This document shows positions 1 through 64,000 of a stretch of 64,000 nt of DNA, piece after piece. The number at the start of each line of letters is the position of its first letter. Within the stretch, counting starts at the first letter, position 1. This stretch comes from Methanoregula sp. SKADARSKE-2 (GTDB lineage: Archaea > Halobacteriota > Methanomicrobia > Methanomicrobiales > Methanospirillaceae): contig CP121470.1 in the NCBI GenBank assembly GCA_030919125.1, forward strand, positions 868,001 through 932,000. Direction: 5' to 3'. The position numbers were made by a program, and so were the translations under genes. Under the pieces are notes generated by a model. That model saw only the letters and a list, made by a program, of their open reading frames with translations, was not told where the DNA came from and searched no databases.

Positions 1-573
1 GAGGCTTTTATCCTCAATTCCATCTTGTCCTCCGTTGCCTTCCTTGAATCCACCATCAACGAACTGCACGCGGACGCTGCCGATGGGGCATATTATTTTG
101 CGAATGAAAAACAGGAGATCCTGCTCCGGGATATCAGCGAGCGGTGGAGGAATGAGAAGAACTTCGACCGGGCCCCCCTGATCAGTAAATACCAGAGGAT
201 CCTTGAGATCACGGAGAAATGCCCGTTCAGCGACCATGAGGAGGCGTTTGCGAATATCCGGCTCCTTCTCGAGATCCGTAACAACCTCCTGCACTACAAG
301 CGGGAATGGGTGGTTATTCCGGTAACCGGACCCGGAGTGCCCACTTCAAAAGGAGGGAGCACGGTGGACCGGTTTGAGAAGATCCTCCGGGCCAAATTTG
401 CCATCAACCCGCTCGCGGCAAAGAACCAACCATTTTTCCCGGACAAGTGCCTGGGTCATGGCTGTGCCGAATGGGCGGTGCTCAACAGCCTGATCTTCAC
501 CGACGCATTTTTCCGGCGGCTTGGTCTTCCGGCTCCGTACGAGGGCATCCGGGAAGATCTGGCAACCCGGTAA
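1..573 (+). CDS. HEPN-like hypothetical protein, 5' end outside window
   Basis: The reading frame is open from the first base of the window, so the true start lies upstream; an in-frame TTG at 25 is only an internal candidate. At least 190 residues are visible. The protein is mostly helical and charged. Around base 270 it has an I-R-N-N-L-L-H-Y-K-R-E-W segment, which matches the R-x4-H signature of HEPN-type helical domains. HEPN proteins are often RNA-binding or RNA-cleaving and frequently belong to toxin or defence systems, but many are not. No partner gene is visible here. Function is unassigned; the HEPN resemblance is inference from a short motif. Confidence 0.6.
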   Translation, partial: EAFILNSILSSVAFLESTINELHADAADGAYYFANEKQEILLRDISERWRNEKNFDRAPLISKYQRILEITEKCPFSDHEEAFANIRLLLEIRNNLLHYKREWVVIPVTGPGVPTSKGGSTVDRFEKILRAKFAINPLAAKNQPFFPDKCLGHGCAEWAVLNSLIFTDAFFRRLGLPAPYEGIREDLATR

Positions 574-642
574 TTTTACGGAATACAGAAGAACGCCCCG
601 GAGACGTGCGGGTGGATCAAAGAGGTCAGAAAAAAAGTGGGA

Positions 643-1330
643 TCAGATTACCGTCAGGATAGCCGTACCGGATGAAATTTTCTGGTAGTTCCCGGTTGAA
701 TCGGCAAATGTCGCGGTGGCGGCGCCAAGCGTGTAGGTCCCGGTCTTATCTGAGGTGACGTCGTAGGTTATCGTAAAAGACTGGCCGCTCGCAATTGGTT
801 TATCCAGTTTTCCCTTGACGGGCTGACCTTTCAGGCCTGATGGAATATCCGCATCGGCAACGCTGATATCCGTAATTGACCCGGGCAGATCATTCGGTAT
901 CGTAAGGGTCACAGTCGATTTTTTCCGACAATGATTCGAGTTGGGGCAGCCACCTTGGTAATCTGCACGAGCTCAGCTCCCTTACCTTCGATCACGATCG
1001 GGTTGATGAAAATATTCGCAGACTTGTAATACTCGACGGTTTTTGGATCGTTGTACTGCGCGGCTACTTCGTCGCCGATGTTCTTAATCATGATCTCATT
1101 GGGCACGCCCTTGTTCACGATATCGGATACATCGAATTTGTACTGATATGTGTTACCTTCGAGAATGTGATCGGAAAGTCCCGGGTTATCATATCCGACG
1201 AAATCCGGTGAGAAAAAGAGGTACCAGGCAGACATGTTTTTGCTAAAGTATGATGCTTTAAAGCCGTCACCGTAGGTGAAATTCAGATTCTTGTTGACCA
1301 GCCGTTCCCCGGTGATCTCTTTACCGAGAA
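643..1330 (-). pseudogene. Surface/secreted protein fragment, frameshifted and cut by IS
   Basis: Two minus-strand frames make one protein. The upstream frame (to about 909) ends T-R-I-I-V-G-K-N-R-L-stop. The downstream frame (from 912) continues with T-L-T-I-P-N-D-L-P-G. The junction is a run of six A's; one extra A restores G-K-K-S-T-V-T-L-T-I-P, so a homopolymer deletion is the likely break. The protein is rich in G, N, Y and beta-type sequence with an Ig-like C-terminal module (S-F-T-I-T-Y-D-V-T-S-D-K-T-G-T-Y-T-L), as in archaeal cell-surface proteins. The N-terminal half is missing because the frame runs straight into a truncated IS5-type element at about 1330. Not functional as it stands. 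Confidence 0.7.
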
Positions 1331-1650
1331 TTCTGAAAAATTCCCCTTGTAGCCGGTAGTACTTTATCTTAGTACGATCAATGACGAGTATGGAAAATCT
1401 GGTTGATTTTGCGCTCGAGAAGCGGTATGAGAGTATCAAACGACTCGGGGATCGGCTTGACGGATTTTCGACATTAATCAATTGGGAGAGGTTTCTGACG
1501 GTAGTGGGAGGTCTGTATCGAAACCAGACCGAAGAGGGCGGTCGACCGAATATTGATATCGTTCTCATGGTTAAGATGCTGGTACTCCAGTCGATGTACA
1601 GCCTGTCCGATCCCGAACTTGAGCGTCAGGCCAATGATCGCATATCATTT
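1326..1650 (+). mobile_element. Truncated IS5-family element (5' end, 90 codons of transposase)
   Basis: Bases 1326-1650 match, apart from a C/T difference in the leader, the reverse complement of the 5' end of the full element at 10293-10617. The fragment holds about 55 bp of leader including the imperfect palindrome GTACTTTATCTTAGTAC, followed by the first 90 transposase codons from an ATG at 1381. Homology stops abruptly after the codons N-D-R-I-S-F, where the full copy continues M-K-F-L-G-Y. The rest of the element is deleted. It interrupts the surface-protein pseudogene on its left. Confidence 0.85.
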
Positions 1651-1692
1651 TAAAAGAGGAAAGTAATTGGCTGCTCTGGTGTTATTGGGATG

Positions 1693-2091
1693 TTATTTCT
1701 TTGCCCGCTTCTTCCTGACGGGTGCATCTTTTGCCATGGACATGAGATCGATGACGTAGCTGCCTTCCTTGCCCACGCTCACGATCCGCTCGTCCGTCTT
1801 TGCCATCTTTTCGAGGTTCAGCTCATAGGAACCCGGGGAGACGATCCGGATAGTCTCAACCCGGTCGAACATCTCGACCTCTTTCTTTGCCTTCAATTCG
1901 GAGACTTCGAGAACTTCTTCGTGGGATTCTTCGGCAATCTCCTCGATCGACTTCTCTTCGAGAACGTCCTTGTTGAGCTCGCCCTCCTTGACATACAGGA
2001 ACTTTTTGCCGCCGCAGCTCGCGCACCCTTTCAGGATCTCGGTAGAGCCATCCTTATACTCCCGCCCGCATTTCGTACATTTGTGCGGCAT
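1693..2091 (-). CDS. Zn-ribbon protein (DUF2072/COG3364-like)
   Basis: 132 residues. The N-terminus has a clear zinc ribbon, C-T-K-C-G-R (residues 5-10) paired with C-A-S-C-G-G (about residues 23-28). An acidic helical linker follows, then a conserved C-terminal section and a basic tail (V-R-K-K-R-A-K-K). It starts six bases after the stop of the GTPase upstream on the same strand, so the two are co-transcribed. In archaea this Zn-ribbon family is commonly linked to an Era-like GTPase and a DUF2073 protein; no DUF2073 gene lies between the two here. A role with the GTPase in RNA or ribosome-related work is inference. Confidence 0.75.
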   Translation of the reverse strand: MPHKCTKCGREYKDGSTEILKGCASCGGKKFLYVKEGELNKDVLEEKSIEEIAEESHEEVLEVSELKAKKEVEMFDRVETIRIVSPGSYELNLEKMAKTDERIVSVGKEGSYVIDLMSMAKDAPVRKKRAKK

Positions 2092-2097
2092 CTTCCC

Positions 2098-2751
2098 TCA
2101 CCCGAAGAGCTTGAGCATGGTATCGTAGAGGGTTTCGACGTTCTTGCCTTCGAGCCCCGAGATTGCAACCACCGGGTGCTGAGGGAACGCGCTCCGAATC
2201 CGGCCCGGCGCAGCATCGGGAATGTCGATCTTGTTTGCAACGATGATAACCGGCAAATTGCGGCTCTCAATAATCCCGATCATCATGATATTGACCTGCA
2301 TGAAAGGATCGAGCGTCGAGTCGAGCGTATAGACAACCCCGTCGATATCCTCGCGCAGCCAGTGCATAGCCTCCGCCACACCTTCCGTAGCCTCCCGCGC
2401 ACGGATGATCGCTTCGTCTTTCTCCATCCCGAATTCGAGGAACTCGCGGTAATCGATCTTGGTTGTGACACCGGGTGTGTCGACGATGTCCATAGTGAGT
2501 GTGTTCCCGTTCGCGCCGGAGATGATGATATCCTCTTTCTTCCGTGCCCTTCTCGTCTCGTGCGGAATCTCGCTTACCGGGCCGACAGCGTCACCTGTCC
2601 AGTCACGGGCAATACGGTTGGCAAGCGTCGTTTTACCTGCATTCGGAGGACCGTAAATGCCGATCCGGGTCCGCTTCTTCTTGAAAAACCGGTTGAGAAA
2701 ATTGGCAAATTTCTTCTTTGCCGTACCATAGGTCTGTGTAAAAATTTTCAT
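2098..2751 (-). CDS. Era-like GTPase
   Basis: 217 residues starting at the ATG at 2751. G-protein motifs are in order: G1 G-P-P-N-A-G-K-T (about residues 34-41), G3 D-T-P-G (about 92-95), G4 N-K-I-D (about 172-175) and a late S-G-L G5 element. A basic N-terminal helix (K-K-K-F-A-N-F-L-N-R-F-F-K-K-K-R) precedes the G domain. There is no KH domain, unlike bacterial Era, which fits the archaeal Era-like family. It is the first gene of a two-gene minus-strand unit with the Zn-ribbon protein, transcribed divergently from the CBS operon. The cellular target is not known from sequence. Confidence 0.85.
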   Translation of the reverse strand: MKIFTQTYGTAKKKFANFLNRFFKKKRTRIGIYGPPNAGKTTLANRIARDWTGDAVGPVSEIPHETRRARKKEDIIISGANGNTLTMDIVDTPGVTTKIDYREFLEFGMEKDEAIIRAREATEGVAEAMHWLREDIDGVVYTLDSTLDPFMQVNIMMIGIIESRNLPVIIVANKIDIPDAAPGRIRSAFPQHPVVAISGLEGKNVETLYDTMLKLFG

Positions 2752-2930
2752 TTAGAAACCCCCACGGCCACATATCGCCAGATTCAGAGAATTCACCGTG
2801 TATCGTTAGTAGTGTATTGAGATCGCTCTTTATTAGGTTTCTCACTCTCCGATTCCGGAAATATCCCCGCACGGGCAGGGAACCCCGATCCCGAAGGTCT
2901 TTCCAAAGCCCGTTTTTCACGCGTGCCAAA

Positions 2931-2943
2931 TTGTATTTATACT
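2931..2943 (+). promoter_or_regulatory. TATA-like promoter of CBS operon
   Basis: TTGTATTTATACT lies about 60 bp before the first CBS gene. A GGAGGTG ribosome-binding site follows at 2994-3000, directly before the ATG at 3004. The 252-bp gap 2752-3003 between the divergent GTPase and CBS genes holds this promoter and nothing else I can identify. Confidence 0.5.
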
Positions 2944-3003
2944 GGGTGAGGGGAGTATGCTAATTGTAATCATCAGAAAGAAAGCACACCATGGAGGTGA
3001 CTC

Positions 3004-3570
3004 ATGAAAAAGACTTCAAACGCAATCCGCTTTGAGACCCGTATCCCGTTGAAAGATGTGATGCGGCAGAACCCTACCGCGATCCATGCCGGCGCAACGG
3101 TTGCCGATGCGGCAGCAGCAATGTGTTTTGACGATGTGGGAAGCTGCATCATCGTAAAAAAAGATCTGCCGATCGGTATCGTCACCGAACAGGATATCAA
3201 CTGCAAAGTCGTGGCAAAGGATCTCAAACCGAGCACAGTGAACGTAAACGATATCATGAGCACGCCGCTCATTACGGTGAGTGCGGACAGGACAGTCGGC
3301 GATGCCGCCCATATGATGGTGAAACACAAGGTACGGAGACTCCCCGTAGTTGACGATGCAAAGAAAGTCATTGGAATCGTTACCGTACGGGACCTTCTTA
3401 CCGTTTCAACCGAACTCAACGAACTTCTCGCGGATATCATCGAGATCAACCGGGAAGATACCGTCGAGCAAGGTGTATGCAGCCGATGCAACCTTATGTC
3501 TGATGATCTCAAGCGGGTAGACACTATGCTCCTCTGCCCCGGCTGTCGAGAGGAGGATAGGATCGCATGA
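3004..3570 (+). CDS. CBS-pair protein with C-terminal zinc ribbon
   Basis: 188 residues: two CBS motifs (about residues 16-70, beginning K-D-V-M-R-Q-N-P, and about 80-140, beginning N-D-I-M-S-T-P-L) followed by a zinc-ribbon tail with C-S-R-C near residue 159 and C-P-G-C near 180. CBS pairs form Bateman modules that bind adenosine nucleotides or S-adenosylmethionine. The zinc ribbon suggests nucleic-acid or protein contact. It is the first gene of five adjacent CBS genes and its stop overlaps the next start (ATGA at 3567-3570). A strong GGAGGTG precedes the start. Ligand and target are unknown. Confidence 0.88.
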   Translation: MKKTSNAIRFETRIPLKDVMRQNPTAIHAGATVADAAAAMCFDDVGSCIIVKKDLPIGIVTEQDINCKVVAKDLKPSTVNVNDIMSTPLITVSADRTVGDAAHMMVKHKVRRLPVVDDAKKVIGIVTVRDLLTVSTELNELLADIIEINREDTVEQGVCSRCNLMSDDLKRVDTMLLCPGCREEDRIA

Positions 3571-4316
3571 GATGCGCACAGGATTTTATGGTTGAAGTCC
3601 CTGTGCTGAAACTCACCGATCAGATAACAAAGGCACGCCAGATCCTGCGGGACTTGAGGTTCAGGGAGGTCTACGTGACCGATGCACGGAAAGTCCTTCT
3701 CGGGTACGTCGACATAACCGACGTCCTGCGGGTGACTGCAACCAAATCCGATGTCACCCTTGAAGGGTACATCAAGGATGCAGCACATGTAAGCTGTGAT
3801 ACGGAGGTCGAGAAGGTGGCAAAACTCCTACGGGAGTTCCGCACCGACAGTGTCGCGATCGTGAACGGGCAGGAACATATTGCGGGAGGGGTCCTCCTCT
3901 CCGCTGTCTTCCCGGTCATCATCAGCAGGAACGAGCTCCGCGGTCTGGTATCAGACCATATGACGAAAAAGGTCGTGACTGCTACACCCGATGAGCCGCT
4001 TCAGAAGATTTACTCCATGATCGTGGAGAGCGGGTTCACAGCCTTCCCGGGGGTAAAGAAACAGAAGCTGGTCGGTCTGGCCTCGCGCAGGGACCTGATC
4101 AGCTCGCACCGGATACGGACAGGGATCGCCCAGAACAATCATGCGACGATTGAGGACGTAATGGTAAAAGAGATAATCACGATAGCACCGGACGAATATA
4201 TCAGCACCGCCGCGGAGCTGATGGTAAAGCACGATGTGAGCAGGCTCCCTGTTATTGACGGGACAGGCCTTGTGGGGATCGTAGACCGGCACGATGTGCT
4301 GGCCGGGATGGTTTAA
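3567..4316 (+). CDS. Four-CBS-domain protein
   Basis: 249 residues made almost wholly of four CBS motifs, with cores beginning near residues 4 (D-F-M-V-E-V-P), 66, 130 (S-D-H-M-T-K-K) and 194 (E-D-V-M-V-K-E). The last is the best conserved: H-D-V-S-R-L-P-V-I-D...G-I-V-D-R-H-D-V. The second lacks the usual D-x-M start and may be degenerate. There is no catalytic or transporter domain, so it is probably a stand-alone nucleotide sensor acting in trans. Translation is coupled to the gene before it by ATGA. A gap of about 107 bp separates it from the third CBS gene. Confidence 0.87.
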   Translation: MRCAQDFMVEVPVLKLTDQITKARQILRDLRFREVYVTDARKVLLGYVDITDVLRVTATKSDVTLEGYIKDAAHVSCDTEVEKVAKLLREFRTDSVAIVNGQEHIAGGVLLSAVFPVIISRNELRGLVSDHMTKKVVTATPDEPLQKIYSMIVESGFTAFPGVKKQKLVGLASRRDLISSHRIRTGIAQNNHATIEDVMVKEIITIAPDEYISTAAELMVKHDVSRLPVIDGTGLVGIVDRHDVLAGMV

Positions 4317-4423
4317 GAGATCCACAAATGCGCTGGAGGAGGAGGGAAGGGAGATTTCTTCCCCCTTAGTCCTTTGGCGGGATAACAAATCAGACGGATC
4401 ATCAGGCATTAGGAAGAGTGAGT

Positions 4424-5374
4424 ATGCACCAGAGCGACCGGGGCATCAAGCAGGGCGACAGGCTTCTCAAGATGCAGGGAAAACTCGACCGGGGCCCGGT
4501 AGAGTTCAAGACACATATCGCAGAACAGGAAGGCCAGATCATGGCGATTGCCACACGCGACGTCATCTCTGTTCCGCCGACTCAGACGATCATGGGGGCG
4601 GTCGAGATGATGACGAAGTGCAACTTCCGCAGGCTTCCTGTAACGGATCCGGGAACAAAGAAACTGCGCGGGATCATCACCTCCAGCGATGTTATCAACT
4701 TCATGGGCGGGGGTGACAAGTACAAGCTCGTCCAGGTGCGGCATGGCGGGAACCTCATCGCGGCACTGAACGAGAGCGTGAGGACGATCATGACCCAGCA
4801 GCTCGCAACCCTTCCGCATACGGCACACCTCAAGGATGCTGTGGATGCGATCATCAACAAGAGGATTGGTGGTCTCCCGCTTGTTGATAATGATGGCGTA
4901 CTTACCGGGATAGTGACCGAGCGGGATGTGATGCGTATCCTCGCATCCGAGAGAAGTACGCTCAATGTAGAGGATATCATGACCTTGTCTATCAGGGTTA
5001 CCGTTCCGGACGCTCCGATCTCGGGGGCAACGAGCGACATGACGAAGTACAAGTTTCGCAGGCTGCCGGTTGTGAGTGAAGACGTCCTTTATGGGATTGT
5101 CACAGCGACCGACATCATGCGCTACCTCGGGAGCCGGGAGGTCTTCACCCGGCTCACGACCGGTGATGCCGAGGAGATCATGGCGCTCCCGGTGAGGACG
5201 CTCATCTCGGGCGAGCTCTACACGACAACCCCGCATACTAGCATCAACAATGCGGCCCGGGAGATGCTGGAGAAGAATATCGGTGCCCTGCCGGTTATCG
5301 AAGACACCAAGCTGATCGGGCTCATCACCGAGTTCGATCTCGTGAAAGGATTTGCAAAGGGGGGGTGGTCATGA
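4424..5374 (+). CDS. Four-CBS-domain protein
   Basis: 316 residues. I chose the ATG at 4424 over the GTG at 4418 because AGGAAG at 4411-4416 is then correctly spaced. A charged N-terminal stretch of about 40 residues precedes four CBS motifs (starting near A-T-R-D-V-I-S-V-P, R-T-I-M-T-Q-Q, E-D-I-M-T-L-S and E-I-M-A-L-P-V). Motifs 1 and 3 share the near-identical signature M-T-K-(C/Y)-(N/K)-F-R-R-L-P-V, and motif 2 has G-G-L-P-L-V-D-N-D. This suggests internal duplication of a CBS pair. The stop overlaps the next gene's ATG (ATGA at 5371-5374). Confidence 0.87.
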   Translation: MHQSDRGIKQGDRLLKMQGKLDRGPVEFKTHIAEQEGQIMAIATRDVISVPPTQTIMGAVEMMTKCNFRRLPVTDPGTKKLRGIITSSDVINFMGGGDKYKLVQVRHGGNLIAALNESVRTIMTQQLATLPHTAHLKDAVDAIINKRIGGLPLVDNDGVLTGIVTERDVMRILASERSTLNVEDIMTLSIRVTVPDAPISGATSDMTKYKFRRLPVVSEDVLYGIVTATDIMRYLGSREVFTRLTTGDAEEIMALPVRTLISGELYTTTPHTSINNAAREMLEKNIGALPVIEDTKLIGLITEFDLVKGFAKGGWS

Positions 5375-6222
5375 AAGCACGCGATGTAATGAGTTCCCCG
5401 GTTTACTTCGTATCCCCGGGCGAGACGGTCGCCCACGCCCGGCACGTTATGGTGAAGCACCGGATCTCCCGTCTCCTTCTTATGAATGGCGGTCAGCTCA
5501 TTGGTATCATTACCAAGAAGGACCTTGCACTCCTGGTCAGGGACCAGGAACCCGCCTGGAGGCGGAGGCCGATTGACCGGATACCGGTTGAGACTTTCGC
5601 ATCACAGGAACCAACCGTTGTCTCCCCCGATGCAGAGATTAAAAAAATTGGAGGGATATTTGTTGACCGGAATATCAGCTGCGTTCCTGTAGTAGAGGGC
5701 GGCAATGTGGTGGGGATTGTAACAAAAACCGATCTCATGAAGTCGGCCTTCGCAAAGAAGCTTACGAGACCTGTCAGCGATGTGATGGAGCCTGCAATAG
5801 TACTGAGCAGGTACCATTCGCTCGATCACGTCCTCGACACCATTGGTGAGAAAAATGACAAGCTCGTGGTTGTGAATAATGACGGGACCATCGCTGGCGT
5901 CATCACCGGGACGAACCTTGAGTTCTTCGAACCGTTCAGCAAGCGACCCGGATCGGAAAAGAAGGCGGTGACGTTCCTGCGCAAGGAAGAGGCAGCCGGG
6001 ATCAAACTGAACAGGTACGTCTTCACCGCATCGGTGATCGCCGAAGACGTGATGTCCCACCCGGCAATCACTATCGATCCTCAGGCAAACCTGACCGAAG
6101 CAGTCGCAAAAATGAGGGAGTATCATGTGAACAGCCTTGTTGTTGTGGAAGATGACAATCCGTCAGGAAATATTGTGGGAATAATCAAACGCGATAATAT
6201 CATCCAGGAAGTGGCGAAATGA
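5371..6222 (+). CDS. Four-CBS-domain protein
   Basis: 283 residues from ATG 5371, which overlaps the stop before it; the GTG at 5365 is a less likely start. The four CBS cores begin K-A-R-D-V-M-S-S-P, I-P-V-E-T-F-A-S-Q, S-D-V-M-E-P-A and E-D-V-M-S-H-P. The second has a noncanonical entry but keeps the N-I-S-C-V-P-V-V-E-G core. A basic insert (R-P-G-S-E-K-K-A) sits between motifs 3 and 4. It is probably a nucleotide- or SAM-responsive regulator whose output is unknown. Its stop overlaps the next start (ATGA at 6219). Confidence 0.87.
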   Translation: MKARDVMSSPVYFVSPGETVAHARHVMVKHRISRLLLMNGGQLIGIITKKDLALLVRDQEPAWRRRPIDRIPVETFASQEPTVVSPDAEIKKIGGIFVDRNISCVPVVEGGNVVGIVTKTDLMKSAFAKKLTRPVSDVMEPAIVLSRYHSLDHVLDTIGEKNDKLVVVNNDGTIAGVITGTNLEFFEPFSKRPGSEKKAVTFLRKEEAAGIKLNRYVFTASVIAEDVMSHPAITIDPQANLTEAVAKMREYHVNSLVVVEDDNPSGNIVGIIKRDNIIQEVAK

Positions 6223-6995
6223 CAAAAAAGCTCTTAATCAAAGACGTAATGGTAAAACCAGCGACCATATCCAAATCGGCAAAGATTACCGAAGCCCTTG
6301 ACAAGATGCTTGAGACCGGGGCAGATCCGCTCGTAGTGCTCAACAACAGCACGGTTGTCGGGACGATCTCCCGGCAGGCGATCGCACGGAAGCTCGGCAG
6401 CCGGCAGAACTCCGATATAGCCCCCACCGCGATCCACGTCGCAGGTGCTGTGGAGGAGGAGTTTACCAGCGTCTACCCGGACGAGAGCGTCAATGTCCTC
6501 ATACCGCTGCTCCAGCGCTACAAGCTGGTTGTCGTCTACGATTCCGATCACCGGTTGATCGGGCAGGTCGGCGCAAGCGATCTTCTGAAAAAGTTCAAAC
6601 CCGAAGTCGGACTGGATACCGTGACCGAGAAGATCCTTACCATTGCTTCGGACGAACGCGTTGTCCATCTCCGGAGGAGGATGCTTGACGACAACATCCA
6701 CCGGTTCATTGTCACCGAGAACGACAAGCTTGCCGGGATAGTCACCGAGACCGATGTCGCAATAGCGATGCGGAAGTTCCGGAAGGCAGTCGAAGACAAC
6801 CACCAGGACCACCGGATCCGGAACCTGCTCGTCAAGGATATCATGAGCATCCCGCTCCTCTCTGTACCGAATACCGCAACAGTTTCGGAAGTTATTGATA
6901 TGATGCTCAAAAAGAACATCAGTTGTGTGCCGATCGTCGACGGGAGCAGACCGGTCGGCGCCGTTACCCGTAAGTCGCTCGTAAATGCACTCTAG
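6219..6995 (+). CDS. Four-CBS-domain protein, last of the cluster
   Basis: 258 residues with four CBS motifs. The first starts K-D-V-M-V-K-P-A and the last K-D-I-M-S-I-P-L, ending N-I-S-C-V-P-I-V-D-G-S-R-P-V-G-A-V-T-R-K-S-L. Motif 2 is divergent (Y-P-D-E-S-V-N-V-L-I-P-L-L-Q) and motif 3 has a K-I-L-T-I-A entry. It ends the operon; a pyrimidine-rich tract with T-runs follows the stop at 6993-7025 and may act as terminator. No effector gene is attached to the operon. Confidence 0.87.
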   Translation: MTKKLLIKDVMVKPATISKSAKITEALDKMLETGADPLVVLNNSTVVGTISRQAIARKLGSRQNSDIAPTAIHVAGAVEEEFTSVYPDESVNVLIPLLQRYKLVVVYDSDHRLIGQVGASDLLKKFKPEVGLDTVTEKILTIASDERVVHLRRRMLDDNIHRFIVTENDKLAGIVTETDVAIAMRKFRKAVEDNHQDHRIRNLLVKDIMSIPLLSVPNTATVSEVIDMMLKKNISCVPIVDGSRPVGAVTRKSLVNAL

Positions 6996-7117
6996 AATTT
7001 CCCTTTTTTCCCTCCCCTTTCCCCCCCTTCAAAAAGCCGGGAGTATTTCCCGCCGTGGTTACTACCGACGAAGGTAACAATCATTAATAGCGATCAGGCC
7101 TGAAATTCTAAAACGAA

Positions 7118-8134
7118 ATGGTTGAGAAAAAGGGAATGAAAAAGACTGCCCCGGTCGTCCCGACCGGAGATGTCTCCGCCCTGCTGGAAGGGATGGCGAT
7201 GACCGGCTTCCAGGGAAGGAAGCTGGGGGAATCGGTTGCGGTCTGGAAGAAGATGCTCGCCGATCCTGAATGTACCATCTTTTTTGGTCTCTCCGGTGCG
7301 ATGGTCCCGGCAGGCATGCAGAAGTGCCTTGTCGAGATGGTCAGGCACCACTACGTTGACGCTGTAGCGTCCACCGGCGCCAACATCTTCCACGATATCT
7401 GCGAGCACGTCGGTGTCTGTCACTACCTTGGCCACCACAATGCCGATGATGCAAAACTCTACGAGAGAGGGATCGACCGGATCTACGATGTCTTTGCCTT
7501 CGAAGAGGAATTCCGGGACGTCGACCGCAGTATTGCGGCGTTCGGCGAATCTATAGCGCCGTTCCGCGGATCGTCCCGGGCCTTTATCGAGCTGTACGGG
7601 AAGCACCTCCTCAAGAAATTCCCGAAAAAAGAGTCCCTTGTCTCGACCTGCACGAGAGAGAATGTACCGATCTTTATTCCGGCCCTTGCCGATTCATCGA
7701 TCGGCATCGGCCTCCTCATAGCACGGCGCCGAGGCTTTGACGTAAACATCGATCAGATAACCGATGCGGACGAGATCACCCGGATGGTCGAGGATGTAAA
7801 AAAGACCGGTGTTGTCTACGTTGGCGGGGGAGTCCCGAAGAACTTCATCCAGCAGACCCAGGTCATCGGGTCGATCCATGAGAAGGATCTGGGGGGACAC
7901 GATTATGCGATCCAGTACACGACCGATGCTCCCCACTGGGGCGGGCTCTCGGGCTGCACATTCGATGAGGCGATCAGCTGGGGCAAGGAGTCTTCGTCGA
8001 CCATGCAGATCCAGTGCCACACCGATGCGACCATTGCCCTGCCTCTTGTGATCTCGGCACTGATCAGTTCCGGGGTAGAGAGGGCCCGGCGGAAGGGCAC
8101 GAAGAAGAACGTCGTGTACCGCCAGGGACTGTAA
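7118..8134 (+). CDS. dys: Deoxyhypusine synthase
   Basis: 338 residues, the full family length. The enzyme moves the aminobutyl group of spermidine onto a lysine of aIF5A using NAD+, the first step of hypusine formation. Diagnostic sequence is T-G-A-N-I-F-H-D-I (NAD site, near residue 88), G-G-G-V-P-K-N (near 234), Y-T-T-D-A-P-H-W-G-G-L-S-G-C and the catalytic-lysine motif E-A-I-S-W-G-K-E (Lys290). The short Lys-rich N-terminus (M-V-E-K-K-G-M-K-K-T) leaves some doubt about the exact start. Single-gene unit between the CBS operon and a decayed permease. Confidence 0.95.
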   Translation: MVEKKGMKKTAPVVPTGDVSALLEGMAMTGFQGRKLGESVAVWKKMLADPECTIFFGLSGAMVPAGMQKCLVEMVRHHYVDAVASTGANIFHDICEHVGVCHYLGHHNADDAKLYERGIDRIYDVFAFEEEFRDVDRSIAAFGESIAPFRGSSRAFIELYGKHLLKKFPKKESLVSTCTRENVPIFIPALADSSIGIGLLIARRRGFDVNIDQITDADEITRMVEDVKKTGVVYVGGGVPKNFIQQTQVIGSIHEKDLGGHDYAIQYTTDAPHWGGLSGCTFDEAISWGKESSSTMQIQCHTDATIALPLVISALISSGVERARRKGTKKNVVYRQGL

Positions 8135-8142
8135 CACTCTTC

Positions 8143-8166
8143 GTTTTTTTTACTTGTTTTTTAAAA
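8143..8166 (+). terminator. T-run terminator after dys
   Basis: Two T-runs (eight and six T's) lie just after the dys stop, as expected for an archaeal oligo-T terminator. They also sit at the end of the convergent permease remnant. Confidence 0.45.
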
Positions 8167-8206
8167 CCTATTCCCCCCATATTGCCAGAAGTTACTCGGC
8201 ATTGTT

Positions 8207-8883
8207 TCAGAGCGTGATGAGGAACCCGATCCCAATCGCGGTTCCGATGACAATAACCGTCCACTTGAGCATGCAGGGAGCGATGCAGCCGGCAATGTTT
8301 CCCCCGCTCGCTCCCCCTGCAAGGGCCCCCGCCGCCATGACCAGAGCAACCGGCCAGAGAACCAGCCCCGAGAAGAGGAAGAAGACGGCAGCCGCAATGT
8401 TGACAACCAGCGAGACGCACTGCTTGAGGGCATTGAGCCGGGTGAGGGTATCTTCATAGACCAGTCCCAGCAGAGCAAGAAGAATCACGCTCAGTCCCGC
8501 ACCGAAATACCCACCGTAGACAGCGGCAAGCCCAACCGGGAGGATCGCGCTGCCTCCATCTACTTTCCCGGTTGAAGACCGGGAAGCATGCCTGAGGATC
8601 CAGTCCCGGATCCGGTCCTGCAGTGCGAGGAGTACGACAGCGAAGATATGAGGAACGGGACAAGCCCCCGGAAGAGCTGGGTGCTGATAGAGAGTAACAG
8701 GATGCCCCCAATAAGGCCCCCGATGACCCCGGCAGGGAGGAGGTGGATCAGCCGATTTCGCTGTCCGGCAAGATCTTTTCTCTGGGCAAGAGCCCCGCCA
8801 AGATACCCCGGGCATAAGGCGACCGTGTTGGTAATGTTCGCGGTCACCGGAAACCTGTACAACGCAATGCTGTACATGCTCAT
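8207..8883 (-). pseudogene. TauE/SafE (TSUP) family permease, decayed
   Basis: Two minus-strand frames reconstruct most of a TSUP-type anion exporter. The N-terminal part (to about 8650) contains [19 protein letters not shown], a hallmark of this family, followed by [16 protein letters not shown]. The C-terminal part in another frame contains [17 protein letters not shown] and two further membrane segments, ending F-L-I-T-L. The frame changes near 8645, where F-L-I should join F-A-V-V-L-L. The first membrane helices are missing, with an in-frame stop just upstream of 8883. The gene is therefore truncated as well as frameshifted. Confidence 0.8.
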
Positions 8884-9500
8884 ACCATTCGTTCATTACG
8901 GTATCACCCGGCGGGAGAAGAAGCGGGGGAAGGTCATTTCGTAACCTCCCAGTACAGCACCTGCGAGTATTCCCCCCCCTTTTTTTTAATTGAAAACCGG
9001 GGGGACGTGCGGTACAATTTTTAAAAGTGAGAATTTCCGGCGGAATTTTTTGTGAAAAAATTCGCTCTTCCGCCCCACTTTTTACCTCGGCGATTTCTGG
9101 GTTTTCGTGCAGGCCTCGATCATTTAACGATCGCGGGCTGGAAGAAAAATGTACCCCTGCGTCTCCCCACCCCCTCACTTTTCAGGGTCGTCTGAGGATC
9201 AGTTGAGCCTCCCCGCCTGCCCTTTGTACCCGGAAAATTCAGAAAGCGGAAGTATGGAAATTTTAAACCTGCTCATTGGCTGAGCTCCGGGATGAGAGTT
9301 TCTCCCAACTTCTCCCGCGCATCTTCCACGAGCCCTAGCTCTTCGACGAATAATAGCATTTTCCCTGACTCCCCTCCTTATACCTCGCTGTTACCTGAAG
9401 TACCCTTCATCGGGTACCTTAATCCCCGACACAAACATACCAGAGAGGATAACGAATAACCCATTTATTTTACGATCGTACCGGAAAGGGGTGCTTCCCG
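8884..9500. other. Gene-free interval
   Basis: About 600 bp between the permease remnant and the IS element. It contains pyrimidine- and A/T-rich tracts (a run of T near 8982) but no supportable gene, RNA or repeat. It may hold decayed upstream sequence of the permease gene and the uncertain right end of the IS. Confidence 0.5.
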
Positions 9501-9539
9501 AGCGTTCGGTTTGCCCCAATTTTACAAAATAGCACCAAT

Positions 9540-10617
9540 GTGAGTGGGTCTATGTATCCGGTTCTTGCATTTTCAGGCCACATTTCAGTTTTTTGTCGAG
9601 AGCATCCGCTCAAGAACTCCTTGTTTTTTGAGGGTTGCGAGTTGAAACCGGTTAAAGCAGAAGGCCGAGAACAGCATTTTGGTATGCACCCTGAGAACGG
9701 TTGTGACTTTGGTATGAGCAGAATGGAACACATTCTTGATGATGGCATATGGGCGTTCCCCGGGAGATAGGATTCGAGAGATTCGAGCGTTTTTGAGAAC
9801 ATCGCGGATACCGATCGGATGCCCACGAACACCCCGTTGCATGGTGGTGTTGAAACCTTTTGTTTTGGTACCGAAATATCCTCGGTCACGGTAGATCACC
9901 TCTCCTTCGTTCGACAGGTCGATTTGCGAATCGTGGGTTGAGGCAGTTGTAACCTCGAGAGCCCGGATCAGTCCGAAGTCACAATCCTCTTTGGTATGGA
10001 GTTTGTATCCAAAATAAGATTTCTTGCCCTTTATCGCCCATGTTCCATCCCGGCTTCTTCGAGTTTTTGCAGCATCACCCCGGGGTGTATTCGTTGAAGC
10101 ATGACCGGGCTCTGAAGTGATGAAAGTCGCATCCTGAATGGTGCCTTTTTTGATTTTCAGACATTGTGCATCGAGTTGTCGCTGGAGCTCATCCCAAATA
10201 GCCTTATCCTTTCCGGTCTTTGCCAACCGCTCCCGGAAATACCAGACGGTGGTCTGATCCGGGACCTTGTTAGGATACCCGAGGAATTTCATAAATGATA
10301 TGCGATCATTGGCCTGACGCTCAAGTTCGGGATCGGACAGGCTGTACATCGACTGGAGTACCAGCATCTTAACCATGAGAACGATATCAATATTCGGTCG
10401 ACCGCCCTCTTCGGTCTGGTTTCGATACAGACCTCCCACTACCGTCAGAAACCTCTCCCAATTGATTAATGTCGAAAATCCATCAAGCCGATCCCCGAGT
10501 CGTTTGATACTCTCATACCGCTTCTCGAGCGCAAAATCAACCAGATTTTCCATACTCGTCATTGATCGTACTAAGATAAAGTACTACCGGCTACAGGGGG
10601 AATTTTTCAGAATTCTC
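9540..10617 (-). mobile_element. IS5-family insertion sequence, full-length copy
   Basis: The upstream (high-coordinate) boundary is placed at about 10617 because homology with the truncated copy ends there. The downstream end is not firmly placed: I could not find a convincing matching terminal inverted repeat beyond the transposase stop at 9585. The leader between the boundary and the start codon contains an imperfect palindrome near 10569-10585 that is shared with the other copy. Confidence 0.65.
9585..10562 (-). CDS. IS5-family transposase
   Basis: 325 residues and apparently intact. The N-terminal domain includes G-R-P-N-I-D-I-V-L-M-V-K-M-L-V-L-Q and the D-Q-T-T-V-W-Y-F-R-E-R-L block typical of IS5 transposases. 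The DDE core is visible: D in Q-D-A-T-F-I, then Y-F-G-Y-K-L-H-T-K-E-D, D in I-Y-R-D-R-G-Y-F-G-T, and the E-R-P-Y-A-I-I-K-N-V-F region for the final acidic residue. It could mobilise its own element. A truncated second copy lies at 1326-1650 in the opposite orientation. Confidence 0.92.
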   Translation of the reverse strand: MTSMENLVDFALEKRYESIKRLGDRLDGFSTLINWERFLTVVGGLYRNQTEEGGRPNIDIVLMVKMLVLQSMYSLSDPELERQANDRISFMKFLGYPNKVPDQTTVWYFRERLAKTGKDKAIWDELQRQLDAQCLKIKKGTIQDATFITSEPGHASTNTPRGDAAKTRRSRDGTWAIKGKKSYFGYKLHTKEDCDFGLIRALEVTTASTHDSQIDLSNEGEVIYRDRGYFGTKTKGFNTTMQRGVRGHPIGIRDVLKNARISRILSPGERPYAIIKNVFHSAHTKVTTVLRVHTKMLFSAFCFNRFQLATLKKQGVLERMLSTKN

Positions 10618-10722
10618 CAGAATAAAGGAGCCGCAAACCGGAATTTCCGCACCTCATGAACAGCAGTGAATTCCGGTATCCGGAACGCTATTTGCCCAAA
10701 CACTTATTACCCATCACTGTCC

Positions 10723-10733
10723 ATATTATAAAG
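10723..10733 (+). promoter_or_regulatory. TATA box upstream of tRNA-Ser / rpS13 operon
   Basis: ATATTATAAAG lies about 65-70 bp before the tRNA-Ser gene, in a suitable place to drive the tRNA and possibly the whole ribosomal-protein block. The interval 10618-10722 shows no gene. Confidence 0.5.
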
Positions 10734-10795
10734 CACCATTCATGGAGCAGTGACTATTCACTGCGAGTGTCTGTAGTAAGATGCGAGATTCCTCT

Positions 10796-10879
10796 GTTGA
10801 GGTAGCCAAGCCTGGTATGGCGCAGGTTTGCTAAACCTGTGTCCGAAAGGACTCGGGAGTTCAAATCTCCCCCTCAGCG
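10796..10879 (+). tRNA. tRNA-Ser (GCT anticodon)
   Basis: Class II tRNA of about 84 nt. The acceptor strand GTTGAGG pairs with CCTCAGC (one G-T pair) and the discriminator is G. The anticodon stem CAGGT/ACCTG encloses loop TTGCTAA, giving anticodon GCT. A variable arm and a standard T arm (GGGAG-TTCAAAT-CTCCC) follow. CCA is not encoded. It ends 34 bp before rpS13. Confidence 0.93.
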
Positions 10880-10913
10880 TTTAAAGAGACAATCTCACAA
10901 TCGAGGGGATTGG

Positions 10914-11375
10914 ATGGCTCAGGAAGAAGAGATACGATATTTCGTAAGGGTTGGTACCACCGATCTGGACGGTACCAAGTCAGTGAGAGTTGCGCTGACC
11001 GGAATCACGGGCGTTGGGAGACATACCTCCATGATCATCTCCCGTATGGCCGATGTCGACGAACTTGCCCTTCTGGGTAAGCTTGACGAGGCATCCGTCA
11101 ACCGGATACGCGCAGCGGTTGAAGCGTACGCATCGAAGATCCCAACGTGGATGGCGAACCGTCCCAAGGACATCTACACCGGAGAGACAAAACACCTCTT
11201 TGGTGGCGACATTGCCCTTACCCGGGATGAAGACGTCAATCTCATGAGGAAGATCCGCTGCTACAAGGGCATCCGGCATGAGACTGGCCAGAAGGTTCGC
11301 GGACAGCGCACGAAATCGACCGGAAGAACCGGAACGACTGTCGGTGTGAAGAGGAAGACAACAGGTGGAAGCTAA
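10914..11375 (+). CDS. rps13: 30S ribosomal protein S13
   Basis: 153 residues. I chose the ATG at 10914, preceded by GAGGGGAT, because the longer frame from 10839 runs through the tRNA gene. It shows the archaeal S13 pattern: [12 protein letters not shown] near the start, the helix-hairpin-helix I-T-G-V-G-R-H-T, and the basic tail with [19 protein letters not shown]13 lies in the head of the small subunit and contacts the large subunit. First protein gene of the cluster; the next start follows two bases after its stop. Confidence 0.97.
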
Positions 11376-11377
11376 TC

Positions 11378-11968
11378 ATGGGATACCCAGGCAAGAACCA
11401 CAAGTCCTACCAGACCCCAAAGCGCCCCTTCGAGAAGATGCGGATCGAAGAAGAGACCCGCCTCGTCATCGAATACGGGCTCCGCAACAAGCGTGAGGTC
11501 TGGAAAGCACAGGCAATCCTCCGCAAGTACCGCAAGGGCGCCCGTGAGCTCCTCGCCCTGATGTCCGGTGCAATGGACCGGGCACTCTTCGATGCGAAGA
11601 AGGCCGAGCTCATCACGTCCATGCAGCGCCAGGGCCTCCTTGGCCCCGATGCGGATATCGACGACGTCCTTTCGCTCAAACTTCAGGTAGCGCTCGAACG
11701 CCGCTTGCAGTCGATTGTGTACCGCAAGGGTCTGGCACGCTCGCCGAAGCAGGCACGCCAGATGGTTACCCACGGCCACATCGCGATCGGCGGCCGGCGT
11801 ATTACCATACCGAGCTACCGTGTCTCACGCGTTGAAGAGTTACAGATTTCCTACTACGGAGCATCCCCCTTCACCAGCGAATCCAACCCGGAGAAGATCC
11901 GGATAGCAAAGCCCGCATCCAACCCGAAGATGCCCCCGAGCACCGGGTACGAGAGGAGAGGTAGGTAA
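11378..11968 (+). CDS. rps4: 30S ribosomal protein S4
   Basis: 196 residues starting M-G-Y-P-G-K-N-H-K, a typical archaeal S4/S9e N-terminus. The S4 RNA-binding domain is recognisable in the second half: [27 protein letters not shown] in two parts around residues 128-150. The C-terminal tail is basic. S4 nucleates small-subunit assembly by binding the 5' domain of 16S rRNA. It sits between rpS13 and rpS11 as in most Euryarchaeota. Confidence 0.97.
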
Positions 11969-11969
11969 G

Positions 11970-12365
11970 ATGGCAAACGAGAAGGAGAAGTGGGGCGTTG
12001 CACATATTTTCGCCTCCTTCAACAACACGATCATCACCATCACCGACCTCTCTGGCGCAGAGACCGTAACCAAGTCGAGCGGTGGCATGGTCGTCAAGCA
12101 GGACCGGAACGAGTCCTCGCCGTACGCGGCAATGCAGATGGCATCGAACGTCGCCCAGAGTGCCCGTGAGAAGGGTATAGTCGGCGTCCATGTCAAGGTC
12201 CGTGCACCCGGCCAGGGGAAGCAGCGCAGTCCCGGCCCAGGAGCCCAGGCAGCGATCCGGGCACTCGCACGTGCCGGCATGCGCATCGGTCGCATCGAAG
12301 ATGTCACCCCGATCCCCCACGACTCATGCCGCCCCAAGGGTGGACGACGTGGAAGGAGAGTGTGA
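11970..12365 (+). CDS. rps11: 30S ribosomal protein S11
   Basis: 131 residues. Typical S11 sequence includes [21 protein letters not shown] and the C-terminal [23 protein letters not shown], read in two parts. It binds 16S rRNA at the platform near the mRNA exit. It starts directly after rpS4 (stop 11966-11968) and its stop shares a base with the rpoD start (TGATG at 12363-12367), indicating translational coupling. Confidence 0.97.
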
Positions 12366-13195
12366 TGGAGATAGTGTTCGCCAGTCTGGACGATACCCTC
12401 GCACGATTCACATTATCGGGAGCGAGCCCCGCCTTTGCAAACGCCTTCCGGCGCGCAATGATTGGTGAAGTGCCAACCCTCGCCATCGAGGATGTGCGCA
12501 TCTATGATAACACGAGCGCACTCTTCGACGAGATGCTGGCCCACCGTCTCGGGCTCATTCCCATCAGGACCGACCTTTCAACCTACTCAACGCAGGAGAC
12601 GTGTGCGTGCGGCGGCGCGGGATGCCCGGGCTGTACTGTTACCTACACCCTGAGCGTCGAGGGCCCCAAGATGGTCATGTCAAGTGACCTCATCCCGCAG
12701 GATCCGAAAGCAGCCCCGGTGTTCGAGAACATCCCTATCGTGAAACTCACGAAAGGGCAGAAACTCGTCATTGAGGCAAAAGCAATCCTCAACACCGGCA
12801 GGGCGCATGCAAAGTGGCAGGCGACCCTTGTCTGTGGATACAAGAACCACCCGGTCGTCACTATCAGCGATGCCTGTGACGCCTGCGGTCTCTGTGTCGA
12901 GGAATGCCCGCGGGATGTCCTTGAGTCGAAAGGAAAGAAAGTTTCTGTTGCCGAAGGAGAGCTCTCCAACTGCTCGATGTGCAAGCTCTGTGAACGGGCC
13001 TGTCTCGCAAGCGGTATCGGTGACGAGCCGGCAATCAGGATCACCGCCCAACCCGACCGGTTTATCTTTGTGGTCGAGAGCGACGGGTCGATGCCGGTCA
13101 AAGAGATCATGAACCGTGCACTGAACTTCATCAGGGATCAGTCAGATGAACTGGAGAAACAGTTAGGCGAAATATCAGGGGATGAAAAGAAATGA
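12365..13195 (+). CDS. rpoD: RNA polymerase subunit D with two 4Fe-4S motifs
   Basis: 276 residues from ATG 12365, overlapping the rpS11 stop. RpoD is the archaeal RPB3/alpha-like subunit that forms the D-L platform for polymerase assembly. The N-terminal dimerisation region has F-A-N-A-F-R-R-A-M-I-G-E-V-P and H-R-L-G-L-I-P. A cysteine motif C-A-C-G-G-A-G-C-P-G-C lies near residue 80. The insert carries two complete ferredoxin-type motifs, C-D-A-C-G-L-C-V-E-E-C-P and C-S-M-C-K-L-C-E-R-A-C, enough for two 4Fe-4S clusters; many archaea keep one or none. The end overlaps rpL18e by four bases. Confidence 0.97.
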   Translation: MEIVFASLDDTLARFTLSGASPAFANAFRRAMIGEVPTLAIEDVRIYDNTSALFDEMLAHRLGLIPIRTDLSTYSTQETCACGGAGCPGCTVTYTLSVEGPKMVMSSDLIPQDPKAAPVFENIPIVKLTKGQKLVIEAKAILNTGRAHAKWQATLVCGYKNHPVVTISDACDACGLCVEECPRDVLESKGKKVSVAEGELSNCSMCKLCERACLASGIGDEPAIRITAQPDRFIFVVESDGSMPVKEIMNRALNFIRDQSDELEKQLGEISGDEKK

Positions 13196-13557
13196 CAAGA
13201 ATTGTAGAGAAGACGAACCCCCGTCTTACCACCCTCATCGCACTCTTGAAGAACAAGTCAAGGGAGAATGAGGTGAAGATCTGGCGCGAGATCGCAAGCA
13301 GGCTCGAGACCCCGAACCGGAATTACGCAGAGGTCAACCTGTCGAAGATCAACCGTTACGCTCAGGATGGAGAGACGATAATCGTCCCCGGCAAGGTCCT
13401 GGGAAGCGGTACGCTGGAGCAGTCCGTGAAAGTTGCAGCGCTGAATTTCTCGGCATCGGCAACCAGCAAGATCACCGAAGCAAAAGGGCAGTGCATGACC
13501 ATCGAGCAGCTCCTGCGGGACAACCCTAATGGAAGCGGCGTCCGGATCCTGAGGTGA
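13192..13557 (+). CDS. rpl18e: 50S ribosomal protein L18e
   Basis: 121 residues with the L18e/L15P pattern: N-P-R-L-T-T-L-I-A-L-L-K-N-K-S, E-V-K-I-W-R-E-I-A-S-R-L, N-L-S-K-I-N-R-Y and I-I-V-P-G-K-V-L-G-S-G. It starts within the ATGA overlap of rpoD. It is a large-subunit protein present in archaea and eukaryotes and absent from bacteria. Confidence 0.96.
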   Translation: MTRIVEKTNPRLTTLIALLKNKSRENEVKIWREIASRLETPNRNYAEVNLSKINRYAQDGETIIVPGKVLGSGTLEQSVKVAALNFSASATSKITEAKGQCMTIEQLLRDNPNGSGVRILR

Positions 13558-13565
13558 AATAGATT

Positions 13566-13994
13566 ATGGTTACAGTAATCAACGGCGACGGACTCCTCCT
13601 CGGAAGGCTTGCAAGTGTTCTCGCACAGCGTGCTCTCGCCGGAGAGAAGATCGCGATCGTCAACGTAGAGAAAGTGATCATCTCCGGCAGCCGTGCCCGC
13701 GTGCTCGCCAACTACCGTCACAAGAGGGAACGTGGCGCCTCCGGTAACCGCTGGGGCCCCTTCGTCCCGCGGCGGCCCGATCATCTCATGAAGCGGACCA
13801 TCCGCGGTATGCTCCCGTACAAACGCCCCCGCGGTGTCGAGGCATTCAAGAACATCAAGGCGTATGTCGGTGTCCCTGCAGAGTTTGCCGGTGCGGCGAT
13901 GGAACAGCCGGAAGAAGTGCACATGAACCGTCTGAACAACCCGAACCATGTCACGCTCGGTGCAGTGTGCACATTCCTCGGAGCAAAGTTCTAA
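13566..13994 (+). CDS. rpl13: 50S ribosomal protein L13
   Basis: 142 residues. Typical L13 sequence includes [16 protein letters not shown] near the start and [17 protein letters not shown] near the middle. It binds 23S rRNA early in large-subunit assembly. It lies eight bases after rpL18e and ten bases before rpS9, the standard archaeal order. Confidence 0.96.
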
Positions 13995-14004
13995 GGTGGT
14001 CACG

Positions 14005-14406
14005 ATGGTAAAGATCATTAACACAAGCGGAAAACGCAAGACGGCGATCGCACGTGCGACCCTGAAGGCGGGAAAAGGCGTGATCCGGGTCAACTCCGTG
14101 CCCCTTGAGAAGTACGGCACCGATGTCACCCGGATGAAGATCTCCGAGCCCCTCCTCCTTGTCCCCTCCGCAGTCAACGGCGTCGATGTAACCATCGATG
14201 TCGCGGGCGGCGGTGTCATGGGACAGGCTGAGGCGGTCAGGACAGCACTCGCCCGCGGCATTGTCCTGTGGCACAACGATCCCCAGATGAAGGATATCTA
14301 CCTTACGTACGACAGAACCCTCCTTGTCAACGACTCGCGCCAGAAGGAAGCGAAGAAGCCTCACGGCCGTGGCGCACGCAAGAAGTTCCAAAAGTCTTAT
14401 CGTTAA
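14005..14406 (+). CDS. rps9: 30S ribosomal protein S9
   Basis: 133 residues. The ATG at 14005, after AAGGTGGTCACG, gives the usual M-V-K-I-I-N-T-S-G-K-R-K-T-A-I-A-R start; the longer upstream frame overlaps rpL13 and is rejected. The C-terminus R-G-A-R-K-K-F-Q-K-S-Y-R is the conserved basic tail that reaches toward the P-site tRNA. Confidence 0.97.
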   Translation: MVKIINTSGKRKTAIARATLKAGKGVIRVNSVPLEKYGTDVTRMKISEPLLLVPSAVNGVDVTIDVAGGGVMGQAEAVRTALARGIVLWHNDPQMKDIYLTYDRTLLVNDSRQKEAKKPHGRGARKKFQKSYR

Positions 14407-14436
14407 GCCAAAAGATATGATGAGAGGTCGAAAATC

Positions 14437-14625
14437 TTGATACCCGTACGATGTTTCACCTGTGGAAAACCAATATCCACCAGCTGGGATGAGTTCAGGC
14501 AGAGGCGGGAGAGAGGCGAGGATCCCAAAAAGATCCTCGACGATCTCAACATTTCCCGGTACTGCTGCCGCAGAATGCTCCTTACGCACAAGGAGATTAT
14601 TGACGAACTCAACCCGTACCAGTAA
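14437..14625 (+). CDS. rpoN: RNA polymerase subunit N, TTG start
   Basis: 62 residues starting at TTG 14437 (TTG-ATA-CCC-GTA-CGA gives M-I-P-V-R, the invariant RpoN N-terminus). The zinc site is the archaeal one: C-F-T-C-G near residues 6-10 and C-C-R-R-M near residues 43-47. RpoN corresponds to RPB10 and helps anchor the D-L assembly platform. AGAGGTCG precedes the start. Confidence 0.96.
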
Positions 14626-14642
14626 GATCGACACATGAACGA

Positions 14643-14717
14643 GGGGTCGTAGGGTAGCCTGGACCATCCTATTGCGTTCGGGACGCAGTGACCTGAGTTC
14701 GAATCTCAGCGACCCCA
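14643..14717 (+). tRNA. tRNA-Pro (CGG anticodon)
   Basis: About 75 nt. The acceptor GGGGTCG pairs perfectly with CGACCCC and the discriminator is A. The anticodon stem TTGCG/CGCAG (one T-G pair) encloses TTCGGGA, giving anticodon CGG. The T arm is TGAG-TTCGAAT-CTCA. No CCA is encoded. It lies between rpoN and rpoK. Confidence 0.94.
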
Positions 14718-14769
14718 TTCCCAATTGCAAAAAATTATTCAAAAATTATCATTTTCGAGGACCATAACA

Positions 14770-14943
14770 ATGCAGATGCAGGTTTACACCCGGTACGAGC
14801 GGGCGAGAATTATTGGAGCAAGGGCTCTGCAGATATCAATGGGTGCTCCGTTACTTGTCACGACGACACGGATCGATCCGCTGGAGATTGCGATCGAGGA
14901 ATACAGCAACAACACCATCCCCATTACGGTAAAGAGGAAGTAG
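14770..14943 (+). CDS. rpoK: RNA polymerase subunit K
   Basis: 57 residues from ATG 14770. The sequence [21 protein letters not shown] is the RpoK/RPB6/omega signature, followed by D-P-L-E-I-A-I-E-E. The in-frame upstream extension reaches toward the tRNA and is not typical of the family. RpoK stabilises the largest subunit in the polymerase clamp region. Confidence 0.96.
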
Positions 14944-14949
14944 AAAAGC

Positions 14950-16137
14950 ATGACGGCCATTGAGGTAATCGAGCTGCGGACGATCCAGGACAGCCGGGGG
15001 AACCCGACGGTCGAAGCCGACATCTATACCCAGAGCGGGTATGGCAGATCGGCAGCCCCGAGCGGTGCCAGCACGGGCACGCTCGAGGCACAGGTCAAGG
15101 CGCCGAAAGAAGCGGTCGAGAATGCTCTCCAGAACGTTATCCCGGCGCTTATTGGCATGGACTCTGCCGATCAGGAGAGTTTCGATGACCAGCTCCGGGA
15201 TCTCGATGGGACGGTAAACTTCTCCGAGATCGGTGCGAACATTGCGGTAGCACTCTCCCTTGCGAATGCGAAGGCTGCAGCCTCATCGATGGGTATGCCG
15301 CTCTTCCGTTACCTGGGCGGGGCGTTTGCAAACGAGATGCCGCTCCCGCTCGGGAACATTATCGGCGGCGGGGCGCATGCCGAGAATGCGACCGAGATTC
15401 AGGAATTCCTTGTCGTTCCGGGAGATACTGTGGATGCAGAGGAAGCAGTCTTTGCAAATGCAGCCATCCACCGGAATGTGAAGCAGCTCCTCGCAAAACG
15501 CGGAAAATCCTGCGGCAAGGGTGATGAGGGTGCGTGGGCACCGCAGATTGACGATGCCCTCGCATTTGAGCTCATTGCCGAGGCGACCGGACTCGTAAAA
15601 GACGAGATGAATATCACGGTCGATATGGGTATCGACGTGGCCGCGAGCCAGATGTGGGATGGGGAAGGATACAGATACCGCGGGCAGGTCCGGTCTACTG
15701 AAGAGCAGGTCGCCTATATCGCGGAGCTCGTGGACAAGTACAATCTTGTCTACGTTGAAGACCCCCTCCACGAGAATGACTACGACGCATTCTCCGACCT
15801 CAACAACCTGGTCGGGGACCGCTGCCTTGTCTGCGGTGACGATATCTTTGTCACGCAGGTCGACAGGATCCAGCAGGGTATCGATACCGATGCCGCAAAC
15901 TGCGTCCTGATAAAACCCAACCAGGTGGGGACACTGACTGACACCTATGAGGCTGTCCGTCTTGCCCACACCCATGGTCTCGACACGGTGATGAGTCACC
16001 GTTCGGGCGAGACTACCGATACGACTATCGCTCACCTTGCCACCGCATTCTCCTGCGTCTTCTTGAAATGCGGTGTAGTTGGCGGAGAACGCATCGCCAA
16101 ACTGAATGAACTCATACGCATAGAGGAACAGTTATGA
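14950..16137 (+). CDS. eno: Enolase
   Basis: 395 residues, slightly shorter than bacterial enolases (about 430). It interconverts 2-phosphoglycerate and phosphoenolpyruvate. Recognisable are [11 protein letters not shown] near the N-terminus, P-S-G-A-S-T-G, the metal and base residues within Y-V-E-D-P-L and G-D-D-I-F-V-T, the signature [13 protein letters not shown] with its catalytic lysine, and S-H-R-S-G-E-T-T-D. It begins six bases after rpoK; the stop overlaps the rpS2 start. Confidence 0.96.
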
Positions 16138-16742
16138 CAGTAAACGAGATGGAAATTGAATTAAAAGAACCGCTCATCCCCGTCGAGGAATACTTAGCAA
16201 CCGGCGTCCACATCGGTACCCAGCAGAAGAGCGAGGACATGAAGAAGTTCATCTACCGCGTCCGCGGCGATGGGTTGTATATCCTTGATATCCGCGAGAC
16301 CGATGCCCGGATCAAGACGACCGCGAAATTCTTAAACCAGTACGAGGCCCCCAATATCCTCGTGGTCACCTCCCGGCAGTACGGGCAGTACCCCGCCAAG
16401 AAGTTCGCAGACACGATCGGCGCAATGTCAGCAACCGGCCGGTTCATCCCCGGTCTCCTGACAAACCCTGTCCTTGAAGGGTATATCGAGCCCGAAGCTA
16501 TCGTTGTCACCGACCCGATCGGCGATGCACAGGTCATCAACGAGGCAGTCCAGTGCGGGATCCCGGTCGTTGCGCTCTGCGACACCAACAACATGACAAA
16601 GTTCGTGGACCTTGTCATCCCGACCAACAATAAGGGTCGCAAGGCACTCTCAATGATCTACTTCCTGCTCACCCGCGAGATGCTCCGGCTCCGCGGCATC
16701 TCGACGGCACTCACCCCTGAAGACTTCGAGACTGAGTTCTAA
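16134..16742 (+). CDS. rps2: 30S ribosomal protein S2
   Basis: 202 residues, the compact archaeal form. It shows [11 protein letters not shown] near the start, F-I-P-G-L-L-T-N-P near the middle and [14 protein letters not shown] plus C-D-T-N-N in the second half. It starts inside the eno stop (ATGA at 16134-16137). The rpoK-eno-rpS2-MEMO order is common in Euryarchaeota. About 67 bp without other features precede the next gene. Confidence 0.96.
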
Positions 16743-16809
16743 TACCGGTATACCCCTTTTTCCGGACACCGATTGTTAGATATAATAGAATGACCAGAGG
16801 GTTGATCCG

Positions 16810-17598
16810 ATGAAGATGCGTACATGCGCAGTGGCCGGCATGTTCTATCCGGGAGATCGCCCGCATCTCGAACAGCTTCTTGCGAAGTTTTTCGGGATTG
16901 TTACGGCTGCAGGGGATTCCTGTGGGATAGTCTCGCCCCACGGGGGGTATATCTATTCCGGGGAGATCGCAGCAAACGCATTCTCCACGATCTCACCTGA
17001 TTTTTCCGGCACATTTGTCGTAATCGGCCCCTCCCATCGCGGGTATCTCACATGCGTGTCGCAGGTTCCTTGGGAGACGCCACTCGGCCCCCTCGAAACG
17101 GACATAGAGTTTGTCAGTGCGCTCGATATCGAGGGGGACGAGTTTTCCCACCGGGACGAGCACTCGCTCGAGGTTCAGATGCCGTTTATCCGGTACCGGT
17201 TCCCCAAAGCCCGGATCGCACCGATCCTGATGGGGCACCAGGATGCACGGAGCGCCGCGACCCTCGCGGAGAAGGTCGTGAACGCTGTCCGGCTGACGAA
17301 ACGGGATGTGCGGATCGTGGCATCGAGCGACTTCTCCCACTATGTGACCGAGGAGAAGGCACGATCCGGCGATCTCTACGCGATCGAGGCATTGAAAGGG
17401 CTGGACGTAACGGAGTTCTACCGGAGAATCGGGGAGAAGGGCCTCTCGGCATGCGGGTATGGTCCGATTGCGGCGATGGTGCTTGCATGCGGGAAGATGG
17501 GGGCAAAAGCTGCCCGGCTCGTGCGCTATGCAACGAGCGGCGATGTGACGGGAGACCGTCGTGATGTCGTGGGATATGCGGCCATTGCGGTGATGTAG
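16810..17598 (+). CDS. MEMO1 / AmmeMemoRadiSam B family protein
   Basis: 262 residues. MEMO-family motifs are R-T-C-A-V-A-G-M-F-Y-P near the N-terminus, S-P-H-G-G-Y-I-Y-S-G, V-I-G-P-S-H-R-G, H-S-L-E-V-Q-M-P-F and S-D-F-S-H-Y. The three histidines (S-P-H-G-G, P-S-H and H-S-L-E or D-F-S-H) match the catalytic or metal site of the extradiol-dioxygenase-like fold. In methanogens it is almost always next to mevalonate kinase, as here, but its reaction is not established. The mvk start follows one base after its stop. Confidence 0.92.
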   Translation: MKMRTCAVAGMFYPGDRPHLEQLLAKFFGIVTAAGDSCGIVSPHGGYIYSGEIAANAFSTISPDFSGTFVVIGPSHRGYLTCVSQVPWETPLGPLETDIEFVSALDIEGDEFSHRDEHSLEVQMPFIRYRFPKARIAPILMGHQDARSAATLAEKVVNAVRLTKRDVRIVASSDFSHYVTEEKARSGDLYAIEALKGLDVTEFYRRIGEKGLSACGYGPIAAMVLACGKMGAKAARLVRYATSGDVTGDRRDVVGYAAIAVM

Positions 17599-17599
17599 G

Positions 17600-18469
17600 T
17601 TGGCAACGTGGAGCGCGCCGGGTAAGGTTTTCCTCTTCGGCGAACATGCAGTGGTATATGGCAAGCCCGGCATAGCCATGGCGGTAAAACCCCGGGTCTT
17701 TGTCACGGTCCGGAAGTCCCATCGCGCCCAGCATGCGAAGTCTCCCTATATCGACAGTTGTTTCGAGGAGATGGGGGTCATGGGAAGCGTGTATATCAAT
17801 TCCCAGATCCCGAGCTCGTCGGGACTCGGATCTTCGGCGGCGATAACGGTCGCCACCCTCTCCGCGATCAACGATGAATTCGATCTCCACAAGAACCGGG
17901 AGGAGATCGCGAATATGGCCTTCGAGATCGAGAAGAAAGTCCAGAAAGGCAGGGCAAGTCCGACCGATACCACGGTTGCATCGTACGGGGGCATTGTCCT
18001 GATATCCGGAGGGGCCCGGCGGAGGCTTCCCCCGCAGAACCTGCACCTTGTGATTGGCGACTCGCTGGTCTCGCACAGCACGGCAAAGATGGTGGAGATG
18101 GTCGCGGATCTTAAGAAGAAGCACCCGGAGATCGTCGATCCTGTTCTCGATGTCATCGAAGGAGTGAGCATGAGCGCGATCCATCACTTGAACAACCCAA
18201 AGGAGCTCGGCCGGTTCATGAACATGAACAACGCCCTTCTGGAAGTCCTCGGCGTCGGGCACCCGCAGTTGTCCCGGCTCGTGATGGCAGCGCGTTCTTC
18301 GGGGGCGTTCGGGGCAAAGATCACCGGCGCCGGTGGCGGAGGCAGCATGGTCGCGCTCTGCCCCAAGCAGCTGAAGAACCGGATCGCGGGGGCGATCGAG
18401 GCCTGCGATGCCCGGGCCATGGTAACCGGCATCGATACTGAGGGTGCACGAAAGGAGAAAAATGTCTGA
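17600..18469 (+). CDS. mvk: Mevalonate kinase, TTG start
   Basis: 289 residues. TTG 17600 gives M-A-T-W-S-A-P-G-K-V-F-L-F-G-E-H-A-V-V-Y, the conserved GHMP N-terminus. The ATP loop is P-S-S-S-G-L-G-S-S-A (residues 71-80) and the third GHMP motif is K-I-T-G-A-G-G-G-G. It phosphorylates mevalonate in the archaeal lipid pathway. Spacing to the MEMO gene is one base, and its last bases overlap the approach to ipk. Genes for the rest of the modified mevalonate route follow directly. Confidence 0.95.
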   Translation: MATWSAPGKVFLFGEHAVVYGKPGIAMAVKPRVFVTVRKSHRAQHAKSPYIDSCFEEMGVMGSVYINSQIPSSSGLGSSAAITVATLSAINDEFDLHKNREEIANMAFEIEKKVQKGRASPTDTTVASYGGIVLISGGARRRLPPQNLHLVIGDSLVSHSTAKMVEMVADLKKKHPEIVDPVLDVIEGVSMSAIHHLNNPKELGRFMNMNNALLEVLGVGHPQLSRLVMAARSSGAFGAKITGAGGGGSMVALCPKQLKNRIAGAIEACDARAMVTGIDTEGARKEKNV

Positions 18470-19229
18470 TCGCGTCCTCTTAAAACTCGGCGGGAGCGTC
18501 ATCACCGACAAGAGTGCAGACTGTGCGATAAACCGCGAATCGCTCGCCGCTATCGCCCGGGCGGTTAGTGATTCGGGCGCACAGGCCGGCGGGATCGTAA
18601 TTATCCATGGCGCCGGATCCTGCGGGCACCCGGAGGCCAAACGGTACCAGCTCGAAAGAGGGGCGGTATCCGGGGTGACAGAGGGTATCTACGTTACCAA
18701 CCGGGTCGTGAGCGGGCTCAACGAGACGGTGGTCTCGATCCTCCGCGAGAACGGTGTAGCTGCAGTAGGACTTCACCCGCTCCACACCGGTCTCGCCGAT
18801 AACGGCAGGCTTATTGCGTTTGAATACCGGCATCTTGAGAGGATGCTTGAGCTGGGGATGGTCCCCGTGATCCACGGCGACGTGGTGATGGACCTCTCCC
18901 GTGGGGCCTGCATCGTCTCCGGAGACCAGCTTGCACGCTGGCTCGCGTTGGGGCTAAAGGTGGGCCGCGTTGGGCTCGCCACCGATGTACCGGGAGTGCT
19001 GGATGGAGGACACGTGGTGCAGGAGATTACTCCTGAAACGGCACCGTTGCTCCAGATTGGCGACTCGAAACATACCGATGTCACCGGTGGAATGAGAGGG
19101 AAGATCAATGAGCTGCTCGAACTTGCAGAGGCAGGTATCGGGTCGGAAATATTCCATGTCTCCCGGGTAGGGGATTTCCTGACCAGGAAAGACCACGGCG
19201 GGACACGAGTAAACAGGGCGAGATCATGA
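18462..19229 (+). CDS. ipk: Isopentenyl phosphate kinase
   Basis: 255 residues from ATG 18462, with AAAGGAG at 18451-18457. The GTG at 18444 gives six extra residues and is less likely. Amino-acid-kinase fold: K-L-G-G-S-V-I-T-D-K at residues 8-17, and H-G-A-G-S-C-G-H at 49-56, where His56 corresponds to the catalytic histidine of archaeal IPKs. It makes isopentenyl diphosphate from isopentenyl phosphate, the last step of the archaeal modified mevalonate pathway. Overlaps idi2 (ATGA at 19226-19229). Confidence 0.95.
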   Translation: MSDRVLLKLGGSVITDKSADCAINRESLAAIARAVSDSGAQAGGIVIIHGAGSCGHPEAKRYQLERGAVSGVTEGIYVTNRVVSGLNETVVSILRENGVAAVGLHPLHTGLADNGRLIAFEYRHLERMLELGMVPVIHGDVVMDLSRGACIVSGDQLARWLALGLKVGRVGLATDVPGVLDGGHVVQEITPETAPLLQIGDSKHTDVTGGMRGKINELLELAEAGIGSEIFHVSRVGDFLTRKDHGGTRVNRARS

Positions 19230-20314
19230 GTGAGGACAAGAAACAGTTCACATCATCGCGGAAACTCGATCACCTGCGGATATGCGCGGAGAAGAAAGTC
19301 GAGAGCGGGGATGCGGGGTTTATGGACATCCGGTTCGTGCACAACGCGCTTCCCGAATGTGAGATGAGGGCGATCGATCTCTCGGTCAGGTTTCTCAACC
19401 ACTCGTTCAAGTCCCCCCTGTTCGTCTCGGCCATGACCGGTGGTCACCCGGGAACAAAAGAGGTAAACGCCCGTCTCGCGCGGGCAGCAGAACGGTTCGG
19501 TATCGGTATGGGCGTCGGTTCCCAGAGGGCAGCGCTCGAGAACCCGGACCTTATCCACACATTTTCCATAGTCCGTGATGAAGCCCCTCACGCATTCCTT
19601 GTCGCAAATCTTGGTGCTGTCCAGCTCCGGGATCGCGGCACCGAATGGGCCGAGAAGGCTGTCGAGATGATCCGGGCAGATGCAATTGCCATCCACCTGA
19701 ATTTCCTGCAGGAAGCGATCCAGCCGGAAGGGGATCACAATGCAGCCGGCTGTCTTGCGGCTATCCAGGAACTCTGTGCTGTATCCCGCGTTCCGGTCAT
19801 CGTGAAAGAGACCGGCTGCGGCATCTCGGCTGAGACCGCAAAGAAGTGCTGGGGAGCCGGCGTCGGGGCCATCGATATCGGTGGCTGGGGCGGGACATCC
19901 TGGGCGGCAGTGGAGAGCGTCAGGGCGGATGAGTGCGGTAAAGCCGGGCAGCTCAAGACCCTCGGCGAGAACTTCACCTGCTGGGGTCTCCCGACAGTCG
20001 TAAGCCTCGCGGAAGTGCTTGCCTGCGGGGGCTCGGTCATTGCATCGGGGGGGGTCAGGTCAGGCATGGATATTGCAAAAGGTTGTGCGCTCGGCGCCGA
20101 TCTCTGCGGCATGGCCCTGCCGCTCTTAAGACCGGCAATGGAAAGTGACGAGGCTCTATCGAACGCCATCGATGCCATCCACCAGGAACTCACCGCAACG
20201 ATGTTCCTGACCGGTTCATCAAAAATTTCAGATCTTCGCAGGGCGCGAATGTTCATCACAGGTACGACCCGGCAGATGATCGAGAAGGATAACCCTGCAC
20301 GGATCCGGCGATAA
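19226..20314 (+). CDS. fni: Isopentenyl-diphosphate isomerase, type 2 (FMN)
   Basis: 362 residues. Type 2 IPP isomerase motifs are S-S-R-K-L-D-H-L-R-I-C near the N-terminus, F-V-S-A-M-T-G-G-H, G-M-G-V-G-S-Q-R-A, H-L-N-F-L-Q-E (catalytic glutamine region), I-V-K-E-T-G-C-G, and the phosphate-binding glycines in I-A-S-G-G-V-R-S-G and A-L-G-A-D-L-C-G. It needs FMN and Mg2+ and interconverts IPP and DMAPP. Translation is coupled to ipk. About 58 bp separate it from the RNase J gene. Confidence 0.95.
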   Translation: MSEDKKQFTSSRKLDHLRICAEKKVESGDAGFMDIRFVHNALPECEMRAIDLSVRFLNHSFKSPLFVSAMTGGHPGTKEVNARLARAAERFGIGMGVGSQRAALENPDLIHTFSIVRDEAPHAFLVANLGAVQLRDRGTEWAEKAVEMIRADAIAIHLNFLQEAIQPEGDHNAAGCLAAIQELCAVSRVPVIVKETGCGISAETAKKCWGAGVGAIDIGGWGGTSWAAVESVRADECGKAGQLKTLGENFTCWGLPTVVSLAEVLACGGSVIASGGVRSGMDIAKGCALGADLCGMALPLLRPAMESDEALSNAIDAIHQELTATMFLTGSSKISDLRRARMFITGTTRQMIEKDNPARIRR

Positions 20315-20372
20315 ACCGGATGAAGCCGGAAATTATACCAAGATACTGCACCAACAACAGGAGATAATAATT

Positions 20373-21710
20373 ATGGATATTGAAGTAATCGCAGTGGGCG
20401 GATACGATGAGGTCGGGCGGAATATGACCGCCGTTCGCTGCGGAAAGGAAATTGTCATTTTTGACATGGGACTTCGGCTGGACCAGGTAATGATCCACGA
20501 GGATGCAGAGATAGAGAATATGCATTCGCTTGATCTCATCAAGATCAAGGCAATCCCGGACGATACGATGATGAATTCGGTCGAGGGAACGGTAAAGGCG
20601 ATCGTCTGCTCTCACGGTCACCTCGACCACATCGGGGCCATCCCGAAGCTCGCTCACCGGTATAATGCTCCGATCATCTCCACCCCATACACAACAGAAC
20701 TGATCCGGCAGCAGATCTCGGGCGAGCAGAAGTTCGGCGTGAACAACAAGCTCTTTGCACTCCGGGCTGGGCAGCGGTATACCCTCTCCCAGAACCTGGT
20801 TCTTGAGTTTGTCCGGAGCCAGCACTCGATCATCGAGACCGTCTTTCCCGTCCTCCACACACCGCATGGCGCGATTGTCTATGCCTGCGATTTCAAGCTC
20901 GATCGTTCACCGGTCATAGGGGAACCCCCGGACTTTGCGCGGCTCCGGCAGATCGGGAAGGAAGGCGTGCTCGCGGTAATCGTCGAGAGCACGTACATCA
21001 ACCGCCCGGGCCGATGCCCGAGCGAGCGGATCGCCCGCGATCTCGTCCGGGACGTCATCACCAGCTACGAGGATGACAAGAACGCGCTCCTCGTCTCCAC
21101 TTTCTCGTCGCACATCTCCCGTGTCAAGACGATTGCGGAGTGCGCACACGAGATCGGCAGGAAGCCGGTCCTTCTCGGCCGGTCGATGGAGAAGTACTCC
21201 GTCACCGCAGAGCAGATGAAACTCGTCTCGTTCCCCGAGACCACGAGCGTCTTTGGGAACCGAAGGACTGTTGACCGGACGATGCGGCGGATGATGAAGG
21301 CCGGGAAGGACAAGTTTCTGCCCATCGTCACCGGGCACCAGGGAGAGCCGGGCTCGATCCTGACCAGGGTCGCGCTCGGGGACACCCCTTACCAGCTGAC
21401 CAAGGGCGATAAGATCGTCTTCTCGGCAAACGTCATCCCGAACCCGATGAACTTCGGGCAGCGCTATATGGTGGAGCAGCACCTCAAGCTTGCAGGCGCC
21501 CGGTTATTTGAAGACCTTCACGTCAGCGGTCACGCGTACCGCGAGGATCACTACGAATTTATCCAGCTCCTGAACCCGCAGCACATCATCCCTGCTCATG
21601 GCGACCTGAAGATGACCGCCGCGTACACGGACTTTGCCGGTGATCTTGGGTACATGGCCCAGTCAACCGTCCATATGATGAAGAACGGCCAGCGGCTGAA
21701 ACTGAACTAA
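20373..21710 (+). CDS. rnj: Archaeal ribonuclease J
   Basis: 445 residues, the archaeal length (bacterial forms are about 550). It is a metallo-beta-lactamase/beta-CASP nuclease: metal motif S-H-G-H-L-D-H-I-G near residue 76, A-C-D-F-K-L-D later in the MBL domain, the beta-CASP segment around N-A-L-L-V-S-T-F-S-S-H-I-S-R, then V-T-G-H-Q-G-E-P-G and the final H-V-S-G-H-A and P-A-H-G motifs. It probably performs 5'-3' exonucleolytic decay and processing of RNA. It sits between fni and idsA, a conserved euryarchaeal arrangement. Confidence 0.94.
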   Translation: MDIEVIAVGGYDEVGRNMTAVRCGKEIVIFDMGLRLDQVMIHEDAEIENMHSLDLIKIKAIPDDTMMNSVEGTVKAIVCSHGHLDHIGAIPKLAHRYNAPIISTPYTTELIRQQISGEQKFGVNNKLFALRAGQRYTLSQNLVLEFVRSQHSIIETVFPVLHTPHGAIVYACDFKLDRSPVIGEPPDFARLRQIGKEGVLAVIVESTYINRPGRCPSERIARDLVRDVITSYEDDKNALLVSTFSSHISRVKTIAECAHEIGRKPVLLGRSMEKYSVTAEQMKLVSFPETTSVFGNRRTVDRTMRRMMKAGKDKFLPIVTGHQGEPGSILTRVALGDTPYQLTKGDKIVFSANVIPNPMNFGQRYMVEQHLKLAGARLFEDLHVSGHAYREDHYEFIQLLNPQHIIPAHGDLKMTAAYTDFAGDLGYMAQSTVHMMKNGQRLKLN

Positions 21711-21723
21711 GGAAGGAAGAGAA

Positions 21724-22689
21724 ATGTCTGAATTACCTCAGTATATTGAATCTGTCGCAAAGCTTGTCGACCATATGATCGACCGGTACTTCGTCAATAC
21801 GGTCGGCGAACTGAACAAGGCCTCAGCATACCTCCTGACCGCAGGAGGCAAACGTCTCCGCCCTGCGGTCGTACTACTCGCTGCCGATGCGGTGCGGAAG
21901 GGAAGTTCGGAGGACATCCTTCCCGCGGCCCTTGCACTCGAAGTTACCCACACCTTCACCCTTATACACGATGACATCATGGACGACGATAAACTCCGGA
22001 GAGGTGTCCCGACCGTCCACACAAAGTGGGATATGCCCACTGGCATCCTTGCCGGGGATGTCCTCTGCGCCCGTGCGTTTGAGTTCATCTGCCAGTCGAA
22101 GGCAAATGAAGAGGCCAAGATCAGGGCGGTCTTAATGCTAGCCCGTGCGTGTGCAGATATCTGCGAAGGGCAGCACAAGGACATGTCGTTCGAGCACCGG
22201 AACGATGTCGACGAGTACGAGTACATGGCAATGGTCCGGGAGAAGACTGGTGTCCTGTACGGGGCTGCTGCCGGGATTGGCGGCGTCCTCGGGGGTGGGA
22301 GTGCCCAGCAGGTCAAAGCCTTGTACAACTTCGGCCTCAACACCGGTGTCGCATTCCAGATTCAGGATGATCTTATCGACCTATTGGCCCCGCCTGAGAA
22401 GAGCGGTAAGGACCGCGCCTCGGACCTCCGCGAGGGCAAGCAGACCCTGATCATGATCAAGGCCCGGGAGAAGGGGCTCGATCTCTCGAAGTACCGGCGC
22501 GACCTCTCCAACGCCGATATCGAGGCTGCAATTCAGGAACTCACGGCAGCCGGAGTCATCGACGAGGTGAAGAAGATCGCAGCCGATCTCGTGGCAGACA
22601 GCAACAAGCATCTTGCGGTCCTCCCCCCCTCGAAAGAACGCCAGCTCCTGATGGACGTCGGCGAATTCTTCGTCACCCGGAGCTATTAG
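21724..22689 (+). CDS. idsA: Short-chain isoprenyl diphosphate synthase (FPP/GGPP)
   Basis: 321 residues. The first aspartate-rich motif is D-D-I-M-D at residues 83-87; the second is Q-D-D-L-I-D-L-L. G-G-K-R-L-R-P lies near residues 41-47. The bulky Phe five residues before the first motif (H-T-F-T-L-I-H-D-D) is like bifunctional archaeal FPP/GGPP synthases. The product feeds the isoprenoid side chains of membrane ether lipids, so it completes the mvk-ipk-fni block. The start follows GGAAGGAAGAGAA. One base separates it from gltX. Confidence 0.94.
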   Translation: MSELPQYIESVAKLVDHMIDRYFVNTVGELNKASAYLLTAGGKRLRPAVVLLAADAVRKGSSEDILPAALALEVTHTFTLIHDDIMDDDKLRRGVPTVHTKWDMPTGILAGDVLCARAFEFICQSKANEEAKIRAVLMLARACADICEGQHKDMSFEHRNDVDEYEYMAMVREKTGVLYGAAAGIGGVLGGGSAQQVKALYNFGLNTGVAFQIQDDLIDLLAPPEKSGKDRASDLREGKQTLIMIKAREKGLDLSKYRRDLSNADIEAAIQELTAAGVIDEVKKIAADLVADSNKHLAVLPPSKERQLLMDVGEFFVTRSY

Positions 22690-22690
22690 G

Positions 22691-24382
22691 ATGATAGGGG
22701 AAGACCCAAAAGACCTTCTCTTTCTCTGCGCCCTCCAGAATGCGGTGAAGCATGGGGGCATCCCGCAGGCAGGTGCGGTGATCGGGATGGTCATGGGAGC
22801 CCACCCCGAACTGCGGAGCCAGGCAAAGGGGGTCTCCGCGCTTGCAAAGGAGGCGATAGCCGATGTTGCCGCGCTCTCGGCCGATGAGCGCGTTAGGACC
22901 CTGCAGGTGCGGGCCCCTGCGATGTACGAGGCGATCTTCGCGAAGCACGAGTACAAGAAAGTCCTCCCCGATCTCGAAGGATCGGAGAAGGGTGTTGTCA
23001 TGCGGTTTGCCCCCAACCCCTCCGGTCCGCTCCATATCGGCCACGCACGTGCCGCCGCCCTCAACGATATCTACGTGAAGCAGTACGGCGGCAGGTATAT
23101 CCTCCGGATCGAGGATACCGACCCGAAACGTGTTGATCCCGAAGCATACGAGATGGTGAAGGAAGATATCGCATGGATGGGGCTTGGTATTACCGAGACC
23201 GTAACCCAGAGCGAGCGGCTCCCGATCTACTACGAGCTCTGCACCCAGCTGATCACGCGCGGCGGAGCATATGTCTGCACCTGCGACAATGAGCTTTTCA
23301 AGGAGCTGAAGCAGGCGAAGAAGGCCTGCCCCTGTCGGGGGAAATCCGTTGAGGAGAACCTTCTGCTCTGGCAGAAGATGCTCGATCACGGGTTTAAAGA
23401 GGGTGAGGCATCGGTCCGGATCAAGGCCGATCTCAACCATGCCGACCCGGCGATGCGGGACTTCCCAGCGTTCCGGGTTCTCGATGCCCCTCCCCACCCG
23501 AAGGTGAGGGCCCACGTCTATCCGCTCATGAACTTCTCGGTCGTCGCGGACGACCACCTCCTCGGTGTCACTCACGTGATCCGGGGCAAGGACCACATCG
23601 CCAACACCCGGAGGCAGCAGTTCATCTACGACCACTTCGGCTGGAAGGTACCGGTCTACCGCCACTACGGGCGGATGGGGATCGAGGGGGTCGTCCTCTC
23701 GACCTCCCAGATGCGGCTGGGTATCAACGAGGGGACGTATACCGGTTGGGACGATATCCGGCTCGGCACCCTCCGTGCCCTTGCCCGTCGCGGGATATCC
23801 CCCGAGGCGGTCAGGAACGCAATGGTTGCTATCGGTCTCGGTGACGTCGATATCTCGTTCTCGTGGGACAACCTGTATGCAGAGAACCGGAAACTGGTAG
23901 ACCCGGTCGCGAACCGGTACTTCTTCGTGCCGGATCCGATCTCTTTTACCATTGAAGGCGCGGCACCGCATACCGCCCATGCGATGCTGCATCCCTCCGA
24001 TGCATCACGGGGGATCCGGACCCTGCAGTTCGAGGGATCTGTCCTTCTTCCCCGCGAGGAGTTTGCGGAAGGAACGGAGATGATCCGGCTCAAGGATCTC
24101 TTCAATGTCAGGATTACCTGGAACAACGGAACTCCAGCATTTACTTATGCCGGCGACTCGCTTGCCGATGCACGGGCAGCAAAGGCCCACATCGTCCAGT
24201 GGCTCCCCGTTGATGGTGCGACTCCGTGCACCCTTGTGACGCAGGAAGGAGAGATCAAGGGACTGTGCGAGCCGAACGTGGGCTCTGAACTTGGAAAGGT
24301 TGTACAGTTCGAGCGCGTGGGTTTTGCGAAGATCGATGCTGCGGGTCCGGCCGGGATCGTGGCGTATTTCACCCACAGATAA
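22691..24382 (+). CDS. gltX: Glutamyl-tRNA synthetase
   Basis: 563 residues, the archaeal/eukaryotic class Ic type with an N-terminal helical region before the Rossmann domain. The HIGH motif appears as P-N-P-S-G-P-L-H-I-G-H-A-R near residue 110. The KMSKS loop is replaced by L-S-T-S-Q-M near residue 337, as in other archaeal GluRS. A C-terminal beta-barrel anticodon domain follows. It charges tRNA-Glu and, in archaea, also tRNA-Gln for transamidation. Last gene of the housekeeping block; a T-rich stretch follows the stop. Confidence 0.95.
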   Translation: MIGEDPKDLLFLCALQNAVKHGGIPQAGAVIGMVMGAHPELRSQAKGVSALAKEAIADVAALSADERVRTLQVRAPAMYEAIFAKHEYKKVLPDLEGSEKGVVMRFAPNPSGPLHIGHARAAALNDIYVKQYGGRYILRIEDTDPKRVDPEAYEMVKEDIAWMGLGITETVTQSERLPIYYELCTQLITRGGAYVCTCDNELFKELKQAKKACPCRGKSVEENLLLWQKMLDHGFKEGEASVRIKADLNHADPAMRDFPAFRVLDAPPHPKVRAHVYPLMNFSVVADDHLLGVTHVIRGKDHIANTRRQQFIYDHFGWKVPVYRHYGRMGIEGVVLSTSQMRLGINEGTYTGWDDIRLGTLRALARRGISPEAVRNAMVAIGLGDVDISFSWDNLYAENRKLVDPVANRYFFVPDPISFTIEGAAPHTAHAMLHPSDASRGIRTLQFEGSVLLPREEFAEGTEMIRLKDLFNVRITWNNGTPAFTYAGDSLADARAAKAHIVQWLPVDGATPCTLVTQEGEIKGLCEPNVGSELGKVVQFERVGFAKIDAAGPAGIVAYFTHR

Positions 24383-24461
24383 TTTTTCTGTGCATCGGCT
24401 CTGACCTTTCCCCCAGACCAGCTTCTCGCGGGGATATCCAGCTCACAATGTGGGCCTGAGC

Positions 24462-25091
24462 ATGATCCGGATTCGGGATCTCCAGAATATCGACCGGATG
24501 GGAGACGTTGAAGTCAGGTGGGTCGATGGGATCGACCTTGAGATCCGGAAAGGTGAGTTCCTCGGTATCATGGGGGCAAGTGGCAGCGGGAAAACTCCGC
24601 TCCCGCGTATGCTGGGTACGCTTACCGGTTACGAGCGGACGATCTTTTCTCTTTACAAACGGGGCAACATCTTCCGGGACTATGCCCCTCTTCCCGATCT
24701 GGCCGTGAATGAAAACGTCTGTCCCTCTGCAATGCTCCGGAAAGACCGGACTCCCTGCTGCGAAATCCTCCGGAAGATCGGCCTATTTGAGCGACGGGCA
24801 CCTCCCCCGGGAACTCTCGGGTGGCAAGCAGCAGCGTCTCTCGATCGCCCGGGCGATCCTGAATAAGCCGGGCCTCCTGTTTGCTGATGAACCCTGTGCG
24901 AATCTGGATACTATAAATTTCCGGATGGTGCCGGATCTTTTCGAGGAGATCAATGAGGAGATGCAGCAGACGTCGTCATTTTCTCCCACGGAGACTTGCA
25001 CAAGGAATACCTCCACCGGAACGTCAGACTGCTGGATAAAAAAGATCATCAGCGATGCCGCGCTGTAATTGCCCTCGTGGTAAAAGATTGA
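24462..25091 (+). pseudogene. LolD/MacB-type ABC transporter ATPase, frameshifted
   Basis: Three reading frames join to one ABC ATPase. Frame 1 (from ATG 24462) has G-A-S-G-S-G-K-T-P-L-P-R-M-L-G, a Walker A in which the usual S-T-L-L has become T-P-L-P. Frame 2 (from about 24795) has the signature [15 protein letters not shown] and Walker B L-L-F-A-D-E-P. Frame 3 (from about 24972) gives [13 protein letters not shown], the H-loop region, ending at 25091. At least two frameshifts, and substitutions in Walker A, make it nonfunctional. No permease partner is present. Confidence 0.82.
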
Positions 25092-25164
25092 ATCAGCAGA
25101 GCGGGGCTCCCCCCAGCACCGATCTTTTTTCCTTTTTCTTTCCTGTCTCCCGATCTTTTCCAAA

Positions 25165-25178
25165 TGCTTTAAAAATAC
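25165..25178 (+). promoter_or_regulatory. TATA-like promoter before HdeD-like gene
   Basis: TGCTTTAAAAATAC lies about 65 bp upstream of the membrane-protein start at 25239 and is the best TATA candidate in the 147-bp gap. Confidence 0.4.
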
Positions 25179-25238
25179 GGGCGCCCTTTCCGTATATGAG
25201 AGGTTTTTATGACTGAAACCATGTAAAATCCGAATGAG

Positions 25239-25778
25239 ATGGTAATGGAAAATATCCGGATCTTCCCCTGGTGGCTGGTGCTGCTCTGGGGGATCCTGTC
25301 CCTGATCCTCGGGATAATGTTCCTTGCAACCCCGGGAATCACAACCGTTCTCTTAATCACGTTCATTGGGGCGTACTGGCTTGTCAGTGGTATTTTTGCC
25401 CTGTGTAGCCTTGCAATAGACCGATCCAACATGGGATGGAAGATCTTTCTTGCGATTATCAACATTCTTGCCGGCATTGTGATTCTGGCATACCCGTTCT
25501 TCAGCACGGTACTCCTCCTGTCATTCTTCGTCATTCTGATCGGATTCTGGGGTTGCGTTATCGGTACCTCCCACCTGTACCATGCAGTTACTGCCAAGGA
25601 TACCGGTGACGGTCTCATCGGGCTCATCAGCCTGCTCTTTGGTCTCCTTCTTCTCATCTTCCCACTCATTACGGCGGCGCTTATCCCCTACATCATCGGG
25701 GCAGTCGCCGTTGTGAGCGGTATTGCGGCAATTGTTGTCTCATTTACCGCGAAGAAATGCCAAGGCATACCGTCGTGA
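25239..25778 (+). CDS. HdeD/DUF308 family membrane protein
   Basis: 179 residues, strongly hydrophobic, with about six membrane helices in three hairpins. The repeated pattern G-I-L-S-L-I-L-G-I-M-F-L...P-G, N-I-L-A-G-I-V-I-L-A-Y-P and L-L-F-G-L-L-L-L-I-F-P is typical of the HdeD/DUF308 family, and the first hairpin begins with P-W-W-L-V-L-L-W-G. In Enterobacteria HdeD is linked to acid resistance; a similar role in an archaeon is only a guess. Stand-alone gene, followed by T- and A-rich sequence that may terminate it. Confidence 0.85.
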   Translation: MVMENIRIFPWWLVLLWGILSLILGIMFLATPGITTVLLITFIGAYWLVSGIFALCSLAIDRSNMGWKIFLAIINILAGIVILAYPFFSTVLLLSFFVILIGFWGCVIGTSHLYHAVTAKDTGDGLIGLISLLFGLLLLIFPLITAALIPYIIGAVAVVSGIAAIVVSFTAKKCQGIPS

Positions 25779-25917
25779 TCCAAAACTCTTATTTTTTTTA
25801 AAAAATTTACAATTAATACCCTTGTATCCACCATGGGCCGGAGGGATGTTCTGGATTTGCGCTTCCTGCGACCATCGTTTGCAGTCACTCCGTATGGGGA
25901 AAAACCCTGCCCCTCGG

Positions 25918-25932
25918 TCAATTCAGCGGAAC
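25918..25932 (+). repeat. Left target-site duplication of IS481 element
   Basis: TCAATTCAGCGGAAC, 15 bp, repeated exactly at 26903-26917 on the other side of the element. Confidence 0.95.
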
Positions 25933-26902
25933 TGTGATATCCCGAATTGATTTTACACATATAACCATTTCTGCGCATATTTCAGAATCCTCTCCTGGGG
26001 TAGACGGTACCAGAATGCGTTATAAGGCTCATCGAAATCGAGACTCACTCATGTGAGGTTTGATGACATTGTGCCAGTGAAGAATTTTATCGACAGAACC
26101 GAACTTCGCGATCCTTCGTTCGACTTCTCTGAAGAACCGTTCAATTTTGCCGTTCGTTTGAGGGTGTTTTATCCTGGTTGGGATGTGTTTTATGTTGTGA
26201 TGAACAAGGAACTCTCCGAATTTATGATGGGCCTATTCACGGTTCCGAGCTGAAACGAATTGTGTACTGTTGTCAGTGAGGATCTCGCGGGGCGTACCTT
26301 ACATCTGGAATCCCTGATTCAGCACCGTGAGAGTGTTCTCGGTAGTTGGAGAATCGAATACCCCGTAGCAGGTGATGAGGCGGGATGAATCATCCATGAA
26401 TGCGATCAGCCATTTCTTCGATCCTTCAAGTTCGAACTCTTTCCAGTCTCCCTGCCCCATCGACATGGAATGAGTATGTTCATACCGAACATATTTCCGC
26501 TGTTGCCGTTTTTTCATGTTGATCTCCACCAGACCGTGGTTCAACAATACCCGATAGATTCGATTATGCGGGATATGGATCCCGTGTGTTTCCTCAATCT
26601 TCCTCTCCAGATGGATTGGACCAATGTTGTTGGATTGATAGGTTGCGAGGATCAACTCTTCTGCTCGATCATCGATGACTTGGGGCTTTCTTCCAGATTG
26701 CCTGAGTACCGGATATTCCCCCGATTCTCTGAACGGGTTGATGAACTGATACACTCGTTGACGGGTAATCTGGAAATACCGGGCAATCTCAACAACGGGT
26801 TTATCATTGACACATTGCTGAATGATCCTCTGGATATCCCCATTCGATAAGTTGCTCAAATCGGTATTTACATCTGATGTCAAATGATTTCGGGATAGGA
26901 CA
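25933..26902 (-). mobile_element. IS481-family insertion sequence, inactive
   Basis: 970 bp bounded by imperfect terminal inverted repeats that start with TGT (TGTGATATCCCGAATTGATT on the left; TGTCCTATCCCGAAATCATT read inward from the right). A perfect 15-bp direct repeat flanks it, so both boundaries are exact. It landed just upstream of the TATA box of the gene at 26955. Confidence 0.93.
25953..26883 (-). pseudogene. IS481 integrase-type transposase, broken
   Basis: The N-terminal helix-turn-helix region includes V-V-E-I-A-R-Y-F-Q-I-T-R-Q-R-V-Y, followed by an rve-type integrase core (K-K-W-L-I-A-F-M-D-D-S-S-R; then L-T-D-N-S-T-Q-F; then H-P-Q-T-N-G-K-I-E-R-F-F with the final catalytic Glu). 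Two in-frame stops interrupt it (TAA at 26299-26301 and a TAG about 26250). A frameshift near 26045 separates it from the natural C-terminus D-E-P-Y-N-A-F-W-Y-R-L-P, which ends at 25953. It cannot make a full protein. Confidence 0.9.
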
Positions 26903-26917
26903 TCAATTCAGCGGAAC
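26903..26917 (+). repeat. Right target-site duplication of IS481 element
   Basis: Exact copy of the 15-bp sequence at 25918-25932. Confidence 0.95.
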
Positions 26918-26921
26918 AGAA

Positions 26922-26932
26922 AGATATATATT
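26922..26932 (+). promoter_or_regulatory. TATA box for the 26955 gene
   Basis: AGATATATATT lies about 27 bp before the ATG, so the transcript is leaderless or nearly so. The IS481 insertion ends only five bases upstream (26917), which may have removed upstream control while sparing the core promoter. Confidence 0.6.
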
Positions 26933-26954
26933 CGTAAAAAACCTTGTGGCCCCC

Positions 26955-27431
26955 ATGGCAGAATTACATCTGAAAATCCGGAAGCGTGCTTTCCCGAGCC
27001 AGGGAAGAGTACGGATTAATGTCGGTATCCTTCCCGAACTGGGAATCGCCGATGGCGATACCGTAGATCTGGTAAACGAAAATACGAACAAAGTTGTCAG
27101 TGCTTCAACCATCGCTGATACAATGGTCGGGACCGAAGAGATCCGGGTAAACGAAGATGATCTGGAGGCCCTCGGACTCAAAGACGGTGAAGAGATCTTG
27201 GTAAAGCGGGCAATGTCGCTTAAGGAAAAGGCCGCAAAAGTGGTTGACGATACCCATAAACGCCTTGTGGAAGAGGAAAAAAAGATCGACACATCGATAA
27301 AAAAGACTGCCGGGGATGTAAAGGCAACCGCAGGCAAGACGGCTGACACGATAAAAAAAGAAGCCGGAAAAGCCGGGAAGAAAGCAAAAGATGCTTTCGA
27401 CGCAACCCGGGGGAGAGGAAAGGACCTGTGA
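26955..27431 (+). CDS. Double-psi-barrel (AbrB/VAT-N-like) protein with Lys-rich helical tail
   Basis: 158 residues from ATG 26955. The first 80 residues resemble the barrel at the N-terminus of archaeal Cdc48/VAT and some AbrB-like proteins: G-R-V-R-I-N-V-G-I-L-P-E-L-G-I-A-D-G-D-T-V and a second psi element L-E-A-L-G-L-K-D-G-E-E-I-L-V-K. The rest is a highly charged Ala/Lys/Asp helix with repeated K-(T/A)-(A/K)-G-(K/D) units, resembling LEA-type or histone-like tails. No ATPase domain is present. It is followed after about 60 bp by a set of small coiled-coil genes. Function unknown. Confidence 0.75.
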   Translation: MAELHLKIRKRAFPSQGRVRINVGILPELGIADGDTVDLVNENTNKVVSASTIADTMVGTEEIRVNEDDLEALGLKDGEEILVKRAMSLKEKAAKVVDDTHKRLVEEEKKIDTSIKKTAGDVKATAGKTADTIKKEAGKAGKKAKDAFDATRGRGKDL

Positions 27432-27493
27432 TCCTATGAGATCTCCTGTGGACATACGACCCCGAGTGACTAAGGCTTGCGCGAGGATAGAAC

Positions 27494-27898
27494 ATGGCTG
27501 ACCCGGTGATCCCTGTTGTACCCGGTATATCCGAAAATGCGGTGGTTATCATTATCGCGCTTGCCATTCTTGGGGTCTTTATTCTCTTCCTGATGATCCG
27601 GGAACTGCGCCTTATGAAGACCGGCAGCAGGAAAGAGGAGATTGAGCTTGAACGGGAAAAACTTAAGATTCTCCAGCAGCACGCGACAGCGAGCGGGTAC
27701 CATTTCACCCGGATGTCCCCGGAGCAGATTGCCGGGATCAAGTGTGTTGAAGATAACAATGCAACCTTGGAGACGACCATCTTCTCTAAGGAACGCCTGG
27801 TCGAGACCCGGCTGAAACGACTGGAAAACTATGTCAAAATCGCAAAGCTCGATAACATGATGGGAAAGATCGATCAGGAAGAAAAGAAGGTGAAGTGA
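27494..27898 (+). CDS. Single-pass membrane coiled-coil protein
   Basis: 134 residues. A short N-terminal stretch is followed by one membrane helix (about residues 15-35: A-V-V-I-I-I-A-L-A-I-L-G-V-F-I-L-F). A charged coiled coil E-E-I-E-L-E-R-E-K-L-K-I-L-Q-Q-H follows, and a second helical region at the C-terminus is rich in K/E. The most likely topology puts the coiled coil in the cytoplasm (R-E-L-R after the helix). The stop overlaps the next start (TGATG at 27896-27900). Not a family I recognise. Confidence 0.75.
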   Translation: MADPVIPVVPGISENAVVIIIALAILGVFILFLMIRELRLMKTGSRKEEIELEREKLKILQQHATASGYHFTRMSPEQIAGIKCVEDNNATLETTIFSKERLVETRLKRLENYVKIAKLDNMMGKIDQEEKKVK

Positions 27899-28194
27899 TG
27901 TATCCCGTTGTACACGAAAACCAGGATTATGCGCTCCCGTTTTCCGAATTTCCCCGAAAACTCGGGCAGGCGCTCCCGACATTCGACAAATCCCTGGACG
28001 CCTACTTCGACAAGAATTTAGCTGCGATCATCGAGGAATGGGGGCTTGTCACCGAGAACGACCTCCGGGCACTGGAGAATAGGCTGGAAAAAGCGACGAG
28101 CGAGATCGGGACCCTGTGCGCAGGGAAAACGATGATCGAGAGGCGGATAGAGAATCTGGAACCACTCATAGCATCGCTGGAGAGATCGCTATGA
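27898..28194 (+). CDS. Small coiled-coil protein with E-E-W motif, copy 1
   Basis: 98 residues from ATG 27898 (a GTG one codon earlier is possible). An N-terminal segment of about 30 residues precedes the motif L-D-A-Y-F-D-K-N-L-A-A-I-I-E-E-W-G-L-V-T, followed by a predicted coiled coil (E-N-R-L-E-K-A-T; R-R-I-E-N-L-E-P-L). The same motif occurs in the next two genes. Overlaps both neighbours, so translation is coupled across the locus. Unknown family. Confidence 0.75.
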   Translation: MYPVVHENQDYALPFSEFPRKLGQALPTFDKSLDAYFDKNLAAIIEEWGLVTENDLRALENRLEKATSEIGTLCAGKTMIERRIENLEPLIASLERSL

Positions 28195-28412
28195 TAGGGC
28201 AGGATCGGTACCTGAATGCCTATGTCGACCGGAGGATGAAGTATATCATCGAGGAGTGGGATCTGGCGACCCGGAACGAACTTGACGATTTTACCCGACG
28301 CATGGGCGCGATCGAAGCGGAGAGTCCCCGAATTCAAGCGTTCGAAGGAAAAGCCTCCGATAAGCTGACCGAGCTTGAGAGCCGCGTAAAGAAACTGAAG
28401 GAGATGATGTAG
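28191..28412 (+). CDS. Small coiled-coil protein with E-E-W motif, copy 2
   Basis: 73 residues from ATG 28191, overlapping the stop of the gene before it (ATGA). Nearly the whole protein is the shared module: L-N-A-Y-V-D-R-R-M-K-Y-I-I-E-E-W-D-L-A-T, then N-E-L-D-D-F-T-R-R-M and a heptad-like K/E tail (L-T-E-L-E-S-R-V-K-K-L-K-E). No membrane segment. The next gene starts directly after its stop. Confidence 0.75.
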   Translation: MIGQDRYLNAYVDRRMKYIIEEWDLATRNELDDFTRRMGAIEAESPRIQAFEGKASDKLTELESRVKKLKEMM

Positions 28413-28772
28413 ATGATAGACCTCCTCGAGTTCATTGTCATTCTCGTGGTTCTTGGCGCAATATTTTATGTGATCTATTACTTCCTTCACAGGGCCCAAG
28501 GGAAGATATCACTGACCCGGCCGGTGGAGAGCCGGGTTGATGAGTACCTTGACCGGAGGTTCCAGAGCATTGTTGAGGAGTGGCAGCTTGTAACCCAGAC
28601 CGGGCTCCAGGAGTTCCGGCAGAAGGGGTACAAGGAGCTGGAACAGGATGAGGCCCGGCTGGAGAGCCTTAAGAAATTTGAGTCCTCTGCGCTTGACTCC
28701 CTGCAGACCATGGAGGCCAGGCTTGACGCCGTTGAAAAGGAACTGGCTCAGAAAAGAGCCTCCAAAAAGTAA
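28413..28772 (+). CDS. Membrane-anchored coiled-coil protein with E-E-W motif, copy 3
   Basis: 119 residues. An N-terminal membrane helix (about residues 5-25: L-E-F-I-V-I-L-V-V-L-G-A-I-F-Y-V-I-Y) precedes V-D-E-Y-L-D-R-R-F-Q-S-I-V-E-E-W-Q-L-V-T, then a long coiled coil ending in K-R-A-S-K-K. It combines the anchor type of the 27494 gene with the motif of the two genes before it, so the four proteins probably assemble together at the membrane. That assembly is inference. Confidence 0.75.
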   Translation: MIDLLEFIVILVVLGAIFYVIYYFLHRAQGKISLTRPVESRVDEYLDRRFQSIVEEWQLVTQTGLQEFRQKGYKELEQDEARLESLKKFESSALDSLQTMEARLDAVEKELAQKRASKK

Positions 28773-29028
28773 CCCGGAACCCGATCTCTTCAAAAAGCTG
28801 AAAGGAGAGATCACGGTAATCCGCAAACAGGGCGAACCACCGCTGAAAGACCCCCACAGTTTTGCCCAGTACATCTGTGACCTCTGCAGTTCCCCCAGGC
28901 CAATAACGGGCCAGCGGCAGTGCGTGGTATGCGGGCGATGGGCGTGCAGCGACTGCTGGAAAGACGAGTATTATACCTGCAAATCGTGCGCGGGGATCAT
29001 CAAAATCAATTCGATCCCACCCAAATAA
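28723..29028 (+). CDS. Small zinc-binding protein (four C-x2-C pairs)
   Basis: About 101 residues; the start is uncertain. TTG 28723 has GGAGG at 28712-28716 but overlaps the gene before it by 50 bp. The C-terminal half has four C-x2-C pairs: C-D-L-C, C-V-V-C-G, C-S-D-C-W and C-K-S-C-A, in an arrangement like a treble-clef, B-box or FYVE-type double zinc site. The N-terminal half is charged (D-L-F-K-K-L-K-G-E-I). Same strand and overlapping the coiled-coil set, so probably part of the same unit. Specific role unknown. Confidence 0.65.
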   Translation: MTPLKRNWLRKEPPKSNPEPDLFKKLKGEITVIRKQGEPPLKDPHSFAQYICDLCSSPRPITGQRQCVVCGRWACSDCWKDEYYTCKSCAGIIKINSIPPK

Positions 29029-29153
29029 TTTCGCACCTCTGTTCGAATCCGGTTTGGTCACCCCGTTTTTTTATCTCTTCCGGCAGAGACCGGCATCGGC
29101 TCCTTTTGTCCCCAGCCACCTCCCTTATCTTGCTTCAGAGCAAATAGAATAGG

Positions 29154-29720
29154 ATGGCTTCGTTTTTTATCCGGACTGAAGTTCCGGAAGACATTCCCGC
29201 AATCCACGAAGTCAATGCCGTGGCGTTTGCCCATGATGATGAAGCCCGCCTGGTGGATGCCCTCCGGGAAAACGGCGACTTTAACCCGGAACTGTCCCTT
29301 GTTGCAGTCTCGCGCGACCGGATTATCGGCCATATCCTCTTTCCCGAGATAACTATCGAATCCGAAGAGGCGGCTGTCCCTGCCGTGGCGCTTGCCCCGC
29401 TTGTGGTCCATCCCGATTTCCAGTGTATGGGGATTGGCCGGAGCCTGATCGAGGTAGGGTTTGAGGCCTGCCGTGATATCGGCTACCATATCGTCGTTGT
29501 GGTTGGCCATCCCGGATACTATCCCCGGTATGGTTTCTCTCCTGCAAGTAATTATGGCATTGTCGCGCCGTTTGAGGTTGCCGATGATGTTTTTATGGTA
29601 AATGCGCTTATCCCGGAAGCTCTGGCTGGTGTACATGGCAGGGTCAGGTACCCGAAAGCGTTCGAGATGGTTGTAGGTGCCGACAAGAATCCGGGGAGAA
29701 TCACAAAGCCCCTCTCCTAG
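29154..29720 (+). CDS. GNAT-family N-acetyltransferase
   Basis: 188 residues, YhbS-like. The GNAT core shows I-R-T-E-V-P-E-D-I-P-A-I near the start, A-L-A-P-L-V-V-H-P-D-F-Q-C-M-G-I-G-R-S-L-I-E (motif A; the usual Q-x-x-G-x-G acetyl-CoA loop appears as Q-C-M-G-I-G), then V-V-V-V-G-H-P-G-Y-Y-P-R-Y-G-F-S-P-A. The G-H-P-x-Y-Y-P-R-(F/Y)-G-F run is typical of this subgroup. Substrate unknown. It stands alone after a 125-bp gap. Confidence 0.9.
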   Translation: MASFFIRTEVPEDIPAIHEVNAVAFAHDDEARLVDALRENGDFNPELSLVAVSRDRIIGHILFPEITIESEEAAVPAVALAPLVVHPDFQCMGIGRSLIEVGFEACRDIGYHIVVVVGHPGYYPRYGFSPASNYGIVAPFEVADDVFMVNALIPEALAGVHGRVRYPKAFEMVVGADKNPGRITKPLS

Positions 29721-29775
29721 ATAGTGGCCGGCAGGGGAGAGGATATAACGTTCCCACCCCCAACGCTTAGAACAG

Positions 29776-31035
29776 ATGAGCATTAGGAGAGCAAAACCGG
29801 GATCGGGGTCATCGTTCACCACGTACCTTGCGGGGTACGTCAGTCCAGAAGGCGGGGCGACTCATATTGACGATGTCATCTCATCAAACGCCGTCATCCC
29901 CCGTTTCGTGAACGAGTTCTGGACCGCAAAACAGCGTCAGGCATCTTCAATACACGAGATCTCCTACCGGGCCTGTTTCAAACCGCAGCTCCCCCGTTTT
30001 TTTATCGAACTGCTGACTAGAAACGGAGAAATTGTCTACGATCCATTCAGCGGACGCGGAACGACGGTAATTGAAGCCGGCCTCCTCGACCGGCATGTCA
30101 TCGCAAATGACGCGAGTCCCCTCTCCCGCATAATGACCGAACCCCGGTTCTCTCCTCCTGATATCGATAGTGTCCGGAAACGGCTGGAGACCATTCCCCG
30201 GGAAGGAGGAGATGCCGAAATCGACTTGTCCATGTTCTACTGCAAGGAGACCGAGCAGGAGATCGTAGCCTTAAAAGAGTATATCAAACAAAAACGCCAG
30301 GCCAACCGCGATGACAGGATCGACCGGTGGATTGCGATGGTTGCAACCAACCGGCTGACCGGGCATTCCCCGGGATTTTTCTCGGTATATACACTCCCCC
30401 CGAACCAGGCAGTATCGCAGGCAAGCCAGAGCCGAATCAATAAAAAACGAGGGCAATTGCCTGATTACCGTGATACGCACCGGATAATTCTTATGAAAAC
30501 AAAGAGCCTGCTCAGATCCTTATCTCTTCCCGAGAGAAAAAACCTGTACCGGGCCCGGAATAACGCCCGTCTCCTTACCGGCGATGCGCGGTCTACCCCG
30601 GAGATTCCGGAGGGCTCTGTAACGCTCACAGTCACCTCGCCCCCATTCCTCGACATCGTCCAGTACCGGGATGATAACTGGCTCCGTTGCTGGTTCAACG
30701 GACTTAACGGGGAAATGATCGGGAAACAGATCACTATGTCCCGCACGGTCGCGGACTGGGCCATGGTAATGGGTTCGGTGTTCGAAGAACTCTTCCGGGC
30801 GACCCGGGCCGGCGGTTGGGTTGCATTCGAGGTCGGAGAGATCAGGAAACGATCCATTAACCTCGAAGAACATGTCGTCCCTCTCGGAATTGCAGCGGGT
30901 TTTGTCTGCGAATGCATCCTTATCAACCACCAGACATTCACGAAAACGTCCAACATCTGGGGTGTGAATAATATGGTCTCGGGAACGAACTCCAACCGGA
31001 TCGTGATCTTCCAGAAGCCCGGGCCAGAACCCTAA
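29776..31035 (+). CDS. Orphan site-specific DNA methyltransferase (N4/N6 type)
   Basis: 419 residues. The SAM-binding motif D-P-F-S-G-R-G-T-T-V-I-E-A-G lies near residue 88 and the catalytic motif IV T-S-P-P-F near residue 288, so motif I precedes motif IV. T-S-P-P-F fits an N4-cytosine or N6-adenine amino-methylase of the DNA-methylase N4/N6 family. Between them is a long target-recognition or linker segment. I see no restriction endonuclease or specificity gene next to it, so it is an orphan here. Recognition sequence unknown. Confidence 0.85.
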   Translation: MSIRRAKPGSGSSFTTYLAGYVSPEGGATHIDDVISSNAVIPRFVNEFWTAKQRQASSIHEISYRACFKPQLPRFFIELLTRNGEIVYDPFSGRGTTVIEAGLLDRHVIANDASPLSRIMTEPRFSPPDIDSVRKRLETIPREGGDAEIDLSMFYCKETEQEIVALKEYIKQKRQANRDDRIDRWIAMVATNRLTGHSPGFFSVYTLPPNQAVSQASQSRINKKRGQLPDYRDTHRIILMKTKSLLRSLSLPERKNLYRARNNARLLTGDARSTPEIPEGSVTLTVTSPPFLDIVQYRDDNWLRCWFNGLNGEMIGKQITMSRTVADWAMVMGSVFEELFRATRAGGWVAFEVGEIRKRSINLEEHVVPLGIAAGFVCECILINHQTFTKTSNIWGVNNMVSGTNSNRIVIFQKPGPEP

Positions 31036-31128
31036 TCCTTCCCATCTTTCTGGTTTTTCTTTTTTTGTCCCCGTAGGGAACCCCGAAAAGAAGCACCCCT
31101 TAAGTATCACAACATCCAACGTTTATCC

Positions 31129-32790
31129 ATGGTCACCCGTATCAGGCGGTATGCTCAGATTGTTGACGTGCTGGGTAAGTACGGCTTTGGCATCGGGCTG
31201 GAACGCTTATTCCCCGGGAGGGCAAGGTTCCGCCTGCCAACCGGGGGAAAAGCCCCCGAGACATCCACGGTCTATGAGCGGATACGGCTCACGCTTGAAG
31301 AACTTGGCCCGACATTTGTGAAGTTCGGGCAGATTATGAGCACCAGGATGGAACTGCTCCCTCCTGAGATGATCGTGCAGCTCAAAAAACTGCAGGACCA
31401 CGCAAAACCACTGCCTTTCTCCGAAGTGCGGGCGGTCCTTGAAGAGAACTGCCTGAATCTCGAGGACTGGTTCAGTGAGATCGATGAGATACCCGTGGCA
31501 TCCGCATCGATCGCTCAGGTTCATCGGGCGGTTCTCAAGGACGGCACAACGGTTGCCCTCAAGGTGCAGAGGCCCGGCATTCCGGAGATCATCGAGACTG
31601 ATATCGGTGTCCTGCAGTCCATGGCGGAACGGATCGAGATCGTCTTCCCCGAGACCCGGGTTTACAATCCATCCGGCATGGTCCAGGACTTCGCCCAGCA
31701 GATCGTAAAGGAGCTTGATTTCACCCGGGATGCCCGGAACATGGACCGGATGACGCGGAATTTCCGGGAAGTTCCCGGTGTCCGGTTCCCGAAAGTGTAT
31801 TGGCAGTATTCGTCCGCCCATGTGCTTGTAATGGAGTTCATTGAAGGGGTGAGGATCGATGACCGCGAGGCAATGATTGAGGCAGGGCTCGATCCCCATG
31901 CAATCGGGGTCAGGGGTTTCCAGACATATCTCAAGATGATCTTCGAAGATGGTTTCTTCCATGGGGACCCCCATCCGGGGAACCTTCTGGTAACAAAAGA
32001 AGGCGAGATCGTCTTCCTCGACTTCGGGATTGTCGGCATCCTGCGCCCGGAAAAGCGCCAGAATTTCATCAACCTGCTCTTTGCGCTGGTGAACGACGAT
32101 ATTGAGCTCCTCCTCCGGTCGCTTGAGAGCTTCGGTATCGTTATCGCCGAGCAGGACCGCGAATCCCTCCGCGACGATCTCTATATTATGATGCACGATT
32201 TCGGGGGTGGAGAGGAGGAATCCGTCTCACAGTTCAATTTCCAGCTCATGGTAAACGAGCTCACCGATTCGATGCGGAGGCATCAGCTCAAGGTGCCGAT
32301 GAACCTGATGCTCCTGTTAAAAGTATTTGTCATGGTGCTCGATGTCGGCATTGCTCTCGACCCGAAATTCAATTTCGGGAAAGAGACGTCCCCCTACCTG
32401 ATGAAACTCGCAGATTCCCATACGCTCTCCTCGGCCTACGTCAAGCGTGCGTCCATGTCGATGCTCGAAGCGATCGATGCGTTCTTCGACATGCCCCGGA
32501 ACCTGAACCTGATGCTGCGCCGTCTCTCCACCGGGACGTTCAAACTTGAGATCGTCGATACCGACCTCAATAAATTTACGATGGCGCTCGATAAGGCAAG
32601 CGACAAGCTCATGATCGGTCTTGTCGTCGCTTCGCTCGTGGTCGGGTCATCGCTTGTCCTTCTCGCATCACCGCTCAGCATGCCCCGGGAGATATTATGG
32701 ATTGCAATCCTCGGCTACACTGCAGCCGTGCTCTGCGGATTCTACGCGATCTACCACGTGATCTTCCTGAAATTCCGGCTCGAACGATAG
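31129..32790 (+). CDS. UbiB/AarF (ABC1) atypical kinase
   Basis: 553 residues. The KxGQ motif is K-F-G-Q-I-M-S-T-R near residue 64; the Ala-rich loop is P-V-A-S-A-S-I-A-Q-V-H; the ATP lysine is in V-A-L-K-V-Q-R-P-G; the catalytic region is F-H-G-D-P-H-P-G-N-L and F-L-D-F-G-I-V-G. Two C-terminal membrane helices (L-M-I-G-L-V-V-A-S-L-V-V-G and I-L-G-Y-T-A-A-V-L-C-G) anchor it. In bacteria UbiB supports ubiquinone synthesis. Archaeal members probably act in isoprenoid-lipid handling, with no proven substrate. A TATA-like CTTAAGTATC lies about 30 bp upstream. Confidence 0.92.
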   Translation: MVTRIRRYAQIVDVLGKYGFGIGLERLFPGRARFRLPTGGKAPETSTVYERIRLTLEELGPTFVKFGQIMSTRMELLPPEMIVQLKKLQDHAKPLPFSEVRAVLEENCLNLEDWFSEIDEIPVASASIAQVHRAVLKDGTTVALKVQRPGIPEIIETDIGVLQSMAERIEIVFPETRVYNPSGMVQDFAQQIVKELDFTRDARNMDRMTRNFREVPGVRFPKVYWQYSSAHVLVMEFIEGVRIDDREAMIEAGLDPHAIGVRGFQTYLKMIFEDGFFHGDPHPGNLLVTKEGEIVFLDFGIVGILRPEKRQNFINLLFALVNDDIELLLRSLESFGIVIAEQDRESLRDDLYIMMHDFGGGEEESVSQFNFQLMVNELTDSMRRHQLKVPMNLMLLLKVFVMVLDVGIALDPKFNFGKETSPYLMKLADSHTLSSAYVKRASMSMLEAIDAFFDMPRNLNLMLRRLSTGTFKLEIVDTDLNKFTMALDKASDKLMIGLVVASLVVGSSLVLLASPLSMPREILWIAILGYTAAVLCGFYAIYHVIFLKFRLER

Positions 32791-32819
32791 TTCTTTCTCT
32801 TTTAACCAAACTTTTGCAT

Positions 32820-33125
32820 CTATCTCATTAGTTCCCGGGATTTTTGGATCTCCTCCTTTGTCTGTTCATGGAGATCAATATGTTTGAGGATCATCGGAAG
32901 AAGTACCCGGATCATCTTCGGACCATCCGGGCTGCTGAGATAACTCTCAACAGCCGCTCATCCTTCCGGTGATGAAACAAACGACCGTAGTGAACGCTGC
33001 GTATCCGGCTCCTTAAGAAACTCTGCAATGATTGTTTGGGATAAGCCAAGGAGTGCCATAAGATTTCCCACGTCACGTCCGGAACGTCTGGACTTGTTGA
33101 AGCATGGTAAACTCTTCATCGACAT
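32820..33125 (-). pseudogene. Small helical protein interrupted by one in-frame TGA
   Basis: Reading the minus strand from ATG 33125 (AAGGA just upstream) gives about 101 codons to a TAG at 32820. A single TGA at 32958-32960 interrupts it. The two halves, ...L-M-A-L-L-G-L-S-Q-T-I-I-A-E-F-L-K-E-P and ...Y-L-S-S-P-D-G-P-K-M-I-R-V-L-L-P-M-I-L-K-H, are uniformly coding-like and in the same frame. The family is not one I recognise. It is either a recent pseudogene (CGA to TGA is a one-step change) or a sequence error. Confidence 0.65.
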
Positions 33126-33264
33126 ATTTTCCTTTTCATGATACCAGGTGCAGATGCATATGACAAACGGAGGAGAACTCCCTGAAGAATGTTAACAACG
33201 GCATGAAGAATACCATAACCGGAATTCGATTTCCTCAAGTTGAATGCGGGGGAACAAATCCTTT

Positions 33265-33786
33265 TCACTGGCAGCAGACCATCCTCCATCTCTCAATCTT
33301 CTCCCGGATGGTAACTGTGGCATTGGCCGGGCTTGTTGCGGGGAGCGTGTGAATGCTCGCAACCGGAATGCATTTCATCTGGCCAACATATCTTCGCGCG
33401 GTTGTTCCGTTGCATACAATAATGCGAATCGTTGGGTACCTCTTGAGGAGTCCCGGGATGTCATTAAAAACCGGATCCCGGATCTTCGCGTCGCTGCTTC
33501 CCGTGCGCGTACATGAGTTTACCACATCCCAGAGTGCAATATGGCATCTTTCGAGTTGACGTATCCGTTCAGCGTACGGCAACGTCACCGGGATTGAGAA
33601 GAGATCTTCCATAATCCGCCAGAATTGATTCTGCGGATTGCCATAGTATTCGCCCTGGGTGAGGGAGAGGCAGGAAGGGAAGCTTCCGAGAATGAGAAGA
33701 ATGGGATGATCTCCGAGAACCGGCAGGAGACCGGTAGAACCGGAAATTTCTGGTTCCTGTGCAGCGCGGATACGGCCATGCGACAT
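33265..33786 (-). CDS. DNA-deoxyinosine / G:T-U mismatch glycosylase (UDG superfamily)
   Basis: 173 residues from ATG 33786; the longer frame upstream runs into the neighbour and is rejected. The motif I-L-G-S-F-P-S-C-L-S-L plus Y-Y-G-N-P-Q-N-Q-F-W-R-I-M resembles the family-6 (HDG) uracil-DNA-glycosylase-like enzymes (COG3663). The later C-N-G-T-T-A-R-R-Y and L-P-A-T-S-P-A-N-A lie at the second active-site loop. It would excise deaminated bases. The catalytic Asn of this family is not clearly placed in the first motif, so precise substrate is uncertain. Confidence 0.85.
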   Translation of the reverse strand: MSHGRIRAAQEPEISGSTGLLPVLGDHPILLILGSFPSCLSLTQGEYYGNPQNQFWRIMEDLFSIPVTLPYAERIRQLERCHIALWDVVNSCTRTGSSDAKIRDPVFNDIPGLLKRYPTIRIIVCNGTTARRYVGQMKCIPVASIHTLPATSPANATVTIREKIERWRMVCCQ

Positions 33787-33799
33787 GGAAAAACAGAGA

Positions 33800-34099
33800 T
33801 CAGGTTGTTTCGGGTTTGAAGTAAAGGTTGCAGTGGCAGTGGCCTTGTTTTGTGATCTCATCTTCATGGTAAGCACACGGGCACTCAATCTTCCGGTCCT
33901 TCTCCTCATCTCCGGTCCGGATCCTGCACGGGCAGTACGGCCTTCCGAACTTGGATTCTATCCTGACGAGGCCCTTGATGACGTTTCCCACCTGCTTTTC
34001 GTCAGGGTTCAGTACAAACCCGTGTTTCTTCGCATAGGCCCGTGCCCACTTGAGCATCTCTTCTTCGAATTCCTTTACTTCCACTTTATTGTCTGCCAT
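33800..34099 (-). CDS. Ferredoxin:thioredoxin reductase catalytic subunit
   Basis: 99 residues with all ligands in place: C56-P-C58, C73-P-C75, and C88-H-C90, with His78 nearby. In FTR four of these hold a 4Fe-4S cluster (C56, C73, C75, C88) and C58/C90 form the redox-active disulfide. It passes electrons from ferredoxin to a thioredoxin. No variable (alpha) subunit is needed in archaeal types. It lies 13 bp upstream of the glycosylase start on the same strand. Confidence 0.92.
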   Translation of the reverse strand: MADNKVEVKEFEEEMLKWARAYAKKHGFVLNPDEKQVGNVIKGLVRIESKFGRPYCPCRIRTGDEEKDRKIECPCAYHEDEITKQGHCHCNLYFKPETT

Positions 34100-34154
34100 G
34101 GATCACCCCTCCTGATATCCGATAGGTACTTTTCTGAGATGTTAGCCCTTTCTC

Positions 34155-34883
34155 TTATTTCTTCGCGGTTTTGGTGGTCGGGTGGGCAATCCGCTTCATG
34201 ACGCTGTCGTAAACTTTCAGGACATCACCTTTGTCGAACCGGTACACATCCTTATCGAGCGACTCTCCGGTCTTCCTGTCCCAGAGGCGCATCGAATCCA
34301 TGCTGATCTCATCCCCAAGGTAGATGGTTTTCCCCTGCCTTCCAAACTCGATCTTGAAATCGACAAGAGTAATCCCCTGCATGGAGAGAAGGTCTGCAAG
34401 AAGCCGGTTGATTTCAAGGGCAATCCCCTTCATCTTCTTGATCTCCCCCGGGGTTGCAAGGCCGAGTGCAACAATCAGATCATCGTTGAGCATCGGGTCG
34501 TGACGCGAATCGTCCTTGAGATCAATCACGATTACCGGTGGATCCAGTTCTGTTCCCTCCCTAAACGGAAGATTCCTGACGATTGATCCTGCAGCGACAT
34601 TCCGTACAATGACTTCGAGCGGGATCATCGAGAGTTCGCGCACGATCATCCGGCGTGGGTCAAGCATCTTAACAAAGTGTGTCTTCACGCCGTTTTTTCC
34701 CAGGTACTCAAAGATAAACGCCGAGACCTCCGCGTTATAGCTCCCCTTGTTCGCAAGGACATCCTTTTTTCCACCATCAAATGCGGTGATGTCGTCGCGG
34801 AATTCGACAATAAGTTTTCCCTTAATGTCAGTCCGGTAGACCGACTTTGCTTTACCTGTATAGAGAAGGTTGCCCTGTTTCAC
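34155..34883 (-). CDS. purC: SAICAR synthetase (PurC)
   Basis: 242 residues, usual length. It ligates aspartate to CAIR in purine synthesis. Motifs are Y-T-G-K-A-K-S-V-Y near the N-terminus (ATP loop), F-R-D-D-I-T-A-F, V-R-N-V-A-A-G-S, L-V-D-F-K-I-E-F-G and the metal site G-D-E-I-S-M-D-S. The basic C-terminal tail (T-T-K-T-A-K-K) is slightly longer than usual. It starts one base after the cofG stop, so the two genes form one unit. Confidence 0.95.
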   Translation of the reverse strand: MKQGNLLYTGKAKSVYRTDIKGKLIVEFRDDITAFDGGKKDVLANKGSYNAEVSAFIFEYLGKNGVKTHFVKMLDPRRMIVRELSMIPLEVIVRNVAAGSIVRNLPFREGTELDPPVIVIDLKDDSRHDPMLNDDLIVALGLATPGEIKKMKGIALEINRLLADLLSMQGITLVDFKIEFGRQGKTIYLGDEISMDSMRLWDRKTGESLDKDVYRFDKGDVLKVYDSVMKRIAHPTTKTAKK

Positions 34884-34884
34884 G

Positions 34885-35868
34885 TCAACAGCTCCTTGTC
34901 CTAATGGTTTGTTCGAGCCGGTTTATTAGGGGTTGCAAATCGGGGTGGTGCCACTCCGGCCCGGTGAACCGCGGGTAGATGCACAACCGCTCGCGGAGCT
35001 CTGCGTTTCCCACGATTTTTTTGAGTTCATCCAGTGCCGGTAATGGGTGCTCAGGGTTGATGTAGTCGATGGTGACTGGCGACACGGCCCCAAGATCGTC
35101 GACTCCACAGGGAATGAGCACTGCGGCATCAATCAGGTTGGGCGGGAGCTGGATGGCAATCTCCTTTTGCAGGATGTCCCGGGCCAGCTGGATCGTCACA
35201 CATACCTCGTCAGAACCTGGTCCGGGATTCCCTGCCATAGGGGTTCCCGGCTTCGGACAGAAGTTCTGGATGATAACTTCCTGGATATTACCATAGCGTT
35301 TGTGAAGCTCGCTGATGGCAAGGAAAGAATCTTCCCGGTCTTCCATAGTCTCTCCGATCCCGAGTAGTATGCCGGTAGTGAACGGGATTTTCAGCCTTCC
35401 TGCATCCTCCATCATTGCGAGACGGACTTCAGGTTCTTTCCCTTTCGATGTCGCGTGCGCGGAGATCTTCGCTGTGGTCTCGAGCATCAGCCCCATGCTC
35501 GCATTGACTGCCCGCAACCGCTCCATCTCTTCGTAGGAGAGGATACCCGCATTCGTGTGGGGAAGCAGGCCATATCCGATACTCTTCCTGCACATCGCTT
35601 CGCAATAGTCAAGGATCGTGGGAAAACCCGATCGTTTGAGATAGGGTGCGAATCCAGGTTCTTCCTCCGGTCGCTCACCGAAGGTGAAGAGTGCCTCGGT
35701 ACATCCTGCCGCGGCACCGTTGCGGAGGGTTGCATCCACGGATTCCGGGTCCAGGATGCATCCTTCCTGCACCGGCGTACGGAACGAACAGTACCCGCAA
35801 CGATTCCTGCAGACCGTTGTCAGCGGCAGGAATACGTTACGCGAAAAGGTGATGATCCGGCGCTGCAT
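34885..35868 (-). CDS. cofG: FO synthase subunit 1 (CofG), radical SAM
   Basis: 327 residues from ATG 35868; a start seven codons upstream is also possible. The radical-SAM cluster motif is C-R-N-R-C-G-Y-C-S-F (C-x3-C-x2-C). Further CofG features are H-T-N-A-G-I-L and F-C-P-K-P-G-T-P-M. CofG works with CofH to make the deazaflavin FO from a pyrimidine intermediate and tyrosine, the chromophore of coenzyme F420. cofC and cofE lie within 3 kb; cofH and cofD are not in this window. Confidence 0.95.
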   Translation of the reverse strand: MQRRIITFSRNVFLPLTTVCRNRCGYCSFRTPVQEGCILDPESVDATLRNGAAAGCTEALFTFGERPEEEPGFAPYLKRSGFPTILDYCEAMCRKSIGYGLLPHTNAGILSYEEMERLRAVNASMGLMLETTAKISAHATSKGKEPEVRLAMMEDAGRLKIPFTTGILLGIGETMEDREDSFLAISELHKRYGNIQEVIIQNFCPKPGTPMAGNPGPGSDEVCVTIQLARDILQKEIAIQLPPNLIDAAVLIPCGVDDLGAVSPVTIDYINPEHPLPALDELKKIVGNAELRERLCIYPRFTGPEWHHPDLQPLINRLEQTIRTRSC

Positions 35869-35949
35869 AAGAAAAGATTCACCTCTCATCTATTGAAACC
35901 TAACCGAGAAGGGAGAAGAAAAACGGAGGAGTCACAATCCAAAAGAAAC

Positions 35950-36181
35950 TCCTGCCCGAGATCGAGAAATGCCAGCTCTGGCGTTTTCCAGAATCGTTTG
36001 CGCAGAACAGATACTTGATCTTGAGAGTGTGAGAAGGGAGAACCTGTACCAGACAACCCGTTCAGGAACAATCTCTCTTGACATCCTGATCTCCCCGATC
36101 TACAAGGGCGCAAACAAGGCGTGTACAGGGTATCTCGTTCATGTTCAGGATATCACGCACCAGAAACAGATCCACGAATAA
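35950..36181 (+). pseudogene. PAS-domain remnant
   Basis: The plus strand retains the end of a PAS/PAC domain: R-S-G-T-I-S-L-D-I-L-I-S-P-I-Y followed by G-Y-L-V-H-V-Q-D-I-T-H-Q-K-Q-I-H-E and a stop at 36181. Upstream, another frame gives an R-Y-L-D-L-E-S-like stretch, but no start or other domain survives. It is the tail of a lost sensor protein. The rest of the gap up to 36361 shows no gene. Confidence 0.5.
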
Positions 36182-36361
36182 CCTGCCCGGCTCAACAAAA
36201 TACTCACTTTGTCGGCAGTGTAACCCGTAACGACGTCCTCAACTGCCGAGGTTGGATGTACGGAAATAGGAGTGAACACCGGCCCCGGGATGTCATTTTG
36301 TGTGTTATGCAGACCGGAACCAGCATCTATTTTTCAGATCCCCACGTACACCGGTATCGAA

Positions 36362-36997
36362 ATGTGTCCCCATGTCCTGATCCCATATAAGCCGGTCAAT
36401 CCCAAGACGCGCCTCTCCGATCTTCTCAGCCAGGAAGAGCGGGAGACATTCGCCCGCGCTATGCTCGAGGATGTGCTTATTGCAGTAAAAGATGCCAATT
36501 ATTCCCCCGTTATCATCGCTACCGAGCTGTACGAAAGCGAAGACCATGTTCAGATCACGGTACCGGACGCCGACCTGAATACGACCTTGAATGCGATCCT
36601 CCCGACCGCTGTATCACCATGCGTTATTCTCATGGCGGACATCCCGCTAGCCAATGCAGCGGCTCTGCGGCGTCTCTTTGCAACGGAAGAAGAGATCGCG
36701 TTTGTTCCGGGCCGGGGCGGGGGCACAAATGCGATTTTTCTCCGCGATGCTTCCCGATTCCACGTCGATTACTATGGGGGCAGTTTCTTAAAACATGTGA
36801 AGATCGCGGAAGATGCGGGTCTGTCGTGGGAAGTTATCGACTCGTTCCGGCTCCACACCGATATCGATGAGAAGGAGGATCTCGTCGAGTTGCTCATCCA
36901 CGGCAAGGGCAGGAGCAGGGCATATCTGGAAAGCCTCGGTTTCTCCCTTGTCGAGGAAGCGGGGCGGGTAGGAATCTGCCGTAAAAATGATATTTAG
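36362..36997 (+). CDS. cofC: 2-phospho-L-lactate guanylyltransferase (CofC)
   Basis: 211 residues from ATG 36362; the frame extends upstream to 36272 but the family begins at H-V-L-I-P-Y-K-P. Nucleotidyltransferase features are P-Y-K-P-V-N-P-K-T-R-L-S, M-A-D-I-P-L-A-N with the metal-binding Asp, G-R-G-G-G-T-N-A and H-T-D-I-D-E-K-E-D. It activates 2-phospho-L-lactate (or a related acid) with GTP for attachment to FO in F420 synthesis. The RNase III-like gene follows after 24 bp. Confidence 0.93.
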   Translation: MCPHVLIPYKPVNPKTRLSDLLSQEERETFARAMLEDVLIAVKDANYSPVIIATELYESEDHVQITVPDADLNTTLNAILPTAVSPCVILMADIPLANAAALRRLFATEEEIAFVPGRGGGTNAIFLRDASRFHVDYYGGSFLKHVKIAEDAGLSWEVIDSFRLHTDIDEKEDLVELLIHGKGRSRAYLESLGFSLVEEAGRVGICRKNDI

Positions 36998-37021
36998 ACT
37001 TTAGTGCAGAGGAAGATTCCC

Positions 37022-37759
37022 ATGGACGAATCCGGCGAACGTTTGATCGGGATCATCGGGACCCCCCAACCTGACATTGTTCGCGCCATCGATACTTTTC
37101 TGGAACGCTATAACGCGCAGGTCGGGAAACCCGGCATGGATATCTGGGAAATTCCCGTCCGGGAATGGCAGCGGTTCGAGTTCCTTGGCGACCGTGTCAT
37201 CAGTCTTGTTGTCGCAAGGAGGCTGTATCTCCGGCAGGACAAGACTCTTTCTGAGGGAGATATGACCCGGATTCTTGGCAGCGTTGTTTCGAACCGTGCT
37301 CTCGATACCCTGTCCCGGGAACTCGATGACGCAGCCTTCCGGCGCCTGATCCCGCATGCTATCGCCGAACAGAACCGGTATAAAGAACGAATAACCGGAG
37401 GGGCGTTTGAAGCCTTTATCGGTGCGTTGTACTGCGAGTTCGGCCTCGAGCGTGTTTCGGGTTTTGTCAATAGTCTTATGGCTGCCGCCCTTGACCGGTA
37501 TGATCCTTGTGCCAATCCGATCGGGATGCTCCAGGAATATTATCAGAAAAAGGGACTGCCTCTCCCGGAATACCGTGAAGCTGAGCGCACCGGCCCCGAT
37601 CACGGACCGACCTTTACCGTCCGGGTGGAAACTGGTCCAGATGCATCATGCACCGGCTCCGGTACTACGCTTGCCGATGCAAAACAGGATGCTGCAAGAA
37701 CCATGGTAAAAAAACTCGGTCTCTTATCCGCCGGCAACAACGAAAACGGGCGAGAATAA
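37022..37759 (+). CDS. rnc: Ribonuclease III-like protein with altered active site
   Basis: 245 residues from ATG 37022 (GAGGAAG at 37009-37015). The RNase III domain has R-F-E-F-L-G-D-R-V-I-S (residues 51-61), S-E-G-D-M-T-R and G-G-A-F-E-A-F-I-G-A-L-Y (126-137). A dsRNA-binding domain follows from about residue 172 (G-M-L-Q-E-Y-Y-Q-K-K-G-L; A-K-Q-D-A-A-R-T-M-V-K-K-L). Compared with E. coli, metal ligands E41, D45 and E117 are kept (E53, D57, E130), but E38 is Gln50 and D114 is Gly127. Cleavage may be weakened or lost. RNase III is uncommon in archaea. Confidence 0.85.
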   Translation: MDESGERLIGIIGTPQPDIVRAIDTFLERYNAQVGKPGMDIWEIPVREWQRFEFLGDRVISLVVARRLYLRQDKTLSEGDMTRILGSVVSNRALDTLSRELDDAAFRRLIPHAIAEQNRYKERITGGAFEAFIGALYCEFGLERVSGFVNSLMAAALDRYDPCANPIGMLQEYYQKKGLPLPEYREAERTGPDHGPTFTVRVETGPDASCTGSGTTLADAKQDAARTMVKKLGLLSAGNNENGRE

Positions 37760-37762
37760 GAA

Positions 37763-38539
37763 TCACCCGTCGTTCCGGTTCATCCGGAACGCTCCCATGA
37801 AGAGGCATTCGGCAGCATCAATGGTCTCGATACCGGTATGGTCGTCCATCGCAAGGCCGATCCCCCTAATGATCGCAGCCGGTGTACATTCATCGGCCTC
37901 GCCCATGACGAGTTCCGCTGCCGAGGCAATATTGTCGGCAACTGCCCGCTTCGTCACTTCGAGTTTCCTCCCGAAAAGATCGCTCCTGCCCCGGTCATCG
38001 ATCACTGCAGTGATCCCAGCGGCGCCGATCGCAACCCCGCTGCACCCGAGGCGCATCGCGTGGGTCCGGCTGTCGGCGATGATGACGCCGATAGTCCTTC
38101 CCGTCAGTTCTTTCACCGATTCCCGGATCGCAACCGCACTCTGGTCCGGGTCCTTCGGGAGGGGGGTGACACATCCCGGCGGGGCGTTCGATGTGTCCAC
38201 ACCGGCATTGGGGAGGAGAGTCCCGTTCTTCATGCAGAGAAGGAACCCGGGTATCCCCCCCACAATAGCGTCGCTCTCCTGCAGGACAACCTCGGCCGTG
38301 CGGGGGTCCATCTGGTACTTCTCTGCAAGCTCGCACGCCCGGGGGGAGGGGGCTATCCGGGCAAGCACGATGACGTTTCCTTCCGCAGTCGCGACCGCGG
38401 TCTCCGCGATGACGACGATATCTCCGTCTTCGAACCCCCCGCAGATCCGGTCTGCTGCATCATGAACGCGTTCCGCAATCGGATCGCCAGGTTTTATAAT
38501 TCCCGTCGAGAGTCCGTAGACCTCGAATGAACTGTTCAT
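37763..38539 (-). CDS. cofE: Coenzyme F420-0:L-glutamate ligase (CofE)
   Basis: 258 residues, standard length. It adds glutamates to F420-0 using GTP. Family motifs are V-Y-G-L-S-T-G-I-I-K-P-G-D-P near the start, V-I-A-E-T-A-V-A-T-A-E-G, A-G-V-D-T-S-N-A-P-P-G, I-I-A-D-S-R-T-H-A-M-R and D-L-F-G-R-K-L-E. Its start overlaps the folP stop by four bases, so the F420 gene is coupled to the folate genes. Its 3' end converges with the RNase III-like gene, four bases apart. Confidence 0.95.
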   Translation of the reverse strand: MNSSFEVYGLSTGIIKPGDPIAERVHDAADRICGGFEDGDIVVIAETAVATAEGNVIVLARIAPSPRACELAEKYQMDPRTAEVVLQESDAIVGGIPGFLLCMKNGTLLPNAGVDTSNAPPGCVTPLPKDPDQSAVAIRESVKELTGRTIGVIIADSRTHAMRLGCSGVAIGAAGITAVIDDRGRSDLFGRKLEVTKRAVADNIASAAELVMGEADECTPAAIIRGIGLAMDDHTGIETIDAAECLFMGAFRMNRNDG

Positions 38540-39348
38540 ACCTTCCCCGTTATGCGTTCGCAGACCCTGATCACATCGCGCGTCTGCGGGACATCATGAG
38601 CCCTGACAACCGAAGCGCCTTTCTCGAGAAGGATCGCGGTAACTGCGAGGCTTCCTGCCAGCCGGTCCGCAGGTTCTTTCCCGAGAAGAGTCCCGATGAA
38701 ACTCTTCCGGGAGATCGCCGCAATGACGGGCCGGTCGAACCGCAGGAATTTTTCGAAGTTCCGGCACAGTTCCCAGTTATCATCGAATGTCCGGTGCGGC
38801 GTCCAGATCCCGATCCCCGGGTCGATGACGTAGTTCGTGACGCCTGCGGTTTCGCAGCGCTGCTGCACGGTTGCAAGCGCCTTCATCGTTGCGTCCAGGC
38901 CAATTGCATCGCCTGGCTGGTAATCCGTTGCCATGAGGAATGCGGGGAGGCCCGCATCTGCAACACGTTCTGAGAATGCCGGAGAGGAGAATCCTGAGAT
39001 ATCGTTTACCGCATGAATATCATGCTTCAGGCAGATGTCGAGCACCCACGGGTTCATGGTATCCACCGATACCGTTATCCCGGTGCCGTCGAGTTCTTTT
39101 AAGGCAAGATCGATCCGTCGTGCCTCTTCCGTCCCGCTGATAGCCTGTGAATTGGGTGCCGTGCTTCGTGCGCCAAGGTCGATGAGATCCGCGCCCTGCT
39201 CGATCATGGCGATTGCGGTCTCATGAATTTTTTCGTTGGGAATAAAAGAGTCGTTATAGAAGGATTCAACACTGCAGTTGATGACGCCCATCAGCCGGAC
39301 CGGTGCATCGCTCCCGATAGCGATCTTGTTGATCACACAGTTCTGCAT
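38536..39348 (-). CDS. folP: Dihydropteroate synthase-like protein
   Basis: 270 residues. The DHPS TIM-barrel motifs are present with archaeal variation: [12 protein letters not shown] near the N-terminus, D-L-G-A-R-S-T-A-P where bacteria have D-I-G-G-E-S-T-R-P, V-N-D-I-S-G-F, D-P-G-I-G-I-W and the S-R-K-S-F-I-G loop that binds substrate. It may act in tetrahydrofolate or methanopterin-type pterin synthesis. Its position next to folD and glyA favours folate. It overlaps folD by 16 bp. Confidence 0.87.
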
Positions 39349-40178
39349 GCCTGCTCCTCAGCCGCGGTACAGGTGTTTTCCATCAGGGTTGCGATCGTCA
39401 TCGGGCCGACTCCGCCCGGGACCGGCGTGATAAAGGATGCGATCTCCTTGACGTGTGCAAAATCAACATCCCCGACGAGTTTCCCGTCGAGCTGGTTAAT
39501 ACCTACATCGATGACGACTGCACCGGGCTTGACCATATCGGCAGTTACGAAATGGGCCCTGCCGATGGCGGATATAAGAATATCTGCCCGCCGGGTCTCT
39601 TCCGCGAGATTCTTTGTCCTGCTGTGGCAGACCGTGACGGTTGCGTCTGCATTTGTGAGTAATGCCGACATCGGGCGGCCGACATCAATGCTGCGACCGA
39701 TGACGACTGCCCGGGCCCCTTCCGTTACAATCCGGTACTCGGAAAGGAGCGTCATGATCCCCTTTGGGGTGCAGGGTGCAAAACGGGGTTCCCCGGAGAA
39801 GAGAAGCCCGAGGCTTACCGGGTGGTACCCGTCGACATCCTTCTCCGGCCTTACTGCCTCGACAACCCTTTTTGTCTCAACCTGTCTCGGGAGAGGGAGC
39901 TGGACAAGGATACCGTTGATATCCGGGTCTCTGTTCAACCGGTTGACCGCGTCGAGTACTCCCTGCGTGGGAGTCTCCCCAGAGAGCTCGATGCCCACCG
40001 ACCCGATACCGACCCGCTCGCAGGCCTTGTGCTTCATCAGGACATACATCTGCGAAGCCGGGTCGCTTCCTGCAATCACCGTTGCGAGCCGGGGATAGAG
40101 CCCCTGTTCCTCGATCTTCTCCTTGAGAAGTTCAAGACGCATTTCGGCGATCTTTTTCCCATCGAGGATTGTGCTCAT
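39333..40178 (-). CDS. folD: Methylene-THF dehydrogenase/cyclohydrolase (FolD)
   Basis: 281 residues, the usual bifunctional length. Motifs are Y-V-L-M-K-H-K-A-C near residue 50 (catalytic Lys), [16 protein letters not shown], and the nucleotide-site [11 protein letters not shown], plus [11 protein letters not shown]. FolD acts on tetrahydrofolate C1 units. Most methanogens use methanopterin enzymes instead, so folD suggests a folate branch for biosynthesis, possibly acquired from bacteria. It lies 15 bp downstream of glyA. Confidence 0.94.
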
Positions 40179-40193
40179 GGTGATCCGGGGAGA

Positions 40194-41435
40194 TCAAATC
40201 TCCGGGTAGAGGGGGAATTTGCTCGACATCGCGGTGACCTGCTGGCTGACTTCCTTGATCTTCGCTTCGTTGTGGATGTCCTTGACCACTTTTGCGATCC
40301 AGTTGCCGATGTTACGCATCTCCGCCTCTTTCATCCCCCGCGAGGTTACGGCAGGGGTACCGACACGGAGGCCGCTTGTGACGAACGGGCTCTTGGTCTC
40401 GTTCGGAATGGTGTTCTTGTTGACCGTGATACCCGCTCTACAGAGGGCCGTCTCGGCTTCAAGGCCGGTGATCTCCTGAGCAGTAAAGTCAAGAAGCATC
40501 AGGTGGTTGTCAGTCCCGCCCGAGACAAGCCGGAGACCGTTGTTCATCAGGGTCTCGGCAAGGACTTTTGCATTCTTCACGATTTGCTTGTTGTATTCCT
40601 TGAACGCAGGCTTGAGGGCCTCTTCGAAGCAGACGGCCTTGGCGGTGATGGTGTGCATCAGGGGACCGCCCTGCATACCGGGGAAGATTGCCTTGTCAAT
40701 GGCCGGGCTGTACTCGCTGTTGCACATGATTGCCCCGCCACGGGGACCGCGGAGGGTCTTGTGGGTCGTTGTCGTGGTGAAGTTGACCACATTGACTGAG
40801 TTCGGGTGGATCCCGGTAGCGCAAAGACCGGCGATGTGGGCGATATCCGCCATACAGTACGCGCCAACTTCATCGGCTATCTCCTGAAATGCCCTGAAGT
40901 CGATGGTTCTCGGATATGCCGAGGCACCGCACACGAGCATCTTGGGCTTCTCTCTCCGGGCCATCTCTGCGATAACACCGTAATCCAGCATCTCGGTCTT
41001 CGGGTCCACACCATACTGCGCAATCTTGTAGAACTTGCCGGTGAAGCTGACCGGGGCACCGTGAGAAAGGTGGCCCCCCTGCGTCAGCTTCATGCTCATC
41101 AGGGTGTCCCCGAGGTTCATGAACGCAAAATAGACCGCCATGTTGGCCTGGGTCCCTGAGTGTGCCTGCACATTTGCATGCTGCGCTCCGAAGAGCTTCT
41201 TCAGCCGGTCACGGGCAAGGTTCTCAGCCTCGTCATGGAACTCGCAGCCGCCGTAATACCGTTTTCCTGGGTAACCCTCGGCATACTTGTTGGTCATGAT
41301 AGAGCCCATTGCTTCGAGGACTGCACGCGAGACAAGGTTCTCCGATGCAATCAGTTCCAGGCCATTGGTCTGGCGAAGCCGCTCTTTCTCGATGATATTT
41401 GCGATTTCTGGATCAGATTTAGCCAGATACGACAT
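40194..41435 (-). CDS. glyA: Serine hydroxymethyltransferase
   Basis: 413 residues from ATG 41435; a TTG two codons earlier is possible. SHMT motifs are [34 protein letters not shown] and the PLP-lysine run [14 protein letters not shown]. It converts serine and a pterin to glycine and a methylene-pterin. First gene of the glyA-folD-folP-cofE unit. The 358 bp upstream, to the divergent gene at 41802, have no gene. Confidence 0.95.
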
Positions 41436-41732
41436 ATGCAAAAGGGTAGGAGCCGATCAGGTAATACCTTTTCTTAGTTATCCGCCGGAATTACGTTGAA
41501 TTTCTTGAAGAATGGGGATCCGGTCTCAGCAGATCACGCAAACCCGCTACTCAGGGATTGCGTTGATGGTTACTTATGATGCCTGTGCCCCCCGCCCCTC
41601 TCTAAAAACAAAATGCAACCGGGTTCGGCACTCTCCACGGTTTTTTTCCTGAATGGAACCCGAATGCATGATGAAAGAGGTGACAGGACGGTATAGAAGC
41701 ACAAACCTTTTTTCCTTATCCGATGATCACTA

Positions 41733-41746
41733 CTATATGTATAAGG
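41733..41746 (+). promoter_or_regulatory. TATA-like promoter for the coiled-coil/smc/scpA unit
   Basis: CTATATGTATAAGG lies about 56 bp before the ATG at 41802 and is the clearest TATA motif in the 41436-41801 gap. Confidence 0.5.
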
Positions 41747-41801
41747 CGTGCGTCGAACCTGTAAGGTAGGAGTACCTCAACGGTAATGACGATTGTTGCG
41801 C

Positions 41802-42359
41802 ATGGCACAGTCTGACGCCAAGATCAAATATCTGAAGAGCGAGATGGAAGAACAGGAGAAACTGATTACGATGATGGATACCCAGGTAACCGGCGCATCC
41901 GAAGACCGGATTGCAACCCTTGAGAAGAAAGTACGGGAGATGGAAGCACTCATGAAGGGCCTCACCGGGGAACTTCTTGATCTCAAGTCCATGGCGATGA
42001 AGATCTCCAAGCAGACCGAGGAGCGCGCGAGGGCAGAACTCAAGCGTGGGCCGATCGTCACGCAGCAGGGAGACGCTCCGCAGGCCACAGCATCCGCTGG
42101 CCCGTCCGGGGCCGGGGGAAGTACTGTTGTTATGCGCCGGGGTGCACGCCAGCCCGAGGCACCGGTAGCACCCGCAGAGCCTGCAATGGACATGATCATG
42201 CAGCCCGACGGAACCATGAAGCTCGAACCCCGCCGCGGCGATATCAACTATATCGTTGCATCGGCAGGTTACGGACGGAACAAGAAAGGAACCTCGGTCA
42301 AGGCGAAGCAGAGCGATCTCATCTACGCTGCTGAGGAAGACAAGTCCGAGAAGAAGTAA
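41802..42359 (+). CDS. Coiled-coil protein upstream of smc
   Basis: 185 residues from ATG 41802. Residues 5-80 form a predicted coiled coil (A-K-I-K-Y-L-K-S-E-M-E-E-Q-E-K; I-A-T-L-E-K-K-V-R-E-M-E). A flexible Pro/Ala/Gly segment follows, then a conserved-looking C-terminus (I-M-Q-P-D-G-T-M-K-L-E-P-R-R-G-D-I-N-Y-I) with a basic/acidic tail. No known catalytic domain. It lies 12 bp before smc on the same strand, so it could be a condensin-linked factor. That link is from position only. Confidence 0.75.
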   Translation: MAQSDAKIKYLKSEMEEQEKLITMMDTQVTGASEDRIATLEKKVREMEALMKGLTGELLDLKSMAMKISKQTEERARAELKRGPIVTQQGDAPQATASAGPSGAGGSTVVMRRGARQPEAPVAPAEPAMDMIMQPDGTMKLEPRRGDINYIVASAGYGRNKKGTSVKAKQSDLIYAAEEDKSEKK

Positions 42360-42371
42360 GGGGCCTGATCT

Positions 42372-45300
42372 TTGCATATCACCGGGCTCGAGATAGACAA
42401 TTTCAAGTCTTTTGCCAAAAAGACAAAAATTCCTTTATTGGAAGGGTTCAGTGTCATATCCGGCCCAAACGGATCCGGTAAAAGCAACATCATCGATTCT
42501 ATTCTTTTTGTCCTTGCCCTCTCGAGCTCGCGGAACCTCCGGGCCGAGAAACTCACCGATCTCATCAACCTCAGTTCCGGCAGGAATACCGCTGAAGTAG
42601 CGCTTGAATTCTCCGATGGCACAAAGATCCGCCGGAGAATCAAACGGACCGGCAACGGGTACTACAGCTACAACTACCTGAACGACCGGCTCTGCAAGCA
42701 GAGCGATATCGTCGACCATCTCGCAAAACATGGCATCAAGCCCCACGGGTATAATGTGGTCATGCAGGGTGATGTTACCCGGATCATGGAGATGAGCGAC
42801 TTCGAGCGCCGGAAGATCATTGACGAGATCGCGGGGGTCTCCGAGTTCGACCAGAAGAAACAGCAGTCCCTCTCGGAGCTCGAGATCGTCCGGGAACGGA
42901 TTGAGCGGGAAGTGCTCCTCCTCCAGGAACTGAGCCGTCGGATGAACGAGCTCAGGCGCGAGCGGGAACACGCACTTGAGTACCAGAAGTGGCAGAAGGA
43001 TCTCACCTATTACCAGAACTGCCGGTCGGCAGCGCAGCTCCACGAGCGGGATAAGGAGCTCAAATCACTCCTGCGTTCGACTGAGGATCACAAGATCCAG
43101 CTCGGCAGGATCGCCTCTGACCGGAGTCTGGAGGAGAATGAACTCTCGTACCTCAAGGCAGATCTGAGGGATATTGATGAGCTGATCAACAAGAAGAGCG
43201 GGTCGGACTACCTCAAGCTGATCGCCGAGCTGGAAGAAGCAAAAGGTGGCATCAAGCTTGCCGAGCAGACGATCCTCCGGCTCCGGAGGGAGAAGGAGAC
43301 CAATCTCGAAGCGATCAACCGGGTGTACATGGATACGAAACGGGCAGAAAACCGGATTGCCGAGTGTTCAGACCAGATCCGCACCCTGAGCATCGATCGG
43401 ACGAACCTTGCGATGGAGATCGCGACTGCGAAAGCGGTTCTTGGCAAGATAGAGGCAGAGATCAAGGAGCATAGCGAGGGGACCGAAACCGCCCGGGACC
43501 AGCTCTTCGCGTTCCTCAAAGAAGCCGAAGAGAAGAAGGGCAAGCGCTCGGGGATCCTCCACCAGCAGGATATGTTCATCGAGAAGAGCCGGATGCGAAC
43601 GAGCGAGCTCGAACGGCTCACCGGCCTCCTCTGGCAGCTCGACGAGGAGCACACGGCAAAGAAGGAACAGCTCGCAGAGAGCGAGCAGGGGGTTACGGCC
43701 CTTATTGCCGAGAAGAAGGAGCTCGACCGGACCCTGTCGGAGCTGGAAGGCTCGATGTTTGCCCAGCGGTCGACCCTTGACCGGCTGAACACTGAGATCC
43801 GGGAGCGGGAGCAGGACGTGTACCGGCTCGAAGCCGCCCAGCAGGCGCGGGGAGAGTCCGGCGGGAAGGCGATAGAAGCGGTCAAGGCGATGGAGAATGT
43901 CCATGGCACGATCGCCGAGCTCGGGAAAGTTCCTGCGGAGTACTCGACCGCGCTCAATATCGCGGCCGGAAACAAGCTCCAGTTTGTGGTCTGCGATGAC
44001 GATCAAGTGGCAGCGGATGCGATCCGCTACCTCAAGGAGGAACGGCTCGGACGGGTCACCCTCCTCCCGTTAAACAAGCTCAAACCCCCGGCGCTCCCGC
44101 CCCTCAAGGAGCCGGGGGTCATCGATTATGCAGTGAATCTCGTTGAATACGATCCGAAGTTCGACTGTGCCTTTGCGGTGGCTCTGGGGGCAACGGCGGT
44201 CGTGGATACGCTTGAGCGTGCCCGGAAACTCATCGGGAGGTACCGGATGGTCACGCTCGATGGGGAACTGCTGGAGCGGAGTGGCGCGATGACTGGCGGG
44301 TCGATGAAGAAGCAGGGGATACGCGGGTTCGGCGCCGCGGTCGATGATGAGATCTTCCGGGTCCGGGCAAAACTCGGCGATCTCCAGAGCGAGGCAGCGA
44401 CCATCGGGGCCGGCGTCAAGCGGATAACCGAAGAAGTCGACGCAAAGCGGGCGACCCGGAACGAGATTGACCAGAAGGTCACCCGGCTCAACCTCTTCAC
44501 CGAGGAGTACGTGCGCAGGTTCGAGGCGATCACGGTCGAGAAACAGACGATCGAGACTGCAGTCGTACGCCAGCAGGAGGAGACAAAGAGTGGGTCCGCC
44601 GAGCTTGCAGCGCTCGAAGCAGAGCTTGACCGGACAACGGATGAGATCAACGCGATCACAAAAAAGATCGATGAGATCAAGAAGCGGCTCGACGATACCA
44701 ACATCCCCGCGCTTACCGAGCAGATGGAGAAGAAGCGCAAGGAGATCGAAGAGGCAGAGCGGCGCCTGCGGAACAAGGATGGGGATGTCAACGATGCCCA
44801 GCGCGAGCGCCAGCATTTCACCGCACGGCTTGCGGAACTCGCCGATGAACGGAAACGGCAGGACGAGCGCAACCTCCAGATCGATGCAGACGTCGCTGCA
44901 TGGAACGAGCAGATCGCTGTTTTTCGTTCCGGAATTGCCGCCATCGAAGAGCGCCAGAAGGAGTTCTCCGGTGAACTTGACGAGCTCCGGGCGAAACGCG
45001 GCGAGGCCTCGCAGGCGATCCAGGGTTCTGAACTTCGGCTCATGAGATTCTATGGTGAATCCGAGCGTATAACGACCCTGCTTTATGCCATCGACGAACG
45101 GGCAAAGACGCTTGCCATCGAAGTCGAGATGCTGAAACAGCAGGTCGGGGAGATGGATACTACCCTCACGCTGTCCGAGATCGAGGGAAAGATCGCTGAG
45201 GCGGATGGTGCGCTCCGGAAGGTTGGCGCGGTCAACATGCTCGCGATCGAGGAGTACGAGAAGGTACAGCGGCAGGTTGGGGAGCGGACGGAGCGCAAAG

Positions 45301-45815
45301 AGACCCTCTCCCGCGAGCGGACGAGCCTTATGGAGCGCATCGAGACCTTTGAGAAGATGAAGTTCGAGGCATTCACAACCGCGTTCAAAGCTATTGACGG
45401 GAATTTCCGGGAGATCTTTGCCCGGCTCACGAGCGGCAGCGGGCACCTAGTCCTGGAAAACGAGGAGAACCCCTTTGTCGGCGGCATGACGTTTGCGGTC
45501 CAGCCCCGGGACAAGAAAGTGCATCTCCTCTCGTCCCTTTCCGGCGGGGAAAAATCGCTCACCACCCTCGCCTTCATCTTCTCCATCCAGCGGTACATCC
45601 CCGCGCCGTTCTACGCCTTCGATGAAGTCGACATGTCGCTTGACGGTGCGAATGTGGAGCGGATTGCATCCATGGTCAAGGAACTCGCCCCCGCTTCGCA
45701 ATTTGTTATCGTCTCACTCCGGAAGCCCATGATTGAGGCGGCGGAGCGGATCATGGGCGTGACCCTCCGATCGGACAAGAGCACGCTTGTAACCGGGGTA
45801 AAGGCGAATGTCTAA
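42372..45815 (+). CDS. smc: Chromosome segregation ATPase SMC, TTG start
   Basis: 1147 residues. TTG 42372 gives the conserved M-H-I-T-G-L-E-I-D-N-F-K-S-F start. Walker A is G-P-N-G-S-G-K-S-N-I-I-D near residue 32. Two long coiled coils flank a hinge near residues 510-640 (Y-S-T-A-L-N-I-A-A-G-N-K-L-Q; later S-G-A-M-T-G-G-S). The C-terminal head has L-S-G-G-E-K-S-L-T-T-L-A and Walker B F-Y-A-F-D-E-V-D. With ScpA it forms the archaeal condensin-like complex. It ends overlapping scpA by eight bases. Confidence 0.97.
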   Translation: MHITGLEIDNFKSFAKKTKIPLLEGFSVISGPNGSGKSNIIDSILFVLALSSSRNLRAEKLTDLINLSSGRNTAEVALEFSDGTKIRRRIKRTGNGYYSYNYLNDRLCKQSDIVDHLAKHGIKPHGYNVVMQGDVTRIMEMSDFERRKIIDEIAGVSEFDQKKQQSLSELEIVRERIEREVLLLQELSRRMNELRREREHALEYQKWQKDLTYYQNCRSAAQLHERDKELKSLLRSTEDHKIQLGRIASDRSLEENELSYLKADLRDIDELINKKSGSDYLKLIAELEEAKGGIKLAEQTILRLRREKETNLEAINRVYMDTKRAENRIAECSDQIRTLSIDRTNLAMEIATAKAVLGKIEAEIKEHSEGTETARDQLFAFLKEAEEKKGKRSGILHQQDMFIEKSRMRTSELERLTGLLWQLDEEHTAKKEQLAESEQGVTALIAEKKELDRTLSELEGSMFAQRSTLDRLNTEIREREQDVYRLEAAQQARGESGGKAIEAVKAMENVHGTIAELGKVPAEYSTALNIAAGNKLQFVVCDDDQVAADAIRYLKEERLGRVTLLPLNKLKPPALPPLKEPGVIDYAVNLVEYDPKFDCAFAVALGATAVVDTLERARKLIGRYRMVTLDGELLERSGAMTGGSMKKQGIRGFGAAVDDEIFRVRAKLGDLQSEAATIGAGVKRITEEVDAKRATRNEIDQKVTRLNLFTEEYVRRFEAITVEKQTIETAVVRQQEETKSGSAELAALEAELDRTTDEINAITKKIDEIKKRLDDTNIPALTEQMEKKRKEIEEAERRLRNKDGDVNDAQRERQHFTARLAELADERKRQDERNLQIDADVAAWNEQIAVFRSGIAAIEERQKEFSGELDELRAKRGEASQAIQGSELRLMRFYGESERITTLLYAIDERAKTLAIEVEMLKQQVGEMDTTLTLSEIEGKIAEADGALRKVGAVNMLAIEEYEKVQRQVGERTERKETLSRERTSLMERIETFEKMKFEAFTTAFKAIDGNFREIFARLTSGSGHLVLENEENPFVGGMTFAVQPRDKKVHLLSSLSGGEKSLTTLAFIFSIQRYIPAPFYAFDEVDMSLDGANVERIASMVKELAPASQFVIVSLRKPMIEAAERIMGVTLRSDKSTLVTGVKANV

Positions 45816-46812
45816 GCGGACCGGCCGCACCCCTACGGCGGAGAATGCCGATAAGTCTCCTGAAGTGTCGGGAAGGGCGATCAGGTCCGGTGAGATCCCG
45901 ACTGATCCCCGCCCACCCGCTCTTGAAGATCAGGTAAACCCCACCGGCCCTCCCGATCCTTCGGATCCCATCTCCCCCTTCGTTCAGGAACCTCCCCATA
46001 TGGGTGGCGAACCCCCGGTGGAGCCTGAGGCATCGGGCGAGGCGGCAGCCGAACCGGAACGTGTAGAAGATCCGGTCGAGATCTTTGTTGGGCTTGCGGA
46101 GAAAGGCGAGATAGATCCCTGGAATATCAATATCATCGAAGTCACCGATAAGTTCCTCTCCGAACTCGAACGGCGGCGCCAGCTCAACCTCCAGCTCTCA
46201 GGACGGACTCTCTTCTTTGCCGCAACCCTGCTCCGGTTGAAGTCTGAGCAGCTCGAACTGCTCGCGAACCCGGAAGAAGAGCCGGATGGTGAAGATGACG
46301 ACTCGTTCGGCGTGGATTTCGATACATCCCCCGATTCCGAGATAGAGTATACCGGCAGGCTTGGTCCCATCGAACGGCTCGAACACGAGATCCAGCGTCG
46401 CCTCGACAGGAAGAACATGCGGAAGAGCCCGGTCACCCTCTTCGAACTGATCCTGGAGCTCAAGAGTATCGTGAAAGAGGAGCGCCGGCGCCGGAGAATG
46501 AATTATGGGGATGACTCTTTCCTGTACGATGCGGATGATGTTGTCAGCATCGCCCACGAGGAAGGATTCCAGGAATCGTCCCTGAATACACTAGCCGGGT
46601 ATCTTGAGAGCATCGAACCCGGTGAGGAGATGACGCTCTCGCAGTTATGCACCGAGCTCGGATGGGGGATCCCAGAAGTCTATATTTCTCTTCTGTTCCT
46701 TGCGCACGAAGGCCGGTGTGTCATGCGGCAGGAGGAATTCTTCGGCGATGTATACGTTCAGATCGTTCACATCGATCCCCGTGAGGGAACCGGGATCGAA
46801 GTAGCCAGCTGA
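45808..46812 (+). CDS. scpA: Segregation and condensation protein A (ScpA)
   Basis: 334 residues, longer than bacterial ScpA (about 250) because of an N-terminal extension of about 90 residues rich in Pro, Glu and Ser. The kleisin N-domain follows: E-I-F-V-G-L-A-E-K-G-E-I-D-P-W-N-I-N-I-I-E with F-F-A-A-T-L-L-R-L-K-S-E. The middle is acidic, and a winged-helix C-terminal domain ends the protein. It bridges the SMC heads. Overlap with smc shows tight coupling. scpB is not visible in this window. Confidence 0.93.
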   Translation: MSKRTGRTPTAENADKSPEVSGRAIRSGEIPTDPRPPALEDQVNPTGPPDPSDPISPFVQEPPHMGGEPPVEPEASGEAAAEPERVEDPVEIFVGLAEKGEIDPWNINIIEVTDKFLSELERRRQLNLQLSGRTLFFAATLLRLKSEQLELLANPEEEPDGEDDDSFGVDFDTSPDSEIEYTGRLGPIERLEHEIQRRLDRKNMRKSPVTLFELILELKSIVKEERRRRRMNYGDDSFLYDADDVVSIAHEEGFQESSLNTLAGYLESIEPGEEMTLSQLCTELGWGIPEVYISLLFLAHEGRCVMRQEEFFGDVYVQIVHIDPREGTGIEVAS

Positions 46813-47144
46813 TCGCTATCTCTCCTTTTTAAGGATGGTGATGTATAGCCCAGAGGGGACATGGTATGTCAACTGGTGAGCTAGGAGAAATTCAAATGGC
46901 CTCGATTAGGTGCAGGTACTCGACGTTGAATCTCTTTGCTGGGTCACGGAAAAATCGACGAGCGCGACCAGATGTCATTCCAAAAGAGGCCGCTATTTTC
47001 AACATCGAGCAAGGAGGCACGTCTCTGAGAGACCGAGCTCTGGGGAATTGCGCTCCTAAAGGCAGATGCGCTACAGGAATTTGTACGCAAAATCCCCAGC
47101 AACGCAAGCAGGCCTGATCAAAAGCAGAAGGGGGGAGATCATTC
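46813..47144. other. Gene-poor interval after scpA
   Basis: About 330 bp. A plus-strand frame of 83 codons at 46866-47117 exists but has no family features and an unusual Arg/Asn/Cys content, so I do not call it a gene. No RNA or repeat is evident. Confidence 0.5.
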
Positions 47145-47377
47145 ATGAAAATAGTTGTACTAAACGGCAGTCCCAAGGGGACCTGAGCATTACGATGCAA
47201 TACATCATCTTTATCCGTAAAAAATTTCCAGGCACGGGGCCAACATATAGCCGGGAAATGCATGCACGAATGCAATCTCGTACTATCCGGTTTTGGTCGG
47301 GGGCATCCAGCCAATATCTCTGCGGATTTTCCCATTATGGATCATTTTTCTCGGTCCTAGTAGTTACCGACAATTGA
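47145..47377 (+). pseudogene. NADPH-dependent FMN reductase / flavodoxin-fold remnant
   Basis: ATG 47145, after a G-rich ribosome-binding site (GGGGGGAG), starts M-K-I-V-V-L-N-G-S-P-K-G, the flavin-binding N-terminus of this family. A one-base deletion then gives a TGA; the next frame continues D-L-S-I-T-M-Q-Y-I-I-F-I-R-K-K-F-P-G. After about 35 codons similarity fades. The rest of the gene is gone, and an IS630-type remnant follows. Confidence 0.65.
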
Positions 47378-47399
47378 ATATATAGATTTTATTGGAAAT

Positions 47400-48510
47400 T
47401 ACTTTTATTTAAGTACGTACTATAAAGTTTCAATGAAGAAGCGGTATGTCGTTGAATTAACGCAACAAGAAAGGAAATACCTGACAGGAATTGTCAAGCG
47501 TGGGAAAGGCCCGGCGTATCGAATCCGACACGCGTATGTCCTGTTGCATGCAGATAAAAATAACAGTTTTCAATATATGCAAGAAGTATTTCGAAGAAGG
47601 ACTAACTCGCGCAGTCGGGAGAAAAGCCCAGGAATCACCACCCATTCCTCGAAAACTGGATGGAGCAAAAGAAGCCCGGCTTATCACGATAGCATGCAGT
47701 CAACCGCCGGAAGGATATACCAATTGGACCCTTGACCTCCTCGCAGACAAAATGGTTGAGTTAAAAATTGTCGAGACGATTTCAAGAAAAACGATCGGCC
47801 GCGTCTTAAAAAAACGAGTTAAAACCTCACCTGCGGCAATGCTGGGTTATTCCGCCGCAACAAAACGCTGAATTTGTTGCTCACATGGAGGATATCCTGG
47901 AACTCTATCACCGACCTTATGATCCGGAAGTTCCTCTGATTTGTATGGATGAAAAATCGGTCCAGTTACTCGGAGACTCCCGGGATTCGTTGCCAGCGAC
48001 TCCCCGGTATCCCGTTCGATATGATTATGAGTATACACGAAATGGAACTGCCTCAATATTCCTCTTCACTAAAACCCCTGAAAGGAGGGAGGAGAGTTAA
48101 TCCCCGCAAGCACAGAAAAAAAGTGGATTGGGCTCACGAAGTTAGAGAGTTACTCGAGATTGATTACCCAAACGCCAGAAAAATAATTCTTATCTGCGAT
48201 AACCTGAACACCCACACGATTGGAGCATTTTATGAGGCGTTTCCTCCGGAGGAAGCTTCGATTCTTGTCAAACGCCTGGAGATCCATAACACCCCCATAC
48301 ATGGGAGCTGGCTCAACATCGCTGAAATTGAATTAAGTGCGTTATCCCGTCAATGTCTTGATCGAAGATTGATAATCTGGAATTGCTTATCCACGAAACA
48401 AAAAAGTGGGAAACTTCCAGAAACAATAACCAGAAACTGGTCGACTGGCAGTTTACTTCTGAAAGTGCAAGGATTAAACTAAAACGACTCTACCATCAAT
48501 TTTAAGTGTC
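47400..48510 (+). mobile_element. IS630-family element remnant
   Basis: The transposase pseudogene at 47433-48482 and its flanks. The short A/T-rich flanks could contain the ends, but I could not define terminal repeats or a TA duplication with confidence, so the limits are approximate. Confidence 0.5.
47433..48482 (+). pseudogene. IS630-family transposase, several frameshifts
   Basis: Pieces in different frames line up as one transposase: the N-terminal helix-turn-helix part with V-E-L-T-Q-Q-E-R-K-Y-L; the middle P-P-E-G-Y-T-N-W-T-L-D-L-L-A-D-K, typical of IS630; the first catalytic region V-P-L-I-C-M-D-E-K-S; and the last I-L-I-C-D-N-L-N-T-H-T and N-T-P-I-H-G-S-W-L-N-I-A-E-I-E with D and E. 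At least three frame changes (about 47560, 47870 and 48080) separate them. Not active. Confidence 0.85.
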
Positions 48511-49100
48511 TATCTCCACTAGTTAGTATGAAGCGAAACCCGGGGAACAAACAATCCTGTTGTGATAGACATGGTCGCATTGAAAACGGTCAAGAAATTT
48601 TTACCCGGAAGATTGCGGGGGGTGAGCCAAGATACCCGTTTCCGGCCAAAAATATGCGCGAGATGGTAACCAATACTCATGCAGAAAAGATTCCACTGTA
48701 TAGCATGGGTGAAAGATCTCGCTGGGGGTATTTGCCGCAAGTATCCTCCAGGTTGCAGTTGATTTTCGCAATCACCGTCAGAGCAGCAATCTTTCCCTAT
48801 CCGCGCTCTCTGCACATTTCCGAAAACAAGCACCTTTCTGCTACTTTGGACGGGAATGCCAACACTCCGGAAAAAAACCGGGAGATTCCAAAACCCCGCT
48901 TATAGGGGAGCTCAGAAACCATTTCTGCGGTATCTGTTTCTGGTATATTTTTCCTGCGATAGAATTCGTAAATTTCTTTCACGCAATACTGGGGCTAATG
49001 TTTAAATGTTCGGTTGATCAATAAGGTAATCCACAAAATCTGATGACAAACCGACAAAGACTGCCCGCAAAGGTCAGGTGTCGGTTTCGAGAGAAGAATG
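48511..49100. other. Interval upstream of rRNA promoters
   Basis: About 590 bp without a gene I can support. Open frames of roughly 100 codons run on both strands around 48520-48905 but overlap each other and show no family motif. Confidence 0.5.
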
Positions 49101-49109
49101 AAGGCCAGC

Positions 49110-49124
49110 AAGGTATAAATATCC
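49110..49124 (+). promoter_or_regulatory. rRNA promoter P1 (TATA box)
   Basis: AAGGTATAAATATCC. The TATA element GTATAAATA sits about 25 bp before a conserved CCCGTG that is a likely start region. Confidence 0.7.
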
Positions 49125-49241
49125 TTGAAACTTACACTGTAAGCCCGTGAACGCGTGAGAGATTACGACGAAAATTCACAAAAGGTCTCTTGGTGAGGAA
49201 CCAGAATCCGTTCTGGCTCTGAAAGAAAGAATGCGTGTAAC

Positions 49242-49256
49242 AAGGTATAAATATCC
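49242..49256 (+). promoter_or_regulatory. rRNA promoter P2 (TATA box)
   Basis: Second copy of AAGGTATAAATATCC, 132 bp after P1. Confidence 0.7.
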
Positions 49257-49373
49257 TTGAAGCTTACACTATAAGCCCGTGAACGCGTGAGAGATTACGA
49301 CGAAAATTCACAAAAGGTCTCTTGGTGAGGAACCAGAATCCGTTCTGGCTCTGAAAGAAAGAATGCGTGTAAC

Positions 49374-49388
49374 AAGGTATAAATATCC
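49374..49388 (+). promoter_or_regulatory. rRNA promoter P3 (TATA box)
   Basis: Third copy of AAGGTATAAATATCC, 132 bp after P2. Confidence 0.7.
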
Positions 49389-49505
49389 TTGAAGCTTACA
49401 CTATAAGCCCGTGAACGCGTGAGAGATTACGACGAAAATTCACAAAAGGTCTCTTGGTGAGGAACCAGAATCCGTTCTGGCTCTGAAAGAAAGAATGCGT
49501 GTAAC

Positions 49506-49520
49506 AAGGTATAAATATCC
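49506..49520 (+). promoter_or_regulatory. rRNA promoter P4 (TATA box), nearest to 16S
   Basis: Fourth copy of AAGGTATAAATATCC, 132 bp after P3. Downstream sequence diverges from the repeat but keeps CCCGTG and ACGACGAAAA, then runs into the 16S leader. Confidence 0.75.
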
Positions 49521-49647
49521 TTGAAACATATATTATGATCCCGTGTTTAATCAGATAACACGACGAAAACGATTACGAAATCTCACGTATGAAGATTTCT
49601 TTGATGGAGTTCCAACGATAACCGTCTTGAATGGTGTTGGTTCTGAC

Positions 49648-49687
49648 GTTGATACCTGCAATGCGGAAATTTGTTTAATAACCGCTA
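49648..49687 (+). other. 5' arm of 16S processing stem
   Basis: GTTGATACCTGCAAT (49648-49662) and GTTTAATAACCGCTA (49673-49687) are complementary to segments after the 16S gene at 51252-51266 and 51227-51245. The second pairing leaves a short bulge (GAT) on the 3' side, as in archaeal bulge-helix-bulge processing sites. Confidence 0.75.
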
Positions 49688-49740
49688 ATTCCTTGAAACA
49701 GTTCAGATACGTGTGCGTACAGATTGAGTGTACAATTAAA

Positions 49741-51207
<1,467 letters not shown>

Positions 51208-51226
51208 AACGAATTCGATTTCGGGA

Positions 51227-51266
51227 TAGCGGTTATTAGATAAACTGTAAAATTGCAGGTGTCAAC
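51227..51266 (+). other. 3' arm of 16S processing stem
   Basis: TAGCGGTTATTAGATAAAC (51227-51245) and ATTGCAGGTGTCAAC (51252-51266) pair with 49673-49687 and 49648-49662. Confidence 0.75.
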
Positions 51267-51275
51267 ACACAATAA

Positions 51276-51329
51276 GGCTCAATTGCACCAATAGGGCAAA
51301 TGAGAGAAGGTTCGAATCCTTCGGAGCCA
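51276..51329 (+). other. Degenerate tRNA-like remnant in 16S-23S spacer
   Basis: A 54-nt stretch keeps a perfect T arm (GAAGG-TTCGAAT-CCTTC) and a five-base acceptor pairing (GGCTC with GAGCC, discriminator A). The D arm is missing and the anticodon region is reduced to a four-pair TTGC/GCAA stem with a nine-base loop. Euryarchaeal operons usually have tRNA-Ala(TGC) here. This is probably its decayed form, or an atypical tRNA-like structure kept for processing. Confidence 0.65.
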
Positions 51330-51406
51330 TTTTAGATGCACCTCGTGATGCGAGTCATGAGGGAAGGGCTGAGAGTCAAACCAATGACTTTGCGAGGCCG
51401 TGTAAA

Positions 51407-51439
51407 GGTTTGCACAAAGGACGTTAAATGGGTTTAACG
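51407..51439 (+). other. 5' arm of 23S processing stem
   Basis: GGTTTGCACAAAG (51407-51419) and GGGTTTAACG (51430-51439) are exact complements of CTTTGTGCAAACC (54385-54397) and CGTTAAACCC (54365-54374). Confidence 0.85.
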
Positions 51440-54362
<2,923 letters not shown>

Positions 54363-54364
54363 CA

Positions 54365-54397
54365 CGTTAAACCCAGACGAAATTCTTTGTGCAAACC
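54365..54397 (+). other. 3' arm of 23S processing stem
   Basis: CGTTAAACCC and CTTTGTGCAAACC pair with the 5' arm at 51407-51439. Confidence 0.85.
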
Positions 54398-54445
54398 TTA
54401 AAATGATACACCATCCAATAGGGTAAGGTATCAGCCTACACGGCT

Positions 54446-54517
54446 GCCAAGGTGGCGGAGCGGCCACGCGGTTGACTGCAGATCAACTACACTCCGGTTC
54501 AAATCCGGACCTTGGCT
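54446..54517 (+). tRNA. tRNA-Cys (GCA anticodon)
   Basis: 72 nt. The acceptor GCCAAGG pairs with CCTTGGC and the discriminator is T. The anticodon stem GTTGA/TCAAC encloses loop CTGCAGA, giving anticodon GCA. The T arm is CCGG-TTCAAAT-CCGG. It lies between 23S and the first 5S. Confidence 0.94.
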
Positions 54518-54595
54518 TTTACCGAATTGCGTTCCGCAGTTCGGTGAGATGAAGGACTTCAATGTTCTTCGCTGCATCTAAACAAAGCAACTTCG

Positions 54596-54723
54596 TGGTG
54601 ATAGCGGCCATAGCTGTCGGGAAACACCTGGTCTCATTCCGAACCCAGCAGTTAAGCCGGCACACGTAGTATACTGTACTGAGGTACGCGAGTCCCCGGG
54701 AACTATACCAAGCTGCTATCACC
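54596..54723 (+). rRNA. 5S ribosomal RNA, copy 1
   Basis: About 127 nt closed by the terminal helix GGTGATAGC/GCTATCACC. The archaeal 5S core is clear: ACCTGGTCTCATTCCGAACCC and GTTAAGCCGGC. A T-rich stretch (TTCCTTCTTATACGGTAATTTTG) follows. Confidence 0.94.
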
Positions 54724-54742
54724 TTCCTTCTTATACGGTAAT

Positions 54743-54752
54743 TTTGTTCTTA
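54743..54752 (+). terminator. T-rich terminator after 5S copy 1
   Basis: TTTTGTTCTTA region directly downstream of the 5S gene, repeated after copy 2. Confidence 0.35.
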
Positions 54753-54859
54753 TGATTTCTTACAGAAGAGCGAAGCCTTTCGGTCTTTCGTCACGGTATA
54801 ATGCGAAGGTACCAGCAGGTTCATGGCCTTGCGTGACAGTTAGAATAATTAGATCGTTG

Positions 54860-54987
54860 TGGTGATAGCGGCCACAGCTGTCGGGAAACACCTGGTCTCA
54901 TTCCGAACCCAGCAGTTAAGCCGGCACACGTAGTATACTGTACTGAGGTACGCGAGTCCCCGGGAACTATACCAAGCTGCTATCACC
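54860..54987 (+). rRNA. 5S ribosomal RNA, copy 2
   Basis: Identical to copy 1 except one base (GGCCACAGC instead of GGCCATAGC). The match continues through the downstream T-rich tract. Offset is exactly 264 bp. Confidence 0.93.
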
Positions 54988-55129
54988 TTCCTTCTTATAC
55001 GGTAATTTTGTTCTTACGAATTCTTCCACATTTTCGTCCGAATATTGTCACTGTATCGTATCAATGGATACCGACAGGTTCGCGCCCTGCGTGATAATTT
55101 AAAAAACATTTTTGGATGATCAGGGATTA

Positions 55130-55391
55130 TTATCCGGCCCGGATACTCCCGAGCGCTGCCTCCATGCGTCTTTTGAAACCCTGATCTCGAAAGAACACCC
55201 CGGGCGAATTCCCGGTCTCGTGGAGGGCGAGGCCGGTGATTGCGAGCACCTCCCGGATGAATGTCTTCATGACCGCAGTTAGGTCTCCTTTCTGACCATG
55301 ACATGCGGGAAGCCATGGATATCGGAAATACAGCAACGCGTTTTCTTTTTTCCGGGTTCACAACCTTATACAGCATATCCCTTATCCTCAA
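55130..55391 (-). pseudogene. Possible small gene, frameshifted
   Basis: A minus-strand frame starts M-L-Y-K-V-V-N-P-E-K-R-K and breaks in an A-rich run. A second frame continues F-R-Y-P-W-L-P-A and I-R-E-V-L-A-I-T-G-L-A-L-H-E-T-G, ending G-S-I-R-A-G. No family recognised. The call rests on the continuity of sequence character across one frameshift. Confidence 0.35.
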
Positions 55392-55660
55392 GATGCTGTA
55401 TCTCGTTTTCTGGATCCAGAGTAGCGGTTTTTCTCCATTTTTTTTGATTTGATCGATATCAACTGCCGGTGAGTATATGGATTTCCTGAATTAGCGGTGT
55501 CTGTTTCCTCTTGAGTATTGAACACCGGTAGGGAGGACCGTACCATCATGGTATATCTCGTGGACGGATGCCGGCTTTGCCGCTTTTGTGCAAATGATGC
55601 GTCCCGATCAGGATCCGCTCCCGTTATTCATGAACGATTTCCAATCCCTTCGGACCGGGA
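55392..55660. other. Gene-free interval downstream of rRNA operon
   Basis: A/T-rich sequence with T-runs near 55437; no gene, RNA or repeat I can support. Confidence 0.4.
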
Positions 55661-56545
55661 ATTACGGGATCGCCCTGAGGAACCAGCGGTGCACACGATA
55701 GGCTGCGGGAATAATAGCGACATGGAGGAGGATTCCAGAATGAGGTGGGATGTATCGTGCCCGTGGGTATCGATGGAGCCGGAGATCGTGTCGGGAACCG
55801 GCGGCTGCGGTTATCACGAGACTTGCATCATTTACGCCAATCGTGGATCCGATCTGCTGGGCAGTCACGAGAAACCCGGCAGCAGGATCATGGCGTTCGG
55901 ATGCAACCCCGGGACTTACCGGTTATGTTGAACGAGACGATCATGGTGACTATCCCGATTCCTCCAAAGTAATAGCACTCCCGACAAGGACAATCGGGGG
56001 ACTTCATCTATTGTCGCGAGAGCAACGATCATGAGGGCAAAGAGGATGAGCCCGCTAAGAATTGTGTACCGATACCCGCTTCTCTGATCACCCGGAGGGG
56101 GAGTGTTGCACCGAAATTCCTCCGAGTCCGCCCCCGGAATGAAGATCAGGCCGGTTTCGATCGGCAGCAAGCCTTGTGCTTCCTGGAGGAAGTGGGTACA
56201 TGAGAAGACGAGCACTGCATTCGCCCGTGTACATGAGAAATATGATGAGATCCGCAAGAGCCATCGGCTTCCTCCGGAAAATTTCGAACGGCATCAGGGG
56301 AATGCAGGGCTGACTCTCCACGGAAATGAAGGTGAGCACGAGTACTCCCGACAGGATGAAAAAGAGAGGAAGATCGGTAACGAATTTGTCCGGTGTTGCA
56401 GACCTGGATCGCGGTATACAGGAGCAGCAGCGAGGTGGTGTCACGAATCGTCCCCGGTTATCTCGAACCCTTTCCTCCGGGGAGGTTCTGCATTGTTTGA
56501 GAATTGGGAGGAACCCTGCAATCATCCCGGCCAGTACAAGGGGGG
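55660..56545 (-). pseudogene. MFS (DHA2-type) drug transporter, heavily decayed
   Basis: Three minus-strand frames carry membrane-helix pieces in the right order: V-L-A-G-M-I-A-G-F-L-P-I-L at the 5' end, F-I-L-S-G-V-L-V-L-T-F-I-S-V-E with P-L-M-P-F-E-I-F-R-R-K, then A-V-L-V-F-S-C-T-H-F-L-Q-E-A-Q-G, L-I-F-I-P-G-A, L-F-A-L-M-I-V-A-L-A-T-I, and T-A-Q-Q-I-G-S-T-I-G-V. The last is typical of EmrB/QacA-like antiporters. Start and last helices are not found. Weak traces extend to about 56640. Confidence 0.65.
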
Positions 56546-56976
56546 GACGTTGACAGAGAATGCCCCGTGCCAGGAGAGAATGCTAGAGAGGATTCTCCCG
56601 AGGCGAACTCCTGGTACTGAACCCAATCGCTGCCGTAGGTGAGCTGTCAAGGGAGTGGAGTACCAGGATCAGCGTCTTCCTGACGCGGGGTTCGAGGGAC
56701 ATCTCAGGTCAGATGTCTATTCAGGAGACTCAAAATATGCCATACCTCCATCGTCCTTCCCGGTTTTGGGCGGAATAAACAGACCCTATGTGGCTGGGAT
56801 CGGATCAGGGTCTACGATAAAAAAGCCGGGGCGGCTAAAACGAAAAACAGCACAAGAATGGGGTGGGTCCTGTACGGGATGAGAGGTAAGAGGTGTGTAA
56901 TCACTTACGGAACGCTCGGGACCCGACCCAGATTTGTGTGTGTAGTGCACTAATGCTTAAACACTATGCACAGTAA
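56546..56976. other. Gene-free interval
   Basis: About 430 bp. It may contain eroded 5' sequence of the MFS gene. No conserved frame, RNA or repeat is clear. Confidence 0.4.
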
Positions 56977-56989
56977 TCAGTGTCTGTCC

Positions 56990-57001
56990 CAAAATATAAA
57001 T
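56990..57001 (+). promoter_or_regulatory. TATA-like promoter of HTH-PAS gene
   Basis: CAAAATATAAAT lies 40-90 bp before the candidate starts at 57037 and 57079. Confidence 0.4.
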
Positions 57002-57078
57002 TCATGCATTTGTACCGGTTTGTGGAAATTATTTGCATGCCCGATCTGTACAGCCGGGTAAAGCAGCAGGGGAGCATT

Positions 57079-58105
57079 ATGGGCGATGAACCGGCGGGTG
57101 GGAAGGTAAAGAGGATCAAGGCACTGATCCGGGACAATCCCCTCGGTATAAATATCAAGGCGATCTCGGAAGGTGTAGCGATGAGCCGGAACTCTGTCGC
57201 AAAGTACCTGGATGTCCTTGCCGCCTCCGGGCATCTCGAAGTACGGCAGATGGGCAATGCAAAGCTGTACCATCTCTCCCGGCGGGTTCCGCTGGATGCG
57301 GTCATCAACCGTTGACGGGAGATGATCGTTCTCCTAGACCGGAATCTGAGAATTGTCCAGGCCAGTGAATCGTTCATTACGTTTACCGGAACATCGCGCT
57401 AGCGGGTTCTTGGATCCCGGCTCAGCACCCCGGAAGCCCAGCATCTTTCCGATACGGAAGAAGAGGCATTGTCGGGCCTCGTTCATGGTGGTCCTGATTG
57501 GAAAAAGGAGATCCGGGTGGTAACTAAGGGAACTCCCCTGTTCTTTTCTGTACGGTTTATCCCGACACTTTTTGAAGATGGATAATCCGGGATTGCCGTG
57601 ATGCTTGAGGACATCACGCGACAGAAAGAGATGGAGAAAGCCACGGGAACGGGACCGGATACTTAACACACTCTTCCAGATAACTCCGGTTCCCAGATTC
57701 ATGATAAACCGGAACCACCGGGTCGTCTACTGGGACCGGGCCCTGGAGATAATGACCCGGATCAGAAGTGAGGATGTTCTTGGCACGAATCTGCAATGGA
57801 AAGCGTATTACCCGGAAGAGCGTCCGTGCCTGTCAGACCTGCTCCTCGATGGTCGTCCGGAACAGATACGAATCGTATTATCGCGGGAACTGCAGGAAGA
57901 GGCCGCCCCCGATACCTCCTATGAATGTACCGATTTCTTCCCCGCAGTCGGGTCCGCGGGGCGCTGGCTGAGAATCACCGCCGATGTGGTTCGTGATTCG
58001 CAGGGGAACCTTGTCGGTGCCATGGAAACGATAGAGGATGTAACGGACGTAAAGGAACGAGAGTTTACTCATGATCCCCGTAGTGATGGGTCGCGGGCGG
58101 ATTAA
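57079..58105 (+). pseudogene. HTH-PAS-PAS sensor/regulator with three stops and a frameshift
   Basis: The N-terminus is a winged-helix domain (N-I-K-A-I-S-E-G-V-A-M-S-R-N-S-V-A-K-Y), followed by PAS 1 (M-I-V-L-L-D-R-N-L-R-I-V-Q-A; ...V-M-L-E-D-I-T-R-Q-K) and PAS 2 (V-P-R-F-M-I-N-R-N-H-R-V-V-Y-W; ...M-E-T-I-E-D-V-T). In-frame stops are TGA 57313, TAG 57400 and TAA 57583. A frameshift near 57645 joins K-E-M-E-K-A to R-E-R-D-R-I-L. Start 57079 follows GGGGAG; 57037 is an alternative. HTH-PAS proteins are common in Methanomicrobiales. Confidence 0.82.
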
Positions 58106-58121
58106 CCCTCCCTAAAAAAAG

Positions 58122-58502
58122 TTACTGGACCTTGATCTCTTTCTTACCGGACCAGAAACCGTGCATACTGCAGTACTCGAAGGCGTGGATGATACCGCCT
58201 TTCAGTAATTTTACTTTCATGACAATTTCCGGTTGAGTGGTTACCGGTGTAAACGAGGCCTTGCCGAGGAGTACCGGGTTGAACGGGCGCCCTTCTTCTT
58301 CAAGGGACACCATGATCCATCGGATCGAGTGCTCGACAGTATTCGGGTGTGGGCCGACCGTGATCTTTAGCTCGAATACTTCGTCTGGCTTTACTTTTGC
58401 CGGGGCATCGATCTTCGGAGTGTGCCCTTCGCGTTTCCCGAGTGCCTCGCCGGCAGCGCTGTCATACGTGTAAATCAGGTTTCCGAAATTGTGTTCTGTC
58501 AT
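58122..58502 (-). CDS. sorA: Superoxide reductase (neelaredoxin type)
   Basis: 126 residues. All centre-II iron ligands are visible: Glu25-x-His27 in E-G-H-T-P-K-I, His52 in P-H-P-N, His58 in V-E-H, and Cys111/His114 in C-S-M-H-G-F-W. There is no N-terminal desulforedoxin domain, so it is the one-iron class. It reduces superoxide to hydrogen peroxide without making oxygen, fitting a strict anaerobe. AAGGAG precedes the start on the minus strand, and TTTATAAAT near 58614 could be its TATA box. Confidence 0.94.
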   Translation of the reverse strand: MTEHNFGNLIYTYDSAAGEALGKREGHTPKIDAPAKVKPDEVFELKITVGPHPNTVEHSIRWIMVSLEEEGRPFNPVLLGKASFTPVTTQPEIVMKVKLLKGGIIHAFEYCSMHGFWSGKKEIKVQ

Positions 58503-58752
58503 ATAATATTCTCCTTGGTAACGGTTGAAGAGCGGGAAGTTCTGTTCCGGAATAGTACCGGGAGCTCCCTCTCTCGTGGCCTCTTACACACGTGATAGAA
58601 TCCTTCGTTTCTATTTATAAATTGCGCGGATCGTTGTTATGGGGGCCTTCCACTCCTGAAAGGTGAAGGCCGATTATCGCTGTTTTTTCTTTGGAAATAC
58701 CGGAATGGGAGACACCCTACGGATACTAGCAGGAACGGTCTCCCCACTGCAT

Positions 58753-59025
58753 ATGCGCGCCTTGGTACCGGTTCCGCTCCTCCTTCTCGGCATTGTCTTT
58801 CCAGCCGGCTGTACCCAATCGCCCCAGCCCCGGGTACCGCTGCAGAGCAGCGTACCCGAAATTCACCCGGTCGAGATACGCGATCATGTACAGAATGAAA
58901 ATAAAGGGAAGGAGCCGGCGGGTGATCTTGCTGACGGTCCGAAGACAATCCTTACCTGCTCATTAACGGGAGAATCTCAGCCTTTTCGCGCCCCAGAGGC
59001 TATATATAGCCATTTTCCGAAATGA
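58753..59025 (+). CDS. Putative small lipoprotein
   Basis: About 90 residues if it starts at ATG 58753; the frame is open from 58663. The N-terminus is a hydrophobic signal segment ending in a lipobox-like L-L-G-I-V-F-P-A-G-C-T-Q, followed by a polar Pro/Gln/Glu-rich region. No conserved domain. It may be an exported lipoprotein or a chance frame. Confidence 0.4.
   Translation: MRALVPVPLLLLGIVFPAGCTQSPQPRVPLQSSVPEIHPVEIRDHVQNENKGKEPAGDLADGPKTILTCSLTGESQPFRAPEAIYSHFPK
59000..59009 (+). promoter_or_regulatory. TATA box of PEGA-like surface protein gene
   Basis: CTATATATAG ends about 35 bp before the start codon at 59044. Confidence 0.6.
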
Positions 59026-59043
59026 GTAATTACAGTGGAGATT

Positions 59044-60003
59044 ATGATGAAAAGCCTCTCGTGCCTGATGCTGATTGCTCTTATGGCCGCCTGCATACCG
59101 GCAGTATCCGCAGCTCCTGTTTCAACGACCAGTACCGATCAGGGCTGGTATGTCATCCATTGCAATGTCTACAACTCCGATGTCTATTTCGATGAAAAGT
59201 ACCTGGGGGCGATTCTGCAAGGGACCCTTTCCGTTGCCGCACCCACGTCCGGCACCCCCCCAAAACAATTCTCTGTGAAAAAGTACGGGTATTCGACGTT
59301 TGTGGGGACCATACCCGGTTCCCCGGGCCAGGGCCAGTCGATTGACCTTTATGCAACTCTGAACCCGGTCCCGACCGGGATGCAAACCGGTGTTGGCGGA
59401 GACATGGGCTGGTACCTGCTGCACAGCAACATCAACGGTGCGAGCGTCTTCTTCGATGGCGTCGACAAAGGCACGATCACCGAAGGGGTTGTCTATGTTC
59501 CGATCTTTTCCACCGGCACACCGTATCATACCTATTCCGTGAGGAAGGATGGATACACGACCTATGTCGGGACGATCACCAGCATCCCCAAGAAGGGAGA
59601 GACCGTCGACCTTTATGCGACCCTCAACCCCTCCGGGACGCCTCCATCTCTCGGTGGCGACATTGGGTATTATGTGGTCCATAGCAACGTTGACGGTGCC
59701 ATAGTAACATTCGATAACGTTACGGAAGGAAAAATCTACCAGGGCATGTTCACGGTGCAGGTGTACGTTACCGGGACACCATTCACAACATATTCAGTAG
59801 CAAAACCCGGGTATGCGACGTTCTCCGGTCCGATTACCAATTACCCGGGGAAAGGCGCAATTGTTGACCTGTATACAAACCTTACTCCCCTTGTAACCCC
59901 GACTCCGACACAGACCCCCCTGTCAGTCGAGATAACCAGTTCTGCGCTTGTGTTCGCGATGGTTGGAGTAATTGTTCTCGGGAAAAAGAAGAAAAAATAC
60001 TGA
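59044..60003 (+). CDS. Secreted PEGA-like repeat protein with C-terminal membrane anchor
   Basis: 319 residues from ATG 59044 (59047 is equally possible). A signal peptide M-M-K-S-L-S-C-L-M-L-I-A-L-M-A-A-C ends near A-V-S-A-A. Three repeats of about 75 residues follow, each with G-W-Y-(V/L)-(I/L)-H-(C/S)-N or G-Y-Y-V-V-H-S-N, a V-x-F-D element, and Y-(S/T)-x-x-G near the end (K-x-G-Y-x-T-F/Y-x-G). This is the PEGA-type pattern found in archaeal surface proteins. A Thr/Pro linker and one membrane helix (A-L-V-F-A-M-V-G-V-I-V-L-G) with K-K-K-K-K-Y complete it. Confidence 0.85.
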   Translation: MMKSLSCLMLIALMAACIPAVSAAPVSTTSTDQGWYVIHCNVYNSDVYFDEKYLGAILQGTLSVAAPTSGTPPKQFSVKKYGYSTFVGTIPGSPGQGQSIDLYATLNPVPTGMQTGVGGDMGWYLLHSNINGASVFFDGVDKGTITEGVVYVPIFSTGTPYHTYSVRKDGYTTYVGTITSIPKKGETVDLYATLNPSGTPPSLGGDIGYYVVHSNVDGAIVTFDNVTEGKIYQGMFTVQVYVTGTPFTTYSVAKPGYATFSGPITNYPGKGAIVDLYTNLTPLVTPTPTQTPLSVEITSSALVFAMVGVIVLGKKKKKY

Positions 60004-60151
60004 ACGAATTTTTAATACTTTTGGCTTTTTAAAACACCCCCCAAGATCGGTCTCTCTGACGGAAGCCGGCACCTCGCATTTCGGCAAAATCCGGTGGAGT
60101 ACTGCGGCGATCCGCTCCTTTTATTATCACGGTCGCTCTACAAACTAACGA

Positions 60152-61042
60152 ATGACTCGTCAGACGCCCGAAGAACTCCTTGCCATCATCAGGTCCTTTG
60201 TCCCGGATCCAGAAACACCGATTACCGGGGCCAGGAAGGAGTTTTCAGCGTTCTTTGATGAGTTCCAGGAGGATGCAGCAGGATCTGCCCGGTGGGAGCG
60301 AGCGTTTATCCGCCCGGATCTGCAGGGTTACTGGATCACCACTCCCGAATCGAGAGATGACCGGGTCGTACTCTTCTTCCACAGTGGCGGTTTTACGATG
60401 GGATCCACCGGGGATCACCTTGGACTCTGTGCCCGGATCGCACAGGCTGCACATGCCCCGGTCCTCTCTGTCGATTACCGGCTTGCGCCGGAAAAGGTCT
60501 TTCCGGCTGCGGTTGAAGATGCAGTCGAAGCGTACGAGTACCTGAGATCGGGAAATGCCGGTTCCCACCGGATCATTCCGGTCGGGATATCGGCGGGGGG
60601 GACGCTTGCCATCAGCCTGCTTCTCTCCCTGCGGGAGAAAGGGATCCCTCTTCCCGCAGCAGCGGCCTGTATGTCCCCGATGGTTGACATGCTCTTTTCG
60701 GGTGAGTCGTTCACCCGGAACCGTGGTGCAGACTGGATCACCCCTGCAAGCGTATCTTCGGTCCGTGATCGCTACCTTGCCGGTCGCGATCCCAAGGATC
60801 CGATCGCCTCCCCGCTCCACGCCCCGCTGAAAGGAATGCCCCGGCTCTACCTCCAAGCGGGTACTCATGAAGTGCTCGTGGACAGCATCACTTCGTTTGT
60901 TCAGAAAGCCCGGTGGGCCGGAGTCCCGGTGCAGTTCGATCTCTGGGAGGGGATGTTCCACTGCTGGCAGGTCTTTGCCGGGCAGCTTGCTGAAGGGCAG
61001 GAAGCACTGGACCGGCTGGGTGAATTTGTCAGGAACGCATGA
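60152..61042 (+). CDS. Alpha/beta hydrolase, HSL-type esterase
   Basis: 296 residues. The oxyanion motif is F-F-H-S-G-G-F-T-M (His77-Ser-Gly-Gly, replacing H-G-G-G). The nucleophile elbow is G-I-S-A-G-G with Ser147. Probable Asp244 (V-L-V-D-S) and His270 (G-M-F-H-C-W) complete the triad. V-D-Y-R-L-A-P-E is typical of hormone-sensitive-lipase-type enzymes. Substrate unknown, likely short-chain esters. Stand-alone gene, 148 bp after the surface protein. Confidence 0.92.
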   Translation: MTRQTPEELLAIIRSFVPDPETPITGARKEFSAFFDEFQEDAAGSARWERAFIRPDLQGYWITTPESRDDRVVLFFHSGGFTMGSTGDHLGLCARIAQAAHAPVLSVDYRLAPEKVFPAAVEDAVEAYEYLRSGNAGSHRIIPVGISAGGTLAISLLLSLREKGIPLPAAAACMSPMVDMLFSGESFTRNRGADWITPASVSSVRDRYLAGRDPKDPIASPLHAPLKGMPRLYLQAGTHEVLVDSITSFVQKARWAGVPVQFDLWEGMFHCWQVFAGQLAEGQEALDRLGEFVRNA

Positions 61043-61110
61043 TCCCCCGGAGAACGAAAAGCCTTGAGCAAAATCGCGTTTCCCGAAAATGGTACTATGG
61101 ATGAAATACT

Positions 61111-61750
61111 ATGCCTCGCAGAATTTATCCTCCTTTAATCGTGCTCACAACACTCACCCTCATCGCATCTCCTGCCGCAGCCTCCCTTTACCTGACCAGC
61201 GAATCATTCACGCCGAATGCCCCGCTTCTCCCGGGTACCGGGCAGCACTCCTTTGTTACCTTCAGCCTGCTGCCTGCAGGATCGACAACCTTCATCTGGG
61301 GCCACGAGCTCCAGATGCAGACGGATCTCACCAACGCGCAATGGAATATTCAGGTCATCGACAATGGTCTGAATGCCGCACAGCAGCCAGCAACCGGCAC
61401 TGCAGCTTTTGTCAACGGGATGATCCTCTCCTCTCCGAACAGCCACGATGTCTCCCTCTCCGTGATGATTGATGGAACGGTTCCCCCATCTGCGGGTACT
61501 CAGGTCACGGTTCTGAAGGTGGAAGAGATCGACAATTCCGGACATATCGTTCCCGGAAGCATCATGACCTTTGTCGAGCCTGTCGCAGACCAGACCTCCT
61601 CTCCTGCCCCCCCGCAGCCTCTGACTCTGACCCACCCCCCGGTCCCCTCTTCCCCCACCCTCACCAACGCAGAGCGATGGTTTTGCTCTTGTCCCCGTCC
61701 TTCTTGCGCTCACCCTGATCCTCGGTCTCGCCCGGTTGCGGAGAGGGTAA
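61111..61750 (+). pseudogene. Secreted protein, frameshifted before C-terminal anchor
   Basis: A signal peptide (P-L-I-V-L-T-T-L-T-L-I-A-S-P-A-A-A) is followed by a beta-type domain of about 150 residues and a Pro/Ser linker. The annotated frame then turns into Arg/Cys-rich sequence that runs on into the next gene. A shift near 61670 instead gives S-D-G-F-A-L-V-P-V-L-L-A-L-T-L-I-L-G-L-A-R-L-R-R-G and a stop at 61748-61750, a normal membrane anchor. So the gene is one base out of frame near its end. The secreted domain itself is intact. Confidence 0.7.
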
Positions 61751-61829
61751 CCCGGAAAACTATCGCGATGCCAGGACCCACCTGTCTCTGTGATAACCTT
61801 CATCCTTTTCTGCGTTCTATAATTTTTGT

Positions 61830-62696
61830 ATGTTTGAGTGTATTGGAAGAAGTTTCGCGCTCGTAAAGACGAGCTGGAACATTCTCATGCAGGACAAGAA
61901 ACTCCTCGCCTTCCCGGTCCTTTCCGGTATCGTGACCCTCCTTATCCTGCTCACGTTTACCGTCACGTTTATCGTGATCCCCCTTATCTTCAACGGGCAG
62001 CTCACAGGACTTTCGGTAACCAACCCAGTTGCGTTTTATCTGCTCCTGTTCGCGTTCTACGTGGTGAGTTACTTTGTTGTGATCTTCTTCAACACGGCGC
62101 TCATCTCCTGCGTCGATGCCAGGCTGAAGGGGAAGGATATGACCGTAAAAGAAGCCCTCTCGACTGCGGCCTGCCACTTTTGGTCGATCCTTGCTTGGGC
62201 GCTCGTATCGGCAACCATCGGGATCATTCTCCACATGATTGAAGAGCGTGTGGGTTTCATCGGCCAGATCGTAGCAGGCCTTGTCGGTGGGGCATGGGCC
62301 CTTGTCACGTACTTTGTCGTCCCGGTCCTTGTCCTTGAAGACAAAGGCGTCGCAGATTCAGTGAAGGAATCCGTGGCCCTTATTAAGAAAACCTGGGGTG
62401 AGTCCATTGTCGGTGCAGGCTCGATCATGCTCATCTTTGTTCTAACCGGTATCGTTGCATTCCTCGGTGTATTCGGCGTCGTCATGCTCAGCACGAGCCT
62501 CATCCTCGCAGGGACTGCGATTGCCCTTTTCGTGATTGTTATTGCTATCCTTGCAATCCTTGCATCGGCGATGCAGGGAATCTTCGTCACTGCGCTCTAC
62601 ACCTATGCAAAGACCGGTATCGTTCCATCGGCCTTTGACAAGGACCTGATCCAGAACGCCTTTGCCCCAAACCCCCCCCAGCCGGGTAATATCTGA
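61830..62696 (+). CDS. Polytopic membrane protein (DUF6159-like)
   Basis: 288 residues with about six membrane helices: two pairs in the first half (L-S-G-I-V-T-L-L-I-L-L-T-F-T-V-T; A-F-Y-L-L-L-F-A-F-Y-V-V-S-Y), A-L-V-S-A-T-I-G-I-I-L, and a final pair (I-V-A-F-L-G-V-F-G-V-V-M-L; A-L-F-V-I-V-I-A-I-L-A). The N-terminus F-E-C-I-G-R-S-F-A-L-V-K-T-S-W and the V-L-E-D-K-G-V-A-D-S-V-K-E-S segment resemble DUF6159 proteins. Function unknown. Short TATA-like sequence lies 10-20 bp upstream. Confidence 0.8.
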   Translation: MFECIGRSFALVKTSWNILMQDKKLLAFPVLSGIVTLLILLTFTVTFIVIPLIFNGQLTGLSVTNPVAFYLLLFAFYVVSYFVVIFFNTALISCVDARLKGKDMTVKEALSTAACHFWSILAWALVSATIGIILHMIEERVGFIGQIVAGLVGGAWALVTYFVVPVLVLEDKGVADSVKESVALIKKTWGESIVGAGSIMLIFVLTGIVAFLGVFGVVMLSTSLILAGTAIALFVIVIAILAILASAMQGIFVTALYTYAKTGIVPSAFDKDLIQNAFAPNPPQPGNI

Positions 62697-62837
62697 AAGC
62701 CATACATCTTTTTTCCGAAGGCCTACCAATTTCTTCGCTAAAGCGTTCCCTGCCCTTGTGGGTATAGTTGTCCCTGTCCCTGAAAAGAGATCCTTTTCCC
62801 CGGCCCCTACCTCAAACAATACCTATACAATACCGGC

Positions 62838-63293
62838 ATGCACCAAGTTAGTATGGAAAAAATCGCAGCCTGGGGTGCACTGCCGGGGTCATCCACTGCA
62901 GAGAAATTCCTCTCCCTGGGAATCGAGCGAAGAAGGACCATCGAGATCCGCATGCTGGACGACATTGCCCGTTCCTATGGTGTTCAGACTTACCTGTTTT
63001 TCGAACCGGATCTGGCGAAAGAGAGGACCCTTGAATCCCTTCAGGCCGAGTACAGGGATGTCTCCGAGTACGAGCGGCCATTCATCAGTGTCGGGAGTTT
63101 CCTGAAATTCACGCGGGAAAATGATCCATCCTTCGATCAGACCTTAAAAGAGTTCCCGCTTATGGTAGAGATTGTAAGTGCCGGGGAGATGGCAGGTCAG
63201 CAGCCGGGAAAGACCGTACCATACGTCACCGGCCTCATGCCCTTCCTTGACGAGTTCGACGTCGATGCAGAACCCCCTCGGACGATCGGCTGA
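62838..63293 (+). CDS. Hypothetical protein
   Basis: 151 residues from ATG 62838; ATG 62853 is also possible. Mixed alpha/beta composition, no membrane segment or signal peptide. Recognisable blocks are A-A-W-G-A-L-P-G-S-S-T-A-E-K-F-L and E-I-R-M-L-D-D-I-A-R-S-Y-G. CCTATACAATACC about 25 bp upstream could be a TATA box for a nearly leaderless transcript. I do not recognise the family. Confidence 0.7.
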   Translation: MHQVSMEKIAAWGALPGSSTAEKFLSLGIERRRTIEIRMLDDIARSYGVQTYLFFEPDLAKERTLESLQAEYRDVSEYERPFISVGSFLKFTRENDPSFDQTLKEFPLMVEIVSAGEMAGQQPGKTVPYVTGLMPFLDEFDVDAEPPRTIG

Positions 63294-63409
63294 AAACGTT
63301 CTCTTCACCTCTCAATTTCATCTCCTCTCCTCTCCTCTACCGTCCTTCCCCTCTACCCACTTCACGGAAGTACCAGACACGCCTGCCCTCCGGCGGGTTG
63401 CGATAGCTT

Positions 63410-63900
63410 TTATAAATCCTCTCCTGCAAATGTAATCATGGCAGAAGAACGCAGACCCTGCAGAGATCCCTTTCCCTCTGGCTTGCAGGCTCCTGCATAA
63501 CCGGGTTTTCCCCGGGGACGAAGATCGAAGAACTACCTCTGGCAGTCCGTGATTGATCTCGGTTTTCCTTTCCGGGCTCTGGGGCGCAATCGGGATCGAT
63601 CCCGAAGTGACTCTCATCACCACCGTTCAGAATGCGGTTTATCGGGTGTACCCCGATCCTATGCTCCGCTCACTGTTTATTACCCACCCAACAATTCCTC
63701 TCCTTGTTTTCCGTGTAGGGGCTTACAGGAATGGGGCTTCGGGCTGATTTCAGACGTCCCCGCCTGCCTTGCCGGGCTGGGAATGCTCGGTATCGTCGGC
63801 CATGAGATCCTGCCCCTCCTCTGCGTGGTTGGACTCGGGGGGTTTTGCGACAACCCGCCGGCTCGCGTAGAAACTTGCCGGATGAGGATCTTATCCCTAT
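63410..63900 (+). pseudogene. Possible decayed membrane-protein gene
   Basis: TTTATAAATCC at 63412 resembles a TATA box, followed by ATG 63438 that reads only 20 codons (A-E-E-R-R-P-C-R). Farther on, two frames carry hydrophobic segments: I-S-V-F-L-S-G-L-W-G-A-I-G-I-D-P-E-V-T (from 63553) and F-G-L-I-S-D-V-P-A-C-L-A-G-L-G-M-L-G-I-V-G-H-E (from about 63740). They could be pieces of one broken gene. No family assigned. Confidence 0.35.
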
Positions 63901-63906
63901 AAATTT
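63898..63906 (+). promoter_or_regulatory. TATA-like promoter for the gene at the window end
   Basis: CTATAAATT lies about 25 bp before ATG 63930, the spacing of a leaderless archaeal gene. Confidence 0.45.
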
Positions 63907-63929
63907 CAGGAAGACCAAATTTTAAAGGC

Positions 63930-64000
63930 ATGAGTTTTTCCCCCAAGAAGAATATCTACTGGTTTTTCGACGCCATTATTCCCAGCAGGTACCTTCTCAA
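63930..64000 (+). CDS. 5' end of a gene running off the window
   Basis: ATG 63930 begins M-S-F-S-P-K-K-N-I-Y-W-F-F-D-A-I-I-P-S-R and stays open to the last base. The TATA box 25 bp upstream supports it. Too short to identify. Confidence 0.45.
   Translation, partial: MSFSPKKNIYWFFDAIIPSRYLL

Follow-up and report, generated by a model that had tools for sequence, protein, structure and literature searches.

Six short genes, most of them without a family name, form one indivisible unit in Methanomicrobiales. We found this cassette in a 64,000-nucleotide stretch of the Methanoregula sp. SKADARSKE-2 genome (the window), and it is kept across some 20 genera of the order. It combines a barrel of Cdc48 type with an archaeal zinc finger resembling FYVE and with three fixed, paralogous coils, predicted to lie at the membrane. 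We tentatively propose that the six genes encode one obligate membrane-surface complex, in which the three E-E-W proteins form a heteromeric core and the Cdc48-N-like module binds clients or partners, a reading to which we give slightly less than an even chance.

Conservation and organization of the cassette

We read 44 loci: the window, 40 loci retrieved by searching whole genomes, and three taken from genome contigs. The six genes occur in identical order and on the same strand in 43 of them, and the remaining locus is interrupted by a contig end. Gene order, whose conservation the first-pass annotation had named as a check on its reading, is thus kept in every complete locus. The flanking genes vary from genus to genus, and this variability around a fixed core places the boundary of the unit at these six genes. 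No seventh conserved gene was found in the flanks, where families are shared mainly by close relatives.

Presence of the cassette is all-or-none. In a search of 393 genomes from the phylum, gene 5 (E<1e-40) and the zinc family of gene 6 (E<1e-17) had strong matches in one identical set of 31 genomes, which are without exception Methanomicrobiales. The gene 5 family had no match in 21 of 21 genomes without a true zinc gene, and the presence of gene 2 follows the same pattern in the eight genomes checked. Within the order, 70 of 199 genomes (~35%) score above the zinc family cut-off, which shows that the cassette is dispensable. Among the genomes searched, the cassette is restricted to Methanomicrobiales. 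A wider spread was considered through gene 5 and through gene 6 and rejected in both cases: the weak gene 5 matches elsewhere are to a generic coil, and the weak zinc matches resemble other small zinc proteins, the one examined outside the order lying in an unrelated gene context. Between the six proteins, sequence distances show correlations of 0.84-0.91. All six genes are under purifying selection, with dN/dS of about 0-0.24 across ten pairs of relatives.

The window bears out an earlier description of six consecutive same-strand genes with four touching or overlapping junctions: all six ORFs are present (Table 1), and the junctions measure, in order, 62, -1, -4, 0, and -41 nt, four of the five touching or overlapping. 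The last of these reflects a TTG start of gene 6 at 28732, which falls within the 3' end of gene 5. No plausible ATG start was found for gene 6, and the TTG is supported by the relatives, in which gene 6 begins at about the same place within gene 5; an overlap of similar kind is kept in all relatives read. The TATA-like element upstream of gene 1 is a putative promoter, and an A/T-rich TATA-like stretch lies at about -25 to -38 in many relatives. Downstream, the T run is a possible terminator, and roughly half of the relatives also have T runs after the cassette. Together, the TATA-like stretch and the T run make plausible ends for a six-gene unit.

Table 1. Features of the six-gene cassette in the window
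Feature	Coordinates	Strand	Description
TATA-like element (aagatatatatt)	26921..26932	+	sequence reading; 23-34 nt upstream of gene 1 start
Gene 1	26955..27431	+	ORF; barrel ~aa 3-86 and Lys/Ala-rich tail aa 88-158
Gene 2	27494..27898	+	ORF; predicted N-terminal transmembrane helix ~aa 15-35 and coiled coil
Gene 3	27898..28194	+	soluble E-E-W paralogue; motif 28003-28053
Gene 4	28191..28412	+	soluble E-E-W paralogue, shortest; motif 28221-28271
Gene 5	28413..28772	+	membrane-anchored E-E-W paralogue; predicted transmembrane helix ~28419-28487; motif 28545-28595
Gene 6	28732..29028	+	eight-cysteine zinc protein; TTG start; cysteines 28876-28989
T7 run	29066..29072	+	sequence reading; just downstream of gene 6 stop

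The novelty of the cassette rests on the lack of a matching named system in the open-licence literature, Pfam, NCBIfam, and PADLOC. The first-pass annotation knew of no named system like it, and within the range of our searches the set has no name in any Pfam, NCBIfam, or PADLOC model. Term searches of Methanospirillum, Methanomicrobiales, and dark-matter papers returned no mention of the cassette, and nothing was found in the open-licence papers searched. The Prok-RING families were reportedly named by Burroughs, Iyer and Aravind in 2011, and their account, which falls outside this coverage, may describe part of this neighbourhood.

The cassette proteins

Genes 3, 4, and 5 encode paralogues. 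The first-pass annotation had suggested as much, and the motif it drew attention to is present in all three, but with a shorter spacer than it had given (x4 instead of x6), reading Y-x-D-(K/R)-x4-I-(I/V)-E-E-W-x-L-x-T. When gene 5 was compared with the whole 1.95 Mb genome at E<=10, it matched only itself, gene 4 (7e-7), and gene 3 (0.003), and profile-profile comparisons of the three families scored 97.7, 98.2, and 98.5% (E values of 1e-12 to 1e-15, each for a single comparison); the motif is therefore not a chance resemblance. A tree of the 129 sequences from 43 loci resolves three groups of 43 with zero discordant members and support of 0.92-0.96. Identity is 24-27% among the three paralogues of one genome, compared to 48-55% between orthologues. 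The three clean clades and this identity gap indicate that the gene had already triplicated before all carriers diverged from their common ancestor, and that each copy has since held its own position. Fixed, distinct subunits would be expected to show such a contrast, with roughly 25% identity inside one genome and roughly 50% for orthologues. Literal E-E-W occurs in 27/43 gene 3, 16/44 gene 4, and 24/44 gene 5 sequences, counts that are slightly low since a few more sequences escaped the pattern used. Variants of the form D/S/A/T-E-W are common, and Y-x-D-R plus an aromatic is a better conserved part of the motif than E-E-W itself.

In every relative, hydropathy of transmembrane grade is confined to genes 2 and 5, with one helix each, and by the same measure genes 3, 4, and 6 have none. 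This agrees with the earlier claim that one of the three E-E-W proteins is membrane-anchored. In gene 2, the maximum 19-residue hydropathy has a median of 2.9 across relatives; positive charges lie C-terminal to the helix, and the coiled coil is probably cytoplasmic. Gene 2 has no consistent Pfam family across relatives. We also considered it as a fourth E-E-W paralogue and rejected this, the hhalign alignment (64%) being limited to the transmembrane segment and generic coil. The coiled-coil profile matches of the cassette proteins are weak and partly compositional, and a PDB search with gene 5 returned weak matches only, mostly to coiled-coil proteins, the best of them designed.

The first-pass annotation had also seen a barrel protein in gene 1 and a zinc protein in gene 6, but it overlooked that the barrel is of Cdc48-N type, that the zinc protein belongs to Prok-RING_2 with FYVE-like spacing, and that some relatives of gene 1 carry TrkA-C. 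AlphaFold models the first 86 residues of gene 1 as a double-psi barrel (pLDDT about 92-96), which Foldseek superposes on p97/Cdc48 N barrels at 1.1-1.5 A (TM <=0.88, single-barrel targets). The CDC48_N profile matches 27 of 30 gene 1 relatives (best 8.7e-9), with the match of the window protein itself under the curated cut-off. By this modelling, gene 1 is a stand-alone Cdc48/p97 N-domain-like double-psi barrel. In Cdc48/p97, the N barrel is the module used to grip adaptors and substrates. Gene 1 thus has the N-terminal double-psi barrel fold and sequence in common with Cdc48, p97, and VAT, but whereas Cdc48/p97 also has two AAA ATPase modules and an NC subdomain, gene 1 lacks both and has an amphipathic tail instead. 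Its 158 residues leave no AAA module, the remainder being the tail, or the tail plus TrkA-C in some relatives. With the second (NC) half missing, partner binding may differ from that of Cdc48. Beyond the order, the only ORFs that the barrel profile reaches are longer ones, and the three that we read all have AAA motifs, as Cdc48 does.

The gene 1 tail is modelled at pLDDT <50. Its helical hydrophobic moment peaks at 98-100 degrees in six sequences, a signal equalled by 0 of 500 shuffles, and Apolipoprotein and ApoLp-III profiles match 11/30 and 8/30 relatives, respectively, alongside perilipin-type matches. The apolipoprotein matches are weak and partly compositional, and these sequence features suggest, without proving, that the tail binds lipid. 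Gene 1 of Methanospirillum and of two other genera (loci L041, L046, L050, and L075) ends in a TrkA-C (RCK-C) domain (best E 4.3e-12), which hints at ligand sensing; the window copy has no such domain.

The lipid-type matches of the tail bear on a further reading, in which phasin-like coils and a perilipin-like gene 1 tail would cover either an internal membrane or a storage body. Among the weak matches, phasin is the most frequent both for gene 3 (7/26, best 4e-4) and for gene 4 (3/26), with the weak similarity located in the helix-turn-coil region. However, the phasin match of the window's gene 3 falls under the curated cut-off (17.3 bits vs 28.8), two of the cassette's subunits are membrane-anchored, and we found neither a polymer synthase among the window genes scanned nor a conserved gene nearby. 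We consider such a granule or lipid-surface coat quite unlikely.

Gene 6 is a member of Pfam PF14445, Prok-RING_2 (window E=3e-33, above the curated cut-off), as are 30/30 relatives. The family name is a zinc-domain label only, PF14445 is not named in the open-licence literature searched, and the other five cassette genes have no family of their own. The eight cysteines are spaced 2-11-2-4-2-7-2 in 44/44 proteins, an eight-ligand cross-brace pattern with x4 between C4 and C5 as in FYVE, and these loops fit FYVE or PHD fingers instead of the RING consensus. At E<=0.1, FYVE_2 is the next commonest match among relatives (17/30, 2.6e-5 in the best), FYVE itself matches 13/30, and the top fold matches include the FYVE-like domains of melanophilin and CARP2, which are not significant by E-value. 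The zinc-domain fold of gene 6 is supported less firmly than the barrel fold of gene 1. Gene 6 has the spacing C-x2-C-x11-C-x2-C-x4-C-x2-C in common with FYVE and FYVE_2 domains of the Rab-effector type, but the FYVE PI3P motifs WxxD, R(R/K)HHCR, and RVC are absent from its alignment.

The very strong Prok-RING_2 match, together with a Cdc48-N-like barrel encoded in the same operon, might suggest a ubiquitin-like ligase module, wherein gene 6 is a membrane RING E3 and modified clients are linked through gene 1 to Cdc48 and the proteasome. We regard this as highly improbable and rejected the ligase reading of gene 6. The RING consensus C-x2-C-x(9-39)-C-x(1-3)-H-x(2-3)-C-x2-C-x(4-48)-C-x2-C matches 0/44 gene 6 proteins, and the last cysteine pair lacks the C-P-x-C-type E2-binding signature, reading C-[KNRS]-[SA]-C in 44/44. 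The prominence of FYVE_2 among the second matches also argues against it, as does the lack of any E1, E2, JAB, or Ubl gene within the cassette. A search of 12 genomes with UQ_con (E2) gave no match, nor did its controls. Because the RING spacing, the E2 signature, and the PI3P motifs are all missing, we find no support for reading gene 6 as a ubiquitin ligase or as a PI3P sensor, and we treat it as a putative protein-docking zinc knuckle. The case is a warning against taking the Pfam name 'RING' here to mean a ubiquitin ligase.

Outside the order, a 64-residue protein on the minus strand of L092 (2618-2812) has the similar zinc pattern C-x2-C...C-x2-C-G-x3-C-x2-C...C-x2-C and adjoins a long ORF with a repetitive proline-rich middle. 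This suggests that the finger is present elsewhere in archaea in a different context.

A candidate complex at the membrane surface

Two anchors, two soluble partners with the motif and coil of one of these anchors, a zinc knuckle, and a barrel with a membrane-seeking tail are best read as parts of a single complex on the inner side of the membrane, whose assembly, topology, and purpose we infer as follows. The operon would be self-contained and encode one complex on the cytoplasmic face. Genes 2 and 5 would anchor it, each by one transmembrane helix near the N terminus, and extend their coiled coils into the cytoplasm. Genes 3, 4, and 5 would pair via the short helix they have in common (Y-x-D-R...E-E-W-x-L) and via the coil that follows, most likely as a heteromer with one copy of each, although the E-E-W proteins could instead form separate homo-oligomers. 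Gene 6 would contribute its FYVE-like binuclear zinc knuckle as a docking module for proteins, while gene 1 would rest on the membrane by its amphipathic tail and display the Cdc48-N-like barrel. By analogy with Cdc48, the barrel suggests a client- or adaptor-binding site displayed at the membrane. The whole would act as a membrane-surface scaffold recruiting clients or Cdc48-type partners, and its likeliest purpose would be envelope or membrane-protein maintenance. The first-pass annotation had also proposed that the paralogues assemble together, perhaps as a membrane-linked scaffold, and our results lend this partial support. If assembled in this way, the cassette proteins would be a membrane-surface complex new to descriptions of methanogens, and a paralogous heteromer simple enough to serve as a study case.

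A more specific version, which we think rather unlikely, is an archaeal adaptor machine tethered to the membrane: a heterotrimer of coiled coils serving as anchor, together with the FYVE-like finger, would keep the free-standing Cdc48-N barrel at the membrane, where it would recruit Cdc48 or capture Cdc48 clients. If true, methanogens would have a membrane-surface extraction or sorting platform of an origin independent of ubiquitin and ESCRT.

An amphipathic tail and membrane coiled coils also recall PspA/ESCRT-III, with which the cassette would share the broad concept of amphipathic and coiled-coil proteins placed against the inner face of the membrane. The cassette might accordingly be an envelope-stress or membrane-repair system that coats damaged membrane. 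PspA is above cut-off in just 12/199 genomes of the order, and one study lists it as a Methanosarcinales signature within the methanogens (PMC2686161). Nevertheless, we find this unlikely, as there is no sequence relation to the cassette (PspA_IM30 Pfam matches in 0/6 proteins). Nor does PspA co-occur with or avoid the cassette: it is found in 5/70 carriers vs 7/129 non-carriers (Fisher p=0.76), and being no rarer in carriers it gives no sign that one replaces the other. For want of mutual exclusion, we rejected substitution of PspA by the cassette.

Genomic surroundings

Patchy presence and differing flanks would suit a defence or mobile-element cassette moved as a block between genomes, and a transposase-like ORF adjoins the cassette in the window. 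This ORF (26299-26883, minus strand), apparently shortened, has a helix-turn-helix and the start of an integrase core; it lies 71 nt before the gene 1 start, with the TATA-like element in between. Genera, however, mostly group as clades in the comparison of cassette proteins, and the strong purifying selection also argues against such transfer. There was no real PADLOC match (weak coil matches only, E 0.013 and 0.026), no relative among 2.9 million viral contigs, and no nuclease, toxin, or other effector domain. We hold a defence or mobile role to be very unlikely, and cargo of a phage or plasmid was rejected given the lack of viral relatives and PADLOC matches.

A GNAT acetyltransferase gene lies downstream of the cassette. 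Close to the cassette but outside it, the window encodes an ABC1/AarF-type atypical kinase at 31129-32790 (PF03109, 2.6e-81). An ABC-transporter ATPase at 24450-25068 is divided between two reading frames (24450-24866 and 24709-25068) that each contain part of PF00005, and it looks like a frameshifted gene in decay. In the window's genus, the genomes of carriers are larger than those of non-carriers (mean 2.64 vs 2.20 Mb, Mann-Whitney p=0.011), a difference to which the incompleteness of some genomes may contribute in part. Farther along the window, positions 48001-50000 have a G+C content of 44%, compared to about 50-60% across most of the window, and may represent an acquired stretch.
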